DNA of 64,000 nucleotides from IMG/VR virus record IMGVR_UViG_3300045972_000071, positions 23,618 through 87,617 of that record; one strand, written 5' to 3'. Below, piece after piece: positions 1 to 64,000 of the stretch; position 1 is the stretch's first letter; every line of letters starts with the position of its first letter. The DNA comes from a virus. The notes under the pieces were generated by a model. That model had not been told where the DNA came from. It made no database searches and saw only the letters and a list, made by a program, of their open reading frames with translations. The position numbers were made by a program, and so were the translations under genes.

Positions 1-1
1 G

Positions 2-520
2 GATCCTGCAAGCGGGCGTGTAATGTCAGTAAGTGAAGTTATGGAAGAGGTATCTAAGTATAACTGTCCGAACGTCACTATCACTGGCGGTGAACCTATG
101 GAGCAGTATGACGAACTTTGTAACCTGCTTCATGCTCTGGATGCAAATCAGTATAATGTGTCCGTAGAAACTAACGGACTGCATTCTTTCTGGCGCAGAA
201 ATGCACCGATGATACATGCAACCTTTGTTGTGGATATCAAGAATGAAGGATTTATGGCATTATCCCGTATTGTAAACATGGGGCTTACATCTTCTGACAT
301 ACTCAAAATGGTAGTGGGCAGTGAAGCTGACTTTGCTGTGGCGTGTACACGAAAGAGAGAATTGCAAGAACGTGGTGTTAAAGCCAGATTCGCATTTTCT
401 CCAGAGTTCGGGAAAGTAGATCCAGACAGGATTCTTTCTTGGATGAAGAAATACGATCAAAATGATGCTATCCTTAATTTTCAGGCCCACAAAGTGCTTA
501 ATTTGACAGAGAATAATTAA
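2..520 (+). CDS. queE: 7-carboxy-7-deazaguanine synthase QueE, 5' part outside window
   Basis: Radical-SAM enzyme converting 6-carboxy-tetrahydropterin to 7-carboxy-7-deazaguanine, the step before QueC in preQ0 synthesis. The frame is open from base 2, so the gene starts left of the window and the cysteine loop that binds the iron-sulfur cluster is not visible. An in-frame Met at 23 is internal. About 20 residues after it comes TITGGEP, the radical-SAM GGEP signature, then ETNG, as in QueE. The C-terminus HKVLNLTENN is repeated almost exactly at the end of the next gene, which marks the entry point of the HNH cassette. Its partners folE, queC and the dpdA-like gene follow on the same strand. 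Confidence 0.85.
   Translation, partial: DPASGRVMSVSEVMEEVSKYNCPNVTITGGEPMEQYDELCNLLHALDANQYNVSVETNGLHSFWRRNAPMIHATFVVDIKNEGFMALSRIVNMGLTSSDILKMVVGSEADFAVACTRKRELQERGVKARFAFSPEFGKVDPDRILSWMKKYDQNDAILNFQAHKVLNLTENN
488..520 (+). repeat. Upstream copy of duplicated queE 3' end
   Basis: These 33 bases encode HKVLNLTENN plus the stop. A second version at 1168-1200 encodes HKVLNLTETN plus stop at the end of the HNH gene. The two agree in 9 of 10 residues but differ at many third positions, so they are diverged alleles rather than a fresh duplication. They flank the HNH cassette. Confidence 0.8.
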
Positions 521-523
521 ATC

Positions 524-575
524 TTGCATAAACTTCCTAAGTTATAATACTGTAATAATTATAACTTAGGAGGTT
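524..575 (+). promoter_or_regulatory. Promoter plus RBS-hiding hairpin of HNH gene 1
   Basis: Bases 531-548 (AACTTCCTAAGTTATAAT) pair with 558-575 over 18 bp with one G-U pair, around a 9-base loop at 549-557. The 3' arm contains the ribosome binding site AGGAGG (568-573), so read-through RNA would bury it. A TATAAT at 543-548 lies in the 5' arm. RNA started from it should begin near 555, inside the loop, and so lack the 5' arm and expose the site. A -35 match is weak (TTGCAT at 524-529, spacer 13). Confidence 0.75.
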
Positions 576-579
576 ACTT

Positions 580-1200
580 ATGGGATGCAGTGTATTGGGT
601 TGTACAAACCATGAATTTAGTACAGGGCATGGGGACAGAAAGAAAAGAACAGGTAAATGTAGAAAACATCACTATAATTTACCTAGTAGACACTTGACCA
701 GTGATCCAAATATATATGTGATAGATGGTCCTATATGCAGGATAACGTGCCATAAAAAAGATAACTCTATCGCAGGTTATGCCATAATAGATACAGAAGA
801 TATGGAAAAATGTATTCCTTATAAATGGGGAATAACTTCGGATGGGTATGTAGTAAACGGTAAAAATCAAATTCGCCTGCATCATCTAATTATGAATCAT
901 ATTCCAGATAAAAATCACCCTATAGATCATAAAAATAGAATAAAATTGGATTGCAGAAAAGAGAATATGGAATTATCCACATATTCTAAAAATAATGTGA
1001 ATAGGGATTTAAAAAACAATACTTCCGGTCATAAATGTGTTTATTGGAATAAACACGCTAAATCTTGGGATGTAAGAATAACTAGGAATAAGATATGCAC
1101 TCAATTAGGGTACTACAAAACTCTTGAGAAAGCCATAGAAGTTAGGGATACTTTTTATATCCAGCTTCATAAGGTATTGAACTTAACTGAGACTAACTAG
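580..1200 (+). CDS. HNH homing endonuclease with AP2 domain (cassette 1)
   Basis: Free-standing homing endonuclease of 206 residues. An N-terminal cysteine/histidine cluster (CSVLGC near the start, then CRKHH) suggests a small zinc module. The HNH core contains HHLIMNH, then IDHKNR and N-containing RKENM around residues 100-130. An AP2-like DNA-binding domain follows (SGHKCVYWNKHAKSWDV to about residue 190). The last 11 residues are not AP2-like but reproduce the C-terminus of QueE, so the reading frame runs into an older queE end and uses its stop. Paralogous to the genes at 6004 and 20144. Translation is probably switched by the upstream hairpin. Confidence 0.85.
   Translation: MGCSVLGCTNHEFSTGHGDRKKRTGKCRKHHYNLPSRHLTSDPNIYVIDGPICRITCHKKDNSIAGYAIIDTEDMEKCIPYKWGITSDGYVVNGKNQIRLHHLIMNHIPDKNHPIDHKNRIKLDCRKENMELSTYSKNNVNRDLKNNTSGHKCVYWNKHAKSWDVRITRNKICTQLGYYKTLEKAIEVRDTFYIQLHKVLNLTETN
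1168..1200 (+). repeat. Downstream copy of duplicated queE 3' end
   Basis: Partner of 488-520. It encodes HKVLNLTETN and a TAG stop, here serving as the C-terminus of the HNH protein. The junction seems to fall at a shared His codon: the paralogous AP2 domains end with LHGEF, while this one reads LHKVL. Confidence 0.75.
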
Positions 1201-1247
1201 CTGAAATTGCAGGTCCATTTATTTATTTCACTACCGAAGAAAATAAG

Positions 1248-1277
1248 TTGAACAGGGAATTAAATATGTGCTATATT
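1248..1277 (+). promoter_or_regulatory. Sigma70-like promoter before the HU gene
   Basis: TTGAAC (1248-1253), an 18-base spacer, and TATATT (1272-1277) preceded by TGC, an extended -10. It would drive the HU-like gene and the following operon, restarting transcription after the HNH cassette. Confidence 0.55.
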
Positions 1278-1338
1278 TTAAACATCGAAGCACAAAACAC
1301 GAACCCTACAGATTCATATCTTATGAAAGGAGAATCCA

Positions 1339-1614
1339 ATGACAAGAAGAGAACTGATTAGCGCCGTAGCTGAACAGACCAAACTGACTAAATCTGATGT
1401 GGAGCGAGTATTGTACTCAACATTCGACAAGGTCATTTCGGGACAGCTTGCGGAAGGTAACACAGTGGCTATCAATGACTTCGGTAAGTTTGAGCCGAAA
1501 TTGAAAGCCGCTCGCACTGGTCGCAATCCCGCAACGGGAGACACACTTGAAATTTCAGAAAAAATGGCACTGAGCTTTAAACCAGCATCAGCACTCAAAA
1601 ACCTGATGAACTAG
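1339..1614 (+). CDS. HU/IHF-family DNA-binding protein
   Basis: A 91-residue protein of the usual HU length. It begins MTRRELISAVAEQTKLTK and continues with the helix-turn-helix dimerisation half. It then has FGKFEPK and GRNPATGDTLEI, the arm motif (RNPxTGxxI) whose proline intercalates into DNA in HU and IHF. Expected to bend and compact phage DNA in replication or packaging. It has a good ribosome binding site (AAAGGAG) and its own promoter about 60 bases upstream. The next gene, a Lys/Pro-rich protein, may be a second nucleoid-type protein. Confidence 0.92.
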   Translation: MTRRELISAVAEQTKLTKSDVERVLYSTFDKVISGQLAEGNTVAINDFGKFEPKLKAARTGRNPATGDTLEISEKMALSFKPASALKNLMN

Positions 1615-1651
1615 GTTCATCACAACCCAATTTCCTAAGGGGGAAATAACA

Positions 1652-2227
1652 ATGATCGCATCCGCAAAGATTGACCTCACTGAACTGAAAGCCGCTGTCA
1701 AAGACCTGAACTCTTCTGGTCTGATTGAAGCAACCATCAAAACTGTCGGCGTAAGCAAAGAAACCCTGGCTCAGGCATTTGTTGAAGCCTGCGACTCTCT
1801 GACCGATGATAACTTCAATACCGTAACTGTTGTTGACGATGTACCTACTGCTATCGGTGCAATGTACCAGACTCTCACAGCAGAAGAAGTTGCCGAGGAA
1901 GAAACTGTGAAAGAAGCCGCAAAAGCAAAAGCCGGTAAAGAGCCCAAAGCACCGAAAGAGCCCAAAGCACCGAAAGAGCCCAAAGCACCGAAAGAGCCGA
2001 AAGAGCCCAAAGAAAAGAAAGAAATCCCGAAAGATGCATTCGGCTCCGTACTCGGATCGAAATCTGCCGCAATGAACGCTCTGATCGCCGCTGGTACTAC
2101 AATCGAAGATATCATGGCAAAAGCCGGGGTCACCCGTACTTCTGCTCTGAATCACATCAAGTTCATCGAAAAAGAACGTGGTGTCGTTATTACCCGTGAT
2201 GGTGATAACGTGTCCGGCAAGAAGTAA
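1652..2227 (+). CDS. Lys/Pro-repeat protein with C-terminal winged-helix-like domain
   Basis: A 191-residue protein not recognised as a named family. Residues 1-85 are a compact acidic domain. Residues about 90-125 are a basic linker built from KEPKAP units. The last 60 residues (FGSVLGSKSAAMNALI through ERGVVITRDGD) read like a small winged-helix DNA-binding unit. The linker DNA holds three exact copies of an 18-base unit at 1940-1993. A basic repeat linker next to a DNA-binding fold, just downstream of an HU gene, recalls histone-H1-like bacterial proteins; that role is inference. The gene ends just before a hairpin at 2251. Confidence 0.6.
   Translation: MIASAKIDLTELKAAVKDLNSSGLIEATIKTVGVSKETLAQAFVEACDSLTDDNFNTVTVVDDVPTAIGAMYQTLTAEEVAEEETVKEAAKAKAGKEPKAPKEPKAPKEPKAPKEPKEPKEKKEIPKDAFGSVLGSKSAAMNALIAAGTTIEDIMAKAGVTRTSALNHIKFIEKERGVVITRDGDNVSGKK
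1940..1993 (+). repeat. Three exact tandem 18-base repeats
   Basis: The unit GAGCCCAAAGCACCGAAA occurs three times without change and codes for the KEPKAP linker. Degenerate partial units follow up to about 2020. Exact identity suggests recent slippage expansion or contraction. Confidence 0.9.
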
Positions 2228-2250
2228 TCTGTTCACATATTAATCTAAAC

Positions 2251-2277
2251 GGAGTCGGCATGTAATGTGCCGACTCC
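2251..2277 (+). terminator. Hairpin between the nucleoid genes and folE
   Basis: GGAGTCGGCA (2251-2260) pairs perfectly with 2268-2277 around a 7-base loop. No T-run follows, so it may attenuate or process RNA rather than terminate fully. The folE ribosome binding site (GGAG at about 2283) lies just past it. Confidence 0.5.
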
Positions 2278-2292
2278 ATTCGTGGAGACTCT

Positions 2293-2871
2293 ATGAACCT
2301 GAAACTAGCTGAAAAACATCTGAGAAACTTGCTGATCGAAGGTTTAGGTCTTGACCTTACTGATCCTAACTTAATGGATACACCCTCCCGCATCGCTAAA
2401 ATGTACACCAAAGAACTGTTTCACAATGTCGGGGAAGAATACCCGGCAGAAGAACTGCGTAGTTTTCCCAATGATAATAATTATAATCAGATCGTAATGG
2501 TCGATAATATACACTTTGATTCCATGTGTTCACATCACTTTATGCCGTTCTCCGGTAAAGCATGGTTCTTATACATTCCCGACAAAACTCTTGCAGGGGT
2601 GTCTAAATTACCACGTCTTGTTGAGCATTATTCTGCTCGTCCTCAGCTTCAAGAAAACTTGTGTCACGAAATACTCAACAGATTTATTGATGTTGTTCAG
2701 CCGAAAGGTGCCATGCTTGTTATGCGGGCAATACACGGGTGCATGTCTTGTCGGGGTGTTCGTCAATACAATAACACTGGAATGATATCATCTGCTTTGT
2801 ATGGTTCTTTTGAACAACAATCTACCCGAGAAGAAGCAATGGGACTCATTGCACTATCCTCACATCAATAG
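2293..2871 (+). CDS. folE: GTP cyclohydrolase I
   Basis: Converts GTP to 7,8-dihydroneopterin triphosphate, the first committed step to folates and to 7-deazaguanines. The 192-residue protein is a normal type I FolE. It carries the zinc-site motif CSHHFMPF at about 77-84 and the second zinc cysteine in HGCMSCRGV at about 150-158, with the expected GVSKLPRLV between. In this phage it sits with queE, queC and a dpdA-like gene, so it most likely feeds preQ0 synthesis for DNA modification. QueD, the enzyme between FolE and QueE, is not in the window. Confidence 0.95.
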   Translation: MNLKLAEKHLRNLLIEGLGLDLTDPNLMDTPSRIAKMYTKELFHNVGEEYPAEELRSFPNDNNYNQIVMVDNIHFDSMCSHHFMPFSGKAWFLYIPDKTLAGVSKLPRLVEHYSARPQLQENLCHEILNRFIDVVQPKGAMLVMRAIHGCMSCRGVRQYNNTGMISSALYGSFEQQSTREEAMGLIALSSHQ

Positions 2872-2879
2872 GAGATACA

Positions 2880-3491
2880 ATGGATTCCCCTTACATTCTC
2901 AAACCTGCTGAGAATCGCACCGAAGCCGAAGTAAAGTATGGTAATCACTTTGAAAGAAATGTATACTTGAAGGGTGAGAAACTTGATGCCCGTGCCGCAC
3001 TGCGTTATGCCATAGCTTCTGCTTACATAGAAGAAGGTATGAATGTTCTTGATATAGGATGTTCTAACGGATATGGTTCTGCTCTGTTGACCTCTAAAAT
3101 AAATTATACAGGTATTGATTATGATGCTAATATAATTACATTAGCGAATGAACTGTTTGCCGATGATAATCATTCCTTTGTATGTTGCAAAGCACAAGAG
3201 TTTCCAATGACAAAACGGTATGATGTAATCATAGCTTATGAGTTTTTGGAACATATTACAGATGGTGTTGCATTTGCCCAGGAGTTAAAGAAACACTGTA
3301 ATCATTTATTTTGCTCTGTACCGTATAATGAGAAACCTGGGTTCTGGGGGGAGCATCACGTAATACACCGACTGATTGAAAAAGATTTCCCTGGATTCAG
3401 TTACAATTACATTTCATTTGAAGGTACATTGCTAGACGCACCGGAATATATTGATGGTTCAAATCTCATGTTATTACATTGGAGTAGATGA
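2880..3491 (+). CDS. Class I SAM-dependent methyltransferase
   Basis: A 203-residue Rossmann methyltransferase. Motif I is VLDIGCSNGYGS (about residues 56-67), the acidic end of strand 2 is GIDYD, and motif IV-like IAYEFLEHI follows. It starts 8 bases after the folE stop. The substrate cannot be told from sequence: fold and motifs fit small-molecule methyltransferases (UbiE/BioC-like) as well as nucleic-acid enzymes. Its position inside the 7-deazaguanine cluster suggests it acts on a modified base or an intermediate, which is inference. Confidence 0.75.
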   Translation: MDSPYILKPAENRTEAEVKYGNHFERNVYLKGEKLDARAALRYAIASAYIEEGMNVLDIGCSNGYGSALLTSKINYTGIDYDANIITLANELFADDNHSFVCCKAQEFPMTKRYDVIIAYEFLEHITDGVAFAQELKKHCNHLFCSVPYNEKPGFWGEHHVIHRLIEKDFPGFSYNYISFEGTLLDAPEYIDGSNLMLLHWSR

Positions 3492-3588
3492 TGATTTATA
3501 CCAATGTAAAGCGGCAAGAGAATTACATGGTGAATATGCTGTCCTAAACAAAATTCAGTTATTGAGGAGAAGTACATGCAAAAAATAA
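3492..3588 (+). pseudogene. Remnant of an HNH-AP2 homing endonuclease (C-terminal end only)
   Basis: Read in the frame that starts at 3487, these bases encode CKAARELHGEYAVLNKIQLL, matching the ends of the intact cassettes (AKELHGEFAVLNKIPLI in the gene at 20144). Nothing of the HNH core or of a promoter hairpin remains upstream, where the methyltransferase gene ends. The remnant still supplies the ribosome binding site (GAGGAG) of the next gene, just as the end of the 20144 cassette does for its neighbour, which may explain why this piece was kept. Confidence 0.7.
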
Positions 3589-4709
3589 AAGTCGCATTGG
3601 TGGGGGTCGGCAACTGTGCATCCTCTCTTGTTCAAGGAGTCAGCTACTACTCAATGAAACAAGAATCCAATATACCTGGTATTATGTTCCCTGATATTGG
3701 CGGATACAAACCTTGGGACATTGAGTTTGTTGCCGCATGGGACGTTGACTGTAGAAAAGTAGGAGAACAACTAAGGGACGCCATCTTTGCTAGTCCTAAC
3801 TGCTGTCGCTTCTTTCATTGGGAAATTGATGATAACTGCATTGTCAGAAAAGGTCCTGTTCTTGACGGCGTTGCACCTCACATGCTTGACTACCATGAAA
3901 ACATTCACTTTGAACTAGATGATAGTCCTAATGATGATCTGGAAGAAGTTAAATGCATTCTGCGGGAACGTGAAGTGGACGTTGTTCTCAACTACTTGCC
4001 AGTAGGAAGTAAACTCGCTACTGACTTCTGGGTAAGAGCCTGTGTGCAGGCGAGAGTACCGCTTGTGAACTGTATACCAGAGTTTATTGCTTCTGATCCA
4101 GTCTATGAGCGTATGTTCGTTGAAGCTGGTATTCCTATCATTGGGGATGATATGCGTTCACAAGTTGGTGCAAGCGTTCTATCCCAAGTATTGCAGGAAC
4201 TTGCATTTGATCGCGGGTGTCATGTAAAGTTTCATCAGCAGATAAATGTTGGGGGTAATACCGACTTTGCAAATATGATGGATAATAAGCGTATCCGATC
4301 AAAGAAGATATCCAAAGAGAATGTTATACGTTCTCAGAACGATATCAGGGGAATTGAAGCACCGAAAGATTCTATCTATGCCGGCCCTTCTTCATTCATT
4401 CCCTACTTGAAAGATAATAAAGTTGCATACATTCGCATGGAACTGGAGGGATTCGGTGGAGCACCTATTGAAATCGACTGTAAATTATCTGTACAGGATT
4501 CTGAAAACTCTGCTGGTATTGTTATTGACGCCATTCGTTATCTTAAAGTGGCACATGAAATGGGAATATCCGGAGCGTTACGGGGACCTTCAGCATGGAC
4601 ACAAAAGACACCACCACAGCAGATGCAATATCGGGATGCTATGGAAGAATGCAAAGCCCTTGCGGAAAGGAGATATACCGAGTGTACGATAAATCAGGTA
4701 AAAAAGTAA
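3576..4709 (+). CDS. Ino1-like inositol-3-phosphate synthase
   Basis: A 377-residue protein strongly like the actinobacterial/archaeal type of L-myo-inositol-1-phosphate synthase, which cyclises glucose 6-phosphate using NAD. The N-terminus KVALVGVGNCASSLVQGV is the NAD-binding Rossmann motif. Further family blocks are YLPVGS, IASDPV, GDDMRSQVGAS, NVGGNTDF, SKKISK and DSENSAGIVIDA, in order and at normal spacing, so the enzyme looks intact. The next gene overlaps its end by 28 bases and queC follows that one, so it is part of the deazaguanine operon. Its product could feed a base or sugar adduct, a lipid, or a host pathway; which is unknown. Confidence 0.85.
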   Translation: MQKIKVALVGVGNCASSLVQGVSYYSMKQESNIPGIMFPDIGGYKPWDIEFVAAWDVDCRKVGEQLRDAIFASPNCCRFFHWEIDDNCIVRKGPVLDGVAPHMLDYHENIHFELDDSPNDDLEEVKCILREREVDVVLNYLPVGSKLATDFWVRACVQARVPLVNCIPEFIASDPVYERMFVEAGIPIIGDDMRSQVGASVLSQVLQELAFDRGCHVKFHQQINVGGNTDFANMMDNKRIRSKKISKENVIRSQNDIRGIEAPKDSIYAGPSSFIPYLKDNKVAYIRMELEGFGGAPIEIDCKLSVQDSENSAGIVIDAIRYLKVAHEMGISGALRGPSAWTQKTPPQQMQYRDAMEECKALAERRYTECTINQVKK

Positions 4710-5104
4710 TTCAGTCCTTTGATCTTGACGGTGTGATCTTCATCAATGGAAATATACCCGGACTAAGACCTACTGTACATGATATTATTATCACTGGAAG
4801 ATCCTTCGAAGAAGCAGAAGGAACTTACTGGGCATTAAAAAATGTAGGTATAGATAATCGGGTATATTTCAATCGTCTGCTGTTCGATGAAAAGACTAGA
4901 ATCACATCGGGACAGCATAAGGGACGCACTCTCCGCACTCTCATAAGCGAAGGACATAACATCGTCTGTCACTATGATGATGATGAAATTCAGATAGCGG
5001 AGATCAGCAAATATGTGTCAATACCAATCATTCACATTAAACATGAACTCACTGAGAAGGAGAACATTCGTCATGACCAAGAAAAAGATAGCAATCCTGT
5101 ATAG
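4682..5104 (+). CDS. HAD-superfamily hydrolase-like protein
   Basis: About 140 residues from a GTG at 4682, chosen because AAAGGAG lies 9 bases upstream; an earlier ATG at 4595 has no such site and lies deep in the Ino1 gene. FDLDGVIF is HAD motif I (DxDG), IITGRS is motif II-like, a lysine follows in DEKTR, and HYDDDE resembles the metal-binding motif IV. Such small phage HAD proteins are phosphatases of nucleotides or nucleic-acid ends. Overlap with the Ino1 gene on one side and queC (32 bases) on the other suggests a matched role, possibly phosphate removal from the Ino1 product. Confidence 0.65.
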   Translation: MYDKSGKKVIQSFDLDGVIFINGNIPGLRPTVHDIIITGRSFEEAEGTYWALKNVGIDNRVYFNRLLFDEKTRITSGQHKGRTLRTLISEGHNIVCHYDDDEIQIAEISKYVSIPIIHIKHELTEKENIRHDQEKDSNPV

Positions 5105-5909
5105 CGGGGGATTAGACAGCTTCATCATGTACAATATGGCAAAGTTTTATCATCCGGGCGATGAAATTATTGCTGTATACTTCGATCACGGCGCTTCCTA
5201 CTGTAAGCGGGAGATAGAAAAACTCCCCGACTTTGTGCAAGTACGCAAGCTCGACTGGCTCGATGAAACCCACACTACTGTTACACAACCAGGTAGACGT
5301 GAAGGTGCAATTATGATACCGGGACGTAATCTGGTGTTTGCTACCGCACTCGTTTGTCAAGAACTACCTGACGAACTTTGGATTGGTGCTCTACACGGTG
5401 AGACACATGAGAAGGGTACGGACAAGAACTACACGTTCCTTGCTAAGATGAATGAAACCCTTAATTATGTTGTCGGTCCTTTCCGAAACAAGGTTCCTAT
5501 GTACTGTAAGTTCCCCCTTGCTGATTTGAAGTTGGATAAACTCGATTCAGTTAAGTGGGCACTCACTCATGGAATTAGTCGTGAACAACTGATGCGTACT
5601 CGCTCCTGTCATGATGGTAGTACAGATAAGTGTGGTGCTTGTATTCAGTGTGTTAAACGATGGGCTGTGTTCGGGGCATGTGGATTCACCGAACTGTATG
5701 ATACACATCCACTTGATTCGGAATTCGGTAAGAAATTCGTATCTGACCTGGTCAAGTGTGAACTTGGGGAAGATGATTACTACGGAGAAGAGACAAGAGC
5801 GGAGATAATGCCACATCTACATTTCATGGCTAACACATTCCCTTCTCTCTTCGAGGAAGAAACACTTGCTGATATCCGTAGACTACAAAATCTGAGTAGG
5901 GATTACTAA
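5073..5909 (+). CDS. queC: 7-cyano-7-deazaguanine synthase QueC
   Basis: ATP-dependent ligase that turns CDG plus ammonia into preQ0. It has 278 residues from the ATG at 5073, which follows AAGGAG by 10 bases. YSGGLDS near residue 10 is the PP-loop ATP-binding motif, VYFDHG follows, and RSCHDGSTDKCGACIQCVKR near residue 190 supplies the four zinc cysteines. It is somewhat longer than the usual 225-230 residues, with an extended C-terminus. Its stop overlaps an ATG (TAATG) that begins a truncated copy of the dpdA-like gene, so queC and dpdA were once directly coupled. Confidence 0.93.
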   Translation: MTKKKIAILYSGGLDSFIMYNMAKFYHPGDEIIAVYFDHGASYCKREIEKLPDFVQVRKLDWLDETHTTVTQPGRREGAIMIPGRNLVFATALVCQELPDELWIGALHGETHEKGTDKNYTFLAKMNETLNYVVGPFRNKVPMYCKFPLADLKLDKLDSVKWALTHGISREQLMRTRSCHDGSTDKCGACIQCVKRWAVFGACGFTELYDTHPLDSEFGKKFVSDLVKCELGEDDYYGEETRAEIMPHLHFMANTFPSLFEEETLADIRRLQNLSRDY

Positions 5910-5956
5910 TGGATAGTTCAATCTTTCTCGACTCTTTATTATTCTTGACTTTATAG
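5909..5956 (+). pseudogene. Cut-off first copy of the dpdA-like gene start
   Basis: ATG at 5909 overlaps the queC stop and opens MDSSIFLDS, then loses homology and stops at 5956. The same nine residues begin the intact dpdA-like gene at 6779, with synonymous differences in five codons (including TCT versus AGT for Ser) and TTG in place of the ATG start. The HNH cassette lies between the two copies. This is the leftover start of the interrupted gene. Confidence 0.8.
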
Positions 5957-5962
5957 AATGCA

Positions 5963-6005
5963 TGATATAATATCCTTCTAACATAAATAATTAGGAGGAT
6001 ATTAT
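5963..6005 (+). promoter_or_regulatory. Promoter plus RBS-hiding hairpin of HNH gene 2
   Basis: Bases 5967-5981 (ATAATATCCTTCTAA) pair with 5991-6005 over 15 bp with one G-U pair and a 9-base loop. The 3' arm holds AGGAGG (5993-5998) and the first two bases of the ATG. An extended -10, TGA plus TATAAT at 5966-5971, overlaps the 5' arm; TTGACT at 5945-5950 may be a closely spaced -35 (15 bases). RNA begun from it, near 5978, would lose nearly all of the 5' arm. Same design as at 524-575. Confidence 0.8.
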
Positions 6006-6786
6006 GTCAGAATGTATTTGGGAAGGTTGCACAGAGGATGGTAATAATAAAGGATACTGTAAAAAACATTATGATAAATGGTATTACAAATTGTGTAGAG
6101 AGAAAGCCGGACTAGCCCAATATACAAATCAAAATCCCATAAGAAAACGGACAAAAATAACCGGTACATGCAATGTGGAGGGATGTGACTCACAAATTCA
6201 CTGTAAGGGTGTTTGCTACAGGCATTATCTACATCTACGAAATCATGGAGAAATTAGGGAGAGAACTAGAATAACTCCTAATGATTTTATCATTGACGGC
6301 GACACCTGTAAAATAGGTTGTTATAACATCTACTGTGATCTAGTAGGTTATGCTTTAATTGATGCCGAAGATGTAGATAGATGCAAACCACATAAATGGT
6401 ATTTTGAAGTAGATGGTTATGTGAGTAGTACAACAGCAGGAAGTTTGCACCATTTTATATTAGGCACTAAACCTAGAAGTGGTGTATTTCCAGATCATAA
6501 AAACAGAGTATGCCATGATAATAGGAAAGATAATTTAAGAATTGCAACCACATCACAAAATGCCTGTAATTCTAAAATAAACTCCCGTAATAAAACAGGA
6601 TATAAGGGTGTTTACTTTAACGGAAAAGAGTTTGTAGTTTATATATGTTCAAACGGTAAAAACAATCTTGTGGGTAAGTACAATACGAAGGAGGAAGCGG
6701 CTATGATTTACAACCAGAAAGCCAAAGAGCTTCACGGAGAGTTTGCATTTCAAAATACTCTCAAAGAGAGTGTGGTCATTGGATAG
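6004..6786 (+). CDS. HNH homing endonuclease with AP2 domain (cassette 2)
   Basis: A 260-residue homing endonuclease and the longest of the three. It has two N-terminal zinc modules (CIWEGC with CKKHY, then CNVEGC with CYRHY), the HNH core with FPDHKNR and NRKDNLR near residues 160-180, and an AP2-like domain (TGYKGVYFNGKEFVVYI) ending AKELHGEFAFQN. It sits between queC and the dpdA-like gene, and its 3' end overlaps the TTG start of the latter by 8 bases. Its own promoter and hairpin lie directly upstream. Confidence 0.87.
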   Translation: MSECIWEGCTEDGNNKGYCKKHYDKWYYKLCREKAGLAQYTNQNPIRKRTKITGTCNVEGCDSQIHCKGVCYRHYLHLRNHGEIRERTRITPNDFIIDGDTCKIGCYNIYCDLVGYALIDAEDVDRCKPHKWYFEVDGYVSSTTAGSLHHFILGTKPRSGVFPDHKNRVCHDNRKDNLRIATTSQNACNSKINSRNKTGYKGVYFNGKEFVVYICSNGKNNLVGKYNTKEEAAMIYNQKAKELHGEFAFQNTLKESVVIG

Positions 6787-6805
6787 TTCAATATTCCTCG
6801 ATAGT
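6779..6805 (+). repeat. Second copy of the duplicated dpdA start
   Basis: Matches 5909-5935 in encoded sequence (MDSSIFLDS) with synonymous changes. It is the functional start of the dpdA-like gene today. Confidence 0.75.
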
Positions 6806-7645
6806 GGTGCTTTCTCCGCAATGACATCTGGACAGACCCTAGATGTGTATGCCTACATTGATTATGTCAATGAGCATAAGGAGTTCTTTGATCTGTATGC
6901 TAACCTTGACGTAATAGGTTCTGCTGAAGGTACATGGAAGAATCAAAGGATAATGGAGAAAGCGGGACTTAATCCATTACCTGTCTATCACATCAATGAA
7001 GATCCTAAGTTTCTTGCGATGGCAATGGAGTATGATTACTTTGCTGTTGGGGGAATGGCAAGATCGAGTTCCGCTTCATTGCAGTTCCAAGTAGATGAAA
7101 TATTCTCTATCATCTGCCCGAAGAGCAACGACTATTTTCCTACTCATAAAATACATGGGTTCGGAACTACTAAACCAAGTATCATGGTCAGCTACCCCTG
7201 GTACTCTGTTGACTCTTCTTCATGGGTTAAATATGGTCTGTACGGTATTGTGCTGATACCCCGATTCTTTCACGGTAAGCCTACATACAATAAGCCACCT
7301 ATGACTGTTGTTATGTCGAACAGATCAAAAGCAATCGGAGATCAACTCCACTTTGCAAACATTTCAGCAATGGAAAAGGAAGCTATCCTTAACTACTTTG
7401 CTGAGAAAGGTATCTCTATAGGAGAATCTTACATCGTCAATGTTGAAGCAGGGCACGAACTGCTGGACAATGAAGTCTGGATAAACAAAGAGAAGACGAA
7501 AGTGGAACAGATTTGTGAGTACGGTCTGATAAATAATCATGTAGCCCGTGACCATGCAAACTTGCTTTACTTTCTTGACCTTGAGAAGTTTCAGCAGAAG
7601 TGGCCATGGCAGTGGAAAAAGAAATCAGGGAGATTAGATATATGA
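6779..7645 (+). CDS. dpdA: Tgt/DpdA-like 7-deazaguanine DNA transglycosylase
   Basis: About 288 residues from a TTG at 6779, chosen because the abandoned first copy at 5909 starts MDSSIFLDS at the same point; the ribosome binding site is weak. FLDSGAFSAMT corresponds to the TDSGGFQ motif of tRNA-guanine transglycosylase (general-base Asp), and YSVDSSSW near residue 140 carries the likely nucleophile Asp. These are marks of the DpdA family, which swaps guanine in DNA for a 7-deazaguanine. The Tgt zinc motif is not seen, as in short phage DpdAs. With queC, queE and folE alongside, DNA modification is the best reading. Paralogue subtype and final base are open. Confidence 0.75.
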   Translation: MDSSIFLDSGAFSAMTSGQTLDVYAYIDYVNEHKEFFDLYANLDVIGSAEGTWKNQRIMEKAGLNPLPVYHINEDPKFLAMAMEYDYFAVGGMARSSSASLQFQVDEIFSIICPKSNDYFPTHKIHGFGTTKPSIMVSYPWYSVDSSSWVKYGLYGIVLIPRFFHGKPTYNKPPMTVVMSNRSKAIGDQLHFANISAMEKEAILNYFAEKGISIGESYIVNVEAGHELLDNEVWINKEKTKVEQICEYGLINNHVARDHANLLYFLDLEKFQQKWPWQWKKKSGRLDI

Positions 7646-7821
7646 GAATTTACTTAGCAGGGAACTTCCCGCAGTTATCGAAAAAAGAATCTGAAATGGT
7701 CATGGTGGAGAACATAAAGAAAGCGGACTCTGCTTATAACCGACTCATTACTTATTTCTTTCCTAAGTATTGCACCACTGTTATCTCAATCAAAAAGGAT
7801 ATGATTGAGGGTAAAATTTAA
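7642..7821 (+). CDS. Small protein coupled to the dpdA-like gene, MRIYLAG start
   Basis: A 59-residue protein whose ATG overlaps the dpdA-like stop (ATGA), with GGGAG upstream. The opening MRIYLAGNFPQ resembles the first strand of nucleoside 2-deoxyribosyltransferase-like proteins, but the fold would need over 100 residues, so this is either a short unrelated protein or the trimmed start of such a gene. Tight coupling suggests a role with the transglycosylase. No firm function. Confidence 0.55.
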   Translation: MRIYLAGNFPQLSKKESEMVMVENIKKADSAYNRLITYFFPKYCTTVISIKKDMIEGKI

Positions 7822-7850
7822 TTAACAGGTACATGAATTTGTGATATAAT
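7822..7850 (+). promoter_or_regulatory. Sigma70 promoter before the sliding clamp gene
   Basis: TTAACA (7822-7827), a 17-base spacer, and TATAAT (7845-7850) preceded by TGA. It is one of the best promoter matches in the window, and it starts the replication block. Confidence 0.75.
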
Positions 7851-7879
7851 CATTATGAATAAAATTAAAAGGAGATGTT

Positions 7880-8908
7880 ATGAAGATACAAAAGGATGTT
7901 CTGCTGTCTGCTCTTATGAAAGTTAAACCAGGTCTTGCAAAGAAGGAAATCATTGAGCAAGCCCAGCACTTCATCTTCTCTAACGGAGAAGTAACTACAT
8001 TCAATGACCAGGTATGTGTCATGCATCCTATCGAATGTGACTTTGACTTCTCTGTAAAAGGTGAAGAGTTTTACAAGATCATAAGCGGTATATCTGAAAA
8101 AGAAATTGACCTCACTATGAAAGAATCTACTCTCCATATCAAAGCGAAGGGCACAAACTGCAAGCTGTCCACACTGCTAGGAGATGCTGGATTTGTTGCT
8201 CCGCTTGTGCAAGTGTTGCGTGACGCAATATCATCTGACGGGTTCTGGAAGAAACTTCCTACAGAATTTCTTGATGGACTTTATCTGTGTGCGTTGTCTG
8301 CAAGTAAGGACTTGTCTACTGGTGTAAAGTCATGTGTTGCTATCAAAGGTGAGAACATTTACTCAACTGATGGATTACGTGCATCCTTGTATGTTATGGA
8401 TTCAAGTATCGAAGAGATAATGATTCCTGCCCGTGACGCTCTTGAACTTATCAAGTACAATGTCACGGAGTACGGTGCTTCTGAAAACTGGATGCACTTC
8501 CGCACTACTGATGGTACAGTGTTCAACTGCAAGTCAATGCGTGGTGATTATCCTTACGCTAAAGTTGACCGTCTGTTTGAAGATGCTGAACCTACTATCA
8601 TGTTTCCTGATACGATGAAAGAGTCAGTTTCTTCGGTTCTGATACTCGCTGAGGGAGATGTTGACATCAACAAGACTATAACCGTATCTGTGAAGAGCGG
8701 TAGCATCACGTGCCATGCGGAAAAAGAACGGGGCAGTATAGACAAAACTGTTGAATGTGATTACAGCGGAGACGCATTCTCCTTCGACATCAATCCGATA
8801 TTCTTTGCTCAGATATTGTCACATGCCCCTGGTCTTGCTCTCTTTGACAATCGTGCCATGTTCTTGTCAGATAATTTCTGGCACGTAATTGCATTACCGG
8901 CACAATAA
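7880..8908 (+). CDS. DNA polymerase sliding clamp (beta-clamp-like)
   Basis: A 342-residue protein, near the 360-370 typical of DnaN. It opens MKIQKDVLLSALMKVKPGL like beta clamps and shows the three-domain rhythm, including IPARDALELIKY in the last third and ALPAQ at the very end, where DnaN ends in MPMR. It would encircle DNA and hold the polymerase encoded 400 bases downstream; the clamp loader is at 12230. Sequence similarity to bacterial DnaN looks remote, so the call rests on pattern and context. Confidence 0.75.
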   Translation: MKIQKDVLLSALMKVKPGLAKKEIIEQAQHFIFSNGEVTTFNDQVCVMHPIECDFDFSVKGEEFYKIISGISEKEIDLTMKESTLHIKAKGTNCKLSTLLGDAGFVAPLVQVLRDAISSDGFWKKLPTEFLDGLYLCALSASKDLSTGVKSCVAIKGENIYSTDGLRASLYVMDSSIEEIMIPARDALELIKYNVTEYGASENWMHFRTTDGTVFNCKSMRGDYPYAKVDRLFEDAEPTIMFPDTMKESVSSVLILAEGDVDINKTITVSVKSGSITCHAEKERGSIDKTVECDYSGDAFSFDINPIFFAQILSHAPGLALFDNRAMFLSDNFWHVIALPAQ

Positions 8909-9093
8909 TGCTTGATTCTAATCCAAGATTGAAACTGATGCTCACAAAATTAAAAGAACAGGTCGACCGTAACTTCATCGACAATGACTGGGCTTGTACT
9001 TTTGTGAATGATTGTCATTCCCGTGCTAGTAAAGGCGGGACTTTCACCGTTAAACAGATTGACAAACTTGAAGAATTATTTGAGAGGTACTAA
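8908..9093 (+). CDS. Conserved-looking small protein, unknown
   Basis: A 61-residue, mostly helical protein whose ATG overlaps the stop of the clamp gene (TAATG). It contains DNDWACTFVNDCHSRASKG and a helical end (QIDKLEELFERY). No family recognised. Translational coupling between clamp and polymerase genes points to a replication-linked role. Confidence 0.65.
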   Translation: MLDSNPRLKLMLTKLKEQVDRNFIDNDWACTFVNDCHSRASKGGTFTVKQIDKLEELFERY

Positions 9094-9297
9094 ATGGAGC
9101 AGCCAGAGAACACCATGATAGAGCGTCCGCAACTGTTTGTTCCCGATGGAATGAAGTTCATTCATGTCCTTCGTAAAGCAATGCAAGAAGCACGTAAGCA
9201 TGGTATTGATGAAGTAGCAATGGTAAGAGATATACAGAGTCATAATGACATCAAGGATAGAATGAATAAACTTCACATCTACTTTGAGGTGGTATAA
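9094..9297 (+). CDS. Small hypothetical protein before the polymerase gene
   Basis: A 67-residue protein starting right after the previous stop. It contains MKFIHVLRKAMQEARKHGIDEV and is predicted helical with a short final strand. Its TAA overlaps the ATG of the polymerase gene (TAATG). No family recognised. Confidence 0.65.
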   Translation: MEQPENTMIERPQLFVPDGMKFIHVLRKAMQEARKHGIDEVAMVRDIQSHNDIKDRMNKLHIYFEVV

Positions 9298-11930
9298 TGG
9301 CAAAGGTGAGAGCATTCTTCGATGATGATGAACTTGACTCCGTAGGTATAAACGGGGCTGGAAGCGGTGCATGTGAGAAGTGTGGTTTAGTTTCAGGATG
9401 CAAGACACCTATGATGGGCTATACAGGTGAGGGGAAGAAGAGAATCCTCATCGTTGCAGAAGCCCCAAGCGAAGCAGAAGATAGAAGCGGTAAGCCGTTC
9501 ACAGGTGACACAGGTAAATGGTTTGCTGAAAAGTTACGCAATAAAGGTATTGACATTGATACTGATTGCTGGAAAACTAACTCTGTCGGCTGTCACCCCA
9601 CTAATCAGAAGGATTGCAAACCCACAAAAGCACAAGTCAAGCATTGTCGTCCACGTGTTATGCGTACTATCGCAGAACTTAAACCTAAGTATATATGGTT
9701 AATGGGTTCCGATGCCATCTATTCTTACTTCCATGAAAGAGAAAATAATACAAATGTTGATAGATGGAGAGGGCTGTGCATTCCTGATGTTGAAAAGAAA
9801 GCATGGATCATTCCATTGTATCATCCTGCTTATGCTTTAAAGTTAGAAAAAGACGACCATTTTCAATCTACATACGACAGGGATTTATCTCATGCCATCC
9901 GATGCTCTAAATTTGCAGACCTCCCAGAAGAAATGTCCCTCAAAGGGGCAAAGATCCTCAAGACTTATGAAGAGACCGTTGCCGCACTCGAAAGAGTATT
10001 GGATGAACGTCCGGATAGGTTCGCTTTCGATTATGAGACCACGGGTCTCAAACCCTATCGCTCAGGCCACAGAATAGCTACGGCATCCTTCTGCTCTGAT
10101 TATGATACCGCTTATGCATTCCCGTATCAGTATCGTAAGCATTGGGATAATAATCAGCTTACACGAATCGGTGATCTATGGTGTGATATCATGGAGCATC
10201 AAAAAATCAAGAAGATAATGCACAACCAGAAGTTTGAAGATATGTGGACACGTGAAATTATGGGTGTTGACATTGCAAACAAATGGTGGTGCTCAATGAA
10301 CACCGCACATATTCTTGATGGTAGAACAGAGTTCTCAGGTCTTAAATTCCAATCTTTAATTCGTTGGGGAATACCTGACTATGATTCTGAGATTGAAAAG
10401 TATCTGAAATCCCCTGATAAAAGCACACCATACAACAGGGTCATGGAAGCACCGCTGAATGACTTATTGCTGTATAATGCCATTGATAGTCTGCTTACAT
10501 TCAGATTACAAGAGGAGCAAGAAGATGAACTGGTAAAACTACCTAGTCAAGACAAAGCACGAAACTTCTTTCAGGGAGGGTTGAACACCTTATGTAACTT
10601 GCAAGAGAACGGTATCCCTCTCAATCGTCAATACTACTTGGATCAAGATATTGAGATAGGTAGCAGAATATTGAAGGCAAAAGAGTCTTTGCACAACTTT
10701 GATGAAGCAAAGCGTTTTCTCCGTGATAAAGGACGTGTCATAAACTTCGGCTCCTCTGATGATCTTGTCGAACTGTTCTTCAACGTCATGCAACTTCCGA
10801 AAGGGAAACTTACCCCGGGGGGTAAACCGTGTGTTGATGCAGGAGTGCTTGCTACGCTTAATACGCCCATTGCAAAAGAGATTACCAAGATTTCAAAATT
10901 AGAGAAGATCAAGGGAACGTACCTGGGTCAGTTTAATCGGGAGATAGAAGATGATGGAAAACTTCATCCGTTTTTTGATTTGCACACAACAAATACTTAC
11001 CGTGGTTCTTCTTCTTCACCCAACTTTCAGAACATACCAGTGCGAGATTTTGAGGCGATGTCGATCACTCGGGGTGGGATTATTCCTTCTTTGGGTAATC
11101 AATTGGTTGATTGGGATTACGGTTCTATGGAAGTTAGAATCATTGCCTGTGTTACGCAAGATCCTGTTTTAATGAGGTATATTGAAGATTCTACTTCTGA
11201 TATGCATAGAGACCAAGCAAAAGATTGGTTCTCTTTCACTGATGCAGAATGGGCGACTATCGACAAGAAACTGGCAAAAGCTGTCCGATTTGAATCAAAG
11301 AATGGATTCGTCTTTGCTGAGTTTTACGGATCATACTACGGCTCTATTGCCCGAACTATGTTCCCTAAGCTGAAAGAACTTTCTATCGGTGAAACTAATC
11401 TGTTTGAACATCTACGCAGTAAGGGTGTAATTCGATCACTCAGCACTGCCGCTGATGATTTTGAGAATCACACCAAGAGAGTTGAGCAAAGATTCTGGAA
11501 TAAGTTTAAAGCGGTAAAAAAGTGGCAAGAGAAAGCATTTGCATCCTATCTTGAAAAAGGATACATCGAACAGATGTTTGGATTCCGATGCGGGGGTTGG
11601 TTATCTAAGAATGATATATGCAACTACCCCATTCAGGGAACAGCATTCCACTGTCTAGTATGGTCACTAGGACAACTTGACAAGCGAATGAAAGACGAAC
11701 GTATGGACTCTTTGCTAATAGGGCAGATCCACGATTGCTGTCTTGGAGATATCACCGTAGATGAACACGATCATTGGTGCCACATGTCTCACAAGATAGC
11801 GACACAAGAGATTCGGGAAGCATTCAAGTGGATAATCGTACCTTTAGATATCGAATTTGAAGAGTCTGGAATCAATGAACCGTGGAGCGTGAAAAAAGAA
11901 TTTATGCCAAAGTTTTTAAATCATAGGTAG
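9297..11930 (+). CDS. DNA polymerase I-type replicase with N-terminal UDG-like domain
   Basis: An 877-residue fusion. Residues about 20-210 are a family-4-type uracil-DNA-glycosylase-like domain: CEKC near 25 and cysteines near 98 and 116 fit the iron-sulfur ligands, AEAPSEAEDRSGKPFTGDTG is the uracil-site loop, and LYHPAYAL near 175 is the HP motif. Next is a 3'-5' exonuclease domain (FDYETTGL near 243, HNQKFE, YNAIDS). The polymerase domain has motif A LVDWDYGSMEVR near 602, motif B KNGFVFAEFYG and motif C IGQIHD near 810. It is the likely replicase. Whether the UDG-like part cuts uracil or only binds it is unknown. Confidence 0.9.
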   Translation: MAKVRAFFDDDELDSVGINGAGSGACEKCGLVSGCKTPMMGYTGEGKKRILIVAEAPSEAEDRSGKPFTGDTGKWFAEKLRNKGIDIDTDCWKTNSVGCHPTNQKDCKPTKAQVKHCRPRVMRTIAELKPKYIWLMGSDAIYSYFHERENNTNVDRWRGLCIPDVEKKAWIIPLYHPAYALKLEKDDHFQSTYDRDLSHAIRCSKFADLPEEMSLKGAKILKTYEETVAALERVLDERPDRFAFDYETTGLKPYRSGHRIATASFCSDYDTAYAFPYQYRKHWDNNQLTRIGDLWCDIMEHQKIKKIMHNQKFEDMWTREIMGVDIANKWWCSMNTAHILDGRTEFSGLKFQSLIRWGIPDYDSEIEKYLKSPDKSTPYNRVMEAPLNDLLLYNAIDSLLTFRLQEEQEDELVKLPSQDKARNFFQGGLNTLCNLQENGIPLNRQYYLDQDIEIGSRILKAKESLHNFDEAKRFLRDKGRVINFGSSDDLVELFFNVMQLPKGKLTPGGKPCVDAGVLATLNTPIAKEITKISKLEKIKGTYLGQFNREIEDDGKLHPFFDLHTTNTYRGSSSSPNFQNIPVRDFEAMSITRGGIIPSLGNQLVDWDYGSMEVRIIACVTQDPVLMRYIEDSTSDMHRDQAKDWFSFTDAEWATIDKKLAKAVRFESKNGFVFAEFYGSYYGSIARTMFPKLKELSIGETNLFEHLRSKGVIRSLSTAADDFENHTKRVEQRFWNKFKAVKKWQEKAFASYLEKGYIEQMFGFRCGGWLSKNDICNYPIQGTAFHCLVWSLGQLDKRMKDERMDSLLIGQIHDCCLGDITVDEHDHWCHMSHKIATQEIREAFKWIIVPLDIEFEESGINEPWSVKKEFMPKFLNHR

Positions 11931-11939
11931 TCAAAACTG

Positions 11940-11948
11940 TGCTATTAT
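11940..11948 (+). promoter_or_regulatory. Extended -10 promoter after the polymerase gene
   Basis: TGC directly before TATTAT (11943-11948), within TGTGCTATTATCA. The same string occurs at 15279-15290 and a close variant at 24602. No -35 match was seen. Confidence 0.5.
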
Positions 11949-11988
11949 CAAAGTAACAGAAGTGCAAATAAGAAAGTAAGGAGTTATT

Positions 11989-12246
11989 ATGACATCAAAG
12001 AAGGCACAAGCATTTCAAGCTGATCTTGAAGAACTGGTCAAGAAACATGACGTTTTCTTGAACGGTACATTTCAGATGAAGGGCGAAGATGAGGACGACA
12101 TTGCCGTAGTGTCCATCGGACAAGCGTCTATTGGGGATGTTAAATCCAGTATGCATCATCTTCTGGAACAATCCTACAGTATCATTGCAGAAATTCTGAT
12201 CGAAAACATAACTTCGGGAGGGGACGCCAGTGCCACTACACATTGA
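11989..12246 (+). CDS. Small acidic hypothetical protein
   Basis: An 85-residue protein with AAGGAG before the ATG. A helical N-terminus is followed by a strand-rich acidic middle (KGEDEDDIAVVSIGQASIG) and a helical end. No family recognised. It overlaps the clamp loader start by 17 bases, and the two are probably translated together. Confidence 0.7.
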   Translation: MTSKKAQAFQADLEELVKKHDVFLNGTFQMKGEDEDDIAVVSIGQASIGDVKSSMHHLLEQSYSIIAEILIENITSGGDASATTH

Positions 12247-13177
12247 CTGTCGCCCCTCGTCACTTGAAACAGTGATGGGGAATGAGGGAGTTAAAGATGC
12301 CCTCAGAAATAAATTCACGAAAAACCCCGGCACTGTGTTTGATCCACCCCATTCAGTTCTGTTCGTAGGACCATCAGGGTGCGGTAAAACTACTCTCGCA
12401 CGTATTACAGCTACAATGCTCGGATGTGCTCCAGAAGATGTTCAGGAATATAATTCCTCGAATAACAGGGGAATCGACACTATCCGGGAGATTGCACAAA
12501 ACTGTCTTTACTCTCCGACATTCGGCTCAGTGAAAGTTTACATTCTGGACGAAGTGCACCGCATGACAAAAGATGCCCAAAACGCTCTGTTGAAACTGCT
12601 GGAAGATACACCGAAGCATGTTTTCTTTCTGCTTGCAACAACTGACCCGGAAATGCTGATTAAAGCAATACTCACCCGGTGCATGAAATTTGAAGTGAAG
12701 TCATTGCCTAATCCACAAGTGATGAAACTTCTCTGTAATACCGTTCAAGATGCTGGCATTGCACTGACCGACTTCTCTGAAAAAGTGCTCCAACTCATTG
12801 TAAAGACAGCAGAAGGATGCCCTCGTCAAGCTCTCATTCTTCTTGACTCAGTAATTGATATAGAAGATGAAGAGAAAGCACTGGCAGCCGTATCAGAATC
12901 AACGGCAAGCAGTACGGAAAGTCTTGATCTTTGTCGCTTACTGCTTGAAACGAGAAAGAACAGATGGGATGATGCCCGATTCTTGTTGAAGGGATTGATG
13001 GATGATCCTGAGAAGATGCGTTATGGGATTCTCGGATACATGAATGCTGTTCTTATGTCGGACAACTGCAAAGACCCAGATCATGTATCCGGTGTGATTG
13101 ACATGTTCACAGAATCTTTCATGTACTCTGGCAAAGCAGGATTGTCCAATGCAGTATTTCAGGCTTGCAAACTGTGA
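12230..13177 (+). CDS. AAA+ clamp loader subunit (DnaX/gp44-like)
   Basis: A 315-residue AAA+ ATPase that would load the sliding clamp. Start is GTG at 12230 with GGAGG 8 bases upstream. GPSGCGKT near residue 48 is Walker A, ILDEVHRM near 107 is Walker B, LLATTDP is sensor 1 and LTRC near 149 is the SRC-type arginine finger. The C-terminal part is helical (collar-like). It reads as complete, ending QACKL. Bases 13165-13174 at its 3' end are perfectly complementary to 13257-13266 in the following structured stretch. Confidence 0.88.
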   Translation: MPLHIDCRPSSLETVMGNEGVKDALRNKFTKNPGTVFDPPHSVLFVGPSGCGKTTLARITATMLGCAPEDVQEYNSSNNRGIDTIREIAQNCLYSPTFGSVKVYILDEVHRMTKDAQNALLKLLEDTPKHVFFLLATTDPEMLIKAILTRCMKFEVKSLPNPQVMKLLCNTVQDAGIALTDFSEKVLQLIVKTAEGCPRQALILLDSVIDIEDEEKALAAVSESTASSTESLDLCRLLLETRKNRWDDARFLLKGLMDDPEKMRYGILGYMNAVLMSDNCKDPDHVSGVIDMFTESFMYSGKAGLSNAVFQACKL

Positions 13178-13530
13178 TTGAGGGACTCTCAAGTACCGGT
13201 GGATTGGCGAATCTATCGACTGAGGACCTCCGTTGGTGAAGGAGTAGCGACCTCAGCAGTTTGCAATGATATAATACCCGGTGTCGGTAGAAGTCCGACT
13301 ATCTGCATCAAGCTGATGCGGAGAATACCCTTAACAGGTGAAAGATTGACGCTATGCCGGGACACAAGGACTTGGGAGTAGAACCCGCATCGGTAGCATG
13401 GCACCGACTCCCATATGATACCGTACTCTACATGCTGATTAGGCACGTGAATTTCGTGTCAGCTAAACAGAGTTCCTTAAACGGGTAAGGGGATATTGGT
13501 GACTCCCCACTAAATATTATAGGAGATAAC
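13165..13530 (+). ncRNA. Putative structured RNA, copy A
   Basis: About 350 bases without a gene but full of pairing. TTGCAAACTG (13165-13174) pairs with 13257-13266 and encloses TTGAG/CTCAA and CTGAGG/CCTCAG hairpins. GTCGG/CCGAC and GCATCA/TGATGC hairpins follow, then GGGAGT/ACTCCC enclosing CGGT/ACCG, a GCTGA/TCAGC hairpin near 13433-13462, and GGGGA/TCCCC near 13489-13508. GATGCGG (13315-13321) could instead pair with 13385-13391, and GAGTA (13376-13380) with TACTC (13424-13428), a pseudoknot like the P3/P7 core of group I introns. Blocks in the same order recur in copy B. An origin or leader is also possible. Confidence 0.5.
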
Positions 13531-13560
13531 ATGGGTGAATTAATTAAAACAGAAGTGTGA
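13531..13560 (+). CDS. Nine-codon leader peptide coupled to the next gene
   Basis: ATG at 13531 has AGGAG 7 bases upstream and encodes MGELIKTEV before TGA at 13558. The next gene starts at GTG 13557, overlapping this stop, and has no better site of its own. It is either a coupling leader or the true start of the next protein if ribosomes slip back one base. Confidence 0.4.
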   Translation: MGELIKTEV

Positions 13561-13817
13561 TTATCCGAAATCGTAAAAACCTAAGCGAACAGATCCAGAT
13601 CATTATTGACTATGAAACACGCAAGATCGGTGTAGTTCATAATAGAGGAATGGAGATGATCGTGATTAGATCCGTTCTGTCTAATGATGTTGCTGTGTCC
13701 TATATTGAAACGGAAACTGAAAAGGGCCCTATTCCAACTAAAGACCCTTTTGATCCTGCTAGAATTAAAGTCGGCAATGGAATTCAAGATTGCACGTTCA
13801 CAACTGATAAGCCATGA
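13557..13817 (+). CDS. Small hypothetical protein
   Basis: An 86-residue strand-rich protein (IQIIIDYETRKIGVVHNRG, then a second sheet) starting at GTG. The start is inferred from overlap with the nine-codon leader. No family recognised. It overlaps the next gene by 4 bases (ATGA). Confidence 0.6.
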   Translation: MIIRNRKNLSEQIQIIIDYETRKIGVVHNRGMEMIVIRSVLSNDVAVSYIETETEKGPIPTKDPFDPARIKVGNGIQDCTFTTDKP

Positions 13818-14059
13818 TACAACTACGTGTAAATACAGAGGTATTGGCTCCTTCCCTTGAAGAAGCTGAGTGGTTACGGGACTTGCTACAAAATCCTGTG
13901 TACGAAGACGAAACCCGCTCTGAAAAGAGAATGCGGGAAATATGGCACCCTGCTCTGGATGTGTACATAAAAACGCTGAAAGCACCTATGCACCCACAAT
14001 GTGGTACTTGTTTCAGAGATAAACCAGATCATGATTATGATGACGACATCCCCTTTTAA
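13814..14059 (+). CDS. Small hypothetical protein with acidic tail
   Basis: An 81-residue protein overlapping the previous stop. It is helical (SLEEAEWLRDLLQNPVYED), has one CGTC motif near residue 64 and ends in an Asp-rich tail finishing DDDIPF. Such a tail can compete for DNA or for an SSB partner, but no function is assigned. Confidence 0.6.
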   Translation: MIQLRVNTEVLAPSLEEAEWLRDLLQNPVYEDETRSEKRMREIWHPALDVYIKTLKAPMHPQCGTCFRDKPDHDYDDDIPF

Positions 14060-14068
14060 GGAGAAGGT

Positions 14069-14770
14069 ATGAGTGAAAACAAAGATGAAGTTTTAAAGAT
14101 GCTTGGAATGATTAAACGCCCCGGGATGGATAAACTGATTGATTGGTTGTCAAATGAAACTGATTACTTCACGTCTCCGTCCTCTACGAAGTATCACGGC
14201 AACTACGAAGAGGGGTTAATTGACCACTGTCTGAACGTCTATGACTCACTCGCACTGCTCAATGCTGAATTTGGTGATAATGAGTATAGCGAGGAATCAT
14301 TGATGGTCGTAGCCTTGCTCCATGACATGTGCAAATGCAATACATACATTCCGAATGATGATCCTGCTTCCGATGCTCAGATCAAATATGCCCAGAGTTT
14401 GTTAGATCAGAATGGGAGAGAACCTCTTCCGAAAGTCAAACTCACAAAATGGTATGTCAGTAAGGTCATAGATCATCTGAAAAGCGGTGAAGGTGAGTTC
14501 CCTGAATTTGCAGCCGCATATAAAGTGAAAGATAAGTTTCCAATGGGACACGGAGAGAAGTCTCTATACCTCATTCAGAAGTTTATCCGTCTTTCTGATG
14601 AAGAAGCACTGGCAATACGTTGGCATCTCGGTGCGTTCGATCCTGGCTTTCACTTCGGATACCCCACAGGTTTCGCCACTCAGCAAGCAGTACGGGAATG
14701 TCCTCTTGTTACAATGACGATTTCAGCAGACTTTCTGGCCACTTGGATGGTCGATATTACAGTAAAATAG
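14069..14770 (+). CDS. HD-domain phosphohydrolase
   Basis: A 233-residue protein with the HD-superfamily metal site: YHGNYEEGLIDHCLNVY gives the first His, ALLHDMCK near residue 88 the HD pair, and a later HL/GHGEKSL segment the following ligands. The superfamily includes nucleotidases and dNTP or oligonucleotide hydrolases; phage members of this length resemble YhaM/YfbR-like enzymes. Its place among replication genes suggests nucleotide metabolism. AAGGAG precedes the ATG. Confidence 0.75.
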   Translation: MSENKDEVLKMLGMIKRPGMDKLIDWLSNETDYFTSPSSTKYHGNYEEGLIDHCLNVYDSLALLNAEFGDNEYSEESLMVVALLHDMCKCNTYIPNDDPASDAQIKYAQSLLDQNGREPLPKVKLTKWYVSKVIDHLKSGEGEFPEFAAAYKVKDKFPMGHGEKSLYLIQKFIRLSDEEALAIRWHLGAFDPGFHFGYPTGFATQQAVRECPLVTMTISADFLATWMVDITVK

Positions 14771-14778
14771 GAGAACAC

Positions 14779-14964
14779 ATGTTTGAGCCGAAACTGAATG
14801 CACTGGTAGTTATCAAGAAGGGTAAATGTGATTGTGATGGATTATCTGCAGGGACTGTTGGATTTATAAAGTTCATTGAGCATCCAGATGCGTTCATGGT
14901 ACAAAAGCGTGATAGTGACAAGATACTGTGGCACTGTCGGGAATGTGTAACAGCATTCAAATAA
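14779..14964 (+). CDS. Small KOW/SH3-like protein with cysteine pairs
   Basis: A 61-residue protein from ATG 14779, which follows AGGAGA; longer readings of this frame run back into the HD gene without a binding site. KCDCDGLSAGTVGFIKFIE with alternating strands suggests a small beta barrel, and cysteines at both ends (CDC and CREC) might bind zinc. Function unknown. The structured stretch copy B follows directly. Confidence 0.6.
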   Translation: MFEPKLNALVVIKKGKCDCDGLSAGTVGFIKFIEHPDAFMVQKRDSDKILWHCRECVTAFK

Positions 14965-15245
14965 TATTAGCAGGGTTGGACAATGCTGAATGATTTCTCC
15001 ACTCATAAGCCCTGAAGGACACAACCGTTCATCGCTCCTGTTAGCTTCGCCGCTATAACGACAAGGTGACAAGTGTGTTGGTATAAGGAGAAATTGAGAA
15101 ATGTATGATACGTCATTCAGTCCCGGTGGGCGGGAAAACGTCAGGTGGGAGAGAAACCCATTGTAATGGTAGCCAATCCATTACTTAGTGGCAATGAGAC
15201 ACTGCCACATGAAGAACAATACTCTATAAGAAAATGCGAGCCCAC
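14951..15245 (+). ncRNA. Putative structured RNA, copy B
   Basis: About 290 bases with no gene. Pairings seen: CAGCATT (14951-14957) with AATGCTG (14981-14987), TTTCTCC near 14994 with GGAGAAA near 15088, CCCG/CGGG (15122-15134), GTAATGG/CCATTAC (15163-15184) and GTGGCA/TGCCAC (15188-15208). It shares blocks with copy A in the same order: CCCGGTG, CGGGA-AC, TGGGAG with AACCC, GGTAGC, CAYATGA and TACTCTA. The CGGGA to TGGGAG distance is 15 in both copies. AGAG (15150-15153) can pair with CTCT (15222-15225), as GAGTA pairs with TACTC in copy A. Confidence 0.5.
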
Positions 15246-15278
15246 TAGCTAATTTTATTAAAAGGTAGAATAAAGATG

Positions 15279-15287
15279 TGCTATTAT
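15279..15287 (+). promoter_or_regulatory. Extended -10 promoter before the 15322 gene
   Basis: TGC plus TATTAT (15282-15287) inside TGTGCTATTATCA, identical over 13 bases to the site at 11938. No clear -35. It separates structured RNA copy B from the SSB/RecA operon. Confidence 0.5.
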
Positions 15288-15321
15288 CATTATGTAAGAG
15301 ATTGAATTGAAAGGAGAAATT

Positions 15322-15861
15322 ATGCCAGATGTAAGTTTTAAAGTTGAATTAGCCATTGATAAGAACAACCTCGATGTTTGTGCAATGCATCAACCTGAAT
15401 TGTATGCTCAGTGGGCTTGTAATTGGGCTGATGCTGTCAATGATCGGGACAGAAGCAAAGACAGATTATCTTTGGTAAGGAGTGAATGTGACACAGAAAT
15501 CAGATCAACTCCTAGTGAGTTCGGATGGACAAAAGTCGATAAGCCCCCTACGGAAGCATTTATTGCATCTGCTATTTGTGGACATCCAAACTTCGTTGAA
15601 GCAAATGAGGACTTCTTATCAGCCTGCCATGAGGTCAACATTCTGTCTGTCGCAAAGGAATCCTTCGAACAACGAAGAAAAATGATTGAAGTTTTGGTTC
15701 AACTGTATGTATCCTCATACTATTCAGGCAATAAGGATTTTGATCGTGCTTATGAACCTGCGGTAACAAAGTTGGCTGCCGAAGCACATTCAGAGCATCT
15801 GGAACAGAATCCACGTCTTGCCCGTAGAAAGTTGAAAACCGATGATTCTTCTAACAGTTAA
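15322..15861 (+). CDS. Hypothetical protein upstream of the SSB gene
   Basis: About 179 residues from ATG 15322, preceded by AAAGGAG; an upstream ATG at 15307 lies before that site. Mostly helical with a charged C-terminus (ARRKLKTDDSSNS). Sequence features (DRDRSKDRLSLVRSE, FGWTKVDKPPTEAFI) suggest a coiled-coil DNA-metabolism accessory protein, but no family is recognised. First gene of the operon leading to SSB and RecA. Confidence 0.65.
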   Translation: MPDVSFKVELAIDKNNLDVCAMHQPELYAQWACNWADAVNDRDRSKDRLSLVRSECDTEIRSTPSEFGWTKVDKPPTEAFIASAICGHPNFVEANEDFLSACHEVNILSVAKESFEQRRKMIEVLVQLYVSSYYSGNKDFDRAYEPAVTKLAAEAHSEHLEQNPRLARRKLKTDDSSNS

Positions 15862-16009
15862 GGTATTACTTGCTATTTTCTTGGCGCTCATTCTGGCATA
15901 CTGCATAGGGCGTATGTTTGGCATGGGCTTTGGTAAGTCAATCACAACGATGTCGGCTAGCCTAAGAGGCACTACGACAAAAGGAGAGAAGAAACATGAA
16001 GCCCAGTGA
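15842..16009 (+). CDS. Small single-pass membrane protein
   Basis: Fifty-five residues overlapping the ends of both neighbours. One hydrophobic helix (VLLAIFLALILAYCIGRMFG) is followed by a basic, Ser/Thr-rich tail. The binding site is poor, so translation would depend on coupling to the preceding gene. Its absence would leave 130 bases empty in a densely coded region, which supports it. Confidence 0.45.
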   Translation: MILLTVKVLLAIFLALILAYCIGRMFGMGFGKSITTMSASLRGTTTKGEKKHEAQ

Positions 16010-17108
16010 ACGCAGGAAACAGATGAAGAATGACATGGCGGACCGTCTGCAAGAATCGTACAACAGCAAAGATTCTTCCGGTAAGTTCAAAAGTATATTC
16101 CTGAAAGACAAGATCGGTAACGTCCAGAAATGGAAAGCGTCCGAAGATGAACACTTCCTGAACATCATCCCATTCATTGCCGGTAACAACATGCCTATCG
16201 TTGACGGTAAGAAACTCGCCGCTGGTAAAGTTGCTCACTGTCTTGATGTGTGGGTACACGGTAAAGTCGGCATCAACGAGGACAGCTACATCTGTCTTGC
16301 TCGCTCTTACGGTGGTAAGTGTCCTATCTGCGAGGAGCAAGCCGAACTCCGCAAACAGGATGATTATGATGATAAGTATGTCAAGTCATTGAATCCTTCT
16401 CGCCGTGTTGTCTACAACATCGAGTGCCTTGATTCTGACAAAGAAGCAAAGAAAGGTTTGCAGTATTTTGAAGTATCACACTACCTCTTTGAAAAAGAAC
16501 TGACTGAAATCGCTAAGAAACCCCGCGGTGGTGGATTCATTACTTATCAGGATCCAGATGATGGCAAGATCGTTTTCTTCCGCAAGAGTGGCAGTGGGCC
16601 AACAAACACAAAATACTCAGCGTTCAAGTTCGAGGACAGAACTGAAATTGTCTCCGATGATATTCTTGATGCCGCTCTTGTTCTTGACGAATGCATTCAC
16701 ATTCCTTCTTATGAAGAAGTGAAAAACGCATTCTACGGTACAGAATCAGAAGTTGACCCTGAGGCTCTGGAAGAGCGCAAGACCGAATCTGAAAGTACAC
16801 GTAGACAATCAGCACCGCCTAAGTTCAAATGCCCTGGCGATCGTCCTACTGACTTCGGTGATCTGGAAGCATGTGATGATTGTCCAGATGTTGACGCTTG
16901 TGAGAAAGAATTGGAAGCTAAGGAAGAAGCCGACCTGGCTGCTAAAACTGCTCAAGAAGAGAAAGCAGAAGTGAAAGAAACCCCCTCGGCTACACGGCGT
17001 GTACGTTCTTCTGCATCTGAGGAAGCGTCTGTTGAGAAAGAGACCGTAGCTGAATCGACTACCGATCAGACTGAAGGTCGCAGACTTCGCCGTAGACCAG
17101 GCGCTTAG
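15996..17108 (+). CDS. gp32-like single-stranded DNA-binding protein
   Basis: A 370-residue protein with the layout of phage T4 gp32. A basic N-terminus (MKPSERRKQMKNDMADR) is followed by a core in which a His and CLARSYGGKCPICEE near residue 100-115 form the zinc site. After that comes a second cysteine cluster (CPGDRPTDFGDLEACDDCPD near 275-295) and a long acidic Glu/Ala-rich tail that ends oddly basic (GRRLRRRPGA). The first cluster marks ssDNA binding in this family; the second is unusual. It would coat single strands during replication and recombination. RecA follows two bases downstream. Confidence 0.8.
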   Translation: MKPSERRKQMKNDMADRLQESYNSKDSSGKFKSIFLKDKIGNVQKWKASEDEHFLNIIPFIAGNNMPIVDGKKLAAGKVAHCLDVWVHGKVGINEDSYICLARSYGGKCPICEEQAELRKQDDYDDKYVKSLNPSRRVVYNIECLDSDKEAKKGLQYFEVSHYLFEKELTEIAKKPRGGGFITYQDPDDGKIVFFRKSGSGPTNTKYSAFKFEDRTEIVSDDILDAALVLDECIHIPSYEEVKNAFYGTESEVDPEALEERKTESESTRRQSAPPKFKCPGDRPTDFGDLEACDDCPDVDACEKELEAKEEADLAAKTAQEEKAEVKETPSATRRVRSSASEEASVEKETVAESTTDQTEGRRLRRRPGA

Positions 17109-17110
17109 TC

Positions 17111-18178
17111 ATGGCGGGCATAGTTCGCAGAAGTGTAGGCAACTCCGTAGCATCGGATATCAAAGAAAATAAATCCGATGAATCAACAACACCCAGTGGG
17201 GCTAACGTCCCGACAAACTTTGCAACAACTGTATCCACTGGTTCTACACTTCTCGATCTTGCTATATCAGGAGGCCGTCTCGAAAGGGGCGGCATTCCTG
17301 GTGGCATTATCGTAGAGATATTTGGACCATCCGGTGCAGGAAAATCAGCATTACTCTCAGAACTATCAGCATCTACTCAGTCCCGTGGTGGCAAAGTCAA
17401 ATTCTTGGATCCAGAGGCACGTCTTGACAAAGCGTACACTGAAATTTATGGTGTAAATATCAAAGAGGACTTTGAATATGCACGTCCCGATACTGTATCC
17501 GGTATGTTTGTTGACGAAATATGGAACTGGGATACACCGAATAAAGATGTAATTAACATGATTGCCGCTGACTCACTCGCCGCATTATCTACAAATATGG
17601 AGATGGACAATGACGACGGAGATAAAATGGGAATGCGGAGAGCGAAAGAGTTTTCTGAAGGACTGCGTAAAACTTGCCGTCTTATCGCTCAAAACAACTG
17701 GCTTATTGCCATGTCTAACCAAATCAGAATGGGAGAAGGTGGGAAAGTCACGACACCCGGAGGACATGGCGTTCCATTTTATGCATCGTTGCGAATGCAG
17801 ATTAAGCCCGGATACCCTACATCAAAGATTGTCAAGAAGAAGAAGATGGGCAAAACGGAGGTTTCTAAGGTACTGGGAATCTTATCTGAGGTTACTATCG
17901 TTAAATCATCAGTCGATGATCCTTGGAGAACAGCACCTCTATCTATCATCTTTGGATATGGCATCGACACCATCCGTGACGAGTTGCAGTATTATAAGGA
18001 TCTCACAGGGGAGACCACTTATAATTGCTTTGATAAAACGTATGCCGCAATGGACCCAGCTATCGCTTTCATCGAAGATAATGGATTCAAACGGAAACTC
18101 CAAGATCGAACAATCGGTCTTTGGAACGAAGTGCAAGACAAATTCAAAACTAACCGCAGAGTAAAGGACAGGAGATAA
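17111..18178 (+). CDS. RecA-family recombinase
   Basis: A 355-residue strand-exchange ATPase. GPSGAGKS near residue 74 is Walker A, NMIAADSLAAL near 150 is Walker B, and SNQIRMGEGGKVTTPGGHGVPFYAS carries the L2 loop and GG-rich core signature. The N-terminal segment is longer and Ser/Thr-rich compared with bacterial RecA, and the usual C-terminal domain is short, like phage UvsX/RecA forms. It works with the SSB gene just upstream, the Mre11/Rad50 genes and the RuvC-like nuclease downstream. Confidence 0.9.
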   Translation: MAGIVRRSVGNSVASDIKENKSDESTTPSGANVPTNFATTVSTGSTLLDLAISGGRLERGGIPGGIIVEIFGPSGAGKSALLSELSASTQSRGGKVKFLDPEARLDKAYTEIYGVNIKEDFEYARPDTVSGMFVDEIWNWDTPNKDVINMIAADSLAALSTNMEMDNDDGDKMGMRRAKEFSEGLRKTCRLIAQNNWLIAMSNQIRMGEGGKVTTPGGHGVPFYASLRMQIKPGYPTSKIVKKKKMGKTEVSKVLGILSEVTIVKSSVDDPWRTAPLSIIFGYGIDTIRDELQYYKDLTGETTYNCFDKTYAAMDPAIAFIEDNGFKRKLQDRTIGLWNEVQDKFKTNRRVKDRR

Positions 18179-18179
18179 C

Positions 18180-18467
18180 ATGCAAGTTACGCTTATCAAA
18201 GTAGAAGGTATTTTGTTCGTTGGACAGACCGAAGAGGGTAGACCCTCACTCATTAAAAACCCCAGAATGGTATTTGCAAATCATGAAACCGGAGAAGTCA
18301 GTGTGGCGAAGTGTATTGCTAATCCCAAAGAAATGATGGTACCTACTGCACCGACTTTCGTTTATACCAGCAATGATGCAGAATTTGATAAGTTCTACCT
18401 TGATGCTATAGTAGAAGAAGGTGTAATTATAACCCCTCCTGTGAAGAACATCAAAATAGTTAAGTAA
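18180..18467 (+). CDS. Small strand-rich hypothetical protein
   Basis: Ninety-five residues starting 2 bases after recA, with AGGAG inside the recA end. Alternating strands (MQVTLIKVEGILFVGQT, then a C-terminal IVEEGVIITPPVKNIKIVK) suggest a small beta barrel. No family assigned. It is the last gene before a strong terminator. Confidence 0.65.
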   Translation: MQVTLIKVEGILFVGQTEEGRPSLIKNPRMVFANHETGEVSVAKCIANPKEMMVPTAPTFVYTSNDAEFDKFYLDAIVEEGVIITPPVKNIKIVK

Positions 18468-18488
18468 AACATATGCATCATTGACATT

Positions 18489-18520
18489 AAAGCACGGAGA
18501 ACTCACTCTCCGTGCTTTTA
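18489..18520 (+). terminator. Rho-independent terminator after the RecA operon
   Basis: AAAGCACGGAGA (18489-18500) pairs perfectly with 18507-18518 around a 6-base loop, with a short T-run at the end of the stem. Twelve base pairs with a GC-rich core. Confidence 0.8.
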
Positions 18521-18535
18521 AAGTGAGGTTTTATA

Positions 18536-19420
18536 ATGCTGAATGACGCAACAATCAACAAAGTGATTATCCTTGATTCAAATGCCGTATGTCACAAAGC
18601 GAAACACTCAATGGAGAGTTTATCCTATGAGGAAAAGAAAGTAGGTATTATCTTCGGGTACTTTGTTCAGATGTTGAAGTTGGCAAAGGATCACAAATCG
18701 AATCAGTTTGCACATACTTGGGACAGTAAAAGTTCCAATCGACTAAAATTGTTTCCTGCTTATAAAGAGAAGCGCAGGATGGGAGTAGATAAGACCGAAG
18801 AAGAAATAGAGTACGATGGATTAGCCTATGAGCAGTTTGATATGATACGTGATGAAATCATTCCAGCCATGGGATTTAAAAATAACTTTCACTATCCTGG
18901 TTTTGAGGGTGATGATCTGATTGCAAGCATCATCGACAACAGCGGGGAAGAGCAAGAACTTGTTATGGTGACCGGTGATGAAGATATGTTTCAGTGTCTT
19001 TGTGATGGTGTTGTAATGCAAAGGAAGAAGGGTGTTTATACTCATAAAGACTTTATGAAAGAGTATGGAATACCTGCTTACAAGTGGGCAGAAGTCAAAG
19101 CAATAGCTGGTTGTTCTACTGATGAAGTGCCAGGTATTCGTGGTGTCGGTGAAAAGACAGCCATTAAGTACTTGCTGAACATGTTGAAACCTACTACCAA
19201 AGCGTTTACTGATATAACTTCACAAGCAGGAAAAGAAATCATTGCCCGTAATCGCAAGTTGGTCACTTTGCCATTTAAAAACACGCCTGATTTAATCTTG
19301 CAGAAAGACACCAAACTATCACTGGATGCTTTCTGTGATGTCTGCAACAAATACTCATTCCAGCACCTTCTTAAAAAGGAGAATCTTTCACAATGGAAAC
19401 GATACCTAAACTTAAAGTAG
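18536..19420 (+). CDS. 5'-3' exonuclease / flap endonuclease
   Basis: A 294-residue FEN/PolI-5'-nuclease family enzyme that removes RNA primers and flaps; the polymerase here lacks that domain, so the two are complementary. ILDSNAVCHKAK carries the first metal Asp, AYKEKRRMG the arch base, GFEGDDLIASI and VTGDEDMFQ the acidic cluster, and GCSTDEVPGIRGVGEKTA the helix-hairpin-helix. All key residues look present. GTGAGG lies 8 bases before the ATG, just past the terminator, so a promoter may sit upstream (none clear). Confidence 0.9.
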   Translation: MLNDATINKVIILDSNAVCHKAKHSMESLSYEEKKVGIIFGYFVQMLKLAKDHKSNQFAHTWDSKSSNRLKLFPAYKEKRRMGVDKTEEEIEYDGLAYEQFDMIRDEIIPAMGFKNNFHYPGFEGDDLIASIIDNSGEEQELVMVTGDEDMFQCLCDGVVMQRKKGVYTHKDFMKEYGIPAYKWAEVKAIAGCSTDEVPGIRGVGEKTAIKYLLNMLKPTTKAFTDITSQAGKEIIARNRKLVTLPFKNTPDLILQKDTKLSLDAFCDVCNKYSFQHLLKKENLSQWKRYLNLK

Positions 19421-19845
19421 CCGCAGTGCCTAGTTTTAGAGATATATGTGGATGCGGACATCCTTCATCAGATCACATGACGAAAACATCCTCTGATTAT
19501 GTGAACACAGGTAAATGCACTACTGGCACATGCGATTGTGATGGATTTCACCGTCTTGTAGAACAGCCCGCAGTTGTGTCCACGATCACTGTTAATCCTA
19601 AATCCGCAAAGATTATTAAATTGATGTTTGATGAACTGGAGAAGGCTGACAAGAAGTATCCTCACGATAAAATGTCACGTAAGGAACTGAAATGCTCCCT
19701 CGCCACCGTTAAATGTGAATTTGAAGAATTGAAGCGGGAAACAAAGCGCAAAAAGAGGGATATGAATCTTATGCAGAAAGAGGCTATCCAACTACTTGCA
19801 ATGGCATTCAAATTCAATCGTGATGTTATCTTTGAGAGGGACTAA
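19393..19845 (+). CDS. Hypothetical protein with N-terminal cysteine cluster
   Basis: A 150-residue protein overlapping the nuclease gene by 28 bases. CGCGHPSSDHM and CTTGTCDCDGFH (residues 20-55) look like a zinc-binding module of the type seen in small DNA-linked proteins. The rest is a basic coiled coil (FEELKRETKRKKRDMN). No family assigned. Confidence 0.65.
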   Translation: METIPKLKVAAVPSFRDICGCGHPSSDHMTKTSSDYVNTGKCTTGTCDCDGFHRLVEQPAVVSTITVNPKSAKIIKLMFDELEKADKKYPHDKMSRKELKCSLATVKCEFEELKRETKRKKRDMNLMQKEAIQLLAMAFKFNRDVIFERD

Positions 19846-20060
19846 TGGCGTTTCCACTGGGAAATAAAATGGGTGGCGGTGGTTATCATGCATACATCAC
19901 CATACCTTTACTGAAAGAAAGAATGCAGGCCTTGAGAATATCCAGAGAAACAATGGAAGCTAGATCAGGTGTGTGCATGACTACTATCCGCAGAGCAAGA
20001 GCAGGGTTTCGTATCAGAAAGCATTTAGCCGATTGTATTGTGGAGGTTCTCCGTGGATGA
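19845..20060 (+). CDS. Small helix-turn-helix protein
   Basis: Seventy-one residues starting at an ATG that overlaps the preceding stop. LKERMQALRISRETMEARSGVCMTTIRRARAG reads as a Cro/CI-type helix-turn-helix, with a Gly-rich N-terminus. It could be a phage regulator. Its stop overlaps the GTG that begins the broken gene start at 20053. Confidence 0.65.
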   Translation: MAFPLGNKMGGGGYHAYITIPLLKERMQALRISRETMEARSGVCMTTIRRARAGFRIRKHLADCIVEVLRG

Positions 20061-20091
20061 AACACTGGTATACACAATGATGTCTGCTTGA
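20053..20091 (+). pseudogene. Probable abandoned start of the gene now at 20772
   Basis: GTG at 20053 opens VDETLVYTMMSA and stops at 20091, right where the cassette 3 promoter begins. The intact gene after the cassette begins MVDTYMLMTP. The resemblance (VD-T-Y-M-M) is weaker than at the other two cassettes, but the position matches the queC/dpdA case exactly. Confidence 0.4.
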
Positions 20092-20142
20092 CAGTGTATG
20101 ATTTATGATCTATCATGTACTTACTAAATAACTAGGAGGTAC
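20088..20142 (+). promoter_or_regulatory. Promoter plus RBS-hiding hairpin of HNH gene 3
   Basis: TTGACA (20088-20093), a 17-base spacer and TATCAT (20111-20116) form a near-consensus promoter. Immediately after it GTACTT (20117-20122) plus CTA pair with TAG plus AGGTAC (20137-20142), with an A-G mismatch, hiding AGGAGG just before the ATG. RNA from this promoter should start near 20123 and lose most of the 5' arm. The stem is shorter than for cassettes 1 and 2. Confidence 0.7.
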
Positions 20143-20143
20143 T

Positions 20144-20779
20144 ATGAGAGGTAAGAAAGTATGTAAAATTGAAGGATGTGGTGCTTACTGTTTTGGTAAT
20201 GGTCTGTGTGGCAAGCATTATAGACAAATGCGGGATTACGGTAAAATATTTGCACGAACTATAAAAGACCCAAATGATTTTATAATAGATGGTTCTATAT
20301 GCAGAATAGGATGTTATGATTTGAAACATAATTTAAAAGGATATATAATAATAGATGCAGAGGACAGTGAAAAATGTAAACCGTTCAAATGGAATATGGG
20401 AACCGGTGGTCCTGTAGCTAAAGGAATAGTTTTGACTAATTTGATAATGAATAATGACCCAACTACAAAATTGGTAGTGGATCACAAAGATAGGAATACT
20501 TGGGATAATAGGAAAGACAACCTCAGAATATGTACAGTTAAGGAAAACGCCAGAAATAGGGTTCATCCTAAAAATAAATCAGGTTACCGTGGAGTATCTT
20601 GGAGTAATAAAGAAAATAAATGGATTGCCACGATTCAACACGATAGTAAGCAAATGAGATTAGGATGTTTTACCGATATAATCGAAGCGGCAAAAATGTA
20701 TAATATGATGGCAAAGGAGCTACACGGTGAGTTTGCGGTTCTGAATAAAATTCCACTTATTAGGAGAAGAAATGGTTGA
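20144..20779 (+). CDS. HNH homing endonuclease with AP2 domain (cassette 3)
   Basis: A 211-residue paralogue of the genes at 580 and 6004. It has one zinc module (CKIEGC with CGKHY), the HNH core with VVDHKDR and NRKDNLR near residues 105-130, and an AP2-like domain (SGYRGVSWSNKENKWIATI) ending MAKELHGEFAVLNKI. The final codons (LIRRRNG) provide the ribosome binding site AGGAGA and overlap the ATG of the next gene by 8 bases, so cassette and neighbour are translationally linked. Confidence 0.87.
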   Translation: MRGKKVCKIEGCGAYCFGNGLCGKHYRQMRDYGKIFARTIKDPNDFIIDGSICRIGCYDLKHNLKGYIIIDAEDSEKCKPFKWNMGTGGPVAKGIVLTNLIMNNDPTTKLVVDHKDRNTWDNRKDNLRICTVKENARNRVHPKNKSGYRGVSWSNKENKWIATIQHDSKQMRLGCFTDIIEAAKMYNMMAKELHGEFAVLNKIPLIRRRNG

Positions 20780-21041
20780 CACCTATATGTTAATGACGCC
20801 GGAAGATACTTATGATATTACCCTTATATCCACTATAGAAGTCCTCTTGCAAAAGCTACGTGCAAGACAGAAAGACAAGAAACGTCTGTACCGTCTTGAG
20901 CAGGTAAACAGCGCACTTGTGACATTTGAAAATATGTATGAGGGGTGCATTCCAGAAGAATATTCTCATAAGGCACAAGCATTCGATGATATAGTAAATT
21001 CAGCATTGAGAGACTTGCAAATCATTCGAGGTGATAAGTGA
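20772..21041 (+). CDS. Small helical hypothetical protein
   Basis: Eighty-nine residues with a basic coiled segment (LLQKLRARQKDKKRLYRLEQ) and a helical end. Its ribosome binding site lies in the last codons of the HNH gene. It overlaps the RuvC-like gene by 4 bases. No family recognised. Confidence 0.65.
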   Translation: MVDTYMLMTPEDTYDITLISTIEVLLQKLRARQKDKKRLYRLEQVNSALVTFENMYEGCIPEEYSHKAQAFDDIVNSALRDLQIIRGDK

Positions 21042-21697
21042 TAGTCATAGGAATTGACCAATCAAAACGATCTACTGCGGTGACAGCCCTGGATGAATAT
21101 GGTGATCTGTTTGGATTCTGTTTGATAAACCCCCCTCTGTACTATGACGGGGAAAAGCTGATAAATTATCAGTGGGAAAAACTGAGTTCATTCTTAGATA
21201 GTATGCCCAATGATGAAATAGTCATAGCCCTAGAGGGTGCGGCATTTGCCGCTGGTGGTGCTTCAAGTGATCTTCTGTGGGGTATTCAGTGGTACATCAG
21301 AACACGCATACATGTTGAGTTTCCAGGGGTACCGATAGGTATTATAACTCCAGCTACTTGGCGTTCAAAGATTCTCCCTGCATCTGAACAAAGAGAATGG
21401 AAAGCGAAGTGCGGGGGCAAGATTGGGCTGAAACACGGAGTAGTTGCAGTTACTCCGGAGTATATCAGATTACGATTTGAAGCATATCTGGAAGGTATCA
21501 AAGCAATCATCCTGGTGGCAAAAGGGAAAGAACCCGACAGCAGAAGTAAAGTGTATAAGGAATGCCTGTTCGATCTTTGTGATTCCTGGGGCATTGCTCA
21601 ACACCGATTGTCACTTACGAAAAAGACAGCAAAGTTTGTTCCTGCACCGGCACCTAAAATGAGTAATATCAAAAGGAGATTCCCTAATGCTCAATGA
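21038..21697 (+). CDS. RuvC-like Holliday junction resolvase
   Basis: A 219-residue RNase H-fold nuclease from GTG 21038. VIGIDQSKRSTAVTALD supplies the first catalytic Asp, VIALEGAAFAAG near residue 70 the Glu, and a C-terminal acidic stretch (ECLFDLCDSWGIAQHRL) the final Asp. It would cut branched DNA left by recombination and before packaging. It overlaps the Rad50 N-half gene by 11 bases. Confidence 0.78.
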   Translation: MIVIGIDQSKRSTAVTALDEYGDLFGFCLINPPLYYDGEKLINYQWEKLSSFLDSMPNDEIVIALEGAAFAAGGASSDLLWGIQWYIRTRIHVEFPGVPIGIITPATWRSKILPASEQREWKAKCGGKIGLKHGVVAVTPEYIRLRFEAYLEGIKAIILVAKGKEPDSRSKVYKECLFDLCDSWGIAQHRLSLTKKTAKFVPAPAPKMSNIKRRFPNAQ

Positions 21698-22781
21698 ATT
21701 AGAGATAAGGAATTACCAATCTCATAAGCATACTTCTCTTTCATTTCATCCTGGAATGAATGTCATTACCGGAACATCTGATTCCGGTAAATCTGCCATT
21801 ATGCGCTCCATGCTTTGGGCATTGAAGAACAGACCTGCAGGAGAATCTTTCAAGAACTGGGGTGCGAGCGCAACAGATGTCGTTGATGTGTCCATGGAAT
21901 TTGATAATGACTATTTTACTAAGTCTCGTATAAAAGGGAAAAATAGTTATGAAACAGAAACGGACACTTATGAAGCACTACGGTCTGATGTACCTGACGC
22001 CATAAATGCCATTGCAAACATAACCGACTATAACATTCAGACACAATTTCAACCTTACTTCATGTTGCAAGATTCTGCCGGTGATCGTGCTAAACAGTTA
22101 AACACACTTGTTGGTCTGGACATCATTGATTCTCTTTTTAAGAAACTGAATGGTAAGATTCAAGTCACAAAGACTTCGGTCAAAAGTTGTGAGGGATCCA
22201 TTGTTAAAATCCAGGAACAGATTGACAGTGTTCAAGACCTGACTTCTATCGTGCAAACGACTGACAGAATGACTCTGACTATAGACAGCTATGAGAAAAT
22301 GAAGGAGAGTGTGCGCTCCTTAAGCGAGAGCATCGGTAAATTAGTTGAGATTGACAGACAAATCACTGAAAAGTCCGAAATCCTAAAATCTGAACGCCCT
22401 CACCATCTGTTACAGAACAAAGTAGAATCACACCAGATTGATAAACTTCTTTGTGAAACATTAGCCGGGGATATTAAGAATCTGGTTAATACCAATGATA
22501 ATTTAGATGATGATGTTGAGTGGTTGCAGATTGAGAAACCATATACCTCTCTTATAAATAAATGTAAAGAACGATCAGATTGGCAGTTTGACCTTAAGGA
22601 CTTAAATGCAGATGTAAATGTTTTGTTGGATTTAACTAACAAAATTAGAAATGTAGGTACTGATTTAAGTGATATTATAAAGCTGTATACTGACAAACTT
22701 GCAGAAGAGAAGGTATGCCCTACATGCATGAGTAAGATAGGTTCTTTAACCTTAGAAAACATAAAAAGGAGTTTGGCATGA
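21687..22781 (+). CDS. Rad50/SbcC-like ATPase, N-terminal half ending at the zinc hook
   Basis: A 364-residue protein carrying only the first half of an SbcC/gp46 ATPase. RNYQSHKHTSLSF is the family start, ITGTSDSGKSAIM near residue 29 is Walker A, and QTQFQPYFMLQD is the Q-loop. A coiled coil follows and the protein stops about 20 residues after CPTC (near 345), the zinc hook. No signature motif or Walker B is present. Those are in the separate gene at 25791. Two chains, one from each gene, would have to join at the head to form one active ATPase. Confidence 0.88.
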   Translation: MLNELEIRNYQSHKHTSLSFHPGMNVITGTSDSGKSAIMRSMLWALKNRPAGESFKNWGASATDVVDVSMEFDNDYFTKSRIKGKNSYETETDTYEALRSDVPDAINAIANITDYNIQTQFQPYFMLQDSAGDRAKQLNTLVGLDIIDSLFKKLNGKIQVTKTSVKSCEGSIVKIQEQIDSVQDLTSIVQTTDRMTLTIDSYEKMKESVRSLSESIGKLVEIDRQITEKSEILKSERPHHLLQNKVESHQIDKLLCETLAGDIKNLVNTNDNLDDDVEWLQIEKPYTSLINKCKERSDWQFDLKDLNADVNVLLDLTNKIRNVGTDLSDIIKLYTDKLAEEKVCPTCMSKIGSLTLENIKRSLA

Positions 22782-22987
22782 CAAAGGTAAAAGTAATCAG
22801 GAATTTAGATTTACCAACTAAAGCCCCACTATCATTGACTATATCTATTTGGTTGCTTCTGGATAGATTACAAGTAAGTCCTGTATGGATGGGTGTGTAC
22901 TACACAATATTTACCGTTATATGGATTAGTATAATCACCTCCTTTGTTATGCAGGAATCTGTACCCGTCAAATTTGAGGAGAAATAA
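22778..22987 (+). CDS. Small two-helix membrane protein
   Basis: Sixty-nine residues overlapping the Rad50 N-half gene by 4 bases. Two hydrophobic segments (LTISIWLLLDRL and GVYYTIFTVIWISIITSFVM) suggest a membrane hairpin. Function unknown. Confidence 0.6.
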   Translation: MTKVKVIRNLDLPTKAPLSLTISIWLLLDRLQVSPVWMGVYYTIFTVIWISIITSFVMQESVPVKFEEK

Positions 22988-23502
22988 TGAGCCGACATCT
23001 TATCATAGTTAATGGTTATCCTAAGTCCGGCAAAGATGCCTTCGTTGACTACTGTTGCAGTGCGTTGGAAGATACACCGTACTGGACACGCAATGTATCA
23101 AGCGTTGATAACGTGAAGAAAGCGGCCTTGTTGTTAGGTTGGGACGGGGCTAAGGATGAATCTGGACGTAACTTCCTTTCAGAACTGAAAGATTTAAGTA
23201 CCCACACGTATGACGGTCCCATGCAATACATGCGGAGCGTGATTGAGTCTGTTCCAGAAACACACAATTTTGCTCTGTTCTTTCACATCCGAGAACCAGA
23301 AGAAATAGCAAAGTTTGTCACTTTGTATCCAAATACTATCACGGTGTGTGTTCACCGAATAGAATCAGAGAAAACATACATGAACACTGGTGACCGGAAT
23401 GTACTTGCTTATCCATATGATAAGCACATTGAAAACTATACCACTTTACGTGATCTGAAAGAGAAGGCTAACAAATTTGTGGAGGAATTAATATGCGAGT
23501 AG
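22987..23502 (+). CDS. P-loop nucleotide kinase, dNMP-kinase-like
   Basis: A 171-residue P-loop protein. IIVNGYPKSGKDAFV near the N-terminus is a Walker A of the type in T4 gp1-like deoxynucleoside monophosphate kinases, with FHIREPEEIAKF resembling their substrate-binding REP segment. It precedes and overlaps thyX, which fits dTMP being raised to dTTP. Substrate is inferred. Confidence 0.72.
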   Translation: MSRHLIIVNGYPKSGKDAFVDYCCSALEDTPYWTRNVSSVDNVKKAALLLGWDGAKDESGRNFLSELKDLSTHTYDGPMQYMRSVIESVPETHNFALFFHIREPEEIAKFVTLYPNTITVCVHRIESEKTYMNTGDRNVLAYPYDKHIENYTTLRDLKEKANKFVEELICE

Positions 23503-24179
23503 TATTGATGGAACACACCCCTAATCCTGAGAAAGTAGTGGCACGTGCTGCCAAACAATGTTACTCTGCAGGATTCGTTGGTGATGATTTTGTTGAAAAT
23601 GCCGTTCATGATTGTACCGGTGCTGATATTAAACGCATTCGTGACGTATTTGCCAACGGTCACCTGTCCTGCTTTGAACACGCATCATTCACTTTTGCTA
23701 TTGAAGGTATTTCCAGAGCATGTTCCCACCAGCTTGTTCGTTTCCGTGTCGCTTCATTCAGTCAACAATCACAGCGGTACTGTCAGCTAGGTGAGAACTT
23801 TGCTTATGTTATCCCGCCATCCATTCAGAATAACCCAGAAGCGAAAAAACTGTTTGTTCGCACCATGCTTGAATTGAGCAAGACCTATGAAATTCTTATC
23901 GCTAATGGAATACCTGCTGAGGATGCAAGGTTTGTCGCACCCAATGCCACAGAAACGAATATCGTAATGACCATGAATGCTAGGGAGTTACTCCACGCAT
24001 TCAGTCTGCGGTGCTGTACACACGCTCAATGGGAAATTCGTGATATGTTCAATACGATGCTCCCAATGTGTAAAGAAGCGGCACCACTTCTGTTTGAGAA
24101 TGCGGGTGCGCCTTGTGATGTAAAGGGAACATGTCCTGAAGGTACTCGTTCATGTGGTAAAATTAACAATGCAGTTTAG
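23493..24179 (+). CDS. thyX: FAD-dependent thymidylate synthase
   Basis: Makes dTMP from dUMP using FAD and methylene-tetrahydrofolate. The 228-residue protein has the ThyX signature as RFRVASFSQQSQRY near residue 80 (Phe where most have His), FEHASFTF before it and NARELLHAF with LRCCTHAQWEIR after it, all at normal spacing. It starts within the kinase gene (10-base overlap). Together with the kinase it secures thymidine for replication. Confidence 0.92.
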   Translation: MRVVLMEHTPNPEKVVARAAKQCYSAGFVGDDFVENAVHDCTGADIKRIRDVFANGHLSCFEHASFTFAIEGISRACSHQLVRFRVASFSQQSQRYCQLGENFAYVIPPSIQNNPEAKKLFVRTMLELSKTYEILIANGIPAEDARFVAPNATETNIVMTMNARELLHAFSLRCCTHAQWEIRDMFNTMLPMCKEAAPLLFENAGAPCDVKGTCPEGTRSCGKINNAV

Positions 24180-24369
24180 TATAAGGCATAAGTATCACAA
24201 AACTGGATCTGTATTTTCGGAAGAAGATGCCCCTGACTGGTTGACTGGAGTTAATACAGTCAGGGGTTCAACTATGGATTGCAGGTGGTTCTGGACAGAC
24301 CATGTACTTACTCTTGAAGTAGGAAAGAGTGTTGACACTGATTTTCATACAATAACCAGACTAGTATAA
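24169..24369 (+). CDS. Small hypothetical protein overlapping thyX
   Basis: About 67 residues from ATG 24169; a second possible start at 24154 lies deeper in thyX and neither has a clear binding site, so coupling is likely. Aromatic and His-rich (RHKYHKTGSVF, DCRWFWTDHVL). Family unknown. Confidence 0.5.
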   Translation: MQFSIRHKYHKTGSVFSEEDAPDWLTGVNTVRGSTMDCRWFWTDHVLTLEVGKSVDTDFHTITRLV

Positions 24370-24379
24370 GAGGTGCAAC

Positions 24380-24595
24380 ATGGCAGATGATAAAGTGGTC
24401 CAATTACCTGGTACACAACAGAAGATTCCATTTGTTCAGTTAGTTAAACAGATGGTTGAAGAACTTCCGGCACAAATTGAGTATTACCGTTGTGTTGCTA
24501 AGATCAAGAAGTCATATCAGAAAGACTTGATTGCTGAGGGGTTTACCAAAGATGAAGCATTCACTCTAGTCAGAGATATTTTCACAGGTAAATGA
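24380..24595 (+). CDS. Small helical hypothetical protein
   Basis: Seventy-one residues with AGAGG before the ATG. It reads as two helices (FVQLVKQMVEELPAQIEYYR and KDEAFTLVRDIF). No family recognised. An extended -10 follows at 24602. Confidence 0.65.
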   Translation: MADDKVVQLPGTQQKIPFVQLVKQMVEELPAQIEYYRCVAKIKKSYQKDLIAEGFTKDEAFTLVRDIFTGK

Positions 24596-24610
24596 AATAC
24601 ATGTTATTAT
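24581..24610 (+). promoter_or_regulatory. Promoter before the Mre11-like gene
   Basis: TTCACA (24581-24586), an 18-base spacer and TATTAT (24605-24610) with TGT before it. The downstream bases (TATTATCAT) match the sites at 11943 and 15282, suggesting co-regulated promoters. Confidence 0.5.
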
Positions 24611-24641
24611 CATAATAGATATTGAATTTAGTGAGGGTGTT

Positions 24642-25556
24642 ATGAAAATATTATGTGCGGGTGATCAGCACTGGACAACAACTAAACCCAAGAACAGAAC
24701 TGATGATTACTACAAAACTGTTCTGGATAAACTCCAGCAAGAATGTGAGATTGCTGAGGAGTATTTCTGCAAAGCAATCATCTTCCCTGGTGATCTATTT
24801 GATTCGTTCAAAGAGAACCACGCAATAACACAGGACATTATCAATCTGTTCAAAGATGCCCATATACAGATATTCTGCGTTGCAGGCCAACACGACCAGA
24901 AGTTTCATAACAATGATCTTCGTGGTACTGCGTTAGGAACACTTATTGCCGCAGGGGTTGTCACACTTCTCAGTAGAAGTCCTTACTTTATAGACAGTGT
25001 GGCATTGTACGGTGCTTCTTGGAAAGAAGAGATACCTGAAATTACTGTACCTAATCAAGTAAACATCCTCGTTACCCACAGAATGATTGTAGATGAAAAA
25101 CTGTGGGCCCAACAAGAAGGACATGCTTGGGCAAACCATTTGCTTATCAAGAATAAGTTTGACCTGATTGTATCTGGTGATAATCACAAAAGATTCTCTG
25201 CATCCAAAGGATCACAGCACTTGATTAACTGTGGTGCTATGCTCCGATCATCCATTGCCCAAGTAGAACACAAACCCGCTGTTGCTGTTTATGATACATG
25301 TAAAAACTCGTTTGAATGGGTTGAGTTGGTTATCAAACCCATAGATGAAGTAATGTGTATCGAAAAGGCAGAGAAGGAGAAGGAGAAGAATAAACAGCTT
25401 GAATCGTTTGTATTGTCTCTGAAAGATGCCGAGTTCGGACCGCACGGAGAAGTGCGTATAAAGCTGGATTTTGTTGATGCTCTGACAAAGTATATCGAAG
25501 CAAACGAAGTACCCGATGATGTGGCAGATATAATCTACGAATTACTGGAGAAATAA
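24642..25556 (+). CDS. Mre11/SbcD-like nuclease
   Basis: A 304-residue calcineurin-type phosphoesterase, partner of the Rad50-like ATPase. Metal ligands appear in order: AGDQHW near 8, PGDLFDSF near 50, GQHDQ near 88, VTHRM near 147 and SGDNHKRF near 178. The C-terminal part is short and helical (KAEKEKEKNKQLESF), the expected Rad50-binding region. It would resect DNA ends to feed RecA. It lies between the two halves of its ATPase partner. Confidence 0.88.
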   Translation: MKILCAGDQHWTTTKPKNRTDDYYKTVLDKLQQECEIAEEYFCKAIIFPGDLFDSFKENHAITQDIINLFKDAHIQIFCVAGQHDQKFHNNDLRGTALGTLIAAGVVTLLSRSPYFIDSVALYGASWKEEIPEITVPNQVNILVTHRMIVDEKLWAQQEGHAWANHLLIKNKFDLIVSGDNHKRFSASKGSQHLINCGAMLRSSIAQVEHKPAVAVYDTCKNSFEWVELVIKPIDEVMCIEKAEKEKEKNKQLESFVLSLKDAEFGPHGEVRIKLDFVDALTKYIEANEVPDDVADIIYELLEK

Positions 25557-25557
25557 G

Positions 25558-25797
25558 ATGGCAACTATCCAAGAAGAATTGAATAAACTTGGCAAGGAAA
25601 TTGAAGCTGCCAAGCGTAGTGTCGCTCAACTTGAGGGACGTAAGTCCGAGATTATGGACGGACTCAAAAAGAACTTCAATGTAGATACCATAAGCGGAGC
25701 GGAGTCTCTTCTCAAGACAATGCAGGATAAAGTAACAGCTATGGATGAAGAAATTATGAATGAATTTGAAGCCCTGAAAAGAGACTTCTCATGGTAA
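25558..25797 (+). CDS. Small coiled-coil protein between Mre11 and Rad50 C-half genes
   Basis: Seventy-nine residues, nearly all coiled coil (EELNKLGKEIEAAKRSVAQL), overlapping the next gene by 7 bases. Its place and heptad pattern suggest it may extend or bridge the arms of the split Rad50, but that is inference. Confidence 0.65.
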   Translation: MATIQEELNKLGKEIEAAKRSVAQLEGRKSEIMDGLKKNFNVDTISGAESLLKTMQDKVTAMDEEIMNEFEALKRDFSW

Positions 25798-26414
25798 CTG
25801 GAAACTACGGATATGAACTGAATAAGGTCAAGACCAAGATTGACGAACTCCAACTGTATAAGAAGATGAAAACAGAGCAGTTGGAAGAAACAAAACTGGA
25901 ACTATCCCAGCTAAATAAGACGCTCCTCTCTGCTGAAAAAGCCAGAGCAGTTGTGCAGGCGGTGGCTAATGACGTACAAAAGAGCCTTGAATACCGTATT
26001 ACCAACATTGTTACTATGGCTCTTGCTTCTGTTTTTCCTGACCCATACGAGTTTAAAGTGGAGTTTGTCACCCGACGGAACCAAACTGAATGTGATATGT
26101 ACTTTGTCCGTGATGGGAATGAGTGCGACCCAATGGACTCAACTGGGGGCGGGGCCATCGACATTGCATCTTTAGCATTACGTATGGCTATCTGGTCAAT
26201 AAAGAAAACCAGGGCAATTCAACTTCTTGATGAACCTGCAAAGTTTTTATCAAGAGACTTGCAAGAAAAGTGTTCGGAGATGCTCAAGGAACTGTCGGAG
26301 AAGCTCGGCATTCAGATGATAATAATATCTCATATCCCCGAAATGATAAGTGCGGCAGATCGTGTTTTTAACATAGAATTAATCAATGGAGAATCCCATG
26401 TTAGAGTCATTTAG
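25791..26414 (+). CDS. Rad50/SbcC-like ATPase, C-terminal half
   Basis: A 207-residue protein carrying the second half of the ATPase head. It has a returning coiled coil (residues 10-70), the ABC signature as DSTGGGAIDIASLALRMA near 115, Walker B QLLDEP near 145 and the switch His in IIISHIPEM near 178. No Walker A and no zinc hook. It complements the gene at 21687, 3 kb upstream. It begins at ATG 25791 inside the coiled-coil gene. Confidence 0.88.
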   Translation: MVTGNYGYELNKVKTKIDELQLYKKMKTEQLEETKLELSQLNKTLLSAEKARAVVQAVANDVQKSLEYRITNIVTMALASVFPDPYEFKVEFVTRRNQTECDMYFVRDGNECDPMDSTGGGAIDIASLALRMAIWSIKKTRAIQLLDEPAKFLSRDLQEKCSEMLKELSEKLGIQMIIISHIPEMISAADRVFNIELINGESHVRVI

Positions 26415-26616
26415 CGAGTTGCGACAGAAGAAAGTTGAACTGGAAATGGAACTATCCAATGTTATAACTCGGTCACTGAGGGAGTTCCATAGGGAAACGG
26501 GATTTATTCCTACTATCAGTGTGAGCGTAAGAGTGGATGTGTTGCACAACTTTTGCAGTGAACAGTCGGAATACCATCTACGGTGTGTAGAAGTAGAAGC
26601 TGACATACGATTATGA
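26398..26616 (+). CDS. Small hypothetical protein
   Basis: Seventy-two residues from ATG 26398, chosen because GGAG lies 6 bases upstream. Helical start (LRQKKVELEMELSNVI), then a strand pair (FIPTISVSVRVDVL). It overlaps the Rad50 C-half gene by 17 bases and the next gene by 4. No family recognised. Confidence 0.6.
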   Translation: MLESFSELRQKKVELEMELSNVITRSLREFHRETGFIPTISVSVRVDVLHNFCSEQSEYHLRCVEVEADIRL

Positions 26617-26873
26617 GTTGGTACATAGTGACGGCAAATCTGGATAAACCTCACTATACAGCATATAAGGATATAAACTGTAAACACCTATTACGTCTTG
26701 GGGATAATAGGTGCAAACTACCCAGACATATAACATTCCGTAAGGAATTAGGAGTTCATTCTCCGTGTTCGTATTGTGCCACAGAAGAGAAACTAGAGTG
26801 GTGGAAGAAAGATTCTGTATACTTCACAAATAACCCACATAAACTGTCTGGTTATCATAAGGTGAACAAATGA
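26613..26873 (+). CDS. Small basic protein with cysteine pairs
   Basis: Eighty-six residues rich in Lys, His and aromatic residues. C at 23 and 33 and the pair SPCSYC near 52 could bind zinc. ATGA overlap with the upstream gene. Function unknown. Confidence 0.6.
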   Translation: MSWYIVTANLDKPHYTAYKDINCKHLLRLGDNRCKLPRHITFRKELGVHSPCSYCATEEKLEWWKKDSVYFTNNPHKLSGYHKVNK

Positions 26874-27190
26874 AATTAATACAGAAAATAGACTTAGTTA
26901 GAGGGCAGATGATTCCTGATGCGTTCATTTCTTTCGGTAACCATCATATAGGTGGAAAGTATCTCTGCATTAATTTTCCTCTGTACGTGCTTGATTGGAT
27001 GTATGACGGTTCAAGTGACTCTTACATATTTGGATGGTACACACCATCTATACGTATTGTTACTGGGCTTCATCAATTTGTTGTTTCCTGGTATTACATG
27101 TTCCGAAGTAATTTTATGGGGGAAGAAAAGATTAGGAGAAATTCCCTATACGGGCTGCCCATTTATTGTAAACCTAGGAAAGAAAAATAA
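26870..27190 (+). CDS. Hypothetical protein, aromatic-rich
   Basis: A 106-residue protein with a high share of Tyr, Trp and Phe (FPLYVLDWMYDGSSDSYIF) and a basic tail. ATGA overlap with its neighbour. It could be membrane-linked, but no clear transmembrane helix is seen. Family unknown. Confidence 0.6.
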   Translation: MKLIQKIDLVRGQMIPDAFISFGNHHIGGKYLCINFPLYVLDWMYDGSSDSYIFGWYTPSIRIVTGLHQFVVSWYYMFRSNFMGEEKIRRNSLYGLPIYCKPRKEK

Positions 27191-27616
27191 ATGTTAGACT
27201 TCACTCCGGTAATGGATCGTGTATATACGATTCTAAAAGAATTTCCTGACGCCAGAAATGATGATAAGGTACTCAACTGCGAGTTCCTTTTATATTGGCA
27301 TGGAATACACACATTCAGAGAATGTATCGGAAATCATGCTGTACCACAATGCAAGACCATTGAGCGTTGTCGCAGGGAAGTGCAAAGATACTGTAAGGAT
27401 GTAGCGGCTGATCCTAAGATAACAGCGTTCCGCAGAAAGAACGAGCGTGACTTTTTTAAGGAATTAAAACGTCAAGGAATCGCTTGGGCCGTGAAAAGAA
27501 ATCTACAGGTGTTCAAAAAATCTGATAAGATCATATCTAGAAAAGAAAGAACGCTAATTGAAAAAGATTGGAGGAGAGAATATTATGGTCAAGCGCCCAA
27601 TGAAGTTCCCAAGTGA
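27191..27616 (+). CDS. Hypothetical basic protein before the ligase gene
   Basis: A 141-residue helical, strongly basic protein (RCRREVQRYCKDVAA, RRKNERDFFKELKRQG). The arrangement resembles small phage DNA-associated proteins, but no family is recognised. It overlaps the ligase gene by 32 bases. Confidence 0.62.
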   Translation: MLDFTPVMDRVYTILKEFPDARNDDKVLNCEFLLYWHGIHTFRECIGNHAVPQCKTIERCRREVQRYCKDVAADPKITAFRRKNERDFFKELKRQGIAWAVKRNLQVFKKSDKIISRKERTLIEKDWRREYYGQAPNEVPK

Positions 27617-28526
27617 AAGTATCCCTGATGCAAGACTGGAAGAGATAGAATACCCAGTTGTTGTGTCACCCAAACTGGATGGGTATCGTTGTCTATGTGA
27701 CGGTGATACTGCATTCTCTTCCTCCCTTAAACCAATCACTAACAGATACATCCAGAAGTGTCTGACAGGTGAGGATTACGAAGGACTTGACGGAGAGCTT
27801 ATTGTTGGTTCTCCGTTTGCTTTGGATGAAGATGATGATGTTTTCAATCGCACTACTGGTCCTGTCCGCAGAGCAGACGGTGAGCCCGACTTCAAGTATT
27901 ATGTTTTCGATGATTGGAGATTCCCTCTTGAAAACTATGGTAAGCGTTGGATTAAGCAAGTAGAGGAATGTGACGAAATCCATACTATTCCTTTTGTTGT
28001 AGTTATCGAACAACGCCTTTGCCGTAATGCAAAAGAGGTTCTTGCGGCGTTCAAAGAGTTTGAGGATATGGGATATGAAGGTGCAATCATCCGCAGACTT
28101 ACTGCACCGTACAAAGAAGGACGCTGTACCTATCGTGAAGAGTTTGGTTTCAAGAAAGCGTCATGGGCTTATGATGAAGGTATCATCACAGGATGCTATG
28201 AGCAGAATGAGAACCTCAACGAGAAAGTAACCAATGAACTTGGTCTATCTAAACGATCTTCTCACAAAGAGAACAAGAGTGGTAAAGGTACTCTTGGTGG
28301 ATTTAACCTTAAATCAAAACTGTTTGAGGAAGATTTCTGCTGTGGTACGATCAAAGGTGCTACAATAGCTTGGCGTCAAGACATCTGGGATAAGTGGATT
28401 GCAAATCCTGATTCTATTCGTGGATTACCATTTAAGTATAAATATAAAGTTGTAGGTACACTTGAGAAACCACGCCAACCTATCGGTATTGGTTTCAGAG
28501 ACCCAAATGATATGACAGATTACTGA
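27585..28526 (+). CDS. ATP-dependent DNA ligase
   Basis: A 313-residue minimal ligase that seals nicks. Start ATG 27585 follows GGAGG. SPKLDGYR near residue 28 is the adenylated-lysine motif I, GLDGEL motif III, KYYVFDDW motif IIIa, YEGAIIRR motif IV and FGFKKASWAYDEG motif V, followed by an OB-fold end. All nucleotidyltransferase motifs are present. It is the terminal enzyme of the replication block. Confidence 0.92.
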   Translation: MVKRPMKFPSESIPDARLEEIEYPVVVSPKLDGYRCLCDGDTAFSSSLKPITNRYIQKCLTGEDYEGLDGELIVGSPFALDEDDDVFNRTTGPVRRADGEPDFKYYVFDDWRFPLENYGKRWIKQVEECDEIHTIPFVVVIEQRLCRNAKEVLAAFKEFEDMGYEGAIIRRLTAPYKEGRCTYREEFGFKKASWAYDEGIITGCYEQNENLNEKVTNELGLSKRSSHKENKSGKGTLGGFNLKSKLFEEDFCCGTIKGATIAWRQDIWDKWIANPDSIRGLPFKYKYKVVGTLEKPRQPIGIGFRDPNDMTDY

Positions 28527-28529
28527 CTC

Positions 28530-28564
28530 TTTGAGCGTTTGAAACCGTATCACAGACGCTCAAA
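28530..28564 (+). terminator. Hairpin after the ligase gene
   Basis: TTTGAGCGT (28530-28538) pairs with ACGCTCAAA (28556-28564) with a 17-base loop. No T-run, so weak termination or RNA processing is likelier. The 75 bases after it to the next gene show no strong promoter. Confidence 0.4.
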
Positions 28565-28641
28565 TCCTGCTCTGTAAGCTGTTGCAATGTGTCAGTGCTT
28601 GTGCTTGTATGCTTTAAAATTTTAAACTTGGGGGAATCAAC

Positions 28642-28995
28642 GTGATAATTCAAAGGAGATCAGTGAGATATTGTAAAAACCCCAACTGTAACTGCTTACT
28701 TCGCCAACGTGAAGGTGAATCAATGGCTAAGTTCATCCTTCGTAAATATTGTACCCCTGAGTGTAGTAAAGGAATGAAAGGGGATAATCGCAATGTTTGT
28801 TTCTGTGGTACACCCAGGGACTTGCAACACATACCGTTCTGTAGCTGGGATTGTCGATTGATAGCCATCAAGTGCAAGCGTTGGGGAATTGAACCAGATA
28901 TGAAAGAGTATGCTAAGAAGGCGCAAGAGTTGTATAATAAGCAGAGGGAAATTGATATAAGGTGCAGACCAGATCAGAATGTTTATTTAGCGTAA
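28642..28995 (+). CDS. Small zinc-finger-like protein
   Basis: A 117-residue protein from GTG 28642 with GGGGG 7 bases upstream. Three cysteine clusters (YCKNPNCNCLL, YCTPECSKGM, CFCGTP with FCSWDC) suggest two or three zinc ribbons. It may bind nucleic acid. It is the last + strand gene before the convergent terminator. Confidence 0.7.
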   Translation: MIIQRRSVRYCKNPNCNCLLRQREGESMAKFILRKYCTPECSKGMKGDNRNVCFCGTPRDLQHIPFCSWDCRLIAIKCKRWGIEPDMKEYAKKAQELYNKQREIDIRCRPDQNVYLA

Positions 28996-28999
28996 AGGT

Positions 29000-29030
29000 A
29001 AAGCCCGATGATTAGATCGGGCTTTCTTTT
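29000..29030. terminator. Terminator at the meeting point of the two gene arms
   Basis: AAAGCCCGAT (29000-29009) pairs perfectly with ATCGGGCTTT (29016-29025), loop GATTAG, followed on the + strand by CTTTT. The - strand also has T bases after the stem, so it can stop both converging transcripts. Confidence 0.85.
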
Positions 29031-29041
29031 GGCTTTAATGT

Positions 29042-29116
29042 TTAGCAGGGTTTCTTTCCGCCTTTTCCGGGCATTGGCTTCCCTTTAGGGGCAGCTGGTT
29101 TCTTTGTTGATGCCAT
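29042..29116 (-). CDS. 24-residue Lys/Pro/Gly-rich peptide
   Basis: Tiny gene at the very end of the late arm: AAAGGAG 7 bases before an ATG, then 24 codons rich in Lys, Pro and Gly (ASTKKPAAPKGKPMPGKGGKK inside) ending in Cys and TAA. Good start signals and its place right after the spanin gene and before the terminator favour a real gene. Function unknown; a virion- or DNA-binding tail is possible. Confidence 0.55.
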   Translation of the reverse strand: MASTKKPAAPKGKPMPGKGGKKPC

Positions 29117-29120
29117 GTGA

Positions 29121-29408
29121 TTACTCCTTTCCGACTCCCGTAGAAGTCAAGTTGTTGTACTCAAAAATAGACTGGTTACATTTATCTAAAGCACCTTGGT
29201 ACAACTGTAAATTTATCAGCATGACCTTTGTGTTCTGTTCGTCCAGCCCGCCCTCTTCATTACTTGATACTTCATACATAGGTGGGTTAGCGACAAGGAA
29301 CATTGTTGGCTTAACGCACGGTGGGCAAGGGCACCCCGCCACGAATAATGACAGTACGCTTAGGAATAGTAGAAGCCTTAATCGTGCTGATATTAGTGAA
29401 GGTCGCAT
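29121..29408 (-). CDS. Outer-membrane lipoprotein spanin (Rz1-like)
   Basis: A 95-residue protein with a signal peptide (RLRLLLFLSVLSLFVAGC) and lipobox LFVAGC, then Pro/Cys-rich CPCPPC, as in Rz1. It would sit in the outer membrane and pair with the inner-membrane spanin to fuse the two membranes at lysis. Its start lies inside the upstream spanin gene (98-base overlap), as is usual for Rz/Rz1 pairs. AGGA precedes the ATG. Confidence 0.8.
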   Translation of the reverse strand: MRPSLISARLRLLLFLSVLSLFVAGCPCPPCVKPTMFLVANPPMYEVSSNEEGGLDEQNTKVMLINLQLYQGALDKCNQSIFEYNNLTSTGVGKE

Positions 29409-29628
29409 TGTCTATCCTTTTGTTGTTTTTATTTATCTTATCTTGAAATGCTTGGAGTTCTTTGTATTGTGTAACCTGACGGGACAATTCTGCTTTATCT
29501 TCCTCTAACCCGTCGATTACTTTAGGGTTATGAATGAAGAACCACCACAACAATAGTATTACAATTAAGATCAGAATGCAATCCCCAACCAGTTTCTTAT
29601 TCGTCCACAGCAGATTTAACCACACCAT
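29311..29628 (-). CDS. Inner-membrane spanin (Rz-like)
   Basis: About 105 residues from ATG 29628, which follows AGGAGG by 6 bases; a longer reading from 29679 lacks such a site. One N-terminal membrane helix (CILILIVILLLWWFFIH) is followed by a periplasmic coiled coil (GLEEDKAELSRQVTQY). That is the i-spanin plan. Overlaps both the preceding holin candidate (32 bases) and the lipoprotein spanin. Confidence 0.8.
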   Translation of the reverse strand: MVWLNLLWTNKKLVGDCILILIVILLLWWFFIHNPKVIDGLEEDKAELSRQVTQYKELQAFQDKINKNNKRIDNATFTNISTIKASTIPKRTVIIRGGVPLPTVR

Positions 29629-29872
29629 TTTTAGCCTCCTGTACAGCTTGGGTTGTTGATGATATTTTGTTGATGCCATAAAATGTAAGCATTGCTAGTA
29701 ACCAATTTGGTTGCAAGTCTGGTTGTATTCCATTAGTTGAGTGCGCCATGGCATGACCTGAGCAAAATACATTCCAGAGAAAGCAGAGAAAGCAGAGTAT
29801 CCGTCCTTCTGACCAATCTTTTGTAATATCATCTTTGAACATATTTAGGATTGATAGATTTAATTTCCTCAT
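29597..29872 (-). CDS. Holin candidate
   Basis: A 91-residue protein with two hydrophobic segments (ILCFLCFLWNVFCSGHAMAH and NWLLAMLTFYGI) and an amphipathic C-terminus. Size, membrane segments and position between endolysin and spanin genes fit a holin, but no family signature is recognised. GAGGAG lies ahead of the ATG. Confidence 0.55.
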   Translation of the reverse strand: MRKLNLSILNMFKDDITKDWSEGRILCFLCFLWNVFCSGHAMAHSTNGIQPDLQPNWLLAMLTFYGINKISSTTQAVQEAKNGVVKSAVDE

Positions 29873-29964
29873 TTTTCATACTCCTCATTATGTCAACACC
29901 ATATACGTTCCAATACATGACATTATACCTATGGAGAATATAACGTATATCATCGCTATTAAGA

Positions 29965-30426
29965 TTAGGCGATTTCAAGCCTTCCAGCTTTATATTCGAC
30001 ACGTAAATCCCTCCAACGAGGATCCTCTATATGAGGTGCATCGTACAGTTTCTTGAAGTTACCACCCCAAGTCAATCCTCTCGATTCAGCGATCTTACCA
30101 TAAATCGCCCAAATTTCTTTAGGAGCAGTCCACCATATCTCACCATCTTCCAAGAGAGGGGCGCAATCGCATGCCAGTTTAAAGTTATGAGGAGAATCCC
30201 CACTATCAGCATTAGTGACATGTTCATCAGACTCGTCAATATAACCATCCCCATCGTTGTCCACACCGTCGGATTGCTGGATAAAGAGACCATGTTGCTC
30301 CTTCATTGTTCTAGTTGCGGACACTACTGCCCATTCATAACCTGTTGCTTGCATAGCCGCTAAACGTACATCATCTACAACAACGTGGAACATCGGATCA
30401 AGTGTGTCAATCTTTTTCGTGGACAT
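29965..30426 (-). CDS. Endolysin, M15-type L-Ala-D-Glu/D-Ala peptidase with calcium loop
   Basis: A 153-residue peptidase that cuts peptidoglycan crosslinks. VVSATRTMKEQHGLF is the substrate-binding Arg region, SPHNFKLACDCAPL near residue 88 gives the zinc His and Asp (HxxxxxxD pattern) and APHIED near 132 the last His, as in phage T5 endolysin. Between them, DNDGDGYIDESDE near 56-68 is a canonical EF-hand calcium loop; the T5 enzyme is known to be calcium-controlled through a similar insert. No signal peptide, so a holin is needed. Confidence 0.85.
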   Translation of the reverse strand: MSTKKIDTLDPMFHVVVDDVRLAAMQATGYEWAVVSATRTMKEQHGLFIQQSDGVDNDGDGYIDESDEHVTNADSGDSPHNFKLACDCAPLLEDGEIWWTAPKEIWAIYGKIAESRGLTWGGNFKKLYDAPHIEDPRWRDLRVEYKAGRLEIA

Positions 30427-30434
30427 AGTACCTC

Positions 30435-30929
30435 CTATTTAATTTCAACACCATGATTAGTTAGGTGATGATCTTTAATGCGGATTAGTGCTTCGTGATC
30501 TTTGAGGCGATCCTCATTGTCCTTCATTCTTTTAAGTTCAAATACATCCAATTCATCTTCGAGGATCTTAATCCATACACGCAATGATTCGATGTCTTTC
30601 TGGATTGCTTCTTTAGTCGTTGCAACAAGAGCGTTGCGTTCAAAAACTAGATGCCCTAACTCTTTATTCACGTTCTCCGTGATTTGTTTTATATCATGCT
30701 TCATCTCTCCTATGCTTTGTTTGTTCGATGCTATGTCAATGGCATTCTTGCTGAATGCCTCGGCTCCGTCGTCCAGCTGATCTTGTTGCCGCGAATCCGT
30801 CAACCGTAGCAGGGTGTATAGGGTCGTTATCATCGCAAGGATTATCCCAGCGGTATATTTTACAAGATTCGTCAGACCCGTTATTATCTCTGGATGATAA
30901 TCGTTTAGCGGCGGCGGTGGCACGGGCAT
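30435..30929 (-). CDS. Membrane-anchored coiled-coil protein near lysis genes
   Basis: A 164-residue protein with a Pro-rich start (MPVPPPPLNDY), one membrane helix (YTAGIILAMITTLYTLLRL) and a long charged coiled coil. AGGAG precedes the ATG by 8 bases. The layout resembles inner-membrane spanin-type or tail-length accessory proteins; role unknown. Its first 194 bases overlap the end of the preceding gene in another frame. Confidence 0.62.
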   Translation of the reverse strand: MPVPPPPLNDYHPEIITGLTNLVKYTAGIILAMITTLYTLLRLTDSRQQDQLDDGAEAFSKNAIDIASNKQSIGEMKHDIKQITENVNKELGHLVFERNALVATTKEAIQKDIESLRVWIKILEDELDVFELKRMKDNEDRLKDHEALIRIKDHHLTNHGVEIK

Positions 30930-31092
30930 CTCGGAGCTCCTTTTTATACTTTGCTTTCTTCTTATCTTTTTCGCAATCCCAGTATGCTTTTAAACATAGC
31001 ATTGTTGCAATAATAAACATTAGAGCTACGATGGTTCTAATAGACCAGATCAATTCTACATAGTCTATAGGAAAATCCTGTGTGCTGTTCAT
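30736..31092 (-). CDS. Small membrane protein overlapping the coiled-coil gene
   Basis: A 118-residue protein with one membrane helix (TIVALMFIIATMLCLKAYW) and a long charged tail. The last 65 residues are encoded in DNA shared with the next gene. AAGGGG precedes the ATG. Both readings have good starts, so both may be used. Function unknown; a lysis accessory role fits the position. Confidence 0.55.
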   Translation of the reverse strand: MNSTQDFPIDYVELIWSIRTIVALMFIIATMLCLKAYWDCEKDKKKAKYKKELRDARATAAAKRLSSRDNNGSDESCKIYRWDNPCDDNDPIHPATVDGFAATRSAGRRSRGIQQECH

Positions 31093-31134
31093 ATCAGCCC
31101 CTTATGTGGTAATACATCCTAGGAATGGATTATG

Positions 31135-31416
31135 CTACTTCTCTAAATGGCTATCACAATGATTGGTCTCACCAGTTAAAATCTTGAATAAGAAGTTAAT
31201 AGGTTTCTCTAACCAAGAGTTTCTTCGCCCAGCCCATGAGCTTACTGTTTCATTTCCCTGCCCCATAGCTACATTACCAAGACGATCATAAGCCAGAACG
31301 ATTGCTAGTGCCCTCTCAGTATTGAACAGAAGGGACACCACAAACCAGAAATGAACAGCAAGCTCAATTACCAGTATGAGCATGTAGGCTATGAATAAAG
31401 CTACTCGGTATATCAT
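31135..31416 (-). CDS. Conserved-type phage membrane protein next to lysis genes
   Basis: A 93-residue protein with a long N-terminal hydrophobic region (IAYMLILVIELAVHFWFVVSL) and the pattern AYDRLGNVAMGQGNETVSSWAGRR. That pattern resembles a common small phage membrane protein (D-x-x-x-N...GG...ETxSSRAG) often found beside lysis or tail-fiber genes. Function of that family is unknown to me. Confidence 0.65.
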   Translation of the reverse strand: MIYRVALFIAYMLILVIELAVHFWFVVSLLFNTERALAIVLAYDRLGNVAMGQGNETVSSWAGRRNSWLEKPINFLFKILTGETNHCDSHLEK

Positions 31417-31748
31417 GGCACTATTGCATCAGCAATAATTTTAGCATCCCGCTGATCTGCAAAGTAGCGGTATGCAGAGTAAATAGCCACATGAGCCTCA
31501 GCAATAATCATCGTTCCGATCACTGAACCATCAACAGGATTGAGTTTGGGTATCTCAAGCATGAAGTCATTAAGTTCAGCAAAGAGGGGAATAGGAAGTT
31601 CCTGTCTTATTTGAACTGAACCCGATTCATTCAGAACAACAATCTCTTCACCAAACTCAACGTAGGGTGTAAGAGTTGCGGGGTTGCCAATGTGAATATC
31701 GTATGCCCTTTGTTTCGTGATGAATTTGTCCTGCTTGTAGTCTGACAT
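31413..31748 (-). CDS. Hypothetical late protein
   Basis: A 111-residue strand-rich protein (TPYVEFGEEIVVLNES, then a helical AEAHVAIYSAYRYFADQRDA). ATGA overlap with the membrane protein gene after it. Could be a fiber chaperone or lysis accessory by position. No family recognised. Confidence 0.6.
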   Translation of the reverse strand: MSDYKQDKFITKQRAYDIHIGNPATLTPYVEFGEEIVVLNESGSVQIRQELPIPLFAELNDFMLEIPKLNPVDGSVIGTMIIAEAHVAIYSAYRYFADQRDAKIIADAIVP

Positions 31749-31758
31749 TGTTATCTCC

Positions 31759-32736
31759 TTACCACCAAGTTATTATAATAGCAGATGGACCACCATCCCC
31801 ACCAACAGACCTTCTCGTTGACCCCGTAAAAGCACCACCGCCACCGCCACCACCTGAACCAATCCCACCTTTTCCACCGTCTCCAGGAGTCCAAGCGCCT
31901 GTGAAAGTTGAAGTGGAACCTCCACCGCCTCCTCCTAAAGAACATAGCATTCCATTAGGTAAACTTATTCCATCCTCTCCATTAGTGCCACTACCTGCCC
32001 CCGCTGTACCACCCGCTGATGCAGTTGTAGCACTGGCATTAGACCCCACAACTGGACCTAACGCAGACACAGAACCTCCTGCATTACCTGCTGTATTGGC
32101 TGCTACAGCACAACCGCCACCAGATGCACCTGCACAGCCAAAATTGTTAGTAGCCACTTGTGTTATGGATGCCGCACCCCCTGCGGCTGAACCAACAGCA
32201 CCAACTTGACTCACAAAAACGGTAATAGCACCACCCCTATATGTATAAGGTACAGCGGCGTTACTTATTGCTGTTGCAATTACTCCACCTGTGGCTGATG
32301 CACCATTACCTGCTCCCGTTGCACCCCCGCCACCGTTGTAACCGAATCCCAAGCATGAAGCCGCTGAAAGGGTAATAGCTCCATATATAGCGGCACCAGT
32401 GGTGTTACCTAATCCAGGTAGTCCGTTAGCCGCTACACCCCCAGCACCACCACCATTCACGTAGAAAAATAACTGGTCTGGTAAAAATGCGGCTGGTATT
32501 AGCATCATAGTACCGCTACCAGAAGCTCCACCACCGCCACCACCAGAGTTTGTAACCAGACCAACAGAACTACCTGCACCCCCTCCGCCGCCACCACCTA
32601 GAGTTAGAATGTGAACCATGGTTGCATTTCTAGGTTTAGTCCATACTTGCAAAGCGGCGGCACCTGCAGAACCACTCCCTAGAGCAACGAACTGATCCCA
32701 AGGTTTTACAATGGCTGTATTTAACGCATGACGCAT
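31759..32736 (-). CDS. Glycine-rich tail adhesin-like protein
   Basis: A 325-residue protein from ATG 32736, which overlaps the preceding stop (TAATG) and follows GGAGGT; an earlier in-frame ATG lies inside the preceding gene. After a short N-terminal domain the chain is dominated by glycine tracts (runs of six to eight Gly) separated by Ser/Asn/Thr segments. Such tracts form polyglycine-II bundles in receptor-binding adhesins of the gp38 type. It ends GGPSAIIITWW. Probable receptor-binding tip at the distal end of the fiber genes. Confidence 0.7.
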   Translation of the reverse strand: MRHALNTAIVKPWDQFVALGSGSAGAAALQVWTKPRNATMVHILTLGGGGGGGAGSSVGLVTNSGGGGGGASGSGTMMLIPAAFLPDQLFFYVNGGGAGGVAANGLPGLGNTTGAAIYGAITLSAASCLGFGYNGGGGATGAGNGASATGGVIATAISNAAVPYTYRGGAITVFVSQVGAVGSAAGGAASITQVATNNFGCAGASGGGCAVAANTAGNAGGSVSALGPVVGSNASATTASAGGTAGAGSGTNGEDGISLPNGMLCSLGGGGGGSTSTFTGAWTPGDGGKGGIGSGGGGGGGAFTGSTRRSVGGDGGPSAIIITWW

Positions 32737-33485
32737 TAGTATATACCTCCAATGGCGCATACGTTCCAACCTGCGGCGGCTATAGCACCTAGCCCAACAT
32801 ATACTTCATATCCAGGAGGTAGTGCAATGTTCATCATGTAATCAATATCCGGTGTTGCCGCCGTTGCAATGATAGTTGTACCTGGTAACGTAACCTCACC
32901 ATATAACTGCATATTTCCAATAGCAGGATCTTTGTACTTGCCTAATTGCCAGTTAGTCGTAAGCTGAAAAGATGTTGCGGGTGCATTGATTTCAAAGAAT
33001 CGTAATTGAGCACCAGTAGCATCAGCAACATAAAGCTCATAGGATACAGCACCAACTACCGCTGTCCAGTTGAAGGTGACGGTGTTTGTTGCAAGACCGT
33101 TAGCAGGGACAACCTGTGAAACCTCTGTACTTATCAACGAACGGGAACCACCTGGACCAATGGCAACAAGTTTTGCATAGTAAGTTCCTGGGGTTAAAGC
33201 TCCGGTTGTCGTAGTAGTTGATGAAGCACCCATAGTAGGTGCAGATGCTCCGAACTGTGTATTGATTCCGCCAGAGTTAATGTAAATCCTTGCTACTGTT
33301 TGGGAATTAGTACCAATAGCCTTGAAGCGCAATCGCTCAATAAACGCACCATTAGTATCCCCACCCGCAAAGACTTCTTTGGTGTTGACTGTGGTGCCTG
33401 TGTAATCATTGGCAGCGGTTTTAAGCTGAACGCCCTCACCTATTAATCCGTAAGCTGTAAAAATTGGTGCTGTATTAGCTGGCAT
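32736..33485 (-). CDS. Virion/tail protein with Ig- or FN3-like domain
   Basis: A 249-residue beta-rich protein. The middle (TPGTYYAKLVAIGPGGSRSL through WTAVVGAVSYELYVADATG) reads as one fibronectin-III-like domain, the kind often used in tail appendages for surface binding. The N- and C-terminal parts (VQLKTAANDYTGTTVNTKEV; PPGYEVYVGLGAIAAAGWNV) look like capping strands. It lies between fiber and adhesin genes. Confidence 0.65.
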   Translation of the reverse strand: MPANTAPIFTAYGLIGEGVQLKTAANDYTGTTVNTKEVFAGGDTNGAFIERLRFKAIGTNSQTVARIYINSGGINTQFGASAPTMGASSTTTTTGALTPGTYYAKLVAIGPGGSRSLISTEVSQVVPANGLATNTVTFNWTAVVGAVSYELYVADATGAQLRFFEINAPATSFQLTTNWQLGKYKDPAIGNMQLYGEVTLPGTTIIATAATPDIDYMMNIALPPGYEVYVGLGAIAAAGWNVCAIGGIY

Positions 33486-33494
33486 GTTATCTCC

Positions 33495-35609
33495 TTAAAA
33501 TCGTACTAATCCCATATTCATTGCAACAGATAATCCTAACGAACTGCCACCCCCTCCCCCTAAAGAAGCTAAGGCCCCATCATATTTGAATCCTACACTG
33601 CTCCCAGCAAAACATACGGGAGTAGATGTCTTAGGATCTGTTGAAAACTCTACCCAGCTATAGGCTTCACCATTCTGTCCTAGTGCGAATGCGTCAAATA
33701 TAGTGTATGTATCAGGGGATGGTGTTTTCCACCCTGTCCCCTTATCTCCTATATTTGTACCATATATATAAAGTGTTCCCCCGACTACCCCTTGTATTGC
33801 TTCTATACGCAAACGTCTGTTTATCATACTCCAGGGGGATACGTCAATGTATGCATCGGATTCCATATTAAATTTGATAACATCATAATCATCACTATAT
33901 GATACTCGGTACTGTTCAGGAACATATTCTTGGGATGGCCCAAGTAATGCACCGTTATTTGCAGATATTATTCCTTGTATATTCCCATTAGTTTCATCAC
34001 TACCTATCATTATAATATAAAAACCATCTGGGGGCAATACAGTGGCTAAAGTAACAGCATCAGCGTGAGTAGCGGCATAATGGGTCACTTGTGCATTATA
34101 AACAATCGCTGGTATGGCTCTTGAGTATGCTCGGGAATCCAAAGTTATTTGCATACCTATTTTGTCAGTAGTTATACCTTTTACTTTAAAGAAGTTTCCT
34201 AACTCAAAGGTCGTATTTGTCCCTACTGGAAGGACGGCAACATAATTACCTCTATAGTAACACGTACTATCCGAAGCTCCTAGAGGACCAGTGTTTATTC
34301 CTATAAAGGCTCTATCGTCTATCGTATCACGCAACTCATATTTAGAGTTAGGTTGTATCCTTTGTTTCTGCGGGGAACCTAATCGTAGTCCTATACAATC
34401 TTCTGTTACTAATTCTCCGCCAGCATAAGTTCCTGGAACATAACCAAGTCCTATTTGTAAACCATTGACTGGCTGTGCCGTCATAAATATGATACTTCCA
34501 TCTAGTACCACATTCGTGCAATTATCAACAGTGTTCAGTGAGTAAAAAGTACCCCCAAGGTTTGAAGTAAAATTAGTAAAAGTTGTAAGTACCACAGTAT
34601 TAGAACACTCACCTATAACTAACTGTTCCGTATTACCTAGAATAATCAAAGCATCACAAGCGGCACCTGTCCACACTTTCTGAACAGTACCACCAAACAC
34701 CAATGGGAGTGTATTATTATTTTGATTAGCAATGGTTATGTTCTTAATGGAGATTGTTCCTAATAGTTCATGCAAGAACATCGGAACCATTTTAGAATCT
34801 GTATATGTGCAAGAGTACCCTGGGGGCATATTTACATTAGGTGCCACCCAGTACATTTGGGTTGTCTCTTCTTTAAACACCCTTGTGTAATAGTTACGGA
34901 AATCATCATAGGCAATAATGTTAAACATAGGATCTTGCCTATATGTGATCTTACCTTTAGTGTATGCAGACACACCGTTATATCGCTCAACTGATTCAAT
35001 CCTATAATTTATCACATCATTTGGGTGAAGTTCAGACTCTGCCTCTTCTCCAATATAATCTGTAGTCATAGCAGTGACAATTAAAGGTTCATTTCTTCCT
35101 GTCCAGTTAATTGTGTGAGCACCACCTGCATCACCGACATAAGTAGTTGCAAAGTCTGTTATTCTATATCGTTGACCTATCTCAAGAGTTCCAGAAACAA
35201 AATTGCTTATTACACCTTGAGCGCCACTTGATACCCATCCACTCACACTTGAAAAGTGCAAACCTACGAAGCCTGTGAAGCCTGTTATGTTTTCACCAAT
35301 GATGTCAGTGATAGTGAATGTACCATTATTGTTAGTGCCGGTGAAAGTAACAGAATCCCCAATATTATAAGGGTTCGGATTATCAATGAAAACGCTGTCA
35401 AATATAGTACCATAACGCTTTGCAAATCCAAGTATGCTTCGTTTAGCTCCTGTGGAGTGCATGGCTTTGAGTTCGGAATAAGTCACATCCGTTATAGTTG
35501 TTGGTCCACTGCCCCCACCGCCGGCTACTGAATCTACATACTGCTTTGTAGCGGCATGTAGATTTGCAGTAGGATTTGACGGTAATATTATAGGAGTTAA
35601 ACTCTTCAT
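33495..35609 (-). CDS. Tail fiber protein
   Basis: A 704-residue protein. NPTANLHAATKQYVDSVAGG near the start is the classic tail-fiber repeat unit (AATKxYVD). Long strand-rich regions typical of trimeric fibers follow, with NNNTLPLVFGG and VIGECSNTVVLTTF resembling right-handed beta-helix turns. A Gly-rich linker precedes the last 15 residues. Likely trimeric; no enzyme motif recognised, so binding rather than depolymerisation is the default. Confidence 0.75.
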   Translation of the reverse strand: MKSLTPIILPSNPTANLHAATKQYVDSVAGGGGSGPTTITDVTYSELKAMHSTGAKRSILGFAKRYGTIFDSVFIDNPNPYNIGDSVTFTGTNNNGTFTITDIIGENITGFTGFVGLHFSSVSGWVSSGAQGVISNFVSGTLEIGQRYRITDFATTYVGDAGGAHTINWTGRNEPLIVTAMTTDYIGEEAESELHPNDVINYRIESVERYNGVSAYTKGKITYRQDPMFNIIAYDDFRNYYTRVFKEETTQMYWVAPNVNMPPGYSCTYTDSKMVPMFLHELLGTISIKNITIANQNNNTLPLVFGGTVQKVWTGAACDALIILGNTEQLVIGECSNTVVLTTFTNFTSNLGGTFYSLNTVDNCTNVVLDGSIIFMTAQPVNGLQIGLGYVPGTYAGGELVTEDCIGLRLGSPQKQRIQPNSKYELRDTIDDRAFIGINTGPLGASDSTCYYRGNYVAVLPVGTNTTFELGNFFKVKGITTDKIGMQITLDSRAYSRAIPAIVYNAQVTHYAATHADAVTLATVLPPDGFYIIMIGSDETNGNIQGIISANNGALLGPSQEYVPEQYRVSYSDDYDVIKFNMESDAYIDVSPWSMINRRLRIEAIQGVVGGTLYIYGTNIGDKGTGWKTPSPDTYTIFDAFALGQNGEAYSWVEFSTDPKTSTPVCFAGSSVGFKYDGALASLGGGGGSSLGLSVAMNMGLVRF

Positions 35610-35618
35610 AATTTATCC

Positions 35619-37037
35619 TTATGCCATCACAACTACACGATACTGACCTGCTGTTGGGGCGACCGAGAAGTTCAGAGTTAATTGATTGACTGTATTAAGA
35701 ACACAGTCAACGGCTACTTCTGCCCACGGAGTTGCGGTCTCATAAATCTTATATGTCAAATCTCTGGTATTCAAACTATGAGTTACCGGAATTGATGTAG
35801 TAGCACCATCTCCGATTGTAGCAGAGTATTTGACAACTGTACCAGTGTTTGTAGTTGCATTCGGGGTAATAGATAATGCTGTTTGCATCTCAGCAACGGT
35901 TAGTGCTTTTGCATCCGCTAACGCACCTGTATTATTACCTACAAATGTGTTCGCCGCTAACTGCTGAAATTTTGCAAAAGTTACCGCATGTGATGCGATA
36001 GTTAATGCCGATGAACCTGTAACATCACCAGTATGGTTAGCGTTCTGATTCTGCAATGAGGCAATCGTCACACCACCATCTTTCAGCAGTTTACCTGTGG
36101 TACCGTTGTACACTGCAATGTAGTCCGTAGCACCAACAGAAGTCGGTCCAAGAACTACACCAGATAGATTACGCTCAATACTGTTCCATTGTGCGCCTAC
36201 TGTGGCTTGATTACCAGATGCCGTACTATCCGTCTTACACATCAACATGTCGCCGGCGTCAACAGCTAGACCACCTGCACCACCTATAAGACCAGCTACT
36301 GATACGACATACATATCACCAGCGCTGGCTGCGGGGTAGTTGGGGTTTGCAGAGCAGTCCAGTACCCCCTTATAAACCAATGCGTTGGCTGCGGCAATTA
36401 ATGTATCTGCATACACCTTAACTGCGTTCTGTGTTGGGACAAGAACGTCACTTGTCCCTAATGCGGTGTTAGTTGAAAGATAGGAAGCTGGCATTGCTCC
36501 GATATCGGAAAGAACAGTAGCATGAGGTACACTGGTGATACCTGTTGATGTCCATTTTGCATATAGACCAGATGTTGCTGTTCCGTTGACTTGGACAGCA
36601 TTCGTAGTGAGTATACCAAACGTCAAAGCAGACTGTTTCGTATCAGCATAAGTCTTAGTCGCTTTCGCAGATGGTACCGTATCGTCCGATGCACTGACCG
36701 ATGTTAAATCATTATCAATCAGCAGTGTTGTGACATCTCCCGCAACACGACCGACAATGCTATTCACTGGGATCGTCAAGGCATTAGGAACACCAGTAGT
36801 TGCCGCGGCAAACAAAATGGACTGGGGCGTGTACAAAGCCTTCATTACTGCGGTGGATAAATCAGGAGCACCGCCCGACCCAGCCCATAGTGTACCGTTC
36901 CAACAATAAAATGTTTTGTCAGAAGTGTTGAAATATATCTGGCCCTCACCAGGTGTGCCTGGTGCTGATGCACTTCCGTGAACAACTGCATTCTTTAACT
37001 GATTTTTATTGAGGTCTATCTCTGTTAAAAATTTCAT
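35619..37037 (-). CDS. Tail fiber / collar protein with repeated ATKxYAD units
   Basis: A 472-residue protein. The N-terminus (MKFLTEIDLNKNQLKNAVVHG, then GQIYFNTSDKTFYCWNG) is the common fiber attachment module. AKATKTYADTKQSAL and TQNAVKVYADTLIAA are fiber-shaft repeats. The C-terminus has a domain around TTSIPVTHSLNTRDLTYKIY also seen, in part, at the end of the next gene. Probable fiber. Confidence 0.72.
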   Translation of the reverse strand: MKFLTEIDLNKNQLKNAVVHGSASAPGTPGEGQIYFNTSDKTFYCWNGTLWAGSGGAPDLSTAVMKALYTPQSILFAAATTGVPNALTIPVNSIVGRVAGDVTTLLIDNDLTSVSASDDTVPSAKATKTYADTKQSALTFGILTTNAVQVNGTATSGLYAKWTSTGITSVPHATVLSDIGAMPASYLSTNTALGTSDVLVPTQNAVKVYADTLIAAANALVYKGVLDCSANPNYPAASAGDMYVVSVAGLIGGAGGLAVDAGDMLMCKTDSTASGNQATVGAQWNSIERNLSGVVLGPTSVGATDYIAVYNGTTGKLLKDGGVTIASLQNQNANHTGDVTGSSALTIASHAVTFAKFQQLAANTFVGNNTGALADAKALTVAEMQTALSITPNATTNTGTVVKYSATIGDGATTSIPVTHSLNTRDLTYKIYETATPWAEVAVDCVLNTVNQLTLNFSVAPTAGQYRVVVMA

Positions 37038-37047
37038 TGGTTACTCC

Positions 37048-37482
37048 TTATGATAAATATGCCATACCTGTAATAGATGCAGAGAACACAATAGTTAATT
37101 GGTTAGCTGAATTATATGTGATGTCCCCTATTGTTTGTTGCTGAACTGAATCAATCACAATGACATTAGGATACTTGTTCATGTTATGGGTGATAACCCA
37201 CGTATTTGTCAGCACCACTTGAGTGTGATCGTATCTATCTAAAGAAGTCCAATTTGTATCAAGGATACCGCCAACAAGCTGGTAGTTCTTAGCATCTGCA
37301 TTGCAATACACAGTCATACCTTCTCTGCGTCTTGCCGCTGGTATAGCATTTCGTGCTGTAGTGTCTGCAACTTCCCTATGACCGCCTTTTCCATAAATAG
37401 AATCATGGGTAGCATAAGTATCAGCAGTATCAGTAGGAGCAACAAATCCTGTTATAGTAACGCTTCCTGGAATAGAAGCCAT
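37048..37482 (-). CDS. Small tail appendage protein
   Basis: A 144-residue protein. YGKGGHREVADTTARNAIPAARRREGMTVY is a recurring phage fiber module, and the C-terminus (LTNTWVITHNMNKYPNVIVIDS) matches in style the last 60 residues of the fiber gene at 35619. It looks like a short fiber or cap built from the same C-terminal domain. Confidence 0.65.
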   Translation of the reverse strand: MASIPGSVTITGFVAPTDTADTYATHDSIYGKGGHREVADTTARNAIPAARRREGMTVYCNADAKNYQLVGGILDTNWTSLDRYDHTQVVLTNTWVITHNMNKYPNVIVIDSVQQQTIGDITYNSANQLTIVFSASITGMAYLS

Positions 37483-37490
37483 AAAATCTC

Positions 37491-38345
37491 CTAGCTAGCC
37501 GTTATAGTAACAGCACCAGCTAAAGTGTTCGTTGTTCTATGAACATTATAGTTTGTGGTTACGCCGTTAACATTGGTAACACTCACAGTATACGGAGCTT
37601 CCATCGCAACATTTTGATTACCACCATCTTTGAAAGTAGTTGCTGTTCCAAGAGTAGATGGATAACAGATGTATTTATATCCACCCCCGAGCATCGTATA
37701 AACAGCACCAAATCCGGTTTGTAAATTACCCACTCGCAATGCTTCTATATCTACTTCTGTCAGTGCTGTCAGTGCGGATTCACCAGAGTATACTTTCCAT
37801 CTCCATGTGACTGTTAAAGTGGAAGAGAAAGTCACGGCATTTGTATTGGTTCCTGTGACACTCCATTGATGCGTAGTTGCCGTATTCTTTACAACAGATC
37901 CTATATTTTGAACGGATGAACCAGTGTTACCTAAACCTGTTGCAAGATTGACTGCATTAGTTACATCACGAATCTGTATTGTGTTTGCGGTTATATTTCC
38001 ACTATTTGTAGTGCCCCACGTGAAAGTTTTACTACCTGATAGTGTAGTACCTACTTCAACGGTAGCAACATATCCTGTGTATGTGAAAGAGGAGAATGCT
38101 GGATTTTGATACGGATAAAGTAATGCATCGAACATCTGGGCAATGGTTTTAGCGACAAATGTAGAACCTGCGGCTATACCACCAAAGACACCTGCTGTTG
38201 GTGTGGCGTTTGAATATGTGGGAGCTGGGGTAACAATGGATGATACAGGTAACTGAACAGACACACCATTTTGAACGGCATACACTACCTCTGTACCTGT
38301 CAATGTACCAGCTAATGGTTTTTGAGATAGTTTTTGATCGCCCAT
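37491..38345 (-). CDS. Tail appendage protein, beta-rich
   Basis: A 284-residue protein with a fiber-like start (SQKPLAGTLTGTEVVYAVQNG) and Ig-like strands in the middle (TTLSGSKTFTWGTTNSGNI, STLTVTWRWKVYSG). It belongs to the group of structural proteins seen between tail tip and fiber genes. Exact role not recognised. Confidence 0.62.
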   Translation of the reverse strand: MGDQKLSQKPLAGTLTGTEVVYAVQNGVSVQLPVSSIVTPAPTYSNATPTAGVFGGIAAGSTFVAKTIAQMFDALLYPYQNPAFSSFTYTGYVATVEVGTTLSGSKTFTWGTTNSGNITANTIQIRDVTNAVNLATGLGNTGSSVQNIGSVVKNTATTHQWSVTGTNTNAVTFSSTLTVTWRWKVYSGESALTALTEVDIEALRVGNLQTGFGAVYTMLGGGYKYICYPSTLGTATTFKDGGNQNVAMEAPYTVSVTNVNGVTTNYNVHRTTNTLAGAVTITAS

Positions 38346-38348
38346 TTT

Positions 38349-38615
38349 CTACTCCAACACTAGGTATGTACCATCTTCACAAAGCAGAAACGAATTATCT
38401 TCACAAAGAAGGATGAACCAATTCCTTATATCACTGATGAACTGTGTTACTATTTCAGAGTAGACAGCCCCAAATTGCGCTATCACAGAGTAAAGGGAAC
38501 CCGCAAATGACGCTGTTGAAAGAGAAATGCTACTACTGATATGCTCAGAATTTTTTGAAGCAGGCACCGAGCTTTCTGCTTGCTCACTTATTCTGATCTG
38601 TCCTTCATTTATCAC
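38349..38615 (-). CDS. Small hypothetical tail-region protein
   Basis: Eighty-eight residues, Ser-rich, with a near-repeat at the end (FILLCEDNSFLLCEDGTYLV). It overlaps the preceding gene by 4 bases. No function assigned. Confidence 0.55.
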   Translation of the reverse strand: MINEGQIRISEQAESSVPASKNSEHISSSISLSTASFAGSLYSVIAQFGAVYSEIVTQFISDIRNWFILLCEDNSFLLCEDGTYLVLE

Positions 38616-39040
38616 CTTGTCACCTGCATAACCATTGTAACAGCACCGCTGAACGGCATAAATACGAATCCAGTAGTATCTTCAATCTCTACATCGTAGA
38701 CATATGGACCTTTACCGATTGTATCGGTAGTTGCTGCCTCAAGAATAAGTAAAGCGTAGCACTTACCTACAGCATCAGTCTGCAATGCGGCTATTTGTGC
38801 TGTAGTTAAATGGCATCTTCCTGCCGTCATTGCGGCTAGAACACCAGTATTATTTAGAATGGAAACTGTGAATGATGTAATGACATCAGCAGAGGATGTT
38901 TTCTTACGAATCTTGCCACGTACACCGGCTGTTCCACCAGTGTATGTAGTCATATTCAAAGGTAGTCCGTTGACATCCTTTACTAGGATTAACCACTCAA
39001 ACGTGGAACCTTGAATAATTTCTATATCTTGAATCGTCAC
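38612..39040 (-). CDS. BppU-N-like or Ig-like tail protein
   Basis: A 142-residue protein. IIQGSTFEWLILVKDVNGLPLNMTTYTGG fits the N-terminal motif of phage baseplate-upper/Ig-like domains (QGxTFxWxIxxKDxxGxPxxLTGY). The C-terminus (YVYDVEIEDTTGFVFMPFSGAV) ends the same fold. Probably links fibers to the tail tip. Confidence 0.65.
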   Translation of the reverse strand: MTIQDIEIIQGSTFEWLILVKDVNGLPLNMTTYTGGTAGVRGKIRKKTSSADVITSFTVSILNNTGVLAAMTAGRCHLTTAQIAALQTDAVGKCYALLILEAATTDTIGKGPYVYDVEIEDTTGFVFMPFSGAVTMVMQVTR

Positions 39041-39123
39041 GGCGTCCTCCCAGATGTGTCACATTACGATAATTTTCATTTTAGTGCAAGAGTGAATATT
39101 GGTTTACATAGTAGGCCATTCCA

Positions 39124-39474
39124 TTAGAATAACCCACCTACATGTTTTGGCGTACCTAGAATGAATGAGAATGTAGTGGGCGGCGCCGGAAGTAGATTTA
39201 CATTTATCCACTCATACTGATCTGTTCTGACTGTGACCATACCATCGTCAGTGGGCTTTGAATTAAGAACTCCTAGAAAACCCTCAATGTTGGGGCTTGC
39301 TGGGTTAGTCTCTATAGGTCTAGGAAATGAAGTACCTGGACTTGCAAGAGTGTTCAGAGCAACTACTTCTTGGGCCGCCATCTGTAATGCGGGTTTCCAA
39401 TCATAGTAGTCCACACCGTTAGTAGTTGTTTTTACTGCATTCGCTTTATTCAATTCTATTACAAGGGTGGCCAT
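39124..39474 (-). CDS. Hypothetical tail protein
   Basis: A 116-residue protein, mixed helix and strand (KANAVKTTTNGVDYYDWKPAL). Separated from the next gene by 83 bases, which contain only a weak promoter-like pair (TTGCAC, 17 bases, TAATGT on the - strand). No family recognised. Confidence 0.55.
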   Translation of the reverse strand: MATLVIELNKANAVKTTTNGVDYYDWKPALQMAAQEVVALNTLASPGTSFPRPIETNPASPNIEGFLGVLNSKPTDDGMVTVRTDQYEWINVNLLPAPPTTFSFILGTPKHVGGLF

Positions 39475-39482
39475 ACTGTCTC

Positions 39483-42131
39483 CTATTTGGTTTTAAGTTT
39501 GAGTTGGATGTCACTTAATCCTTCACCATATATTGATACATTTTTTAAGAACCCAGACATATTATCACTACTAGGTGCGTTATACCAAGTGCTACCAAAT
39601 TGAAAGAACTGAGCTTGGGCGCCTATAGTGTAGGATCTATCAGTTGTTCCTAATGTACCTTTAGACACCATATTACAATTATTGGTGAAACATCTAATAC
39701 CCACTTTGACTTTTTCTATAAATGTTGTTGATGGGGCGGTGGGGGTTATCTCTGTTAGGTTTTCCCCGTACTGAGAAGCAACCGTATAATAGGCACCATT
39801 CTTATTGTAAATATTTATGGAATATTCATCCGCAGTGTTATTCGTAGTTGAATCAGATATATTAACCGCTATTTGTTGTATGTAGTTTGACTTTATTTGG
39901 CTGACTTCCATAAGAATTGAAAACCTATCCGCAATAATCACGTTATTATCATACAGAGACAAGCGGGAAGCCCCCCTCGTCATAGTAGTTGCCTTTGTGG
40001 GTATATAAGATGTGGCTATGGGGGATTCCTCAACTTGAATACCCCACACACTATATTCCCCGCCATAACTATATCCTGTAAATACAACCGTTGATGCAAC
40101 TGGTTCACTTGTTCCTATTATACTTTGACTTGCCAAAAACACTCTGTACCAACCGTTACCTACAGGTAACATCTCTCCATAATGTAGACCTACGCCCCCA
40201 GCACCCACTGCTGTTATTACGGTACCCGCTAATGGATTCATCTGGATGTACATGTAGTCAGAGAAATCACTATTCCATTTGAAATATGCAGTTATATTTG
40301 TAGCCGACAATGATTTAATATAAAAGGATAATGCTACCGTAGAATTATGAGCGGTATTCATTGTCTGTGTAAGGTCTGACCCTGCACTAATTACACAGGC
40401 ATTCTGTGTACCATCTGGAGATGTAATGAGAGAATGGGTAGTCACGCCTCTGGATATAATCCATGGGGTGTTGTACATATTCTCACTATATTTACAAATG
40501 TTAGTGGATGCTGGTTCTAATTGTATACCTAGACCATCATATATTCTATCTCTTCGTATATCACCCAAAGCGTAATCCCTGAAACTACTAATAGGAGCGC
40601 CATATGTAGGAACATACTCGCTTGTTACAGTACCATACTCTATTTGAGGACAACATAGAAACATAATGGAGTGGGTCGTATTTAGTACCTCTACACTAAC
40701 TTGAGTAAGAGTATTTGCCAGATCAGTATTTTGTCCTGAGAATGATATTCTCCACCATCCATTATCGCATAGAACAGCAACGAGGGAGGTAGCCGCTGAA
40801 AAAGAACCATTGGTTAAGTGAGAGGAAGCTATGGCACCAGATAGGCAGTTAAACTTTACCCCACTCTTTTGATACACACCACCGGTATGCCACGTAATGT
40901 AGAATGATAATTCAGTTACTTCTGTGGATTGAACGTAAACAGATGCATTATGACGGACATCCATTCTAAATCCAGAGTATGCCGCACTATACAAATAGTT
41001 CGATGTAGTAGATGATTGCATCTTATAGGACACTTGATTTATAGGAGATGGAATACTAACAGAAGTTACGGTACCCCCAAATATTGTCCACGAAGCAATG
41101 TCCTCTGCATTAGGAATTAAGTTCATTGCAAGTCTAGTACCTTCAAAACCAGGGACATTATCCGGTATGGTTATTATTTTACCACTATAGTCACGAATAG
41201 TCTGACTTCCAGTTCTGGAGAATGACAAAGGGTTGCCACCATATGAAGTATACATATCCGAGTTTAAATCAAAGTGGTACATTAATCCATCATACTCGTA
41301 TCTATTTATGATAGGATTGGGTATTTCAACTAACTCCATAGGCATTGAAGTTACATCAATATATGGATAAGATAGCGGTGATATTGACTTCATCTTTGCA
41401 TGATATGATTCTAAGCACATATCCTCAGGTGATGCCTTTGTGTCAAATACAAACATCAAATCACCATGAGTGGATAGTTCCTTCTGCATCAGCATCATTT
41501 GCCGTTTTTCTAATACATTCAAATTACCATAAGATATAGCCGTTGATCGTTTTGCTGTCTTTTCTGTACTCCACTCTACCCCACCGAAAGACTCGACTAC
41601 AATATCCCTGGGAACAAACTGAAAACTAGGATCCCAAGCAATGTTGATGTTTGTCTCTAATCCACCACCAATCCATATTTTATAAATTTCAACATACCCA
41701 TTTGGATTACCTGGATCTTCAATGAACACGTCCCAACACCTTGCATAAACATCATATGGAGTTACATGTATCCATGTGTTAGGGCATATACTTGCCTGCT
41801 TCATATTAAATTCTTGAGGTACTGCTTGTATCTGACCTGAATCGTATATAGAATAATTCTGATTTGTACTGGGATAAGCAATGACTCTGATAGTGGCAAA
41901 TAGGGATAGGTTATGACCTATAATAGAAATGCATCTAACTGGTGCTGCCTTTAGTAAACTATTCACATTATTTGCTATATCACCAACGCGGAACTGAGTG
42001 CTGGTAACGAGGGCGTCTGTTGATCTTGCTGGAGGATTGTTATTCTCTTGCATCCAATCAATGTTATTCCAAGACCCACCAGATAATGCTGTATTTGCCG
42101 CTAAATTAGGATATGATAAAAGAACTCCCAT
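39483..42131 (-). CDS. Large tail tip protein with repeated carbohydrate-binding-type modules
   Basis: An 882-residue protein. Residues 1-270 are an N-terminal tail-attachment region. Two jelly-roll modules follow: NLIPNAEDIASWTIFGGTV near 337 and NICKYSENMYNTPWIISRGV near 545, each with a WWRISF or GWYRVFL strand 110-130 residues later. The last 170 residues (RFSILMEVSQIKSNYIQQI onward) resemble a concanavalin-like lectin fold. It likely binds cell-surface sugars at the tail tip. Confidence 0.7.
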   Translation of the reverse strand: MGVLLSYPNLAANTALSGGSWNNIDWMQENNNPPARSTDALVTSTQFRVGDIANNVNSLLKAAPVRCISIIGHNLSLFATIRVIAYPSTNQNYSIYDSGQIQAVPQEFNMKQASICPNTWIHVTPYDVYARCWDVFIEDPGNPNGYVEIYKIWIGGGLETNINIAWDPSFQFVPRDIVVESFGGVEWSTEKTAKRSTAISYGNLNVLEKRQMMLMQKELSTHGDLMFVFDTKASPEDMCLESYHAKMKSISPLSYPYIDVTSMPMELVEIPNPIINRYEYDGLMYHFDLNSDMYTSYGGNPLSFSRTGSQTIRDYSGKIITIPDNVPGFEGTRLAMNLIPNAEDIASWTIFGGTVTSVSIPSPINQVSYKMQSSTTSNYLYSAAYSGFRMDVRHNASVYVQSTEVTELSFYITWHTGGVYQKSGVKFNCLSGAIASSHLTNGSFSAATSLVAVLCDNGWWRISFSGQNTDLANTLTQVSVEVLNTTHSIMFLCCPQIEYGTVTSEYVPTYGAPISSFRDYALGDIRRDRIYDGLGIQLEPASTNICKYSENMYNTPWIISRGVTTHSLITSPDGTQNACVISAGSDLTQTMNTAHNSTVALSFYIKSLSATNITAYFKWNSDFSDYMYIQMNPLAGTVITAVGAGGVGLHYGEMLPVGNGWYRVFLASQSIIGTSEPVASTVVFTGYSYGGEYSVWGIQVEESPIATSYIPTKATTMTRGASRLSLYDNNVIIADRFSILMEVSQIKSNYIQQIAVNISDSTTNNTADEYSINIYNKNGAYYTVASQYGENLTEITPTAPSTTFIEKVKVGIRCFTNNCNMVSKGTLGTTDRSYTIGAQAQFFQFGSTWYNAPSSDNMSGFLKNVSIYGEGLSDIQLKLKTK

Positions 42132-42132
42132 A

Positions 42133-44478
42133 CTACCCCCATACCGTAAATGTTACTTCATCACTACTAAAATCAAAACTTATTCCAATTAAGGTGTAGT
42201 TCTTGGTCATGTAAAATCTATTGAAGTTAATGTAAATTACATCTTTTCCCATAGTAGGAAATAATGAACCTAATGCACTTCTATGTGCCCTTACTGTGTA
42301 TGTATTTGAATTGCTTCTTAAGGTTAATTGCCGTGTTGCCTCTAATTCAGCAGAAGTTCCATCTACAAAACAAGAGTCAAAAGTTAATGCTGGTGCCATT
42401 GGATGCATTATCTGAACAGTAGGAGATGTCTTTACGGCTGTTTGATACTCCATGCCCAATAAAGCTATGATAGCTAAATCCGGAGTTGTTCGGAACGACC
42501 TACTTCCATAAGGACCGTAACTGGACATGATTAGACCGAATGGTCCACCACTAAACATGTAATTTGAATTATAATTAGTTAGGGTTATAAACTCCCATGA
42601 TACACCGTCGGATGAAATTGCATATGTCTTACTTGGATTAGTTGTAGCCATGGCATAAAAAGTGCCATCATAAAAATACATTCTTGTGTAAGTATTTAAT
42701 GAACTAACGGTAGTAGAAGTCCATGTTAATCCATTGTCTTTTGATATGGCAATAGTACCACTAGATTCATGGGCAATGAACATTCCATTACCGTAGCAAA
42801 CCGATACCCATGAAGTTCCTGTTGGCAATGTTCTAATAGACCACGTTGCTCCATAGTTACTGGAATATGCATATCTATTAGTACCTGTTTCAAGAATGAT
42901 AGCGTATGTGCCTTCATTATGTGCAATCTTAGACCAGTTACCACTTGATGTGGTTGTATTCCATGAAGTGTATGTTCCTGTACCAGAAAAATACAAATTA
43001 GATGTGCCTGGGGCAGAGGCAATGAAATACATACCATTAAATACTAAATTATCCCACACAAACGAACCTGGTAATGCAGTAACTACCCAAGACACTCCGT
43101 TGTTGATTGAATATGCCACACTATTTGTGTTTATAATGACAAATCTATCTCCGCCATAAGCGATAGCTCTAGGAGTAAAAGGAGCCGCGGTAGATAGTAA
43201 TGTAAGGCCACCATCAACTACAGAAGAGTAAACGGTCGTGCCTGTAATGAGCATAAACATACCATTACCATACACCCCTATGTAAGTACCATATGCATCA
43301 AAGTTTTTTTCCTCCATACCCACGGCACCTAAAGTAGAAGGATCTTGTTTTGTATAGTTACGGGAATGATTTATAGTGACACTCCAGCAAGGAAGTCCCC
43401 TGCCCTCATCATTATTTACTACTTTTTGAACATCCAGGATACTGTTAGCGTTTAAAGAAATGTACGGAGTATCGGCACTGACATCCTTCAATATGCCCAG
43501 TCTATAATTACCCACTAGAGGATTGACGCCCCACCAACCACCGATACTGCTCATTAATTTATCTACCGCAGTTTTAATCGTCATATCCTCAGTTACATAT
43601 AAACCAACAGTAGCTCCGTTATCTGTACCTAACTGAGTTAAATCAGTTCCACTTATGGACGCTCCTACAATGTTCGACAAAATTTCGTATACACAGTCTG
43701 CGGTTCCTGTGTATGTGCCAGTACCATTGCTAGTTACATCCATAGTGACTACACCAATAGGTGTGTTAGATAGACGAACATAGTTTGCTGTGTAATTATA
43801 ATATCCAGGTACTGGCTCTTTTGACATGAGTTCCGTCATATTTACAGACTCACCTTGTAATATAGGCACCCCTTTATCTTTCACACTATTAATCACGGCA
43901 CCTGCATTTATACCAATCCCAGTATTTTGGGCAAACTCATAAATGAGTTTAGACTTATTTACAAGAATGGGCGTGATATTTTTACATGTACCGTATATTA
44001 ATGGTTTATTCTTCCCTTTTAACTCTATAGAACCTTCTAATCCATCTGGTTCTGCATTATTACCCAGATACTTCTGAGTTTGTAAAGGAACATCTGTTTT
44101 AAATTGAGGATCTTTAATCCTTATTTCTACCTCAGTATTTGAAAATACAGGTAATTCCATAACGAACTGTAGTGTCCATTTAGTCCCGGTAACAACATCC
44201 CATTCCTGTATAGTAACAGTCTGCCCATCTATACCATATCCAAGAAGATAATCCAGTTGTCCATCTGGATTAGTGAGTGTGATACTTCCATATCCTATTT
44301 TTGATTGTCCTGAGGTTCTACCACCGTCAAACAATGCGTTTGTCATTATACCAGGGTGTTTGAGTCTGGCTTGAAACCATTCACCACCCCAATACACCCC
44401 AGAACCGGAGAAGTGTCTATATGACACTTCCCCTATGTAATTCAATAATGTCATTGTTACAAGAAAGTCATTTATCAT
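42133..44478 (-). CDS. Tail hub/tip protein carrying an inserted Asp-box propeller
   Basis: A 781-residue protein directly after the tape measure gene. Residues 1-380 look like the hub domain of long-tailed phages (GLEGSIELKGKNKPLIYGTCKN). Residues about 400-640 contain repeated Asp-box motifs (YSINNGVSW, YSSNYGATW, ISKDNGLTW, ISSDGVSW) with GNGMFI and FNGMYFI between, the mark of a sialidase-like beta-propeller. After it the hub fold resumes. The propeller is probably a ligand-binding insertion; sialidase residues cannot be claimed. Confidence 0.72.
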   Translation of the reverse strand: MINDFLVTMTLLNYIGEVSYRHFSGSGVYWGGEWFQARLKHPGIMTNALFDGGRTSGQSKIGYGSITLTNPDGQLDYLLGYGIDGQTVTIQEWDVVTGTKWTLQFVMELPVFSNTEVEIRIKDPQFKTDVPLQTQKYLGNNAEPDGLEGSIELKGKNKPLIYGTCKNITPILVNKSKLIYEFAQNTGIGINAGAVINSVKDKGVPILQGESVNMTELMSKEPVPGYYNYTANYVRLSNTPIGVVTMDVTSNGTGTYTGTADCVYEILSNIVGASISGTDLTQLGTDNGATVGLYVTEDMTIKTAVDKLMSSIGGWWGVNPLVGNYRLGILKDVSADTPYISLNANSILDVQKVVNNDEGRGLPCWSVTINHSRNYTKQDPSTLGAVGMEEKNFDAYGTYIGVYGNGMFMLITGTTVYSSVVDGGLTLLSTAAPFTPRAIAYGGDRFVIINTNSVAYSINNGVSWVVTALPGSFVWDNLVFNGMYFIASAPGTSNLYFSGTGTYTSWNTTTSSGNWSKIAHNEGTYAIILETGTNRYAYSSNYGATWSIRTLPTGTSWVSVCYGNGMFIAHESSGTIAISKDNGLTWTSTTVSSLNTYTRMYFYDGTFYAMATTNPSKTYAISSDGVSWEFITLTNYNSNYMFSGGPFGLIMSSYGPYGSRSFRTTPDLAIIALLGMEYQTAVKTSPTVQIMHPMAPALTFDSCFVDGTSAELEATRQLTLRSNSNTYTVRAHRSALGSLFPTMGKDVIYINFNRFYMTKNYTLIGISFDFSSDEVTFTVWG

Positions 44479-47400
44479 TGGTTAGCTACCTGTCTCGCTT
44501 TTTGTTCCATAGTAGCAAGTCTGGATTCTTGTTTTTCGTTTATCTCAATCAACCTGTTGAAGCCTGCTTGCAATACTCTCACATTAGCAGCCAACTGTCG
44601 ATTAGTTTCCTTTTGCTCTGCAAGGGATTCTTTATTATCTGCTGAACCTGTAGTTGGAATACCATATTTTCTGAGAACATCCGAAGAGGCTCTATCCATG
44701 ATAATCTCGCCTTGATGAATCTGAGCAGTCATATCGTAAGGTACAGATGCTGTTCCTGTTGCGAAAGCCGGTAAAGGAAGCCCATCTTTTCCTTTAAAGC
44801 TAGAGTATTTGTAACTCCCTTGAGATATACCCCACCAATTCATAAAATCTGTAAAATCTATTTTACCATCACTATTTAAATCGTACCTTAAATCAGCAGG
44901 AATAAATCCTTGTTGCATTAAGCTGACTTTATCAAGTATACCACTCAATAAGGAAGAAACCATTGTAGTACCAAAAGTATATGAATGCTGTGGATTATTA
45001 CCTGTCCCCGCTAATACTTGCATTCGTGAATCTGTATCTGAGGTAGAAGGTGCTGTAGTAACTCCAGATAGTCCGGTTAATCCATTGGTTTGTCCTTTAG
45101 CTATTGTGCTATTTAGAGTTGCAACAGCGGCATCTGATTTTGTTTTGTAATCAGCTACAGAAAGTGTACCGGTTTTATACTGATCCAATAAAGAAGATAC
45201 AGTGGTTTGTGCTATAGTTTTTTGTGAGGTATAATCACTCACAATAGCTAAAGCATTTACAAAATTTAAAAGTCCGTCTTTGGTAGCTTTTGCTGATGCC
45301 GTTAATGCCTCATTAAACTTTATAAGGTTAGCTGATACAGAATCAGTAGGGTTATTCAAACCGTTACTTAATGCAGTAGTTACTAAACCTAATTGAGTTT
45401 CAATGGCTTTCTTACCATCTGCACCAGATATTGTTCCATTTACTACATCCTGAATTGTTTTCTGTTCCTTAGTAATAGCTATCTTTGCATCTGCGGCACT
45501 GATAGTTCCATCAATAACACCCTGGATAAGTTTCTTCTCTATATCAATGGCACTCTTTGCGGTAGCAGAATCTATGGATCCGTTTACTGCCGCCTGGACA
45601 ATCTTCTTCTCACCATCTATGTAATATTTAGCTGTTTCCGCATCAATCGAATTATCCAAAGCTAACTGAATAATATTTCTCTCTGTTGCTATGGCACTTA
45701 CCGCTGTAGAAGAATCAATGATACGGTTCAAGTTTGCACTGATAATACTCTTCTCATTGGCTATGGCGCTTGTTGCAGTAGCGGAGTCAATGGAACCATT
45801 TAAAGCGTTCTGAATAATATTTGCATTCTGGGCTATGTACGTGGATGCAAGAGTGCCGTTTATTGTACCATCTAAAGCCCCCTGAACCACTGTGTATGTA
45901 GTCTTTATAGAATCATTGGCAGAAGCTGAACTTATGGTGTTATCAAAGGCTAACTGCAATGCACCTATACTTGATTTCACTGCCTCTGCGGCGACACCAG
46001 TTAATTTAGGATCTTTCAAAGCATCCTGTAAATTAGTTATCTGTAGCTTGATTGCATCAGGAGTTGTACTAGGTGTGATGGGTGTATTTGTTACATCTAT
46101 CAATGCTTTTATGGATAATCCCAATGCCGAAGCGGCTGAACCTGTATCTATCTGCATTGCTTCCCATGTAACAGACAGTTGTTTCAACATAGCCTGATCA
46201 CCAGAAGTAATAGCCTTAGATATTTCATCCAACAAAACAAGCTGTTTATCTACAGCAGATAAATCACCAGTGGTGTTACTGAACTGATCTAACTTGGCTA
46301 TACCTGCGGCATAGTCCTTCTGATATGTTAGACTACTGGCATTATATGTCTTTGATGCCGTTATCAAGGCGTTGACACGTTCTACAACATTGGTCTTATC
46401 CGCAGTATCCATATTTGCTTTTGCGGTCTTGTACGCTGATTCGGTACTTGCTCCTGTTGCGGCTCCTGTCAATAATGTTTTCTTTGCATTCAATATGCTC
46501 TGAGTGAAACTTATTGAGTCGGTGAGTGCCGTTTTGCTCGCATCCAGTATCTTCTGCATTGCTTCTGAGACAGTAGAAGATGCCGTTTTCATTGCATCCG
46601 CCATTTCAAGCTCTTGAGCGATCTTCAAAGAAGTAATATCAAGACCAGCGGCGATTGCATCCTTCATTTCCGTTTGTTGTGTGATCTGCAAATCAATCAC
46701 ACTAGATAGATTCTTATATGCAGGATTAAGTTTTAAAATCCGCACTTGATAATCCATAGTCGATTGAGAAACCGCTTTCATCTGCTTTGTTACTTCTGCA
46801 AATGCTGGTCCTAATTCAATCAGTGTGGCAACAAGTTCTGGATTCGTCACTGTGTTGACAAGATTCCTGAACTCCTCATTAGTAGTTGGCATAATAAGGT
46901 TTGCATCTTCATACGTGTTATTTATCATCATCCATGTAACACGGACTTTATCCATTGATACTTTTGCTTTCAGAACCTGCTTCTCTGGGTCTGTAAACAT
47001 TGCAGTAGAATAAGCATCCATTGCTTTATTGAATTTATCAGTACCGCCGAATAACTGTTCCATCTTATATGCGGCATTAGCACCTTCTATACCAGTAAGT
47101 GTCATTGCTTTACCAATAAGATCATACTGACTCGTTACGTTGGCAATGGAGTCACTTAATCGGTTATACACTGCTGTTGCTGTCTCCGAAGAGTTTATTG
47201 CATAAGCGGCTATATTTGGAATAGCATCTGTGATGATTCTATTGGACATATCATTGAATGCATTTTCAATGTCCTTTGTGATATCTTCTATGGAACGCCC
47301 GGCTGTGTTTATCTTACCTGATGTATATGTGGAGTTCTTTGTCGCATTGTCAATTTGACTACCCACACCTAACATAGTACCACGCTGATTTAATCCAGCG

Positions 47401-50400
47401 GACATATTTCCATAATAACTATTTAAACTGTTTGTGAATGGATCAGAGGATTTAGACCAATCAGTTCTACTTTTATCAGAACTAAACCAACCGCCTTTCT
47501 TTTTCATGTCTACAAAATCTTGACTGGATATCTTACCATCTTTTAAGCCCATCTGAATACCTGAGTTCTCTCTAGTCCAACTACCAGAACCAAACATTGA
47601 TTGACCTAAACTATAAATAGCACCAACTACCGTACCAACTATTGCACCACCTATTGCGCCAGCTATTCCCCCACCAGCTCCCCAAGCGGCACCTATGGCA
47701 GCACCTTTTAACATGTTACCACCGTAGTTTACATCATTAACGGCAGTATTTTTTTGTGCAAACCTATTAGGGGCATCAATGGCTAGATTAGATCCAGCAC
47801 CCCCTGATTTGAATGAATCTGCTATCGTGAACAATGAATCAGATACGGACAGCATGGCGTGTGCGGCATTACCCATTGCGTCAGCTATCCGATTTAACTG
47901 AGAAGATGTTTGCTGATTGGCAATGCTTGTGTACGCAGATCCTGTGGATGTTCCTATATTATCTACTGGATTACTTCCAGAACTTGAACCAGCGCCTCCT
48001 GCTTGAAAAGAACCTGACGGTGCTTTAACTCCACTTCCACTATCCCCGAAAGAAGTGGATGCAATGAGTGCTATTTGAACAGCACCAAGTGCGGCTGCGG
48101 CTGCGGCCATAGCCCATCCAGCTGGACCAGGTATGGTTAATTGTGCCATAACCGCAGATGCCGTACTCATAATCGTGGCACCTATTTGCAGTGCCTTTGC
48201 AGTCTCAAATCCACTTCTACTGGTTTTATCTTGCATATTTGCTACATCCATAAGGGAGTTACCTATGAATGCGGCAGAATCACCAGCGAGTTTCATCTTA
48301 CCTTGTTCCATACCAGTATACTGATTCTTTGTCTTGTCGGTGTAATCCGCTTGTGCCATAGCGGATAATTTGGCAAAACTTGTGATCTTCGGGAATACCT
48401 GACCTGCTTGTGTCACTAAACGATCATACCCTGCTTTCTCTTGATCTTTCTGCAACTTGTTTATAGCCATTTCTTTATCTTTACCAGCTACCATTGTTTT
48501 CAATCGTAATTCCGATAGCTGTATTTCATACTCTGACCACTTACTTAAATTAGCCGCGGATGCTTGTTGCTTCTCAAGGATAGCGGCCTTCTCAAGTTCA
48601 ATCATCCTTAGCTTTTCTTCGTGGGCTTCTTTTATGATGGCCATTTCATTTGCAACAGGGTTAATGACTTCACCTGTAACAGCAGATGTACCTACCTTCT
48701 TTGCTTCATCAGTTAACCTTGTATTCTGCATTGTTGCTGTGGCAGTCTGCAAAGCAATGACTTCTTCCCTCTCTTTGCGTAAGGCTTTAACCTTTTCCCT
48801 ACTCAGAGTATCTTGGCGTCTACCTTCGTCGGCTCTGAATTTAGCAAGGATGGTTTCTGCCGCTAATAGTTCGGCAGAGGACTCCAGAATAGCCCCTTGG
48901 GATCCTTTCCCCTGAGCAAACTTGTCTACTTCTGTTTTAGCCGCTTCTTTCTTTTTATTTATTATTTGTTCCAGTATTACTATCTCTTTATCTGCTTCCT
49001 GTTTAGAATAAGATAGGAGAGAATCATACATACTCGCAGTGGTTATTTTTTGATCTTCATGGGCAATCTGTAATTGGGCTTTTTTCTCCGCCATTTGTGC
49101 TTTGAATATAGTAAGTTCCGAAGAACCTTTCTCTTTATCGAATATGCCTTGGCCTCTCTTTGTATCTGCTTCGGTCTTGTTCTTTATGACCTCTTCTGCT
49201 TGACGCTTATAACGAGCCCGCATCATTTCAGCGTCAGCACCTGTGGCTCCTGCACCGTCACGTAACTGGGCTTCTAATTCACGATTGACTTCTCCTATAG
49301 ATGCCTGCAATGCGTTCTGATACTTTTCCGACTGTATTACTTTAGCATTCCATCTGTCCCAACCATCAACAAGATGGTTAAATGCTTTATCTACATCCGA
49401 TAAACCCGTTGCAGTATCATCAAGTGGAGGCATCTTTGCAGAACCTGGAGCACCTGGTTCCATTAAACTTCTATTCAATGCACCCTTCTTGATTCTCTCT
49501 GCGGAAGATAAACTCTCTTTAGCCGCCGTGTTAGTAGAATCAATCTTCTTCTTTAAAGAGTCATAAGCATCACCAGTCATACCAACTGCGGTAGTCAATC
49601 CAGCACCTACAGCGTGATTTAGTTGATCTTGAAACCCTCTGGATTGTGCTAATAACTCTCCACCTCTTTTGACTTCTCGCAGATAAACAGCATAGTCATT
49701 GCCCATAGCAACAATGGCTTTGTCGTCTGTTGATACCGGAGATGCATTCCCAGTGCTTTTTTCTTCCCTTAATCGCCACTCTAATTCAAGTTTCTTTCTT
49801 GTAGCTTCATTTGTTGCTTCAATGGAATCAGCTAATTTCTTAGCATCTGCCACTTCTATTCCAGCTTGTTTCTTTGCTTTCTCTGCGGCATTACCGTATT
49901 TTTCCCACCACCAATAGCCAACCATTAATGCTAAAGTTATGGCTCCTAATGGTCCACCTACAAGATTTAGCGCACTGCTTAGAGCCACTTTCGCTGTAGT
50001 TAATGCACGGGTACTGAGTGATGTGGCATCAAGTGCCCTCTGATTCATCAGCAATGCTTCGGTATGTGCTACATTGCGTAAGTATGCCTGTTTAAGATGA
50101 TCGGCCTCGTTGAACAGTATTTGATTCCTGGCTAATTGTGCCCCAGAAACAAATCCAGTGTTTATTCCTTGTTTTACTAATGCGGCATTATATGCACCAG
50201 CGGCTGCGGCAGCCGAACCATCTGCCATCATAGATCCTAATTTTGCCGCATTCAATCTACGGACAGCCTCGGTCTGTAAATTTAAAGATGCGGTTTCTGC
50301 CTGACTCAATTCAATCTGATATGCATATTTTGAGGCGAAGTTTGCTTCCGCCGCGGCTAAACTTAACTTTGCTTGTTCAAGTTCTACTATGGCTATTCTC

Positions 50401-52115
50401 TCAATGGCTATTGACTCTGCATTGAACTGCCTACTTGCATTCATTGCATAGTTACGCTCATATTCAGCAGTTGCCCCCGCTAGGCGGGAAGCAGCCAATT
50501 CCTTCTCTTCCATAGCCATCATCACGTTAGCTCTTGCCCCCGCCATAAGCCCGTTGACACGTTCTTGTTCAGCAAGTCTGAATGCGTTGGAAGATTCAAT
50601 AGCCAACATGTCTGCTTCGGCTACTCTTAATGTAGATGCCGCTTTTTCCACATTAGCCGTTATTTGTTCTCTTGTTGTTACAACTCCAGCACCATACATG
50701 GCTGCTTTTTCTGCTTCTGCCATAGCAAGGAGTTGTGATTTTGTCAGAACATCGGCTTGTGTCTTTCCTAAGATTGCGAGAGCCTCTGCTTCTACAACGA
50801 TAGCTTTAGAGGCTCCCGATATAGATCCGTTAAATATAGAATGCGCCGCAGATGATAGTTTTACTGATGTGTACCACATGGTGAGCAGTAACACCATATT
50901 GATTAGTGCCTCAGAATGCTTTACCATTCCAGCAGTACCATCAAGAATTACACTACCTATATTTTTCAATCCAGCACTTATACTATCAATCATCTTTGCT
51001 ACTTCTGGTTTGATGGATAGTTTTTGTGTAGCAGAATCAACGTCAAATACAGCATTCCTGACTTTTATCCAAGCGCCATGCACTGCATTAGCAAGAACGT
51101 CGGCATTACCACGTAAATACTCATTCAGATTACTCACTATGCCAGATAGTTCAGCCACCACAGGAGTAAACGATTTTCTTTGTACAAGATTTATGGATGT
51201 TTCCAGTGATGTCTTAATTGCTGTCCACGTCTTATTAATATCACCAGAAGCCATGTTAATACCAGCTAAATACGGAGCCAGACGTTCAAGCAAATCACCA
51301 TGTTGTTTACCTAATGCAACAACATCCTTTAATCCTCCTTTATATAATCCTTGCGCCTTTATCTGCTCATTCAAAACTTTTGCTAAGGTAGAACCTTGAT
51401 TGATAGTTCCAGACATTAACGCCCGCATCTCTTGAAACATCTGTTTGTTCTGATCTTGTCCTGCGGTATATAAAGCAATAGCGTTGGATATTGCTGTAAA
51501 TGACTCTACCTGCTTCTTGTTATTAACGTCAAGAACTACGCCCTGAGCGGTCATAACTTGCAACATAGCCATCAAACCAGCATAGTTTGCAAGGGAGTTT
51601 TTATCTATCTCCATGAGTTTACGTGCGAGAACGTCTGCATACCTAGCACTTTCACTATATGCGGCTTGCATCTTTCCAGAATCGTTTGAATCAATCCTAT
51701 CACGGATAATAGCTATCTGTGTTAATCCTGCCGCTATTTGAATTACCGATATTTGAAATTCATCCACAGCAGTTATACCAGATTTTATGAAGGAAATAAA
51801 TCCACCTACGGCATCTCCTAAAGCGCGGAATACAAGAACGGTAGCCCCAATACGCAATATCCTATCACGGAGATTGTCGAATTGGCTACCTGTGGAAGCT
51901 AATGGAGAGCGTAAATCATTGAGTGCTTGCTTGACAGAACTCAATCCACTCATAGATGTATTGTTGAAGGATGTACTTCCAGATAACGCTTTCATAGCCG
52001 CAGAGGTCTTTGAAGCCTCTTGCTGTATGCGTAGCATGTTAGCAGTGATGGTTTGAGTTGCTGGTCCTGACCCATCATTAATGACTACATTTAACCCTGC
52101 GGCTGTATCTGCCAT
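44475..52115 (-). CDS. Tape measure protein
   Basis: A 2546-residue protein, the largest here; it spans the tail tube and sets its length. N-terminal helical region (SSVKQALNDLRSPLAST), Trp-rich membrane-like segment near 720 (GAITLALMVGYWWW), coiled coils near 1050-1330, a Gly/Ala hydrophobic stretch near 1460-1480 that may insert in the host membrane, and near 2065-2240 about seven tandem repeats of 24 residues (e.g. EKKIVQAAVNGSIDSATAK). Near 2413 DLNSDGKIDFTDF is a calcium-binding EF/dockerin loop. No peptidase or lysozyme motif recognised. Confidence 0.92.
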   Translation of the reverse strand: MADTAAGLNVVINDGSGPATQTITANMLRIQQEASKTSAAMKALSGSTSFNNTSMSGLSSVKQALNDLRSPLASTGSQFDNLRDRILRIGATVLVFRALGDAVGGFISFIKSGITAVDEFQISVIQIAAGLTQIAIIRDRIDSNDSGKMQAAYSESARYADVLARKLMEIDKNSLANYAGLMAMLQVMTAQGVVLDVNNKKQVESFTAISNAIALYTAGQDQNKQMFQEMRALMSGTINQGSTLAKVLNEQIKAQGLYKGGLKDVVALGKQHGDLLERLAPYLAGINMASGDINKTWTAIKTSLETSINLVQRKSFTPVVAELSGIVSNLNEYLRGNADVLANAVHGAWIKVRNAVFDVDSATQKLSIKPEVAKMIDSISAGLKNIGSVILDGTAGMVKHSEALINMVLLLTMWYTSVKLSSAAHSIFNGSISGASKAIVVEAEALAILGKTQADVLTKSQLLAMAEAEKAAMYGAGVVTTREQITANVEKAASTLRVAEADMLAIESSNAFRLAEQERVNGLMAGARANVMMAMEEKELAASRLAGATAEYERNYAMNASRQFNAESIAIERIAIVELEQAKLSLAAAEANFASKYAYQIELSQAETASLNLQTEAVRRLNAAKLGSMMADGSAAAAAGAYNAALVKQGINTGFVSGAQLARNQILFNEADHLKQAYLRNVAHTEALLMNQRALDATSLSTRALTTAKVALSSALNLVGGPLGAITLALMVGYWWWEKYGNAAEKAKKQAGIEVADAKKLADSIEATNEATRKKLELEWRLREEKSTGNASPVSTDDKAIVAMGNDYAVYLREVKRGGELLAQSRGFQDQLNHAVGAGLTTAVGMTGDAYDSLKKKIDSTNTAAKESLSSAERIKKGALNRSLMEPGAPGSAKMPPLDDTATGLSDVDKAFNHLVDGWDRWNAKVIQSEKYQNALQASIGEVNRELEAQLRDGAGATGADAEMMRARYKRQAEEVIKNKTEADTKRGQGIFDKEKGSSELTIFKAQMAEKKAQLQIAHEDQKITTASMYDSLLSYSKQEADKEIVILEQIINKKKEAAKTEVDKFAQGKGSQGAILESSAELLAAETILAKFRADEGRRQDTLSREKVKALRKEREEVIALQTATATMQNTRLTDEAKKVGTSAVTGEVINPVANEMAIIKEAHEEKLRMIELEKAAILEKQQASAANLSKWSEYEIQLSELRLKTMVAGKDKEMAINKLQKDQEKAGYDRLVTQAGQVFPKITSFAKLSAMAQADYTDKTKNQYTGMEQGKMKLAGDSAAFIGNSLMDVANMQDKTSRSGFETAKALQIGATIMSTASAVMAQLTIPGPAGWAMAAAAAALGAVQIALIASTSFGDSGSGVKAPSGSFQAGGAGSSSGSNPVDNIGTSTGSAYTSIANQQTSSQLNRIADAMGNAAHAMLSVSDSLFTIADSFKSGGAGSNLAIDAPNRFAQKNTAVNDVNYGGNMLKGAAIGAAWGAGGGIAGAIGGAIVGTVVGAIYSLGQSMFGSGSWTRENSGIQMGLKDGKISSQDFVDMKKKGGWFSSDKSRTDWSKSSDPFTNSLNSYYGNMSAGLNQRGTMLGVGSQIDNATKNSTYTSGKINTAGRSIEDITKDIENAFNDMSNRIITDAIPNIAAYAINSSETATAVYNRLSDSIANVTSQYDLIGKAMTLTGIEGANAAYKMEQLFGGTDKFNKAMDAYSTAMFTDPEKQVLKAKVSMDKVRVTWMMINNTYEDANLIMPTTNEEFRNLVNTVTNPELVATLIELGPAFAEVTKQMKAVSQSTMDYQVRILKLNPAYKNLSSVIDLQITQQTEMKDAIAAGLDITSLKIAQELEMADAMKTASSTVSEAMQKILDASKTALTDSISFTQSILNAKKTLLTGAATGASTESAYKTAKANMDTADKTNVVERVNALITASKTYNASSLTYQKDYAAGIAKLDQFSNTTGDLSAVDKQLVLLDEISKAITSGDQAMLKQLSVTWEAMQIDTGSAASALGLSIKALIDVTNTPITPSTTPDAIKLQITNLQDALKDPKLTGVAAEAVKSSIGALQLAFDNTISSASANDSIKTTYTVVQGALDGTINGTLASTYIAQNANIIQNALNGSIDSATATSAIANEKSIISANLNRIIDSSTAVSAIATERNIIQLALDNSIDAETAKYYIDGEKKIVQAAVNGSIDSATAKSAIDIEKKLIQGVIDGTISAADAKIAITKEQKTIQDVVNGTISGADGKKAIETQLGLVTTALSNGLNNPTDSVSANLIKFNEALTASAKATKDGLLNFVNALAIVSDYTSQKTIAQTTVSSLLDQYKTGTLSVADYKTKSDAAVATLNSTIAKGQTNGLTGLSGVTTAPSTSDTDSRMQVLAGTGNNPQHSYTFGTTMVSSLLSGILDKVSLMQQGFIPADLRYDLNSDGKIDFTDFMNWWGISQGSYKYSSFKGKDGLPLPAFATGTASVPYDMTAQIHQGEIIMDRASSDVLRKYGIPTTGSADNKESLAEQKETNRQLAANVRVLQAGFNRLIEINEKQESRLATMEQKARQVANQ
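45390..45920 (-). repeat. Tandem 24-residue repeats in the tape measure gene
   Basis: About seven units of 72 bases, diverged at DNA level but clear in protein: unit form E-K-x-I-I-Q-x-A-L-x-G-S-I-D-S-A-T-A-x-x-A-I. Each unit likely adds a fixed helical length, so copy number would tune tail length. Confidence 0.75.
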
Positions 52116-52459
52116 TATTTCACCTTTGATTTTTCATAGAAGTGTTCGGTATAGATACTATCCAATAGCCCTATCATCTGTAAGCAATCTCTCCTATCAT
52201 CAGGATCATCTACTTCATTCTCATTGAGCCATGTAAGTTTTGTGGGATATGGTATATCAGCAACACCTGATGCTGTGAACTGCCTGCTTCCAGATATCTC
52301 TTGAAAAGAGTTCCAATAATAAAGCTGAAATTGGTTTAGGACGGGGCGACTACGAAGGGCATGTGGTATATCCTCTTCTGTAGTCGCCCCCTCTGCTATC
52401 TCTTTCAAGAATTTTATTTGACTACCCCATTGCAGGTTCCATTTGAGATAGTCCGTTAA
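52115..52459 (-). CDS. Tail assembly chaperone T segment, read by -1 frameshift
   Basis: This frame is open from the slippery site at the end of the G gene to 52115 (114 residues). Slippage turns the G end into KKLTDYLKWNLQWG and continues into KEIAEGATTEEDIPHALRS. The fused G-T protein would be about 270 residues. G and G-T coat the tape measure while the tube assembles. A TTG start at 52408 without a good binding site could give T alone but is unlikely. Confidence 0.8.
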   Translation of the reverse strand, partial: LTDYLKWNLQWGSQIKFLKEIAEGATTEEDIPHALRSRPVLNQFQLYYWNSFQEISGSRQFTASGVADIPYPTKLTWLNENEVDDPDDRRDCLQMIGLLDSIYTEHFYEKSKVK

Positions 52460-52926
52460 TTTTTTGCGTCAACTTCCTTCTGATCTTGACGGAACAGATT
52501 GAAATTCGTTGCCACTTTGATAACATCGGAGAACAAACGCTGTCCGAGGTTAAGACCAAGAGTGACGTTCTTCTCACCAAACATGAGAATATCACCGTTT
52601 TCATCATAGATACCAGGAACAAAGTTGTCATTTTCATCCTTAACTTCCCACTCAAGAATGACAGTAGCGGCATACACTTCTGCAAGGACCTTGTGGAACG
52701 CTTTGTCCGAGAAGCTGTCATTCCGAATCTGAGTTTCAAAAGGTTTCAGTTTCAGTTTCAGCATTTTCTCGTAGCGGGTGTTTTCTGTACCGGCGTAAGT
52801 TACCTTGATACGAACATCTTCATCTTCGTACCAGATACCAGCTTTGAGCAAAGAATCATCTGTGTGATACTTTGCATACGGGTTACGTTTTGCTTTTGGT
52901 TCGGTTACTGTGTTTGTCTCTTCCAT
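52456..52926 (-). CDS. Tail assembly chaperone G
   Basis: A 156-residue acidic/helical protein between tail tube and tape measure genes, the standard place for chaperone G. It has KMLKLKLKPFETQIRNDSF and a helical end. It ends in GCA AAA AAT TAA. The run A AAA AAT is a -1 slippery heptamer immediately before the stop. GGGAG precedes the ATG. Confidence 0.8.
   Translation of the reverse strand: MEETNTVTEPKAKRNPYAKYHTDDSLLKAGIWYEDEDVRIKVTYAGTENTRYEKMLKLKLKPFETQIRNDSFSDKAFHKVLAEVYAATVILEWEVKDENDNFVPGIYDENGDILMFGEKNVTLGLNLGQRLFSDVIKVATNFNLFRQDQKEVDAKN
52459..52465 (-). promoter_or_regulatory. Programmed -1 frameshift site A AAA AAT
   Basis: Six A and one T, in phase as A AAA AAT at the last codons of the G gene, with the stop TAA right after. 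Shifting back one base opens a frame with no stop for 114 codons. Typical of the G/G-T system of long-tailed phages. Confidence 0.8.
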
Positions 52927-53022
52927 TTGGATTGTCTCCCTTTTAGTGTGATATCAGCAATGCTGATTGTTAAAACCGCTTTCTTAAACGAACAAAACCT
53001 ACTCTTAAAACGATTTGTTTTA

Positions 53023-53055
53023 GTGAGTGCATAGAACGACATACTATGCACTCAC
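53023..53055 (-). terminator. Strong hairpin after the tail tube gene
   Basis: GTGAGTGCATAG (53023-53034) pairs perfectly over 12 bp with 53044-53055, loop of 9. It follows the tail tube stop on the - strand without a T-run, so it may be partial termination or an RNA-end stabiliser that raises tube protein over downstream genes. The 95 bases after it hold no gene. Confidence 0.65.
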
Positions 53056-53063
53056 CATTCAGG

Positions 53064-54620
53064 TTAACCGAAGTAATCAATCTGGATTGTCTTACCACCG
53101 TGCATACCAGTTACGTCAGGGTTTCCTTCAATTTCAAAGTCTGCCATAACGTCCTGCCCAGGTCCACCAGCAACGACTTTCGGGTTCATAATCGTAGCAT
53201 TGCAGAAGGTGATAACATAACCTTTTGTAGCTGATACGTTAGGAAGACCGTCAAGAGCATAGAAACTGATAGGACCAGCCTGCTCGTTGATATACTGATT
53301 GTACAGAGCGAAATCTTTGAAGTATGTGGACAGTGTACCAGTGATAAGCTGTTTTCCTGAACGCATACCAAGAGCAGAAGAAGAACCGATACCGTACTGT
53401 GCCGCGGCACCTTCTTTGTTCCACTTGACGCCGATCTTCTGTACGACACCGTTGATAGCAGAAGGAACACCGGCAGTTGCACCGTCAATTCCACGCCATA
53501 CAGTACCAATACCTTTGATCGAGTCAACAATCGTACCATTTGGTGCGGCAGTTGAAGCAGTGAGACCTGCGATAGCGGCTGTATCTGTTGTCTCCCGTTT
53601 GTTCAGGAATGCAAGGGTTCCTTTCAGATAGTCACCCACACCAACGTCAAGTGAACCACCAGTTGGGAAAGAACCAGCATAACGAAGATACAGTGCCGCG
53701 GCCATTTTCTTTTCAAACGTGAAGCTGTTGAAAACAATGTCATTGCGGAGATACTGACCTTCAATGCTTGTAGCACCACATGCGGCACCAGTCTCAACAG
53801 CAACAAGTGGTACCCATGAGAGCATATCCAACTGCAGGGTAGTGGCGTTTGTGATCGTTTTTACACGGGCAATACCACGATTTGTTGTACCAGTAGCAGT
53901 GTAAATCTTCACGAACTGACCAACAACGACAGCGTGGGTTGTGGTAAACAATGCGTCAGTCATAGCAAACTGAATCGTATTTGCAGATGCAATGGTTGTT
54001 ATAGCCATAGTCGCGGCAGCCGTTATTGCTGGAATCCATGTGCAATCTGCGAGTTTTATCTGGGTAGTAGAATCAACAGAGACAACACGGGCAACACCAC
54101 TTTGTGTCGGAGCACCTGCAGAACTGATTCTGATCTTCATACCAGCTACTACAGGAGCATGTGTAGACAAGAACAGAGCATCCGATGCTACCAACGTACA
54201 TGTACTACCACTGGCTGCTGAAATTTGCAGAGTTGCGGCACCAGATACAAAGGTTATTGGTGTGAATGTAGCAGTTGCGGCACCACCAGTAAAACCAGCG
54301 GCTCCGAATGAGCCAAGACCAGTTATGCTGAACGCACTACCCAACGAAGAGGCAATTAGATCGTTGTGTGTACCAGCGGATACAGAGAAGTTCAACGAAC
54401 CAGTTGATTCCTCTTTTGTTGTGATTGCGGCAGACGACTGACCAGTAGGGTCAATTTCTGCGGGACGTGTACGTGACTTAGAACCACTGAATCCTTCTGA
54501 ATCCAGTCGAAGCAGTTTAAGGGCACCTGTATTAGGTGTAACCCCCCACTGAGCCTCAGAGATGTATCCCATAACGAGATCATCTGTTCCAATAGCGGCT
54601 GCGTAGTCTGTTGTTGGCAT
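53064..54620 (-). CDS. Major tail tube protein with extra beta-barrel modules
   Basis: A 518-residue protein, long for a tube protein (usually 150-300). The core (GTDDLVMGYISEAQWGVTP, then TGSLNFSVSAGTHNDL and the C-terminal GDPGQDVMADFEIEGNPDV-like strand region) fits tube folds. Residues about 115-270 contain two tandem modules (VAGMKIRISSAG and VVGQFVKIYTATG, each followed by GVARV or GIARV) likely displayed on the outside. It lies just before the chaperones. Confidence 0.8.
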   Translation of the reverse strand: MPTTDYAAAIGTDDLVMGYISEAQWGVTPNTGALKLLRLDSEGFSGSKSRTRPAEIDPTGQSSAAITTKEESTGSLNFSVSAGTHNDLIASSLGSAFSITGLGSFGAAGFTGGAATATFTPITFVSGAATLQISAASGSTCTLVASDALFLSTHAPVVAGMKIRISSAGAPTQSGVARVVSVDSTTQIKLADCTWIPAITAAATMAITTIASANTIQFAMTDALFTTTHAVVVGQFVKIYTATGTTNRGIARVKTITNATTLQLDMLSWVPLVAVETGAACGATSIEGQYLRNDIVFNSFTFEKKMAAALYLRYAGSFPTGGSLDVGVGDYLKGTLAFLNKRETTDTAAIAGLTASTAAPNGTIVDSIKGIGTVWRGIDGATAGVPSAINGVVQKIGVKWNKEGAAAQYGIGSSSALGMRSGKQLITGTLSTYFKDFALYNQYINEQAGPISFYALDGLPNVSATKGYVITFCNATIMNPKVVAGGPGQDVMADFEIEGNPDVTGMHGGKTIQIDYFG

Positions 54621-54635
54621 AACTTATTTCTCCTT

Positions 54636-54764
54636 TTATTTAGTTTCTTCTGCATCCGTGTAGTAAAAATTTCCATCTTTAAAATAGACAGACGGTTTGA
54701 CTTCCTCAGTAAGAACTTCCACTTCTGTTGGAACTTCTACCTCTGCAACTTCGGGCTTTGCCAT
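54636..54764 (-). CDS. 42-residue Glu/Val-rich protein before the tail tube gene
   Basis: ATG at 54764 follows AGGAGG by 6 bases; 42 codons end at 54636. It opens MAKPEVAEVEVPTEVEVLTE and continues with VYFKDGNFYYTDAEE, a small strand pair. The strong binding site and lack of any other reading in this gap support it. Function unknown. Confidence 0.65.
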   Translation of the reverse strand: MAKPEVAEVEVPTEVEVLTEEVKPSVYFKDGNFYYTDAEETK

Positions 54765-54774
54765 GATATCCTCC

Positions 54775-55173
54775 TTAGTGTCGTGTATCTATTTGAAAAG
54801 GGATAATTACATTTATTTGGTACCAACCAAAACCATCATTGCCTATATTCTTGACCGTAGCACTTTTGCATGTAACAGAAGTACCCGACCAAAAGCGAAA
54901 AGCATCAGCAACAATGTCTGCTTTCTTCATCAAAGTGATTCCACCTTGGCCCATTGGTGCAAACATCTGAATAACAAGATCACCAACAATACGGAATGTT
55001 TTAGTAGTTGAACCTATATCCATCGCATCTTCTCTATAAGCAATAGGATTAAATCGACACCAGTAATCCTTGGGTTTCGCAAATACTTCGTTTGGAAACT
55101 CAGTAGGAGGAGGAGTCCACGCTGTTTCATAACGCTTTCTCAACTCCGTATATAATGTTTGGTTTACGCCCAC
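54775..55173 (-). CDS. Tail terminator protein
   Basis: A 132-residue protein in the usual place between neck and tube genes. DLVIQMFAPMGQGGITLMKK and the end GFGWYQINVIIPFQID match tail terminator (gpU-like/DUF4128) strand order. It would cap the tail tube and join it to the head. It overlaps the neck gene by 10 bases. Confidence 0.68.
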   Translation of the reverse strand: MGVNQTLYTELRKRYETAWTPPPTEFPNEVFAKPKDYWCRFNPIAYREDAMDIGSTTKTFRIVGDLVIQMFAPMGQGGITLMKKADIVADAFRFWSGTSVTCKSATVKNIGNDGFGWYQINVIIPFQIDTRH

Positions 55174-55613
55174 TTTTTACCTGCCATGTATGCATTGATA
55201 TATGTGATCGTATCAGCTAATGCTGGACCTGTTATGCCCTGTGGAGCTTTCTGACTACTACCGTCCTCTAAGTAAACAATGTACCTCAGATTATTGTAGA
55301 TAGTGAACGTCTTATTTGCCTTTGCACTTCCAGATGGTCCTAAACCACCTAATCTAGCACGTATGGCTTGTTCAGCTAAGGGCCTAGGAACAGCATCATT
55401 CCCTTCTCCTATACCTTCATCACTCTTCGGGGCATTGACAGCTACACGCCAATTACCTTTAGCAAGTCCCGTTAACTTCGGAGTATAGTGTACCAAGCTA
55501 CGATACATGATAACGGCTATGTCGATCTGGCGTCTAACAAACGCTGTGGGGACATCTTTTTCTACAAAATCCCTGAGTATTTTATTAAATTCCTCAACAT
55601 TGTCCACCAGCAT
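55164..55613 (-). CDS. HK97 gp10-like neck/tail completion protein
   Basis: A 149-residue protein with marks of the gp10-like family: YTPKLTGLAKGNWRVAVN in the middle and YIVYLEDGSSQKAPQGITG near the end (NWR and YLExGSSxQAP). It sits at the head-tail joint or aids tail completion. Confidence 0.75.
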   Translation of the reverse strand: MLVDNVEEFNKILRDFVEKDVPTAFVRRQIDIAVIMYRSLVHYTPKLTGLAKGNWRVAVNAPKSDEGIGEGNDAVPRPLAEQAIRARLGGLGPSGSAKANKTFTIYNNLRYIVYLEDGSSQKAPQGITGPALADTITYINAYMAGKKWA

Positions 55614-55617
55614 ACTA

Positions 55618-55830
55618 CTACCCCTCGGGGAACTTTGTCAATTCATTCCAGTGGTGACAAGACTTGCGTGAACATTTTATCTTGATACTACCATAAATAT
55701 ATATTTCCACTGGGGCATAAGTTTCACCGACTGATTTACCGAAACTGTAGTACCACATACCATCGGGTTTCTGTTCTATCAATCGCTTTTTACACTTCTC
55801 ACAGTTTATAAATGTACTTGGTTGTGTCAT
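55618..55830 (-). CDS. Small zinc-ribbon protein
   Basis: Seventy residues with two cysteine pairs (CEKCKKRL near 10 and IKCSRKSCHHWNEL near 53) framing a strand-rich loop. The pattern resembles the Com zinc-finger translational regulators and other phage zinc ribbons. Embedded among connector genes; role unknown. Confidence 0.65.
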   Translation of the reverse strand: MTQPSTFINCEKCKKRLIEQKPDGMWYYSFGKSVGETYAPVEIYIYGSIKIKCSRKSCHHWNELTKFPEG

Positions 55831-56456
55831 AGCAAATACGCTGGACGTTCATCATCCACAAGATTAAGAACACTCAATCCTGGGTATGTGTATCGGTCAA
55901 TGCTTTGTACACGATAGAACTCAGTAGCGGTTAGATGGATTCTATCCTCTTCCACTACATTATATGATAACGGGACACAGCAATCCAGTTTGTATGCAAG
56001 ATCACGTCCTGTTGTCTCACCAGTATTTGATAAAGCCGTGCTTGAACTCTGAAATACCATTCCATAGGGGGCGGCTACTTTAACTGTCCATCCCTGTGTA
56101 ATTTCGTATGTAACTGGATCCTGTACTTGCGAGTATGATAATATATGTGAGGTTAAAGGAAAGTTGCACTTCAAAACCATTGCAGCAAACTCTACAACCT
56201 CTCCCTCAAATATATCTGGAGTCTTATTTGCTACTATGTAATAGTTACCTTCAAAGAATATTATATCACCGGATATTACCTGAGTGTTATATACCAATGA
56301 TGCTTTTAACTGATGTTCCCGTGTAAATGGTCGTGAAGAGGACTCATTCAATTCGTAGGTCATGTACTCAAATAGGTTACCAGTAGGTCGCAAGATCGTG
56401 ATCTTTGTACCTACTTCCTGTGTAACCTGAGCTATGTCATAACCTATACCGGACAT
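55827..56456 (-). CDS. Head closure-like connector protein
   Basis: A 209-residue beta-rich protein by position a head-tail stopper. YNTQVISGDIIFFEGNYYIV and the C-terminal EFYRVQSIDRYTYPGL resemble small barrel folds of head closure proteins, but it is longer than usual (100-130). It overlaps both neighbours by a few bases. Confidence 0.5.
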   Translation of the reverse strand: MSGIGYDIAQVTQEVGTKITILRPTGNLFEYMTYELNESSSRPFTREHQLKASLVYNTQVISGDIIFFEGNYYIVANKTPDIFEGEVVEFAAMVLKCNFPLTSHILSYSQVQDPVTYEITQGWTVKVAAPYGMVFQSSSTALSNTGETTGRDLAYKLDCCVPLSYNVVEEDRIHLTATEFYRVQSIDRYTYPGLSVLNLVDDERPAYLL

Positions 56457-56905
56457 TAAGCACCTGTGTTTATATATTTAATTAAGTCAGAATATGTAAG
56501 GTCTCTACCTAATCCATCATACACGAAACCTGCGTTTATAGCTGTTCCAAACATCTTGTATGACTCAGTAGATGAAAAGATATTTGTATTAGAGGACAGA
56601 GCTTTCTCGTACTCGGAGTCCATGTTTTTGAGTAGCTTTTCGTAGTGTTCAAATCGCTGTTGAAGATTTACCTGCTTATATTTAAACTTTTGTGCGGAAG
56701 CTGTCCAAAGGATAAAGCAAGCGTGTCGGATAGCTCGCTTAACAATCCAAAGACACTTAGTAGGATCAGCAACGGGATATACCCATCCTAATTCTGCCAT
56801 AGCATTACCACAGGCGGCTTCTAACCCATCTACTGTGAGGGCAGAAGCCGCTGAGGACATCTGAATTGTAACTAAATCAACAACATCGTCAACGGAGGTC
56901 AACAT
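56456..56905 (-). CDS. Head-tail adaptor-like protein
   Basis: A 149-residue, mostly helical protein (VDDVVDLVTIQMSSAASAL; IVKRAIRHACFILWTASAQKFKYK). Size, helical pattern and place after the capsid genes fit the gp6/gp15-type adaptor that docks on the portal. No strong motif. Confidence 0.55.
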   Translation of the reverse strand: MLTSVDDVVDLVTIQMSSAASALTVDGLEAACGNAMAELGWVYPVADPTKCLWIVKRAIRHACFILWTASAQKFKYKQVNLQQRFEHYEKLLKNMDSEYEKALSSNTNIFSSTESYKMFGTAINAGFVYDGLGRDLTYSDLIKYINTGA

Positions 56906-56906
56906 G

Positions 56907-57146
56907 TCAGTTCCTTATTTTACGGGGTACCCTAGCTGATGTGTTTGCTTTCGATGCCGCTGGGGCTTGTATTTTTTTCGGTGTTTCATCAGCAGGTGTG
57001 ACATCCAATACATCGAAATATCTTGGATCAGCCAATGATTCTTCATTGACATAAGATGGAAATGGTTCGATTGAATCATCCAAAATAGTACCAACGTCAA
57101 CATGGCTTCCACGTAACTGCAATGTTACCTTTAATCTCAATTTCAT
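56907..57146 (-). CDS. Small basic-tailed protein after the capsid gene
   Basis: Seventy-nine residues from ATG 57146 (AAGGAG 7 bases upstream); a longer reading runs into the hairpin that follows the capsid gene. It starts MKLRLKVTLQLRGSHVDVG, a strand pair, and ends in a Lys/Pro/Ala tail. Unknown, possibly a capsid accessory. Confidence 0.6.
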   Translation of the reverse strand: MKLRLKVTLQLRGSHVDVGTILDDSIEPFPSYVNEESLADPRYFDVLDVTPADETPKKIQAPAASKANTSARVPRKIRN

Positions 57147-57168
57147 ATAATGCTCCTTTCGGATTGAT

Positions 57169-57195
57169 AGTGCAGGGGCGTTACACCCCTGCACT
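57169..57195 (-). terminator. Hairpin after the major capsid gene
   Basis: AGTGCAGGGG (57169-57178) pairs perfectly with 57186-57195 around a 7-base loop. It lies 11 bases past the capsid stop. No T-run, so probably a partial stop or mRNA end stabiliser that favours capsid protein. Confidence 0.65.
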
Positions 57196-57206
57196 GTTAC
57201 TGCCTG

Positions 57207-58433
57207 TTACCAAGCGTTGATAAGATACGTTGTGTCAGGACGATAAATGACTGGAAGTCCTTTGTCCTGAACGCGGAGCCACATACCTTCTGGATCCCAC
57301 TCAAGCTCAGTGTCAGCATAGAAGCCCCAACGACGGCCCAGACCATACGGTGCTTCCATGAACTCAGCAATCTTACTGCCGTCCGCTGTATCGGAGAACA
57401 TGAAGAACTGATTGTCCATGATGAATTTCTTACGGGCAACAACTTTGTCACGCCCTGCAACATACGTGTTTGACAGTGCAACGGTTACAGTTACTACGCC
57501 GGTATCAGTGTTGACAGTCGCTACGGTGCGATCTTCCCAAGTATTGAACTTGGTCATGTTGAACACACGCAGAACGGAACCGACTTCAATGTCAGTTGCA
57601 TCATCAACAGTCAGAGTTGTGGAGTTACCCCAGTTAGTGATGTATGCCTGTACTTCATACAGATCATCGTAAATGGTCACGTTGCCGAGACCCAAAAGAT
57701 TTGCAAGAACTGCTTTAGGGTTGGAATACAGATCACCATTACCGAATGCCGACTTAGCCATCAGAGTCTGGATGTCTTTGGAGAGCATCATGACCTGGAG
57801 CATCTGGCTGTTAATGATAATGTGATTTGCTGTAACACCAGCATCAACAGAAAGAACTGTTTTAGCTGTGAAGATGTCGCCAACAATATCAGCAGTGCTG
57901 GTTGCTTTTGGTGTGTTCCAACGTGTAGTATCTGCAGGCAGAGTACGAACATGGGAAGTAGGAACACCATAGCTGATGGCGATTTTAGCTCCACCAGGCA
58001 TGTTGTAGTTAAGAACACCGTTGATGATTGCCTGAGCCATCATCCATTCACGACGGCGCTCGCAACGATAGCGAAGTTTCTTGACACCTTTAGCGAGTTG
58101 ACGCTCGGCAGTCTGGTAAGTAGCAGTCGTACCTGGCTCACGAAGATTGTTAAGAAACTCCTCGTCAAAGTACATTTTCTCTTTCCAGTAAGCGGCCTTT
58201 GCAGAACCTTTGCTTACGCCATCAATGCCGATTGTGGGTGCTACCGAACCAGGTGCTACGAACGGTGTCATGCCACCAGAAGCATATTCGATTTCCCAAC
58301 TGATAGCATCGCTTGGATACTGATTGGAAGCGAACATGGACGAAAAATAGTTTGACGGTGTTTTGTCAATGTTGGAGATCAATTTATTCAAAGTCTCCAA
58401 CTGTAGTGCGGGAATTCCAGCTGTACCTTTCAT
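57207..58433 (-). CDS. Major capsid protein
   Basis: A 408-residue protein, the HK97-fold shell subunit by position and length, of the lambda-E-like type (FDEEFLNNLREPG, then KKLRYRCERRREWMMAQAI, and C-terminal EFMEAPYGLGRRWGFYADTE). Residues about 265-335 form an insert (TTLTVDDATDIEVGSVLRV...TVATVNTDTGVVTVTV) that looks like a small barrel displayed on the surface. Strong AGGAGG before the ATG. Confidence 0.85.
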   Translation of the reverse strand: MKGTAGIPALQLETLNKLISNIDKTPSNYFSSMFASNQYPSDAISWEIEYASGGMTPFVAPGSVAPTIGIDGVSKGSAKAAYWKEKMYFDEEFLNNLREPGTTATYQTAERQLAKGVKKLRYRCERRREWMMAQAIINGVLNYNMPGGAKIAISYGVPTSHVRTLPADTTRWNTPKATSTADIVGDIFTAKTVLSVDAGVTANHIIINSQMLQVMMLSKDIQTLMAKSAFGNGDLYSNPKAVLANLLGLGNVTIYDDLYEVQAYITNWGNSTTLTVDDATDIEVGSVLRVFNMTKFNTWEDRTVATVNTDTGVVTVTVALSNTYVAGRDKVVARKKFIMDNQFFMFSDTADGSKIAEFMEAPYGLGRRWGFYADTELEWDPEGMWLRVQDKGLPVIYRPDTTYLINAW

Positions 58434-58458
58434 GTACTAATACCTCCTATAGGTTATT

Positions 58459-59160
58459 TTACTTGAGAATTGTGTGCTGACCATCTTGAACTGCACCAAG
58501 GGAAGTAAGAGCTTCCGAAGTAGCATTAACAAGACTGCCGGTATAAACGATTGCATTGGAGATCACTATAGAAGTGAGTGCACCGGCTGCTGATTCACCA
58601 TAACCAGTATCAATGTCTTTGTCAATGATGCTGAAAGCAGTGGTGAATGGCGTTGCCGCGGCAGCCTTAACATAACAATAGGCTGTATTAGCTACAGTAA
58701 GGTTAGTTACTGTTGCGAGGATTGCAGTGATTGTAGCCCAACGAGGATCTGTGGTACGGTCGATAACCGTAATAGCTCCAGTTGCCTGCTCACCACCGGT
58801 TGTGATTGCATTGACAATGAGTTCATCGCCAACAACAAAGCGGTAAGAATCACTGATGGATACTTTCAGTGTGTTGGTTGCGGCATCCTGAACAAGCAGA
58901 GTAACGCCGATAGCAGATGCAGTGTTTGCAGTGATCTTTGTACGAAGTGGGGCATAAGGAACAAGCTGTCCCTTATTACCTGCGGCAGAGGAGTTCACAG
59001 CCATAACTGTTCCAGCGGCCAAAACTCCAAACCCTGGGGCTACTGTTTTGTCCTTAATCAGAGCGATTTCTCTCTGGGAAAAGAACAATCTTTTGATACC
59101 TACGCCCTCAGGATTGCGAACAATCTGAGGAGTGCTTCCACCTAAACCTTTAACTGGCAT
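58459..59160 (-). CDS. Capsid decoration-like protein
   Basis: A 233-residue beta-rich protein between protease/scaffold and capsid genes, where decoration proteins lie. VAPGFGVLAAGTVMAVNSSA is typical of head decoration folds. Residues 75-160 contain a module (YRFVVGDELIVNAIT...GAITVIDRTTDPRWATI) like those in the capsid and tube proteins. Confidence 0.7.
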   Translation of the reverse strand: MPVKGLGGSTPQIVRNPEGVGIKRLFFSQREIALIKDKTVAPGFGVLAAGTVMAVNSSAAGNKGQLVPYAPLRTKITANTASAIGVTLLVQDAATNTLKVSISDSYRFVVGDELIVNAITTGGEQATGAITVIDRTTDPRWATITAILATVTNLTVANTAYCYVKAAAATPFTTAFSIIDKDIDTGYGESAAGALTSIVISNAIVYTGSLVNATSEALTSLGAVQDGQHTILK

Positions 59161-59188
59161 AACTTTTCTCCTTTATCTTTATTTTTAA

Positions 59189-60319
59189 TTACTTGACGTA
59201 AGCAAGCATACGTTCAGCGGCGGCATCACTTTCTTTGGAGAGTTTTTCTTTGCTACCGGTACCTAGGTCTTTCTTTGAAGTGCTGAATCCCATTACAGAA
59301 CCCTCTTCGTCAGACCAATCTTTCAGTTCGGCATCAACAGAAGCGGCAAATGCCTCTTCATCGAGTATACCATCTGCAATAAACGCCTCATGGCCAACCA
59401 TCTTTCGTACCTTAGCAGAAAGACGCTCCGGGAGACCAGCATCAGTGAACTTCTGTGCAAAGATGTTATCTGCGGTGTGCTTCATGGATTGCTCCTGACG
59501 CAGTGCCTCAGATTTTTCCAATGCCAACAGACGCTTCTCCGACAGTTTGCTTTCCTCGGAAAGTTGTGCATTCTGCTCAGTTACATTAGCGAGTTTGCTT
59601 TCCAGGTCAGCTTTCTCTCCTGCGAACTTCGCTTCAACGCCATCAGCTACTTCTTTGGCGAGTTTCGCAAACTCCTCAGGGTGTTCTGTTTTGAACTTCA
59701 AATAATCCATTTTCACTTCCTCCTGTTCTTGAAATTTTGCTACGGATGAGATTTCTATGCATACATCTTCTGACTCGGACATTGCCGCTGATTTGGTGTT
59801 TGAATCATACCCGAATGTACATACAGATGATTCCTTGAATGTGCATTCTCTCCAAATAGTACCTGGTCCTTTCATTTCATAACCATTTACCATTGCAGTT
59901 TCTTTTTCCTGCAGGGTCTGAATCTTCGTGGGACGTGCGTAGATTGAAGCCTCGTACGGAAAGCCCTGTGCTGAGTTTTCTCTGAACTTGATACTCTCTT
60001 CTGTATCAATGAACTCGGCACCGACTACGGTGAGTTGATTTCCTTCTGTGGACAGCTTCGTTATGAATCCAATTTTCTTACCTGTTTCGTGATCTTCAAG
60101 GAGCGGGTACTTCTTTTTAGGAAATTTCATTCCCTCAAGGTCGATAGCAAGATCACCCCACCACCAATGCCCTTTTATGATACCACCAGAGTAAGCCAGC
60201 ATTTCCAGAGTAGGAGTTTGTTTTTCGATATCCCCCTCAGCGAATGTGACCTTTGCAAAACACTTTTCGTCCAATAGTTGCATTGAACCTTTGGTGAGTT
60301 GTACTGTTTCTTTTTTCAT
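59189..60319 (-). CDS. Prohead protease fused to scaffold
   Basis: A 376-residue protein. The N-terminal 170 residues are a prohead serine protease: YPLLEDHETGKKIG near 71 gives the catalytic His region and GFPYEASIYARP near 118 the Ser region. A long coiled coil follows (EVADGVEAKFAGEKADLESKL, SEKRLLALEKSEAL) as in scaffold proteins, then a basic/acidic tail. The scaffold half would be removed by the protease as the shell matures. Confidence 0.82.
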   Translation of the reverse strand: MKKETVQLTKGSMQLLDEKCFAKVTFAEGDIEKQTPTLEMLAYSGGIIKGHWWWGDLAIDLEGMKFPKKKYPLLEDHETGKKIGFITKLSTEGNQLTVVGAEFIDTEESIKFRENSAQGFPYEASIYARPTKIQTLQEKETAMVNGYEMKGPGTIWRECTFKESSVCTFGYDSNTKSAAMSESEDVCIEISSVAKFQEQEEVKMDYLKFKTEHPEEFAKLAKEVADGVEAKFAGEKADLESKLANVTEQNAQLSEESKLSEKRLLALEKSEALRQEQSMKHTADNIFAQKFTDAGLPERLSAKVRKMVGHEAFIADGILDEEAFAASVDAELKDWSDEEGSVMGFSTSKKDLGTGSKEKLSKESDAAAERMLAYVK

Positions 60320-60342
60320 GTTATCTCCTGTCCATGTTATAC

Positions 60343-60371
60343 CAAATAACAGTATTGGGATTTTTTGTCAA
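60343..60371 (-). promoter_or_regulatory. Late-arm promoter before the protease-scaffold gene
   Basis: On the - strand, TTGACA (60371-60366), a 17-base spacer and TATTTG (60348-60343) preceded by TGT. A sigma70-type match with extended -10 that would boost capsid gene transcription independently of the terminase end. Confidence 0.6.
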
Positions 60372-60392
60372 ACAAAATTTGGTTGTGGAATA

Positions 60393-62057
60393 TTATTTTG
60401 TAGGAGTAACCTTTCTCTTGATTACTGTCTTAGCAACTGGTTTCTCCACGGGCTTTGCATCTGCTTTCTTTACTCCCGCATCCTTCTTAGCAGGTGCATT
60501 ATCTCCAGGGGCATTACCTGGTATAGCCGCTTGATCTACAGACAGTGAAAGTTCTGGGTATCTTTCCATTTCAGTTGCATGAGCCAATCGCAATCTGCGG
60601 TAGTTACCAAAACCTAACTTCTTTGCAATCTCCTGGTTAGGTATTCCTAAAGTCTCATACGTGCTTCCGTGCTTAACACCCAAGAAAGCCCTTGCTTTAG
60701 CTTCTGCATCATTAACTTCTGATGTAGGGAATGAAATGTCGATCAGTGACTCTGGTTTTCTCTTTACATTCTTGAACACTGGCTCTTGATCTTTAAACTC
60801 AACAGCTACCCGTTGGTCAAACTTTTCAGGAAAACCATATACACTACTTTTGAGAAAAAAGATATTGCCCCAGAAGTCGTGACGCAAGAACCGCTCAAAG
60901 TAAGTTGATTCGTCCATCATACGATCGGACATCGGTCCACGAGTAGCCTTTACAGAAGAGAACGTGCCTTTACTCTGTCCTGATGTGACATCCTCTGGTT
61001 CATTCAAACCCGATGTTATCATATGGAATATGTCAGTGTCGCTTTCTGAGATATTGGGAAGTGCTGGGTTCTTACACTCCATCTTCATTCCTGGGGGAAG
61101 TACAAGAGTGCCACCTGGTGTCTTTTTAGCCATAACACCTGTTTGCTTTCTCTCTTCATCCGTCAGTGCTAACCACATACGGAAAGTCTTGGGGTCTTCC
61201 ATGGTGATTACCCACAGATAGGATCCCGCAGACTTCTTGTGATCTATTTCATATTTCTTAAGGTTCTCATAATGATTTAACCACTCAAGGATGGTGCGTA
61301 GGTGAGAAACATTCCGTTTGGTCATAAACGATTTGTCCCATGATATGATAAATCGGCGATAACCACCTACTGATCTATATTTAGGTTTACCACTCTTGCT
61401 GTTTACTGTCTGGGATTCGACAAACGCTGGATTCTTCTTTGCGAGTTTAGCAAGTTCAGGGAAGCGGGCGACAAATATGGATGGTACCAGCTCCGCAGTA
61501 CCTTTATTAGCAGGATCATTCGGGTTGTTCTGATTAACAAAGTAGAATAGAGGCATTGTCGCTTTAGTGGGGTGATATATGATACCATCTTCCCCACCCC
61601 CAGCAATATCAGAAGGATCAATGAAATCTATCTCAATAAAGCCATCATCATGCAGTGTTAAGCACTGAAAAAGCTCTCCTTCTATTACGGAACGCCCTAC
61701 AAACTTAGGCCAAAACAGGTATAATCTGTTCCTTTGGTCAAACTCAATCTCTTCAATTACGTCTTGAATCTTCGCAATTTCAGAACTGGTTTCAAAACCA
61801 TTTCCACATAATCTACCTACTTGACCCTTTACCGCAGTGCTAATTTGTGGGTTTTTATTGAATTTATCCCAGCAAGCCTGCTGTAATTCTTCCCGATTGT
61901 AGTTATCTCCGCTCTTATCTGCAAATCCATCAGCGTCAGCCACCACAGCATCTACTTCGTCTGTCTGCCACGGCATAGCAAAACGGAGCGTTCCTAGTTC
62001 TTCATCTGACAGTTTGGCTAGAGCAGAAGCGGCTAATCCGAGCGTATTATCGTCCAT
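60393..62057 (-). CDS. Portal protein
   Basis: About 554 residues from ATG 62057, chosen because GAGG lies 6 bases upstream; an in-frame GTG at 62108 is weaker. WDKFNKNPQISTAVKGQVGRLCG, FWPKFVGRSVIEGELFQC and EFKDQEPVFKNVK are in portal-like order, and it sits between terminase and protease genes. It forms the dodecameric gate at one vertex. C-terminus is Lys/Pro-rich. Confidence 0.85.
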   Translation of the reverse strand: MDDNTLGLAASALAKLSDEELGTLRFAMPWQTDEVDAVVADADGFADKSGDNYNREELQQACWDKFNKNPQISTAVKGQVGRLCGNGFETSSEIAKIQDVIEEIEFDQRNRLYLFWPKFVGRSVIEGELFQCLTLHDDGFIEIDFIDPSDIAGGGEDGIIYHPTKATMPLFYFVNQNNPNDPANKGTAELVPSIFVARFPELAKLAKKNPAFVESQTVNSKSGKPKYRSVGGYRRFIISWDKSFMTKRNVSHLRTILEWLNHYENLKKYEIDHKKSAGSYLWVITMEDPKTFRMWLALTDEERKQTGVMAKKTPGGTLVLPPGMKMECKNPALPNISESDTDIFHMITSGLNEPEDVTSGQSKGTFSSVKATRGPMSDRMMDESTYFERFLRHDFWGNIFFLKSSVYGFPEKFDQRVAVEFKDQEPVFKNVKRKPESLIDISFPTSEVNDAEAKARAFLGVKHGSTYETLGIPNQEIAKKLGFGNYRRLRLAHATEMERYPELSLSVDQAAIPGNAPGDNAPAKKDAGVKKADAKPVEKPVAKTVIKRKVTPTK

Positions 62058-62123
62058 AAGGGCCTCATTTATAGGTATTTCAGAGTAGTGTATGGGTAAA
62101 TCACACACTTTGCAATGACAAAA

Positions 62124-62300
62124 TTACAGGAAGAACTTGTTCCTATCCATATGATGCTCTGCCATCCGTTTAATTCTAAATACTAACTCTTTACCGTTCT
62201 GATTAAGGGTTGTCCAATCTTCACCTATAAATCCTTGAACAGCATAATACTTTTCACCGTTAATATCGACATCTTCAACACGGGTTTCACACTCTGACAT
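62124..62300 (-). CDS. Small hypothetical protein between terminase and portal genes
   Basis: Fifty-eight residues from ATG 62300 to TAA 62124: MSECETRVEDVDINGEKYYA, then a helical basic half ending DRNKFFL. The binding site is weak (GAG). It fills an otherwise empty 340-base gap and its codon use is like its neighbours. Function unknown. Confidence 0.5.
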   Translation of the reverse strand: MSECETRVEDVDINGEKYYAVQGFIGEDWTTLNQNGKELVFRIKRMAEHHMDRNKFFL

Positions 62301-62395
62301 GATATTTGCTCGATTCTGTGATTTATTTAGTCGGTATCCGCAAACACACGTCAGCGGTGCCTGTTTATATCGCTATCATGCTTAAACTGACTTGC

Positions 62396-64000
62396 TCAGT
62401 GCTTTATAAGAGTGGACTTGTTCATTACCATCGTACCGAAGAACGGGGTATGATTACGTTCCTTGAAATCATCAACCTTTAAGTCACGCCCGCCGTATAT
62501 ACCCCATGCTATGGAGAAGATACAGTCGTCCTGTGTACCGTACTTTTCCATTTTCTCTGGAGAACCGAACCAACGCTTATCTTCATCGTGAAAGAACACT
62601 GCGGCTTCTTCCTTGAAGATATCTTCTCCTTTACTTCCCCAAACAACAAGAGGCGGTTGCTTATATCTGCCTGTTGTAATCGCTCCGTGAAGTTCAGAGA
62701 ACGCCGCTTTCTGCTTATCGTATGAAGGATGTATAGGTTCAAACTTAATACCGTTATCTTCACACCATTGAGCCATATCCCATATACCCCAACGCTCGCC
62801 GCATATAACATCAACACCGTCAAATGTCTCATGCCCCTCAAGAATCACGTCTTTAATTGCTTCCAAGAGACTATCAGGTATATGAGCAACTTGCAAGGTG
62901 ACGTACATATATTGTGGGTTACCATTGTCGGCAAACGCAGGATTCGATCTACTTCCCGGTAGTCCCTTAGCAGTGATAGTGACAATGGTTCGTGCAGCGG
63001 TTCTATCTTTCTTCAATGGATCCGCTCTATCTAGCCCGACAAGGATTGCCCAGTTAGTGTCATATAAATCACTCAGGATATCTAAATCAGCCATTGTGGC
63101 CATCTTTGTCATACCGAAAGAATCACGTAATTTATAATATCTTTCAAGCGGAACTAACTTTGCATCTAAGTCCCGTATAGCACCTAACTCATAATCGAAA
63201 GAAGACGGTATACCCTTACTTGTCGCTTCCTCAATCTGTTCCTTAATCTTCACCTTCTGCTGTATCACTTCAAGCAGAGAACTGAATGGTGAAACTCCTC
63301 TACCTACACCAACATAGCTGATTGCCTCTATTACGTCAGAGCCAAATACTTGCTGGGCATTACTTCCCCACACGTTCATAAAGTATTTTTCAAAATCACC
63401 TAGTGGGAACTTCTCTTTGTAGTCGTCAAGCTGTTGCTGGTCCATCTGCGGATTCCAGTAATCTTCTATGACGGCATCTTTACTACAACGATAGGAATAA
63501 AAGAGAGTTTTGATTTTGCGAGTGATAAAGGATTGATACATCTTGTAGAGGACGTGTGTCTTAGGAGATACCGTTGAGTCAATAACACCTAACGCATTCG
63601 GTACGTTACGCATTGATCCGTCAAGCTGTGTAAAGAACTTAGGATTCTTCATGTCGAACATCTCCGAGAATGTATACCCAGTGATGTTCGACACGATACC
63701 AGAAAACGAAGACAACGGTTTTAATACCGATGTTATGTTTCCCTTATCGTCACGTAAGCGAATCTCTTTTTCTTGGATGTTACGCTCACCGATAATGTTA
63801 AACAAAGGTGGGGAGTTCTTGATGATATCCTTCATAACATCGAAGTGAACAAACTTGATCTGGTCTTTACTGTTAGCGCCGAGAACGATCTGTTGTTTCG
63901 GCCAGTTAAAGAATTTCCATAGTTGTATCAGACAAGCGACAAGTGACTTACCTTCTCCACGCATCCATGACAAGATAATTAGTTTGTATACGAATCGCCC
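62396..64000 (-). CDS. terL: Terminase large subunit, N-terminus outside window
   Basis: DNA-packaging motor. The frame is open to the right edge, so the start lies beyond 64000. The visible N-terminal end includes SWMRGEGKS, the Walker A loop, so only the first part of the ATPase domain is missing. Later, the C-terminal nuclease domain shows VGLDRADPLK near the middle (first metal Asp), VICGERWGIWDMAQW and DDCIFSIAWGIYG, the RNase H-like ligands. The visible length is about 534 residues. Confidence 0.88.
   Translation of the reverse strand, partial: GRFVYKLIILSWMRGEGKSLVACLIQLWKFFNWPKQQIVLGANSKDQIKFVHFDVMKDIIKNSPPLFNIIGERNIQEKEIRLRDDKGNITSVLKPLSSFSGIVSNITGYTFSEMFDMKNPKFFTQLDGSMRNVPNALGVIDSTVSPKTHVLYKMYQSFITRKIKTLFYSYRCSKDAVIEDYWNPQMDQQQLDDYKEKFPLGDFEKYFMNVWGSNAQQVFGSDVIEAISYVGVGRGVSPFSSLLEVIQQKVKIKEQIEEATSKGIPSSFDYELGAIRDLDAKLVPLERYYKLRDSFGMTKMATMADLDILSDLYDTNWAILVGLDRADPLKKDRTAARTIVTITAKGLPGSRSNPAFADNGNPQYMYVTLQVAHIPDSLLEAIKDVILEGHETFDGVDVICGERWGIWDMAQWCEDNGIKFEPIHPSYDKQKAAFSELHGAITTGRYKQPPLVVWGSKGEDIFKEEAAVFFHDEDKRWFGSPEKMEKYGTQDDCIFSIAWGIYGGRDLKVDDFKERNHTPFFGTMVMNKSTLIKH

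What the first reader, a model, noticed from the sequence alone, without database searches (positions are those of the whole stretch)
13165..15245. Two gene-free stretches look like diverged copies of one structured RNA
Copy A (13178-13530) and copy B (14965-15245) share blocks in the same order: CCCGGTG, CGGGA-AC, TGGGAG with AACCC, GGTAGC, CA(T/C)ATGA and TACTCTA. CGGGA to TGGGAG is 15 bases in both. Copies differ by whole hairpins inserted between blocks, and a TGGGAG-block to TACTCT pairing exists in both with different bases (GAGTA/TACTC, AGAG/CTCT), hinting at covariation. No known phage RNA could be matched by eye. The order of helices loosely recalls a group I intron core, yet both flanking genes look complete.
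Basis: seen in the sequence. Interest (0 to 1): 0.78.

Follow-up and report, generated by a model that had tools for sequence, protein, structure and literature searches.

The report
New small structured RNA in phages
One of the two gene-free stretches contains a small folded RNA that recurs in at least four other viral genomes (three of them among tRNA genes) and matches no known RNA family, while the claim that the second stretch is another copy of it does not hold up.

Summary
Gapped alignments and chains of shared words between A and B score no better than shuffled sequence, and B has no recognisable relative or gene remnant.

Stretch A does hold a real structured RNA, at 13277-13361 (+), here called K-RNA. 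A homologue lies in a related phage (L164:3422-3515) at a different site. A word-pair scan of IMG/VR then found three more distinct copies (L242, L244=L250, L258), all inside viral tRNA gene clusters. The five share one fold: a closing stem, a hairpin with loop UAGAAGU, a second stem, and a strand AAAGRUUGAYGCU. Of 81 testable base-pair cells 95% pair, and 12 of 17 pairs change on both sides, against about 6 in shuffles. The model scores them 54-81 bits; decoys reach at most 21. Rfam has no match. No copy was found in 84,980 prokaryotic species or in 18 well-known or huge phages, within stated limits.

Most likely it is a small stable phage RNA cut from longer transcripts and acting in trans, in the manner of T4 RNA C/D. 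That function is inferred.

The parts
13277..13361 (+). K-RNA: conserved structured RNA, whole fold (P1 to P1')
   Evidence: Covariance model R1 match 54.2 bits, E 2.7e-11 in 1.42 Mb (the window copy is one of the five training sequences); folds at z -3.5; homologues L164, L242, L244, L258; covariation
13277..13283 (+). K-RNA closing stem P1, 5' strand (CCCGG plus UG)
   Evidence: Pairs with 13355-13361; compensatory changes in 6 of 7 pairs; P1 runs on by 4, 5 and 5 further pairs outside the model in L164, L242 and L244
13284..13298 (+). K-RNA hairpin P2 with 7-nt loop UAGAAGU at 13288-13294
   Evidence: Stem paired in 5 of 5 sequences with changes on both sides. Loop identical in all five, but the word was part of the search pattern for three of them
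13302..13322 (+). Optional variable hairpin (CUGCAUC..GAUGCGG) between P2 and P3
   Evidence: Minimum-energy fold; a different hairpin in L164 and none in L242
13326..13340 (+). K-RNA stem P3, short in this copy (UACC/GGUG)
   Evidence: Minimum-energy fold; P3 covaries across the five
13341..13353 (+). Conserved unpaired strand AAAGAUUGACGCU
   Evidence: Conserved as AAAGRUUGAYGCU in all five; partly the search pattern
13178..13531 (+). Gene-free stretch A in which K-RNA is embedded; the rest has no detected homologue
   Evidence: strict A to L164 alignment covers K-RNA only
14965..15321 (+).
12230..13177 (+). Clamp-loader gene upstream of A, complete
   Evidence: Pfam DNA_pol3_delta2 and AAA; ends as in relative L124
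14782..14964 (+). Small gene upstream of B, complete
   Evidence: Same C-terminal end as the homologues in L121 and L122

Best explanation
The window carries one copy (13277-13361, +) of an undescribed family of small phage RNAs, K-RNA. It is read out within a longer transcript: the replication operon here, tRNA clusters in three other viruses. It folds into a compact three-helix RNA in which the closing stem runs directly into a hairpin with a UAGAAGU loop. It most likely persists as a small stable RNA after its flanks are trimmed, in tRNA clusters by the same nucleases that mature the neighbouring tRNAs, and acts in trans by binding a host or phage protein or the translation machinery through its conserved loop and its AAAGRUUGAYGCU strand. 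Shown here: existence, fold, covariation, strand and context. Inferred: transcription, processing, trans action. The partner is unknown. Stretch B is a separate, unexplained gene-free insert.
For: The A to L164 match is beyond any shuffle (0/1000). Three further members were found by words in the P2 loop and the 3' strand; stems P1 and P3 were not part of that pattern, yet they pair in the new sequences. Overall 95.1% of cells pair, 12 of 17 pairs change on both sides and 21 cells are compensatory, against shuffled means of 70.7%, 6.1 and 7.6 (0/500 each), with collapse when partners are slid by 1-3 columns. RNAalifold finds essentially the same fold unaided. P1 extends 4-5 pairs beyond the model in three members. 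Scores separate cleanly, 54-81 bits against at most 20.7 for loci picked for carrying the same words. K lies on the same strand as its neighbours in every case. In L242 it fills a 91-nt slot between two tRNA genes, 6 and 13 nt away; in L244 it ends 7 nt before a tRNA gene. One strong copy per record. Related phages carry it at different sites: after the clamp loader here, after the clamp gene in L164.
Against: No expression data. Only five members, and the invariance of the loop and 3' strand is partly a product of the search words. The L258 copy does not fold stably on its own (z +0.6) and its P1 is weak. In the window copy P3 is short. No tRNA genes were found in the window's record, so tRNA-type processing cannot explain release there.
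Confidence: 0.5

Rival explanations
1. K-RNA is a new self-cleaving or RNA-processing ribozyme that cuts polycistronic phage transcripts, for example to separate tRNA units.
For: Small size, stems of freely varying length and sequence, an optional hairpin, and conserved bases gathered in one loop and one junction strand; sits between transcript units in L242 and L244.
Against: No Rfam ribozyme model matches. No cleavage site can be read from five sequences. Host RNase P and RNase Z already mature tRNAs.
Confidence: 0.2
2. K-RNA is a cis-acting element (processing signal, stabiliser or leader) for the downstream unit.
For: Lies upstream of a gene in the window and in L164 and just before a tRNA gene in L244.
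Against: The downstream unit differs each time: an ORF in the window and L164, tRNA-Leu in L244, tRNA-Arg in L242. Such strong sequence conservation in loop and junction is more than a stabiliser needs.
Confidence: 0.2
3. A and B are two diverged copies of one large RNA.
For: Shared words in the same order; the pattern CGGGA..GGGAG..ACCC occurs twice in the window against 0.02 expected.
Against: Alignment and word-chain scores are at chance level; B has no K-RNA; the proposed covariation keeps one strand unchanged; two blocks in A are K-RNA's own closing stem.
Confidence: 0.05
4. A and B are group I introns or their remains.
For: In B a GGGTT/AACCC pairing gives the helix order P3-P4-P5-P6-P7-P3'-P8-P7' (read by hand).
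Against: No Intron_gpI match at E up to 10; no split gene, since both upstream genes end as in relatives; P7 pairing shifts register between A and B; no convincing P1 found by eye.
Confidence: 0.03

Closest known systems
Phage T4 RNA C and RNA D (species 1 and 2 RNAs)
   Same: Small phage RNAs encoded next to tRNA genes (AF158101); function unknown (PMC3014915, PMC9697503)
   Different: No significant match to the K-RNA model: 4.5-4.9 bits on the transcribed strand with filters off, best 10.2 bits on the opposite strand, none in whole T4. The UAGAAGU hairpin and the conserved strand are absent as a unit
GOLLD and ROOL RNAs
   Same: Structured phage or prophage RNAs of unknown function, often near tRNA islands (PMC12286853)
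   Different: Those are several hundred nucleotides long with elaborate folds and are in Rfam; K-RNA is about 75-108 nt and matches neither
Small nucleolytic ribozymes (hammerhead, pistol, twister-sister, hatchet)
   Same: Similar size, with conserved bases confined to loops and junctions of variable stems
   Different: No match to any Rfam ribozyme model; cleavage untested
tRNA T-arm (resemblance from memory, not tested)
   Same: 7-nt loop closed by an invariant G-C pair with U at loop position 1 and A at position 5, on a hairpin continuous with the closing stem
   Different: The hairpin follows the 5' strand of the closing stem instead of preceding its 3' strand; closing-stem length varies; ARAGORN calls no tRNA at K

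Membership tests
K-RNA family (this report) | Closing stem P1 running directly into a 4-5 bp hairpin with loop UAGAAGU | tested here: met
   Window 13277-13298
K-RNA family (this report) | Second stem P3 followed by AAAGRUUGAYGCU leading into P1' | tested here: met
   13326-13361; model R1 54.2 bits, the window copy being a training sequence; P3 is short in this copy
K-RNA family (this report), stretch B | Match to model R1 | tested here: not met
   Best 6.5 bits, on the opposite strand, filters off
Group I intron (Rfam Intron_gpI) | Covariance-model match | tested here: not met
   None at E up to 10 over 13100-15320
Group I intron | Interrupts a gene whose exons join | tested here: not met
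   Flanking genes end as in uninterrupted relatives
GOLLD, ROOL, OLE and the rest of Rfam 15 | Match to the curated model | tested here: not met
   No family reached its threshold in the window; no match overlaps a K-RNA at E up to 10 in the window or E up to 2 in L242, L244, L258 and L251
T4 RNA C / RNA D | Sequence and structure homology | tested here: not met
   Chance-level scores
Self-cleaving ribozyme | Site-specific cleavage of the RNA alone | not testable with these tools
   Needs an in vitro assay
Stable small RNA | Discrete transcript in infected cells | not testable with these tools
   No expression data held

The most novel reading that the evidence does not exclude
K-RNA is a new functional class: a small phage ribozyme or a trans-acting RNA that interferes with host translation, tRNA processing or tRNA-targeting defence. 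It spreads as a movable unit between unrelated phages and was lodged in a replication operon here.
Probability: 0.2. Interest if true: 0.8.

Novelty: new variant of a known kind. Interest (0 to 1): 0.5.

Why it matters
Phages carry small structured RNAs beside their tRNA genes whose roles have stayed unknown, T4 RNA C and D among them. A short RNA with a simple fold, a supported covariation pattern and a searchable model gives a compact subject for asking what such RNAs do. That it sits in tRNA clusters of some viruses and in the replication region of others suggests a mobile, self-contained function. It also shows how a by-eye reading can be right that an RNA is present and wrong about which copies belong together.

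Tried and rejected
A = B by alignment, by word chains and by hand-drawn helices: at chance. Hand-drawn helices for A and B, including a terminal stem ATTAGC/GCTAAT in B and a CGGTA/TACCG-type helix near TACTC: no homologues to test them, left out. Pattern scans built on the A/B blocks: only coding or tRNA matches. Group I intron: rejected. Interruptions in polymerase genes of relatives: those read are inteins, not introns. L165:15121-15386, a gene-free stretch before the homologue of the ORF that follows A: no relation to A, B or K. B or A as a decayed gene: no protein match. T4 RNA C/D as homologues: rejected. Pairing of K with neighbouring tRNAs: nothing consistent (14-nt run in L242 at 3/60 shuffles, none beyond chance in L258). 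Near DNA relatives in annotated phages: none. K in 33 further large viral records: none above 17 bits.

Full report
What was given. The finding says that two gene-free stretches, A (13178-13530) and B (14965-15245), are diverged copies of one structured RNA, perhaps loosely like a group I intron. The window is bases 23618-87617 of an 87,617-base virus record: a phage with a family-A DNA polymerase, sliding clamp, clamp loader, RecA-like protein and several HNH homing endonucleases (names other than the clamp loader, the HNH genes and the HD-domain gene are my reading of the translations).

Checking the observation. Every word is there, in the stated order and with the stated 15-base spacing. 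The flanking genes are complete: the clamp loader ends ...ACKL* against ...ACKV* in relative L121/L124, and the small gene before B ends as in L121 and L122. Relatives have only 49-54 nt where B sits and 156 nt of unrelated sequence where A sits. So both stretches are gains of this lineage or losses in the others. The similarity between A and B itself is not more than shuffled sequence gives: 743, 363 and 205 of 1000 shuffles reach the observed alignment score with strict, intermediate and loose gaps, 502 of 2000 in an earlier run, and word chains reach it in 117 to 558 of 1000. The proposed covariation (GAGTA/TACTC against AGAG/CTCT) keeps the 3' strand TACTCTA unchanged and shifts register, so it is not covariation. 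Nothing in Rfam matches, even at E = 10, apart from one antisense chance match at 14647-14669.

Finding homologues. The neighbouring HD-domain gene and the gene after B gave a few relatives, and a polymerase alignment gave 80. A word-size-7 search of these found an exact 19-base match to A in a gene-free stretch of L164, after its clamp gene. The match extends through TGTCGGTAGAAGTCCGAC and TGAAAGATTGAYGCT, with the enclosing stem changed from CCCGG/CCGGG to CTTAG/CTAAG. A strict A to L164 alignment beats all 1000 shuffles. A pattern of two words, TAGAAGTC and AAAGNTTGAYGC 30-60 bases apart, run over 2.9 million viral contigs, returned 25 stretches. Two were L164 itself (as L251) and a duplicate (L250 of L244). 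Three new ones, L242, L244 and L258, are non-coding and have the hairpin. Among 168 word-pair matches gathered from all scans, only these and the two known copies have the complete hairpin together with a closing stem and lie outside open frames.

The RNA. On the five sequences the fold is a closing stem P1 (6-7 pairs in the model), a 4-5 bp hairpin P2 with loop UAGAAGU, a variable stretch that holds an extra hairpin in some copies, a second stem P3, and a strand AAAGRUUGAYGCU leading back into P1. The alignment was prepared by hand: optional hairpins were left out and N was placed at two junction positions. Of 81 cells 95.1% pair; 12 of 17 pairs show changes on both sides; shuffles give 70.7% and 6.1, and none of 500 reaches the observed values; sliding the partners by one to three columns destroys the signal. 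P1 and P3 were not part of the search pattern, so their pairing in the three new members is an independent test. RNAalifold returns essentially the same fold unaided. P1 continues outward for 4, 5 and 5 more pairs in L164, L242 and L244, outside the modelled region. The window copy folds at z -3.5 and L164 at -3.4; L244 at -2.4, L242 at -1.4 and L258 at +0.6 are weaker on their own.

Distribution. The covariance model scores the five, all of which trained it, at 54-81 bits in 1.42 Mb, the next match being 16 bits. Loci selected for carrying the same words reach at most 20.7 bits. Each record has one strong copy. Five relatives of the window phage (G006-G010) have none. A scan of 84,980 prokaryotic species for the word pair gave no match with a complete hairpin. 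Eighteen whole phage records, including T4, T5, KVP40, phage G, phiKZ, RaK2 and three huge metagenomic phages, have none (with strict filters), and 33 further viral records have none.

Context. In L242 the RNA fills a slot between two tRNA-Arg genes, 6 and 13 nt from them. In L244 it ends 7 nt before tRNA-Leu. In L258 it lies within a cluster of 22 tRNA genes. It is always on the same strand as its neighbours. The window's record has no tRNA gene, and K-RNA sits behind the clamp loader; in the related phage L164 it sits behind the clamp gene instead. Different sites in related phages suggest that it moves or was gained more than once.

How it most likely works. The fold, strand and context point to an RNA that works as RNA. 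Because the neighbour differs each time (two different ORFs, tRNA-Leu, tRNA-Arg), a cis-regulatory role is less likely than a product that is cut out and acts in trans. The P1-P2 stack with its 7-nt loop resembles, from memory, a tRNA acceptor and T-arm stack with the strands connected the other way round. That is a lead, not a test. A self-cleaving ribozyme remains possible: stems vary freely while one loop and one junction strand are conserved. No partner can be named.

Stretch B. It has no K-RNA, no protein remnant, no DNA relative at useful significance and only ordinary folding energy (z -1.3 to -1.8). It remains an unexplained gene-free insert.

Comparison with the known. T4 RNA C and D, GOLLD and ROOL are the nearest kinds: phage RNAs near tRNA genes with unknown roles. 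None is a homologue by the tests available. K-RNA is therefore best described as a new family within a known kind. It is moderately interesting: solid as a structured RNA, open as to function.

Noticed in passing
L165:9785-9995: Gene-free stretch just upstream of the polymerase gene of a related phage folds far better than shuffled sequence (z -7.7); unrelated in sequence to A, B or K-RNA.
   Followed up: partly
L164:3530-3645: Directly after its K-RNA this phage has a long helix, GTAGCAAAGGAAG pairing with CTTCCTTTGCTAC, so the whole gene-free stretch is strongly structured (z -3.9).
   Followed up: no
L160:12641-12820: Gene-free stretch before the clamp-loader gene with a 13-bp terminal helix (CAAGCGGCTCTGC / GCAGAGTCGTTTG).
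   Followed up: partly
L165:15121-15386: Gene-free stretch after an HNH-type gene and before the homologue of window ORF 13557; no relation to A, B or K-RNA found.
   Followed up: partly
window 13532-13570: The ORF after A starts ATG...GAAGTGTGA and overlaps a GTG start in another frame; in relative L121 the homologous protein is one continuous frame, so this copy has a frameshift or re-initiates.
   Followed up: no
L164, L193, L194, L211, L217 (polymerase gene): The family-A DNA polymerase genes of several relatives are interrupted at different points by intein-like insertions that keep the reading frame.
   Followed up: partly
window 580-1200, 6004-6786, 20144-20779: Three free-standing HNH homing endonuclease genes (the third with an AP2-like domain below its cut-off); relatives carry similar genes at other sites.
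   Followed up: partly
window 11938-11951 and 15278-15289: A repeated promoter-like element (TGTGCTATTATC) precedes two genes; a similar one stands before the homologous gene in L122 and L159.
   Followed up: no
L258:4369-4742 (-): A weak match to bacterial RNase P RNA (37 bits, E 2.5e-8, below the curated threshold of 100) near the tRNA cluster of this viral contig; possibly a phage-encoded, diverged RNase P RNA.
   Followed up: no

What the first reader, a model, noticed from the sequence alone, without database searches (positions are those of the whole stretch)
21687..26414. Rad50/SbcC split into two genes at the zinc hook, with Mre11 between
The gene at 21687 has Walker A, Q-loop and a coiled coil ending at CPTC. 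The gene at 25791 has the return coil, ABC signature, Walker B and switch His. Neither alone is a full ATPase. Normal phage versions (T4 gp46, T5 D13) are single chains. Genes for a kinase, ThyX, Mre11 and a coiled-coil protein lie between the halves, so this is not a simple frameshift. The small coiled-coil protein at 25558 may be a third part.
Basis: partly seen in the sequence, partly recalled or inferred. Interest (0 to 1): 0.75.

Follow-up and report, generated by a model that had tools for sequence, protein, structure and literature searches.

The report
Rad50 built from separate genes
In this phage, in many other phages and in about one in fourteen sampled Clostridia-class genomes, the DNA-repair ATPase Rad50 is made as two separate halves, nearly always with a small helical protein and the Mre11 nuclease alongside, whereas textbook Rad50 is one continuous chain.

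Summary
At 21687-22781 lies a Rad50 N-half (Walker A, Q-loop, long helix) that ends 17 residues after a CPTC zinc hook. At 25791-26414 lies the matching C-half (short coil, signature, Walker B, switch His). Mre11 (24642-25556) and a 79-aa helical protein (25558-25797) lie between. It is no sequencing error. Of 75 distinct viral N-halves recruited without regard to splitting, none is joined to a C-half. 67 of 69 complete ones end within 28 residues of CxxC, and 54 have Mre11 and the C-half nearby. In two independent scans of the same 291 Clostridia-class genomes, N-half and C-half occur in exactly the same 21. In three of these they lie 0.33-1.1 Mb apart, and in three more on different contigs. 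So the halves are obligate partners, which supports assembly in trans. The small hairpin protein is conserved, so I read this as a three-subunit Rad50 plus Mre11. The return arm does not scale with the outgoing arm, so this is not simply a Rad50 cut at the hook. Mre11 sequences of split systems form one side of a single branch (100/98). I found no description in the open literature searched. New variant of a known kind; not tested biochemically.

The parts
21687..22781 (+). Rad50 N-half, 364 aa: N-lobe, long outgoing helix, terminal zinc hook
   Evidence: Pfam AAA_23 2e-11, phrog_16465 9e-30; PDB Rad50 3aux 5e-17; AlphaFold pLDDT 89, best Foldseek hits Pfu Rad50 N segments
21771..21794 (+). 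Walker A GTSDSGKS (residues 29-36)
   Evidence: G29 G34 K35 S36 invariant in 64 of 64
22032..22046 (+). Q-loop region NIQTQ (Gln120)
   Evidence: Q120 in 63 of 64
22119..22709 (+). outgoing arm, residues 145-341: two predicted helices 145-181 and 185-341; period-47 repeat
   Evidence: AlphaFold secondary structure; repeat analysis
22716..22727 (+). zinc hook CPTC, 17 residues before the C-terminus
   Evidence: both Cys 64 of 64 in alignment A7; terminal in 67 of 69 complete viral N-halves; profile region also hits solved Rad50 hooks 6zff and 1l8d
22987..23502 (+). putative deoxynucleotide kinase between the halves (bystander)
   Evidence: phrog_139 E 0.001 only; same neighbour in L016
23493..24179 (+). 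ThyX thymidylate synthase between the halves (bystander)
   Evidence: Thy1 5e-69
24642..25556 (+). Mre11/SbcD nuclease, 304 aa
   Evidence: Metallophos 1e-8, phrog_100 2e-15; PDB Mre11 1ii7 6e-15; metal-ligand columns conserved with N->Q and H->D
25558..25797 (+). 79-aa helical hairpin protein, candidate third Rad50 subunit
   Evidence: AlphaFold pLDDT 95, helices 2-40 and 45-77; conserved next to the C-half in relatives
25791..25797 (+). ATGGTAA: start of the C-half overlaps the stop of the hairpin gene
   Evidence: sequence; the two genes overlap or lie within 15 nt in 42 of 52 viral loci
25791..26414 (+). Rad50 C-half, 207 aa: short return coil and C-lobe
   Evidence: phrog_15167 1e-29; PDB Rad50 3aux residues 170-368, 5e-17
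26139..26153 (+). ABC signature, here STGGG (residues 117-121)
   Evidence: G119 and G121 52 of 52; the signature Ser is not conserved
26229..26237 (+). Walker B and D-loop start, Asp147-Glu148-Pro149
   Evidence: D 52 of 52, E 51 of 52
26331..26333 (+). switch His181
   Evidence: His in 38 of 52, Asp in 9

Best explanation
This is a phage Mre11-Rad50 DNA-end nuclease whose Rad50 is assembled from separate polypeptides. Inferred: the N-half (Walker A, Q-loop) and C-half (signature, Walker B, switch His) fold together into one ABC head. Two such heads then dimerise around ATP and open or close the Mre11 dimer, as in SbcCD. The outgoing arm belongs to the N-half and ends in a zinc hook that can pair with a second N-half. 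The C-half supplies only a short return coil at the neck. The ~80-aa hairpin protein, made just before the C-half, probably packs on the coiled coil (neck or arm) and takes the place of part of the missing return strand. Likely job: processing DNA ends for recombination-dependent replication and repair, next to the phage RecA and flap nuclease. Shown: the parts, their conservation, their obligate co-occurrence and their separation. Inferred: assembly, ATPase, nuclease and the place of the hairpin.
For: Both halves match the two ends of Rad50 by sequence profile, and the N-half by predicted fold. Walker A, Q-loop, Walker B and hook residues are near-invariant. The separation is conserved: no ORF joins the halves among 75 distinct viral N-halves, and the Clostridia hits have separate open frames. 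In 291 Clostridia-class genomes both halves hit the same 21; if independent, log10 odds are about -32, although relatedness inflates this. In six of these the halves are unlinked, so the products must meet in trans. Mre11 is fused to the N-half in L095, whose contig length suggests Bacillus phage 0305phi8-36. Gene order N-Mre11-hairpin-C holds in 48 of 52 viral loci. Precedent for reconstitution: Pfu Rad50 heads were solved as two separate chains (1f2t A/B, 1ii8 A/B).
Against: No biochemical evidence and no complex prediction (the tool folds single chains only). The ABC signature Ser and the switch His are not conserved across the family. Magritte lacks the hook, and G099 keeps only the last ~24 residues of the hairpin protein, so neither part is absolutely required. 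The role of the hairpin protein rests on neighbourhood and conservation alone.
Confidence: 0.84

Rival explanations
1. The hairpin protein is a separate conserved helper of the locus (an Mre11 cofactor or regulator, say) and not a structural part of Rad50; the ATPase is just two halves plus Mre11.
For: It is a helical hairpin, not an extended return strand. Its length does not follow the arm length (Spearman 0.13). No convincing similarity to either half (HH probability 19-22%). One bacterium lacks most of it.
Against: It lies directly upstream of the C-half, not of Mre11, in most loci, mostly overlapping it, and still does in BboS-125 and Sutcliffiella, where Mre11 has moved behind the C-half.
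Confidence: 0.35
2. Artefact or decay: one full gene broken by a frameshift, intron or mobile insertion in this contig.
For: Such breaks exist elsewhere: the HM01 Staphylococcus phage gene is interrupted by a transposase, and L006 has a frameshift inside its C-half.
Against: The same arrangement, with intact start and stop codons, recurs across highly diverged phages and bacterial chromosomes; unrelated genes lie between the halves; both halves keep their motifs.
Confidence: 0.01
3. The halves belong to two different complexes (two half-ATPases that each pair with something else).
For: The genes can be up to 1.1 Mb apart, and the signature motif is degenerate.
Against: Identical distribution in 21 of 21 genomes and complementary motifs; each alone lacks half of the nucleotide site.
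Confidence: 0.05
4. A defence (Lamassu-like) or SMC/RecN-type ATPase instead of a Rad50 of the recombination machinery.
For: PADLOC LmuB and mad3 models hit weakly; Lamassu is listed among SMC-related defence systems (PMC10586767, abstract).
Against: Terminal zinc hook, Mre11 partner, best profile and fold hits to Rad50, and position between recA-recX and rny in Clostridia and Halanaerobia.
Confidence: 0.05

Closest known systems
Archaeal Mre11-Rad50 (P. furiosus, M. jannaschii; PDB 1ii8, 3aux, 1ii7)
   Same: Head lobes, Walker A/B, zinc hook CPxC, Mre11 partner; Pfu Rad50 heads were crystallised as two separate chains
   Different: Natural Rad50 is one chain with a covalent hook turn and two matching arms; no hairpin subunit
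T4 gp46-gp47 and T5 D13-D12
   Same: Phage SbcC/SbcD-type end-processing complexes next to replication and recombination genes
   Different: gp46 (560 aa) and D13 (612 aa) are single chains; no related hairpin gene was found at the T4 locus; their Mre11s lie on the other side of the tree branch
PHROG families 16465 ('exonuclease') and 15167 ('ATPase'); Bacillus phage vB_BboS-125 gp32, gp34, gp35
   Same: These are members of the same split system, already deposited as separate families and genes
   Different: Nobody appears to have joined them: labels are 'exonuclease', 'ATPase' or 'chromosome segregation protein', and the Mre11 gene is not annotated
Mre11-Rad50 fusion of Bacillus phage 0305phi8-36 (Yoshida et al. 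2011, PMC3175470)
   Same: The presumed same locus here (L095) is Mre11 fused to the N-half; the authors noted that one P-loop NTPase segment was not observed
   Different: The missing segment is found here as a separate gene 1 kb downstream (L095:10304-11014), with the hairpin gene between

Membership tests
Mre11-Rad50 / SbcCD family | Rad50 N-lobe with Walker A and Q-loop | tested here: met
   K35 and S36 64/64, Q120 63/64; profile and fold hits to Rad50
Mre11-Rad50 / SbcCD family | Rad50 C-lobe with ABC signature, Walker B, switch His | tested here: inconclusive
   Walker B D 52/52 and E 51/52; signature reduced to xxGxG, switch His 38/52; profile hit to Rad50 5e-17
Mre11-Rad50 / SbcCD family | zinc hook CxxC at the coil apex | tested here: met
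   67 of 69 complete viral N-halves; absent in Magritte
Mre11-Rad50 / SbcCD family | Mre11 phosphoesterase partner with metal-binding motifs | tested here: met
   D8, H10, D51, H84, H146, H182 37/37; two ligands replaced (N->Q 32/37, H->D 35/37) in viral forms, canonical motifs in bacterial forms
Mre11-Rad50 / SbcCD family | single chain whose outgoing and return arms match in length | tested here: not met
   Walker A-hook 261-478 residues against 107-149 from C-half start to signature; E. coli SbcC 469 against 443. Usual architecture of the family, not its catalytic definition
Mre11-Rad50 / SbcCD family | ATP-dependent DNA-end nuclease activity | not testable with these tools
   needs purified proteins
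Lamassu (LmuB) | system-specific LmuA/LmuC neighbours and one-chain LmuB | tested here: not met
   only generic weak LmuB hits in the tested proteins; neighbours are replication, recombination and nucleotide genes
SMC / RecN | hinge domain (SMC) or hookless short coil (RecN) | tested here: not met
   terminal CxxC hook, no hinge; Rad50 is the best PDB hit for both halves

The most novel reading that the evidence does not exclude
A Rad50 with a different arm architecture. Two N-half helices, each ending in a zinc hook, pair in parallel with each other instead of with a covalent return strand. The C-halves and hairpin proteins clamp only the neck, so the arm could be opened, exchanged or taken apart during the ATP cycle. 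The arm is built from a variable number of 47-residue helical repeats.
Probability: 0.35. Interest if true: 0.85.

Novelty: new variant of a known kind. Interest (0 to 1): 0.7.

Why it matters
How signals pass between the Rad50 head and hook through the coiled coil is an open question. A natural Rad50 without a covalent link between hook and C-lobe lets one test directly which strand carries that signal. The small, modular parts could be mixed and matched in vitro. The finding also accounts for a missing ATPase segment noted in 2011, adds a conserved small candidate subunit to a well-studied complex, and gives annotation to two unnamed phage families and a recA-linked operon in Clostridia and Halanaerobia.

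Tried and rejected
Sequencing error or frameshift: rejected by conservation. A second full-length Rad50 in the genome: none found. The hairpin protein as a plain extended return strand: not favoured, since it folds as a hairpin and its length does not follow the arm. The hairpin protein as a copy of either coil: hhalign gave only 19-22% probability. A Foldseek search with the hairpin model found nothing. A read-through fold of hairpin plus C-half was dropped because the alignment placed hairpin rows on the C-half coil. Searches seeded with the hairpin protein alone were too weak to test its specificity. Several alignments were too diverse for pattern scans. Heptad quantisation of arm length was first suspected; the real period is 47 residues. 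Magritte gp247 was first taken for the N-half but is clamp-like in sequence; the N-half lies at 93.8 kb. T4 46.1 and 46.2 gave no match to the hairpin profile.

Full report
OBSERVATION. The window is bases 23618-87617 of an 87,617-base virus record. The gene at 21687-22781 (364 aa) has Walker A GTSDSGKS, a Q-loop and CPTC at 344-347, 17 residues before its end. The gene at 25791-26414 (207 aa) has a short N-terminal coil, STGGG, LDEP and SHIPE. Between them lie a putative kinase (weak match), ThyX, Mre11 and a 79-aa helical protein. Pfam and PHROGs match the N-half to AAA_23 and phrog_16465 and the C-half to the C-terminal part of SMC_N and phrog_15167. No other Rad50 head is in the record.

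RELATIVES. The N-lobe alignment was used to scan viral contigs. The pattern was the Walker A motif alone, so recruitment is blind to splitting. ORFs of all loci were classified with HMMs built here. Result: 75 distinct N-half sequences and no ORF that also contains the C-half. 69 are complete, and 67 of these have CxxC within 28 residues of the C-terminus. The two exceptions are L055 and L097. 54 loci carry Mre11 and the C-half too. 52 of them carry the hairpin protein by HMM, and the other two (L095, L102) have one by eye. The order is N-Mre11-hairpin-C in 48 of 52. The hairpin and C-half genes overlap or lie within 15 nt in 42 of 52.

NAMED PHAGES. The same parts occur in Bacillus phage vB_BboS-125, where Mre11 is unannotated, and in Microcystis phage Mvi-JY20, where all four are 'hypothetical'. 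L095 has the contig length (218,948) that I recall for Bacillus phage 0305phi8-36. There Mre11 is fused to the N-half, the hairpin gene follows, and the C-half is 1 kb downstream. Yoshida et al. (PMC3175470) reported the 0305phi8-36 fusion and noted that one P-loop NTPase segment was not observed; this arrangement explains it. In Microbacterium phage Magritte the four genes are dispersed over the genome and the N-half has no hook. Tunturiibacter phage Tunturi_5 has a C-half.

BACTERIA. A scan of bacterial genomes found the cassette on Firmicutes contigs. In Natroniella, Halonatronum and Caloramator, recognised by sequence, it lies between recA-recX and rny-ymdB-spoVS genes, in the order Mre11-N-hairpin-C. 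So this is not only a phage feature. In Pseudobacteroides cellulosolvens, Mre11, N and hairpin are together but the C-half is 1.09 Mb away.

CO-OCCURRENCE TEST. 291 genomes of that class were searched with an N-half and, separately, with a C-half. Both searches found the same 21 genomes, with none discordant. Under independence the chance is about 10^-32; shared ancestry makes the true figure less extreme. In 15 genomes the halves lie within 2 kb. In three they are 0.33-1.11 Mb apart on one contig, and in three on different contigs. The two halves are therefore kept together by selection and not by linkage alone. This is the strongest evidence that they form one machine from separate chains.

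ORIGIN. A maximum-likelihood tree of 54 Mre11 proteins puts all 47 from split systems on one side of a single branch (100/98; 100% of bootstrap trees). T4, T5, SPO1, EFGrKN, HM01, E. coli and a second Natroniella copy lie on the other side. The unsplit sample is small (7) and some joins are long-branch, so one split is favoured, not proved.

ANATOMY. Profiles of the two halves hit the two ends of solved Rad50 (3aux, 1ii8, 1f2t). Some of those Pfu structures were solved as separate N and C chains, which is a direct precedent for assembly in trans. AlphaFold of the N-half (pLDDT 89) gives an N-lobe, helices 145-181 and 185-341, a hook turn and a short return helix 353-363. Foldseek ranks Pfu Rad50 first. 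The hairpin protein is predicted as two helices, 2-40 and 45-77 (pLDDT 95). Arm arithmetic over 50 loci: Walker A to hook 261-478 residues, C-half start to signature 107-149, hairpin 75-111, tail after the hook 2-28. Even adding the last three, the return side is 53-241 residues shorter than the outgoing side. For E. coli SbcC the two sides are 469 and 443, for T4 gp46 252 and 180. The outgoing arm carries tandem 47-residue repeats with a continuous hydrophobic seam (offset 47 mean score -0.06 against -0.63 +/- 0.18; 74 spacings of exactly 47). A seam along the whole arm implies a partner helix. With too little return strand, that partner could be a second N-half; this is inference.

CHEMISTRY. 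N-half nucleotide motifs, hook cysteines and C-half Walker B are near-invariant. The signature Ser and switch His vary. Viral Mre11s replace two Pfu metal ligands (N84 to Q in 32/37, H206 to D in 35/37); most bacterial relatives keep the canonical GNHD, and several clearly keep GHYH. Yoshida et al. reported the same H206-to-D change in Mimivirus R555.

NOVELTY. Searches of the held open-access papers for split Rad50/SbcC found no description. Papers behind subscription were not searchable, so priority is not established. PHROGs already holds the two halves as separate, generically named families; no NCBIfam model reaches its cut-off.

WHAT IS SHOWN AND WHAT IS NOT. Shown: the parts, their separation, deep conservation and obligate co-occurrence. 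Inferred: that the halves form one head, that the hairpin protein is a subunit, and all biochemistry. Exceptions recorded: hookless Magritte, L055 and L097 without a terminal CxxC, and one Clostridia-class genome (G099/L144) with only the last part of the hairpin protein.

Noticed in passing
window 22119-22709 and N-half arms of relatives: The outgoing arm is made of tandem 47-residue helical repeats; arm lengths cluster (about 260-275, 297-325, 353-366, 381, 428-432 and 477 residues from Walker A to hook), as if repeats were gained and lost.
   Followed up: partly
window 24642-25556 and relatives in alignment A6: Viral Mre11s of this clade replace two metal ligands (GNHD to GQHD, GHxH to GDNH), while bacterial members keep canonical motifs (GNHD in nearly all full-length ones checked).
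   Followed up: partly
L001:7424-8404 (Bacillus phage vB_BboS-125, record 22423-23403): An Mre11 gene sits in an unannotated gap of the public record.
   Followed up: yes
L095:6978-9287 and 10304-11014: Mre11 fused to the Rad50 N-half, with the C-half as a separate gene; this fits the segment reported missing in 2011 for phage 0305phi8-36.
   Followed up: yes
L105, L107, L116: The four-gene cassette lies between recA-recX and rny-ymdB-spoVS genes on Firmicutes contigs, an unnamed recA-linked operon.
   Followed up: partly
L006:7971-8606: The C-half is broken into two ORFs by an apparent frameshift in this contig.
   Followed up: no
L144 (G099) 2900-3025: Only the last ~24 residues of the hairpin protein remain, although a close relative (L142) has it whole; deletion or assembly error.
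   Followed up: no
L134 (Natroniella acetigena, second SbcC): A second, SbcC-like gene reads as a 499-aa ORF with CPTC at 458 and a separate downstream frame; may be a frameshift or another split.
   Followed up: no
L156:7293-11149 (Staphylococcus phage vB_SauM-HM01): The SbcC-type gene appears as two pieces with an annotated transposase between them; a different way of splitting the same gene.
   Followed up: no
window 20144-20779: A 211-aa ORF with HNH/AP2-like sequence lies in the recombination cluster; BboS-125 has an AP2-domain gene just after its N-half.
   Followed up: no
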